Shown here in pieces: positions 1 to 11,777 of a DNA stretch of 11,777 nucleotides (its first letter is position 1; each line of letters begins with the position of its first letter). The stretch is from Mollicutes bacterium PWAP (GTDB taxonomy: Bacteria > Bacillota_I > Bacilli_A > Mycoplasmatales > Metamycoplasmataceae): the NCBI GenBank assembly GCA_019661745.1, contig JAIFTM010000080.1, positions 1 to 11,777 on the forward strand. The letters are read 5' to 3'. The position numbers and the translations under genes were made by a program. The notes under the pieces were generated by a model. The model was not told where the DNA came from. It searched no databases and worked only from the letters and a program-made list of their open reading frames with translations.

Positions 1-90
1 GGTTAGTAAAGATTAATATAAATAAAATAGACTACTTTTATAATTTGCTAAAAACTATATAACAAAACTTAAATATACATATTTTTATTA

Positions 91-131
91 AATAAAAAAT
101 AAAAAAAATTCAATAAAAAAATATTGAATTT
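91..131 (-). terminator. Intrinsic terminator of the F1-like ATPase/lipoprotein operon
   Basis: Read on the minus strand, a perfect 10-bp stem (106-115 pairs with 122-131) closes a 6-nt loop and is followed directly by a long T-rich run (91-105). This is the form of a rho-independent terminator. It lies 25 bp after the stop codon of the last lipoprotein gene and points the right way to end the whole minus-strand operon. The stem is almost all A-T, as expected in a mycoplasma, so its strength is uncertain. Confidence 0.75.
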
Positions 132-145
132 ATGAATTTTAAGAA

Positions 146-179
146 TTTTGATTAATTAATTGTTTTGATTAATTAATTG
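146..179. repeat. Perfect 2 x 17-nt tandem direct repeat at the 3' end of a lipoprotein gene
   Basis: Positions 146-162 and 163-179 are identical 17-nt units placed head to tail. The second lipoprotein gene (427-600) has only one unit at the corresponding place. The extra unit therefore looks like a recent slippage or duplication event. Because 17 is not a multiple of three it changes the reading of the end of the gene, but a new stop codon falls inside the repeat, so only the final residue changes (Ser to Asn) and the protein stays 57 residues long. Confidence 0.9.
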
Positions 180-329
180 TTTTTCGTTTTCAGATCCTTC
201 TTTTGTTGTTGAAACTTTTGAATATGGCGTTTTATCTTTATCATTACCACATGAAACAACTACAAGAATAGGGGCAGAAATAACTATGAAAACACCCAAT
301 CTATTAATTTTTTTGTTTATTTTTTTCAT
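156..329 (-). CDS. 57-aa micro-lipoprotein, copy 1
   Basis: A short complete gene with a clear bacterial lipoprotein signal: a Lys/Arg/Asn-rich n-region (residues 1-10), a hydrophobic core (about 12-25) and a lipobox ending VVVSC, giving lipidated Cys27. The mature peptide would be only 31 residues, rich in Lys, Ser, Thr, Asn and Glu, and lipid-anchored outside the membrane. A strong ribosome-binding site (AAAAGGAGC) sits 6 nt before the ATG. It is 49/57 identical to the neighbouring copy at 427-600 (differences at residues 6, 14, 30, 34, 35, 44, 45 and 57). It is followed by an operon terminator. A candidate promoter at 363-368 suggests that it can also be expressed separately. It could be an intact small surface protein or the preserved N-terminus of a decayed longer lipoprotein. 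I recognise no family beyond the signal peptide. Confidence 0.75.
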   Translation of the reverse strand: MKKINKKINRLGVFIVISAPILVVVSCGNDKDKTPYSKVSTTKEGSENEKQLINQNN

Positions 330-362
330 TATATGCTCCTTTTAAAATAATTTCTAATATTA

Positions 363-368
363 ATTATA
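363..368 (-). promoter_or_regulatory. Candidate -10 box (TATAAT) for lipoprotein copy 1
   Basis: Minus-strand TATAAT lies 33 bp before the ATG at 329 and upstream of a good ribosome-binding site. No good -35 hexamer is seen at 16-18 bp, which is common in mycoplasmas. The high A+T content makes chance matches frequent, so this is only a candidate. Confidence 0.35.
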
Positions 369-391
369 TAACAAAAATAAAAAATTTAAAC

Positions 392-407
392 AAAAATGCT
401 TATTTTT
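392..407 (-). terminator. Weak hairpin between the two lipoprotein genes
   Basis: A 6-bp A-T stem (392-397 with 402-407) with a 4-nt loop is followed on the minus strand by a T-rich stretch (about 371-390). It lies 20 bp after the stop of lipoprotein copy 2 and could give partial termination before the separately promoted copy 1. The stem is short and weak. Confidence 0.3.
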
Positions 408-426
408 ATTATTTATTTTAAAATTT

Positions 427-600
427 TTAAGAATTTTGATTAATTAATTGTTTTTCGTTTTCAGATCTTTTTTTTGTTGTTGAAACTTTTGAATATTCTT
501 TTTTGTCTTTCATATTACCGCATGAAACCACTACAAGAATAGGGGCAGAAATAACTATTAAAACTCCTAATCTATTAATTTTTGTGTTTATTTTTTTCAT
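427..600 (-). CDS. 57-aa micro-lipoprotein, copy 2
   Basis: A paralogue of the gene at 156-329 with the same length and design: basic n-region, hydrophobic core, lipobox VVVSC with Cys27, and a 31-residue mature hydrophilic tail. The tail has more Lys/Arg than copy 1 (KE for TP at 34-35, KR for EG at 44-45). It begins 19 bp after the stop codon of the F1 beta-like gene on the same strand, so it is probably the next cistron of the ATPase operon. Its own ribosome-binding site is poor (only A-rich sequence before the ATG), unlike the strong one of copy 1, so translation may depend on the upstream gene. Both copies keep an open frame and a perfect lipobox, which argues that the lipoprotein signal is under selection. 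Function is unknown. Confidence 0.72.
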   Translation of the reverse strand: MKKINTKINRLGVLIVISAPILVVVSCGNMKDKKEYSKVSTTKKRSENEKQLINQNS

Positions 601-619
601 TATTATTTTTTAATATATT

Positions 620-2245
620 TTATTTCTTATTTTTAATGGATTGTATTTTTTTATAAAGTTTTTTGAAATCTTTGTGATCGCTTTTTTCTTTTATAAATTT
701 AGGTTTGTTAGATTGATCTAAAATAATTTCTTTTGTTTTTTCAAAATCAGAAAGATCATTTTTATATTCTTTTTTCAAAGAAATGAAAGTAGTTTCTGAC
801 ATATTACGATAACTACTATTTGAATTTTTTTCAACAATATCTTTATTAGAAAAAGTTTCTAAAGCATCTTCTACTGTTTTTATATAAAGGAAATATAAAG
901 GAGGAATATTGGAAAATTCTCCTAATAAAATTCTTTCTACATCTTTGATAGTGTTTTCAATATTAGAAACATAACCTTTTCTACCTGTAAATATTTCTGC
1001 AGATGAATAATTTTGAGTAAAATAATTTTCTAATTGTCTAGCAATTCTATAAAGTTTTCTTTCATTTTCAGAAAGTTGAGAAACACCAACAATTTCAACA
1101 ATTTCTTTAATTTGTTCATATTTAGCAAGTGTTGATAAGGTTTTATTTGCAATATCAAAGTGTTTTTTACCAACCAAATCTTCTTTTAAATTAATAGAAC
1201 TTGATTTAGTTAAATTAATAGCAGGATATCTTCCTTTAGAAGCAATAGACCTATCTAATAATAATTTAGACTCAAAGTGTGAAGACAATTCAAAAACAGC
1301 TTCATCAGTAAAATCATCAGAAGGTACATAAACAGTTTGTATAGAGCCGATAGACCCATCTGCATCCATATTAATACGTTTTTGAAAATTAGCAATATCT
1401 TTTTTCATTGAAGAAACATAACCACCAAAAGAAGGTTTATTACCAAGAGAAATTGATAATTCAGTTAAAGCTTGAACATATCTATATGCATTATCAATAA
1501 ATAATAATACATTTTTTCTATATTTTTTTCTAAAAATTTCAGCAGTTGTAAGACCAGAATAAATAATACTTGATCTTATTGCTGGAAGTTCAGACATTTG
1601 ACCAAAAAATCCTAATGTATTAGAAATAATTCCAGTTTTCTTTAGATCATCAATTAATTCGATTGCCTCTCTATTTCTTTCACCAATACCCATATAAATA
1701 TTTATAAAATTTTTGCTGATCCTTTTTGTGGAATGAAGTAATTCTTGAATAAGAACAGTTTTACCAACACCTCCACCTCCGAAAATACCAGTTTTAGAAC
1801 CTTCTACAATAGGGAATAATAAATCGATAACTTTTAAACCAGTTAATTGTATTTTTTTGTCATAATCGAAATTATTAAAAACTTCTTTTTGAAAAATAAC
1901 AGGCTCTGTTAATTCTTCTTCAACAACTTGATCATGAATGCCTTCAATTTGAGAAGTAATATTATTTAATCTAATATCATAAAAATTTCCAATACCTTGT
2001 AATGAACTGATTGTTTTAATAGAAGGATTTTTATCATCTAATGTATACATATCATTAATAAAAATAGATTTATGAGATTCTAAAATAAATATTGAAGCAA
2101 AAATACTATTACCTTCAATATATTCAATTTTTAATCAAGTATCACTTTTATTATCTTTTAGTATTAAATCAATTTTAGGTTTTGAATTTTTTGCCACTGA
2201 TAATTCAATTATGTTTTCTTTTATTTTAATAACCTTCGCCTTCAT
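620..2245 (-). CDS. F1-like ATPase beta-type catalytic subunit (type 3 / X0 cluster)
   Basis: 541 aa. Catalytic subunit of a rotary F1-type ATPase. Visible motifs: P-loop GGGGVGKT (about 156-163), the GERNRE motif with the catalytic glutamate (Glu189), Walker B VLLFIDN (246-252), and the blocks SIQTVYVPSDDFTDEA and IASKGRYPA, which match canonical beta subunits. The DELSEED lever is degenerate (SQLSENE). After the normal C-terminus there is a charged Lys/Glu/Asp-rich extension of about 70 residues, making it longer than the usual ~470 aa. The true start is the ATG at 2245 (ribosome-binding site AAAGGAGGG), which overlaps the end of the alpha-like gene by 20 nt; starting at the internal Met at 2050 would remove 65 residues of the N-terminal beta barrel. 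UGA at 2135-2137 encodes Trp. The catalytic residues suggest an active ATPase. It is not the housekeeping AtpD: the extension, the divergence and the surrounding genes mark an accessory F1-like cluster. Confidence 0.93.
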
Positions 2246-3827
2246 AAGCCCTCCTTTTTTCATCTTCAGATAAAGTATTTACAAAATCTGTTATTTCATC
2301 AGAAAATAATGGTAAAGAATATTTTCTTACATTATCTATTTTTGAAATTAATTCTATATCGTCTTTTTTTTCTTCTTTAACTGATAAAAGTCTTCTTTTA
2401 TTTAATCAATCAATGTAAGAATTTATTTTATTACCAATATATTCTAAAAATAATTGTCAATCTATTGTTCCATTTTGAATTTCTATAAATCCATTCTTAA
2501 CAATAGAATCTGTTTTTTTTAATCATCAAAGTAATTTTATACCTGTCTTTACACTCTCAAACAAAGTAAATCATTTATTTTCTATAATTTTTGTCAAAAT
2601 TGAAATTGAAGCAAAATTAAATCCTCCTCAACCACTTCTTCTAATAATTTTTTTAATAAATTCACCTTGATTTTTCAAAATATTTACATTTTTGTCAAAA
2701 ACTGAAAGAGTAGAGGCAAATTGTTCAATATCTACATATCTATAATAAATGTCTTTTAAAAAATTAGAAGTTTTTCTCATTTCTTTATTTTGAACTGCTC
2801 CTCCCAAACGAGAAACAGAAAGACCCAAATCAACAGCTGGAAATTCTTTTTTTTGTGCTAAATCATTATTTAAAACAATTTGACCATCTGTTATGGAAAT
2901 TAATCCAGAAACAACAACATCTCTTAAATCTTCTGATTTTGTTTCAACAATTGGAAGAGTAGTAATAGAACCAGCATTTTTATAATTTGTAGAACGTTCT
3001 AATAAAGAAGAATGTTTAAAAAATAAATCACCAGGATAACCACCTTTACCAATGGGTTTTCCTGTATTAAAGGCAATCTCTCTTATAGTTTTAGCATGTT
3101 TAGTTAAATCATCAATAACTAAAATAACATCTTTACCATCTTTAGCTAAATTTTCAGCATGTGCCATAGCAACATAAGGAGAAATATATTGAAGAATATT
3201 ACTTGAAGATTTAGCATGAATAATAATGGTTTGATTTAAATTACCGTGTTTTCCAACAAGGTGTTTAATTTCACTTATTTGATGGGCATTAGTTCCAATA
3301 GATAAAATAATTCCAAAAGTATTTTCACTTCTCTTTTGATTAAATAAAGCATTCAAAGCAAATCAAGTTTTACCTGTTCTTGGCATACCAATAATTGCCT
3401 CTTTTTGACCAAAACCTAATGGATTAAATAAATCTATTGAAGGTATTTTAGTCATAATTTGTTTATTGACTGTAGTTCTTTGAGAAATGTCAACTTTAGT
3501 TTCAAAAATATAAGATTTTATATCTTCATCAACAAATGAAGTTGATTTAAAAGAAGGTTCTTCTAAAAATTGTCCTAATGGGTTTATTATATTACCAAAA
3601 TGTGAAGAATGAGTTTGAACATATTTTTGAATTATATTTATTTTGAAACCATCACTTAAATTTTGTAAACTATCAGAATCATCAGTAATTAAAGTAATTT
3701 GATTACCTTCTACTTGAGTTATTAAACAATGAAATCCTTTAATTTCAATAATTTGATCAACAGATAGTTTTTGATCACTTTCAATAACAATAACAGATCT
3801 ATATATATTTAATAATTTGTTTTTCAT
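2226..3827 (-). CDS. F1-like ATPase alpha-type subunit (type 3 / X0 cluster)
   Basis: 533 aa, read through several UGA (Trp) codons, including one immediately after the P-loop (3363-3365). The regulatory, normally non-catalytic nucleotide-binding partner of the beta subunit in an alpha3beta3 ring. Motifs: P-loop GMPRTGKT (147-154, canonical GDRQTGKT), Walker B region VILVIDDLTKHA (234-245), YPGDLFFKHSSLLER (264-278), and SVSRLGGAVQ (337-346) carrying the arginine finger (Arg340), which completes the catalytic site of the neighbouring beta subunit. The C-terminal part after about residue 400 is divergent and Trp/Lys-rich. A good ribosome-binding site (AAAAGGAG) precedes the ATG. It lies 12 nt after the epsilon-like gene and overlaps the beta-like gene by 20 nt, so translation of alpha and beta is probably coupled. 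Retention of the Arg finger supports a functional catalytic interface. Confidence 0.93.
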
Positions 3828-3839
3828 ATTTTCTCCTTT

Positions 3840-4256
3840 TTATTTAATATTTTTTAATTCTTTAATTATTTTTTTTATTTCTAATTTTTGAAATTTCATA
3901 AATTCATCAAAATTTAATTCATAATAAGATCTTTTGCTTAAAAGTTTAAATTGTTTTTTATCAAAAAAATCATCTATAAAATTTTGTTCATTATCATCTA
4001 AAAGCATTCCATCTACAAAAGAACCATAAACAACTAAGTTTTTATCTTCAATTTTTGCAAAAAAATCTAAAATATAAAATTCTAATTTAATATTTTCTGA
4101 ATTAATAACTTCTAATTTTGCCGAATCAACTAAAAAGAAAGTATTTAAATCTTGTTTTTTATTTATTACTTTTTTAAAAGTAGAATTAATAATAGTTATT
4201 TTTTTAACTTTACTAAATTGGTTGTAATTGGAACTATTTTGTATTATCAAATTCAT
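3840..4256 (-). CDS. Probable epsilon-like central-stalk subunit of the F1-like ATPase
   Basis: 138 aa, close to the ~135 aa of F1 epsilon. The sequence is strongly diverged. Predicted content is an N-terminal beta-rich part (about 1-95, with the segment FFAKIEDKNLVVYGSFVDG recalling the epsilon beta-sandwich) followed by a Lys-rich helical tail (about 110-138), the expected two-domain plan. Assignment rests mainly on size, fold impression and position: between gamma-like and alpha-like genes, as in the gamma-epsilon-alpha-beta order reported for mycoplasma F1-like clusters. I chose the ATG at 4256 because the GGAGG at 4263-4267 is 6 nt upstream of it but touches the alternative ATG at 4262. 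The gene overlaps the gamma-like gene by 23 nt. Confidence 0.6.
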   Translation of the reverse strand: MNLIIQNSSNYNQFSKVKKITIINSTFKKVINKKQDLNTFFLVDSAKLEVINSENIKLEFYILDFFAKIEDKNLVVYGSFVDGMLLDDNEQNFIDDFFDKKQFKLLSKRSYYELNFDEFMKFQKLEIKKIIKELKNIK

Positions 4257-5160
4257 TGTCATCCTCCAATTTAGTTAATTTCTTTTTCTTAAATTTGTTT
4301 TCTTTAGAAAATAAATTGTTAAGTTCCATGAATTCTTCTGTTGTAATTAATTTATTAATTTCTAATTTTGTTTCTTCAATCTGTTTTTTTAATTTTGAAA
4401 CTTTAGAATTTTCTAAAAAAAGTAACTTTTTAACTCCTAATGAATTATGATAAACTTTTGTTAAAGAAACAAACATACTAATATAACTAATATCTAATTG
4501 ATTAGAAAATTCATGAACGTTTGGCTCAATATTAAAATTTATTTCTCTAATATCACTTTTTTCTGATCATTCACTTTGAAATTGATCTCTTAATTCTTTA
4601 TTTGATAAATATGGTAAAACTTGAATAGTGTTGTTTTTATTTTCAGAACCTTCCATTACGAAAAATAATTTAGAAAATTGTTTTTCGTAAAAAATATTAG
4701 AAATTAAATTAGTAGTTGAATAAGTATCTTCTAAAAAGTTAAAATTTTCAAATTGAAAATCTACAGATTCTTTAAGTTTATTAATAAATGCATTAAATTT
4801 AAAATTTTTAATATTTGATAAATTATTATCAAATAATAATATTTTGTCTTGGGGTTTTTTATCAGAAATAATTTTATTAATTTCTTCGATCATTTTTTTA
4901 TCAATTTCATCAATAGCACCAGTTAAATTGAAAATAACAAATAGGCTTCCTGATTTATCTTGAACGTTAGTTTTAGAATAAATTAAATTTCTACTTTTTG
5001 ATAAGTTGAAAATTAATTCTTTGAAATTTTTTGAAATAGTTTGAAATTTGTTTGTTTGAAATTCTAAAGAGGATCATTTACTTAAAAGTTCTCTTCTAAA
5101 TGTTGTTAAAAATTTTAAATATTGTCTAGCTTCATCAGAAGTTGAAAATTCTTTTTCCAT
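4234..5160 (-). CDS. Gamma-like central-shaft subunit of the F1-like ATPase
   Basis: 308 aa (canonical gamma about 285), read through UGA-Trp codons at 4567-4569 and 5074-5076. Expected to be the rotating shaft inside the alpha3beta3 ring. The layout matches gamma: an N-terminal helix (about 8-55), a central alpha/beta domain (about 70-200, with SLFVIFNLTGAIDEID at the place of the 'SDRGLCGG' strand-loop), and a C-terminal helix of about 60 residues with Ser/Asn spacing and an INKLITTEE end resembling the 'RQAxITxEL' end of gamma. A further Lys-rich tail of about 25 residues is extra. Pairwise similarity looks weak, so context carries weight. The ribosome-binding site is AAAAGGAT before the ATG at 5160. 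The gene lies 14 nt after the 166-aa gene and overlaps the epsilon-like gene by 23 nt. Confidence 0.72.
4263..4267 (-). promoter_or_regulatory. GGAGG ribosome-binding site that fixes the epsilon-like start
   Basis: GGAGG lies within the end of the gamma-like gene. It is 6 nt before the ATG at 4256 and directly adjacent to the ATG at 4262; only the former spacing is workable. This favours a 138-residue over a 140-residue product. Confidence 0.6.
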
Positions 5161-5174
5161 ATTAGTTTATCCTT

Positions 5175-5675
5175 TTAAAAGAATTCTTTTTGTAAATCAA
5201 TAATTTCATAAGGGTTTTGAACAAATTCCATAATTTCTCTTTCTTTATTTCAAACAACAATTAATGATTCAAAGAACTTTACCGCTTTATTTTTTTTGAT
5301 AGTTCTTGTTAAAGTTCCTTTAAAGAAATTTCAAATTTGTGTTCTTTCAGGGGTATTAATAAAGCCTTCAAGCGAAACATTTGAATTACCAACTCTACCC
5401 ACGGGAGCAATAAGTCTAATGCCTTGATACATAAATTCACCAGTTTTTAGAAAAATAGTAATCATTTCATTGATTAAAAATAAAATATTTTTTCAAGCAT
5501 AATCTTTATCAGTAATTTGACTTTTATTTTTTAAAATAGTAGGAATTATTAATTCATTTATTTCTATCAAATCAATTTCTTGATTTTCGATTTTTTTGAT
5601 TAAACTATCAAATATACTCTTTCTTGATTTTAATTCTTCAGATGAAAAATTTTGTTTTAAATTTGATTTAGGCAT
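5175..5675 (-). CDS. Unknown 166-aa soluble protein of the F1-like X0 operon
   Basis: 166 aa with UGA-Trp at 5493-5495, 5331-5333 and 5250-5252. No signal peptide and no TM segment. The N-terminal half (about 10-60) is charged and probably helical (Lys/Glu/Ile-rich); the middle has hydrophobic stretches (about 62-80) and a Gly/Pro-containing block APVGRVGNSNV, followed by a Trp/Phe-containing C-terminal half. I do not recognise a family. It lies between the membrane protein, whose last codons it overlaps by 8 nt, and the gamma-like gene, 14 nt away. By position it could be a peripheral linker or stator between the membrane part and the F1-like ring; this is inference only. The start has an AAAGGGG ribosome-binding site. 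Confidence 0.75.
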
Positions 5676-7047
5676 TTTTTATACCCCTTTCTTTAGGTTT
5701 ATTGATTTTCTTTTTTTTATTAGAAGATGATTTATCCTTTATAGATAAAATATAGTTTAAGTTAATTTCAACCAAAATTATTGAAAGACCAAACAATAGA
5801 ATCATAAACATAATTGTATCGTTAGAAATTTTTAATAAATCATTAGAAATAAAATCTGTATGATTAAAATATAAAATTTCAAATCAAGATATTATCATAT
5901 ATACCAATATATAAGCAATATATCTAGAATAAAGATAAATAGTTACTTTGTCTTTTAAAGAAAATAAGTTTATTATTAATATTAAAGAAATTGAAATAAT
6001 ACCAACAACATTAATAAGCTTCATACCACGAGAGTGACCAGGTTGATTATCTAAAGCATAAACATCAACATATGAAAGTGCAGAAGTAATTATAACTATG
6101 GCAAATATAATATATAAGAAAATAAATAAATTAAGCATAGAACCGTTTGATTGAATTTTTTTATATTTAACAATAAAAACAATTAAATATGCGGAAGTAA
6201 ATAAACCAATAAATCCAGCAGCCAATTTTGAAAATAAATTAATACTACTAAACATTTCTTCTATAGGTCCTAGAATTCCAGCAAAAGCAAATGATGATAA
6301 TAAAACACCAAATGAAGAAATAAATAGAGCAACTGACTTTAAAATATTGTTAGAATTTTTAAAAGGTTTTCTAATTTCAGCAAAAATACCCAATACTATT
6401 GAAGAAATTATTGTAGCTAATGATAAAAATAATAAAATATTTGAATCGACAGAAAAATTAAATAAACAAATAAGCAAAACAGTTAAAAATCCAAAAGAAA
6501 TTTCTAAGATAGAAACAATTAATCATTTTTGAATTGTTTTTTTATTAATATTTTCTTTTTCATAAGAAATTGAAGAAGCTTTTTTTCTTATGACAAAACT
6601 AAATAATATATGTATAAATAAAACCAATAAGTTAATAATTACTGCAATCAACATTAATAATTCTCGATCCATTTCTAAAACAGAAACAAAAGAAATTACA
6701 CATAATATAATTCAAGAAATTTTTAATATCAAATAAAAAGATATTAAATAAATTTTAAATTTTTGTTTAATTGTTTCGCTATAAAGAATAATAAAAACTT
6801 TATAAATTCCATAAAAAACAATAAATGAATAAACAAAATAAATCAAATCAAATTTTTGTGAATTATTTAAAACATCATATTCATAATTGTAATCACTTCT
6901 TAAAAAGCTAGCGGCGAAAATAGATGCTAAAATTAAAAAAACAATTGTTAAAATTTTAAAAACTTTTCCATTTGATTTTTCTTGAATATTTGAACTAATG
7001 TTTTTTTTTCTAGCCGTTCCATTTAATTTAGTAAAATTTAATTCCAT
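5668..7047 (-). CDS. Polytopic (~12 TM) membrane protein of the F1-like X0 ATPase operon
   Basis: 459 aa, continuous only when UGA is read as Trp (6712-6714, 6523-6525 and 5884-5886). Hydrophobic segments at roughly 29-49, 66-88, 98-123, 130-153, 174-198, 203-223, 235-259, 274-294, 302-322, 345-365, 370-392 and 411-434 suggest about 12 membrane spans. The N-terminus (1-28) and C-terminus (435-459) are Lys/Asn-rich and probably cytoplasmic. A soluble loop with VDVYALDNQPGHSRG (about 327-341) separates two spans. It shows no similarity that I can see to Fo subunits a, b or c. As first gene of the operon with a strong ribosome-binding site (AAAAAGGAGAG), and followed by gamma-, epsilon-, alpha- and beta-like genes, it is the natural membrane partner ('X0') of the F1-like motor. 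It could transmit torque or conformational change, or move a substrate; neither is shown by sequence. Confidence 0.8.
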
Positions 7048-7110
7048 TTAACTCTCCTTTTTAATTTGTATAAATAAATAATATTAATTTTATATATATT
7101 AGATTTACAT

Positions 7111-7116
7111 ATTATA
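7111..7116 (-). promoter_or_regulatory. Candidate -10 box for the F1-like X0 operon
   Basis: Minus-strand TATAAT lies 63 bp before the start of the first operon gene and downstream of the hairpin at 7148-7177. The region is nearly all A/T, several other near-matches exist and no -35 is visible, so confidence is low. Confidence 0.3.
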
Positions 7117-7147
7117 TATTATGATTTAAAAATTAAAAATATAATAT

Positions 7148-7177
7148 TTCTAAATTTAAAATGATTTAAATTTAGAA
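7148..7177 (-). terminator. Perfect 13-bp inverted repeat, probable pfkA terminator
   Basis: Two perfectly complementary 13-nt arms (7148-7160 and 7165-7177) with a 4-nt loop lie 51 bp after the pfkA stop codon and about 100 bp before the F1-like operon. On the minus strand the hairpin is followed by A/T sequence with a TTTTTAATTTTT stretch starting about 8 nt later, so it may terminate pfkA transcription. The separation from a real U-tract leaves an operator for the downstream operon as an alternative. Confidence 0.5.
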
Positions 7178-7227
7178 TAAAAAATAATTTTTCAATTGAG
7201 TTTTTTTATTAAAAAATGAAATCATTA

Positions 7228-8196
7228 TTAAGATTGATTTAAATCATTAACAATGTTAGCAAATTTATGTCTATCTTCTCTGGGGAGAGCAAGAGCTTCT
7301 AAAATTGGGGTACCAGTAAATTTACCATTTAAAATTCCAATTGCAAGACCAGATTCTCCTTTAATTAAATATTCAACGGCTTTAATTCCCATTAAAGATG
7401 AATTAACTCTTTCCATTGCAGTGGGCACGCCACCTCTTTGAAGATGGGATAATGACATACCGCGAGTTACAACGCCAGAAAATTCTTCAATTGTTTTAGA
7501 TAATTTATCAAGATTATCATAAATCAATTCAGAAACAATAATAATAACTGATCTTTTGCCCATTTCTTTAATTTGTTTTTTAACAATAGAAGCTATTTCT
7601 TTTGGGGATTTGATATTTTCAGAAGTAACAACAACCTCAGCTCCAGTTGCCAACCCAGCAAACAATGCTAAATCTCCAGACCCATGACCCATGACTTCAA
7701 CAACGGCAGCTCTATTATGCGATTCCATAGTATCCCTTATTCTATCTACATTTTCAACAATAGAATTAAGTGCAGTATCAAACCCAATAGTAAATTCACT
7801 TGAAGTAATATCATTATCAATAGTTCCTGGAAGACCCATTGTCTTAACTCCAATTTCATGTAGCAATTGTGCGCCATAATAAGAACCATCTCCTCCAATT
7901 ACAACAAGAGCTTCAATGCCTAAATTATCTAATTGTTTTTTTGCTTCTAACCTGATTTTTGGGTTCTTAAACTCAGGAAATCTAGCAGAATAAATAAAAG
8001 TTCCACCTTTAGCAATATATTGATCTACATTTACCTCTGTAGCAAGTTTAATATTTCCTGAATGAAGACCATAATAACCTTCATAAACAAGGTAAGGCTC
8101 CATTCCTTTTGCCAACGCAGTTTTAACAATGCTTCTTACAGCATTATTCATTCCAGGAGCATCTCCTCCAGATGTTAAAATAGCAATTTTTTTCAT
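7228..8196 (-). CDS. pfkA: ATP-dependent 6-phosphofructokinase
   Basis: 322 aa, full length for a bacterial PfkA (about 320). Converts fructose 6-phosphate plus ATP to fructose 1,6-bisphosphate, the committed step of glycolysis in the cytoplasm. Motifs: GGDAPGMN (10-17), ARFPEF (71-76, Arg72), GGDGS (101-105), PGTIDND (123-129, catalytic Asp127), Arg162 and VEVMG (166-170), and HLQRGG (251-256). The sequence aligns without gaps to the E. coli numbering up to about residue 171, where Arg is replaced by His. Arg21 and Lys25 of the effector region are kept or similar. A ribosome-binding site (GGAAGGGA) lies 10 nt before the ATG. The next gene upstream is tsaD, 75 bp away; no pyruvate kinase gene follows, and the hairpin at 7148-7177 suggests a single-gene unit. 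Confidence 0.97.
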   Translation of the reverse strand: MKKIAILTSGGDAPGMNNAVRSIVKTALAKGMEPYLVYEGYYGLHSGNIKLATEVNVDQYIAKGGTFIYSARFPEFKNPKIRLEAKKQLDNLGIEALVVIGGDGSYYGAQLLHEIGVKTMGLPGTIDNDITSSEFTIGFDTALNSIVENVDRIRDTMESHNRAAVVEVMGHGSGDLALFAGLATGAEVVVTSENIKSPKEIASIVKKQIKEMGKRSVIIIVSELIYDNLDKLSKTIEEFSGVVTRGMSLSHLQRGGVPTAMERVNSSLMGIKAVEYLIKGESGLAIGILNGKFTGTPILEALALPREDRHKFANIVNDLNQS

Positions 8197-8244
8197 TATT
8201 AATTATCCCTTCCATAAAAATTTATTTTTTGTTTCATTATTTAT

Positions 8245-8250
8245 ATTATA
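8245..8250 (-). promoter_or_regulatory. Candidate -10 box for pfkA
   Basis: Minus-strand TATAAT lies 48 bp before the pfkA start in the 75-bp gap after tsaD. It would give a leader of about 40 nt that includes the ribosome-binding site. No clear -35 is present. Confidence 0.4.
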
Positions 8251-8271
8251 AATGTGTTTTAAAAAAGGAAA

Positions 8272-9201
8272 TTAATTTTTTTCAGGAAATTGAAGATCAC
8301 AAGCAATAGCAATCATGCTAGCATTGTCTGTTGTATATTTTAAATCAGGAATTTTATAGTTTTTGTGAAGTTTCAAAAATTCTTTTCTTAAATAAGAATT
8401 TGCACTAACTCCACCTCCTAAAATTATTGATTTAGGCTTATATTCGATAATGGCTCTTTTAGTTTTTTGTATAAGAATTTTAACAACTGATTTTTGATAA
8501 GAAGCTGCGATTTTTTGAATATTAATATTTTCATTATTTTGTTGTAATTTATGATGATAATTAATAATTTTTGTTTTTATCCCTGAAAAACTAAAATTAT
8601 AAGTTTTATCATCCAATAGATCAAAATTTATAAATTCACCTTTATAATTTTGAAATAATTTATCAATTGCAGGACCGCCAGGAAAACCAATATTTAATTT
8701 TCTTGCAATTTTGTCATAAACTTCTCCAACAGCATCATCTTTTGTTTGACCAATAATTTTTAATTCATTATAGTTTTTGAGATATCAGATTTGTGTATGT
8801 CCTCCGCTAACAATTAAAGCTATCGATGGAAACTCTAATTCATTATTAAATCCTGCAGCTAAAATATGACCATGCATATGATTTATTTTATAAACAGGTT
8901 TATCTAAAATTTTACCCAAAGTATTAGCCATAATTTGACCCATATGAAGAGAGCCAATAAGACCCGGCTTATATGTATAAGCAATCCTATCAAAAGAATC
9001 TAATTCATATTCTTTTTTAAGATTTTCTAATAAGATAGATAAATTATTTAAATGAAGTCTAGATGCAATTTCTGGAACAGTACCACCTCACTTTTTGTGA
9101 GTTTCAGTTTGTGTCATTGAAAATTCTTTCAATATTTTTCCATTTTCATAAGCCGAAATAGAAGAATCATCATGACTACTTTCGAAAGCAAGTATTCTCA
9201 T
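8272..9201 (-). CDS. tsaD: tRNA N6-adenosine threonylcarbamoyltransferase TsaD
   Basis: 309 aa (family about 310-345). Transfers the threonylcarbamoyl group to A37 of ANN-decoding tRNAs (t6A), acting with TsaB and TsaE. Motifs: N-terminal FESSHDDSS (6-14, canonical 'ETSCDET'), metal-binding HMHGH (His108 and His112), SGGHTQ (132-137), DDAVGEVYDKIARKL with PGGP (155-177), FSFSGIKT, LGGGVSANSYLR and TDNASMIA near the C-terminus. It uses UGA for Trp (for example after THKK near residue 38). The start codon overlaps the tsaB stop codon by one base (TAATG), so the two are translationally coupled; an AGGAAAT sequence before it can act as ribosome-binding site. The Cys of the N-terminal motif is His here, which is unlikely to matter for activity. 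Confidence 0.96.
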
Positions 9202-9737
9202 TAATTATTTCCTATTCTGGGGTTTTTAATATAATTGGGCTCAATTTCATTAAAAAATTCTATTTCTTCAAATAAAGATAGAAAAAATTTAGGATTTTTT
9301 TCAATTAATAAATAATCATAATTACTTTCTATATTTTGACTCCCTAAAACTTCTATAGAATTGCCGTTTTTTATTTGTGTTATATAAGAAGTATTTCCGC
9401 TAGCATTTATATAAAAATCTCCATCTTCAAAACCATTTGAAGGAAATATAAAACTGCTTGCCACAAAAACTTTTTTATTTGTGCTTATTTTAAATGTTTT
9501 AGCAAACATTAAAGAGGCTCTAATTCCCATAAAAGAACCCGGACCATTTGTAACATATAATTCATCAATATTGCGAAGAGATAAATTATTTTTATTTAGA
9601 AAAAAAGACAATTCATTAACTAAACTATCGCTTTTAAATTTTAAATGTTTAAAAGTTTTTGATTCAACTATTTTTCAATCATTTAATAATAAAAAATACA
9701 TATGTTTGTTTGTGGTATCAATTAAAATTTTATTCAT
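9201..9737 (-). CDS. tsaB: tRNA t6A biosynthesis protein TsaB
   Basis: 178 aa, with UGA-Trp at 9675-9677. A catalytically inactive TsaD paralogue that dimerises with TsaD in t6A formation. Motifs: N-terminal ILIDTTNKHMY (4-14, canonical 'LAIDTS') and the hallmark VTNGPGSFMGIRASLMFAK, close to canonical 'GPGSFTGLRIG'. The second half is short compared with the 220-230 residues of E. coli and Bacillus proteins, a reduction typical of mycoplasmas. The chosen start is the ATG at 9737; no Shine-Dalgarno sequence precedes it, and a minus-strand TATAAT at 9746-9751 places the likely transcription start at or next to the ATG, so the mRNA may be leaderless. The gene is followed by tsaD with a TAATG overlap. 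Confidence 0.9.
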
Positions 9738-9745
9738 ATAACATT

Positions 9746-9771
9746 ATTATAAAGTGATTGCTCTATATAAT
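9746..9771. promoter_or_regulatory. Overlapping divergent promoters (tsaB / ABC-F gene)
   Basis: In the 54-bp gap between tsaB and the ABC-F gene there are two perfect TATAAT boxes facing opposite ways: minus strand at 9746-9751 for tsaB-tsaD and plus strand at 9766-9771 for the ABC-F gene. With 14 bp between the boxes, each promoter's -35 region would fall over the other's -10. The plus promoter gives a leader of about 12 nt that just includes the ribosome-binding site AAAGGAG (9780-9786). Confidence 0.55.
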
Positions 9772-9791
9772 TAAATGACAAAGGAGTAAAA

Positions 9792-11408
<1,617 letters not shown>

Positions 11409-11445
11409 ATTATGAAATTTAATTATTTCAAATTAATATTTTAAT

Positions 11446-11777
11446 ATGAAAAAAATTTATTTTTTAGATTTACATGGAACTGTTTACAACTCAAAAAATA
11501 AAATATCTTTAAAAACATTAAAAACATTAAAAAAAGTTATAAAAAATGGAAATAAAGTTATTTTTATTACTGGCGCTCATAAATTAGAAGTTGAAAAATT
11601 AGCAAAAAAAATTAATTCCAATGAGTTTATATCCAACGGTGGAGCCTACATTAAAATAAATAATAAAGAATATATACATCCATTAAAAATAGATAAAAGT
11701 TATAAATATGAAATAAACTCTTATTTAAATGGAATTACTAGGAGTAACTATAAATTATTAGATAATTTTTATAATAA
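11446..11777 (+). CDS. HAD-superfamily (Cof-like) hydrolase, partial, atypical motif I
   Basis: The first 110 codons of a gene cut by the window end. The N-terminus KKIYFLDLHGTVYNS is HAD motif I, followed by a Lys-rich helix, FITGAHKLEVEKL (motif II Thr in the usual 'TGR' position) and FISNGGAYI (the 'NGA' element common in Cof-type phosphatases), which place it in the HAD-IIB/Cof group acting on small phosphorylated metabolites. Unusually, the second Asp of the DxDGT motif is His (DLHGT); the nucleophile Asp8 is kept. No Shine-Dalgarno sequence precedes the ATG, which lies 37 bp after the ABC-F stop; it may be read from the same transcript. The third and fourth HAD motifs (Lys, acidic pair) lie beyond the window, so activity cannot be judged. 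Confidence 0.75.
   Translation, partial: MKKIYFLDLHGTVYNSKNKISLKTLKTLKKVIKNGNKVIFITGAHKLEVEKLAKKINSNEFISNGGAYIKINNKEYIHPLKIDKSYKYEINSYLNGITRSNYKLLDNFYN

Follow-up and report, generated by a model that had tools for sequence, protein, structure and literature searches.

A six-gene F1-like ATPase cluster, placed on the Type 3 side and without a protein 5 gene on its contig, in Mollicutes bacterium PWAP

We analysed contig JAIFTM010000080.1 (C77) of Mollicutes bacterium PWAP at its full length of 11,777 nucleotides, hereafter the window. The genome is a MAG that is 81% complete (G000 in our genome set). Under translation table 4, six minus-strand ORFs lie at 620-7047, with overlaps of 8 to 38 nt or gaps of 12 to 14 nt between neighbours, as a first-pass annotation made from the letters alone had described. 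Two predicted lipoprotein ORFs follow this six-gene operon, and the contig ends 155 nt beyond the second of them. On the other side, pfkA lies upstream of the protein 1-like gene. The features are as follows:

156..329, minus strand: tandem duplicate of the 57-aa predicted lipoprotein, 86% identical to it
427..600, minus strand: small predicted lipoprotein of 57 aa whose signal ends in VVSC, 19 nt downstream of the beta stop codon
620..2263, minus strand: beta-like catalytic subunit, 547 aa (ORF, Pfam, NCBIfam, column conservation)
2226..3827, minus strand: alpha-like subunit of 533 aa with intact P-loop and Arg finger
3840..4262, minus strand: epsilon-like protein, 140 aa, labelled by position
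4234..5160, minus strand: gamma-like central shaft, 308 aa (hmmsearch, hhalign)
5175..5675, minus strand: protein 2-like (P2), 166 aa without a TM segment, at the place that GliD takes in M. mobile
5668..7047, minus strand: protein 1-like (P1), putative X0 membrane sector, 459 aa, 12 predicted TM helices

The alpha-like and beta-like proteins matched Pfam ATP-synt_ab at 194 and 202 bits and form a Walker-motif pair distinct from the canonical pair, as in Type 3 clusters. In beta we located the P-loop GGGGVGKT (162), the GER motif with the catalytic Glu (195) and the Walker B motif LLFIDN (253); in alpha, GMPRTGKT (147), VIDD (237) and the Arg finger within VSR (338-340). The motifs that had been reported as intact are therefore present. 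Among columns invariant in 38 other sequences, beta retains 49 of 54 and alpha 35 of 40 (84 of 94 together), and one of the five invariant beta columns lost is a P-loop Ala to Gly change. Identity to the other 38 alignment rows does not exceed 34% for alpha and 37% for beta. A protein search with alpha returned 7798 matches; among the 120 listed, the best non-self match covered 76% of the length at 38% identity, and a few shorter local alignments reached 44%. Beta ends in a Lys-rich tail of about 75 aa. The alpha N-terminus before the P-loop is short, as in Types 2 and 3, which fits loss of the helix on which the delta/b stalk docks and makes ATP synthesis by the C77 motor unlikely.

The genome contains three alpha/beta pairs, in agreement with six PF00006 matches: a canonical F1Fo on contig C34, a seven-gene F1-like cluster on C43 and the six-gene cluster on C77. 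The C34 operon has the canonical order a-c-b-delta-alpha-gamma-beta-epsilon, which answers the suggestion in the first-pass annotation that a separate canonical operon be sought. No Fo a, b, c or delta gene was recognised in the window by the ORF list, Pfam or NCBIfam, and all of them are on C34, in line with the earlier proposal of a non-Fo membrane partner. Several different F1-like motors can be kept in small mycoplasma genomes, with two pairs here and four in G198.

P1 is first in the cluster, as in Type 3, and a hydropathy count gave 12 TM segments, the number estimated at first pass. Its hhalign comparison with P1 profiles gave 12.5% in one run, 60-70% in another and 48% over 378 columns in a third; as controls for the last value, 26 non-P1 multi-TM proteins reached at best 6% and 30 block shuffles at best 17%. 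Against a two-row profile of P5-less clusters, hhalign gave no signal for P1. A search of 5.8 billion proteins, with 7997 candidates scored, recovered nothing but P1 at E 0.001, and P1 reached no transporter family in Pfam or NCBIfam. Profile searches support the P1 label weakly; the 12 TM segments and the controlled 48% comparison lend it moderate support. The 166-aa product had been left as an unknown protein; the ORF was confirmed, and hmmsearch gave P2 an E value of 0.063 with the Type 3 crown profile, 0.0017 once L007 and L070 were added, ranking it among P2s, and 0.004 in a further search, with hhalign at only about 2%. These values point weakly to P2.

The gamma label, also proposed at first pass, is supported by profile searches (hmmsearch E 3.8e-5, 1.9e-5 and 1.7e-8; hhalign 86-92%), so that a gamma-like subunit is present as in Type 3. 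The same protein gave 0.2% in hhalign against the two-row P5-less profile, and as a single query it found weak matches (E 1.8e-5 to 0.012) in 4 of the other 134 genomes of the family. Its single-sequence model was poor (pLDDT 36), with long N- and C-terminal helices at low confidence. The epsilon label found no such backing from sequence comparison (hhalign 0.7-6.7%); we keep it by position only, along with length and a strand-rich predicted pattern of about nine strands followed by short helices, in a model too poor to judge (pLDDT 46). PDB searches with these poor epsilon and gamma models found nothing at E 0.001 or below; E. coli epsilon 1bsh ranked 7, at a non-significant E of 1.3.

We then examined protein 5 (P5), the usual large surface subunit. 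The first-pass annotation had counted six of seven expected genes and supposed that one component might be missing; that component is P5, as far as the contig goes. The epsilon-like and alpha genes are 12 nt apart with no gene between them, so the seven-gene Type 3 arrangement with P5 at this position is not found. In 66 hand-picked loci, the window included, a P5-type gene lies directly upstream of alpha in 51. Epsilon is followed directly by alpha in L139 (G198), L141 (G225) and L142 (G227) as well, and three Type 2 clusters of genus g6 likewise have no P5 there. In G123 (L070/L079) the P5 gene comes after beta, as it does, on the opposite strand, in L051; four clusters are split (L059, L062, L071, L078). 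In L141, the 4.7 kb from beta to the downstream contig end holds no P5-shaped gene, and a 296-aa lipoprotein-like ORF after beta on the other strand matches the P5 profile weakly (16 bits). A genome search with the P5 alignment found only the P5 of C43, itself a query row, and this query misses divergent P5s, such as those of G228 and G266, where P5-shaped genes exist. Fusion of P5 into beta was rejected, since the beta C-terminal tail has no TM segment, as was fusion into P1, which is not longer than other P1s. P5 may lie further downstream, because the contig ends near the lipoproteins and the genome is 81% complete, and the P5 of cluster C43 could be shared with the C77 motor.

The pair of 57-aa predicted lipoproteins is the best local candidate for a surface partner. 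As a recurrent motor partner they were rejected: when 66 beta loci, canonical ones included, were surveyed for small ORFs that combine a hydrophobic N-terminal stretch with a Cys, such ORFs stood near beta in only three, namely the window and two loci whose ORFs do not resemble lipoproteins. At 14 other places in the genome, the 57-aa lipoproteins are matched in the signal-peptide part only.

In trees, alpha and beta fall on the Type 3 side, within a 25-row clade (100/100) in one tree and together with 22 Type 3 rows (99/99) in another, with the window outside the crown. Its branch is very long (4.7, 3.1 and 2.2 in three trees), so its exact place is uncertain. AU tests rejected a grouping with Type 2 (p 0.012 and 0.006, to be read with long-branch caution) and a position outside both types (p 0.013). 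L139, L141 and L142 also branch deeply on the Type 3 side; a single clade of the window with these P5-less clusters was neither shown nor rejected (AU p 0.098). A pairing of the window with the C43 cluster was weak in the first tree (87/31) and was set aside when a larger tree paired C43 with a G198 cluster at 100/100. We regard the first join as a long-branch effect, because C43 pairs with that other cluster once more rows are given; a later test left the window-C43 pair unrejected (p 0.43). The earlier assignment to Type 3 from gene order holds in that trees and AU tests place the cluster nearer Type 3 than Type 2, but the order is common to both types and the NCBIfam Type 3 cut-offs MSC_0618 and MSC_0619 were not reached (372 of 570 and 342 of 520 bits).

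Type 3 ATPases have been linked to antibody cleavage: in M. mycoides subsp. capri, MIB-MIP function requires the Type 3 ATPase, and under cross-linking this ATPase co-purified with both MIB and MIP (PMC12994834). Within the family, the MIB profile matches 107 of 135 genomes and the MIP profile 112. Though most family genomes match, TIGR04526 and PF01732 (MIB, MIP) found no match in this 81% complete genome, so that the co-occurrence of motor and cleavage system seen in Type 3, and the link raised at first pass, was not recovered; a divergent MIB or MIP could evade the profiles. G198, G225 and G227 likewise lack matches to either profile. In genera g2 and g3, the six genomes negative for MIB carry two PF00006 matches apiece, amounting to one pair, with canonical-like scores; by contrast, G000 retains two F1-like clusters.

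We lean slightly towards reading C77 as related to the F1-like X0 ATPases but with six genes, belonging to the Type 3 side and having no P5 on its contig, a motor in which ATP would probably power some activity at the cell surface that is not antibody cleavage. In such a motor, the alpha3-beta3 ring would turn the gamma shaft, gamma with the epsilon-like protein would push on the 12-TM P1, and P1 would transmit this motion across the membrane to a protein on the surface. P2 may brace the ring via alpha, like GliD, which contacts the alpha C-terminal domain in the M. mobile structure (PMC11864180). Alternatively, C77 is an ordinary but very diverged Type 3 F1-like X0 ATPase whose P5 is encoded past the end of the contig or at another site, or which shares the single P5 of cluster C43 with the motor there. 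We consider this unlikely, though it deserves serious weight: the contig stops just past beta, P5 follows beta in G123 and L051, and the genome search yielded one P5 gene, at C43. It leaves to be explained why the site directly upstream of alpha, used in 51 of 66 loci, is empty here and in three other clusters, and why 4.7 kb past beta in L141 holds no P5-shaped gene.

A role for P1 as a transporter, or as a channel for protein translocation, that the F1-like ATPase would energise, and not as a surface-protein relay, appears improbable. The 12 TM helices of P1 are permease-like and a translocation role for these ATPases was discussed by Beven et al., in the part of PMC3369863 drawn on here, but P1 matched no family of transporters in Pfam or NCBIfam, the cluster has a gamma shaft, and the Type 3 ATPase co-purifies with MIB and MIP when cross-linked. 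A paralogue that is decaying and being lost from the genome would account for the very long branch beside a second F1-like cluster at C43; six open, tightly packed frames and the conserved invariant columns make this very improbable. We give least credence to a Type 2-like (G1) gliding motor. The gene order is alike and the three g6 Type 2 clusters share the absence of P5 between epsilon and alpha, but the N-terminal beta extension of 200-300 residues typical of Type 2 is absent, with the P-loop already at residue 162, beta scored 322 bits against a cut-off of 850 with the gliding model NF045858, and AU tests reject the Type 2 grouping.

Returning to the six-gene reading, it is tempting, if speculative, to see the P5-less motors as a class of their own, the fourth among mycoplasma rotary ATPases, retained by early-branching lineages free of MIB/MIP. 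In these motors the 12-TM protein would by itself couple the rotor to surface proteins that can change, and the membrane motor would be the older device, put to use later for antibody cleavage and gliding. The role of X0, and whether protein 5 is a stalk, are left open in the parts of PMC3369863 and PMC12994834 drawn on here. Should such motors function with protein 5 absent, this protein could not be an obligatory stalk. Natural motors with no P5 in the operon, in MIB-MIP-negative lineages, would offer a direct test of the X0 and P5 roles, would reveal the core parts (P1, P2, gamma, epsilon, alpha, beta) and would argue for a use beyond antibody cleavage and gliding.

Compared with the Type 3 F1-like X0 ATPase (MSC_0618-0624 / MMCAP2_0575-0581), C77 shares the order P1-P2-gamma-epsilon-(P5)-alpha-beta, a 12-TM P1, a short pre-P-loop alpha, the lack of peripheral stalk genes and the side of the tree; it differs in having no P5 between epsilon and alpha, scores below the NCBIfam cut-offs and a genome with no MIB/MIP match. 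L141, L142 and L139 resemble it in passing directly from epsilon to alpha, in genomes without MIB or MIP matches and in their deep position on the Type 3 side, but identity in local alpha and beta alignments is only about 33 to 42%. L141 and L142 have large surface-type ORFs upstream of P1, whereas the window has pfkA there. L139 consists of a gamma fragment, epsilon, alpha and beta at a contig edge. The M. mobile Type 2 G1-ATPase (MMOB1610-1670) is alike in order and subunit kinds, the gene order of Types 2 and 3 being the same (PMC3369863; PMC12994834, in the parts drawn on here), but C77 has neither the beta extension nor a P5 between epsilon and alpha, and the grouping is rejected by AU. 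With the canonical mycoplasma F1Fo (Type 1), C77 has the alpha, beta and gamma core in common, and it carries P1 and P2 instead of a, c, b and delta.

The F1-like cluster consists of six minus-strand ORFs (translation table 4), with either an overlap of 8 to 38 nt or a gap of 12 to 14 nt between adjacent genes:

5668-7047, minus strand, P1, the 12-TM protein
5175-5675, minus strand, P2, in the position of GliD in M. mobile
4234-5160, minus strand, gamma-like subunit
3840-4262, minus strand, epsilon-like subunit
2226-3827, minus strand, alpha-like subunit
620-2263, minus strand, beta-like subunit

The upstream neighbours are pfkA, tsaD and tsaB, together with a divergent ABC-F ATPase gene; TsaB (window 9201-9737) is short (178 aa) and scored slightly below the NCBIfam cut-off (61.8 of 69.3 bits). 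Beta is followed, 19 nt downstream, by a tandem pair of 57-aa ORFs that carry a lipoprotein-type signal, and the contig (G000:C77:1-11777) ends 155 nt past the second.

We compared the catalytic subunits with 38 other alpha/beta sequences from canonical, Type 2 (gliding-linked) and Type 3 (F1-like X0) motors, and found that alpha of the window kept 35 of 40 invariant columns and beta kept 49 of 54, with median identities of 30% and 33%, respectively. Both P-loops contain the GKT core, Gly replaces one invariant Ala in that of beta, and the catalytic Glu, Walker B and Arg finger are all intact. Despite the drift of these identities, the retained catalytic residues and invariant columns argue against a decaying gene. 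In alpha the P-loop position, residue 147, is close to that usual for Type 3 and precedes that of three canonical alphas by ~20 residues, consistent with the loss of the stalk-docking helix reported in passages of PMC11864180 and PMC12994834.

Gamma, epsilon, P1 and P2 matched no Pfam or NCBIfam model at its cut-off. Subunit profiles were made from 36 full clusters, with more rows in later versions. Gamma was matched at E 3.8e-5 among 511 proteins and, with more rows, at 1.9e-5 and 1.7e-8 among 558; its hhalign values were 86-92%, and only 0.2% against a profile of just two P5-less rows. P2 was placed among true P2s at E 0.063 with the crown profile and 0.0017 after two rows were added, with hhalign giving only ~2%. 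P1 reached 12.5%, 60-70% and 48% in three separate hhalign comparisons; as controls for the 48%, the best of 26 non-P1 multi-TM proteins gave 6% and the best of 30 block shuffles 17%. The P1s of five other loci (L111, L113, L114, L141 and L142) scored below that of the window in this control-backed comparison, indicating that the test is noisy. Profile comparison gave no sequence match between the epsilon-like protein and epsilon profiles.

Under the long-branch caution that attaches to the window's apparent place in all trees and tests, a first 39-row alpha+beta tree put it among the 25 rows of a Type 3-side clade (100/100), with eight Type 2 rows forming the opposing clade (100/100). AU topology tests rejected two placements of the window, one with Type 2 (p 0.012) and one outside both types (p 0.013). 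A second 39-row tree, taking in seven loci from early-branching genomes, joined the window to 22 Type 3 rows (99/99), and grouping with Type 2 was again rejected (p 0.006). L142 and L139+L141, three other clusters without P5 (protein 5) between epsilon and alpha, branched outside this group, still on the Type 3 side (97/95); a single clade of the four P5-less clusters was neither shown nor rejected (p 0.098). A P5-type gene lies directly upstream of alpha in 18 of the 22 rows, and the remaining four are L070 with P5 downstream, the split cluster L062, and the edge-cut L144 and L145.

The gene directly upstream of alpha was then compared across 66 loci with a non-canonical alpha, hand-picked from the matches and including the window; a P5-type gene was defined by >250 aa and a C-terminal TM segment. 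Such a gene held this position in 51 of the 66, and an epsilon-position gene in eight: the window, L139, L141, L142, L070 and three Type 2 clusters of genus g6 (L115-L117). P2 was the alpha-upstream gene, the only position counted, in four loci, all split clusters (L059, L062, L071, L078), and two loci were cut by an edge. The g6 clusters have a long beta, lack P5 between epsilon and alpha, and showed no 12-TM P1 adjoining their other genes. The alpha-like gene of L070 has an in-frame TAG close to its 5' end (region near 5056-5220). Large ORFs with a C-terminal TM segment lie upstream of P1 in L142 (2341 aa, 8953-15978, directly upstream and close to one boundary of the retrieved sequence) and L141 (1211 aa, 11917-15552, with a 367-aa ORF between); neither had a Pfam match at E 0.01, and both are possible surface partners.

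The window could also hold an ordinary, very diverged Type 3 motor whose P5 lies beyond the contig end or elsewhere, or which is served by the P5 of C43, another contig of the genome. P5 can move: in L051 the ORF directly upstream of alpha has 382 aa and lacks a C-terminal TM segment, and P5 follows beta on the other strand, and in G123, the genome of L070, seven P5 relatives and one fragment lie downstream of beta. This mobility counts for that explanation. The G123 relatives run in the same direction after P1-P2-gamma-epsilon-alpha-beta (L079, 2219-10216; G123:C1:830555-850215), an arrangement that would suit a single motor with numerous interchangeable P5 partners. The genome of the window, a 549-kb MAG that is 81% complete and the sole member of its genus among 135 family genomes searched, has three alpha/beta pairs: the window, a canonical operon on C34 (a, c, b, delta, alpha, gamma, beta, epsilon) and the seven-gene F1-like cluster on C43. 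The 809-aa protein 5 of C43 was labelled from its place and two C-terminal TM segments, being absent from the matches of the crown P5 profile. G198 (~900 kb, 98% complete) has five pairs (L109, L110, L140, L108, L139): one is canonical, two lie on the Type 3 side and have a P5-type gene (just 312 aa in one of them), one is Type 2-like and one P5-less.

We also searched for MIB/MIP, and the window's genome, at 81% completeness, had no TIGR04526 or PF01732 match even at E 1. Among the 135 family genomes, this one counted, TIGR04526 (MIB) matched 107 and PF01732 (MIP) matched 112. The 28 MIB-negative genomes (20 listed, the other eight taken from a genus tally as the rest of genus g6) had two PF00006 matches in nine cases and three or more in 19. 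The nine include all six MIB-negative genomes of g2 and g3 (G048, G218, G221, G240, G244, G254), with canonical-size scores; a single canonical-size pair fits the link published in the passages of PMC12994834, and G254 nonetheless has a PF01732 match. G276 is also among the nine, both of its PF00006 matches lying on one contig that carries a Type 2-like beta, and genus g44 likewise has two. At least three matches were found in g1, g43, g46 (2/3 genomes), g47, g48 and g6 (11/12, with PF01732 matched in 4/12), indicating that F1-like pairs are kept without recognised MIB in several lineages. In M. mobile, too, the Type 3 locus is kept without a recognised MIB, according to passages of the 2026 paper (PMC12994834).

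For the motor of the window, passages of PMC11864180 and PMC12994834 suggest that ATP would drive the turning of gamma within the alpha-beta ring, that P2 may brace alpha, and that P1 would carry the motion through to the outside, to a putative surface target. No account of clusters lacking protein 5 turned up in searches of open-licence PMC papers or in the passages cited here. In the passages of PMC3369863, gene 5 is present in the published clusters, with a broken copy reported for M. gallisepticum R-low and for one M. pulmonis strain, and its product is proposed as a possible peripheral stalk; motors without protein 5 would argue against this role as a general rule.
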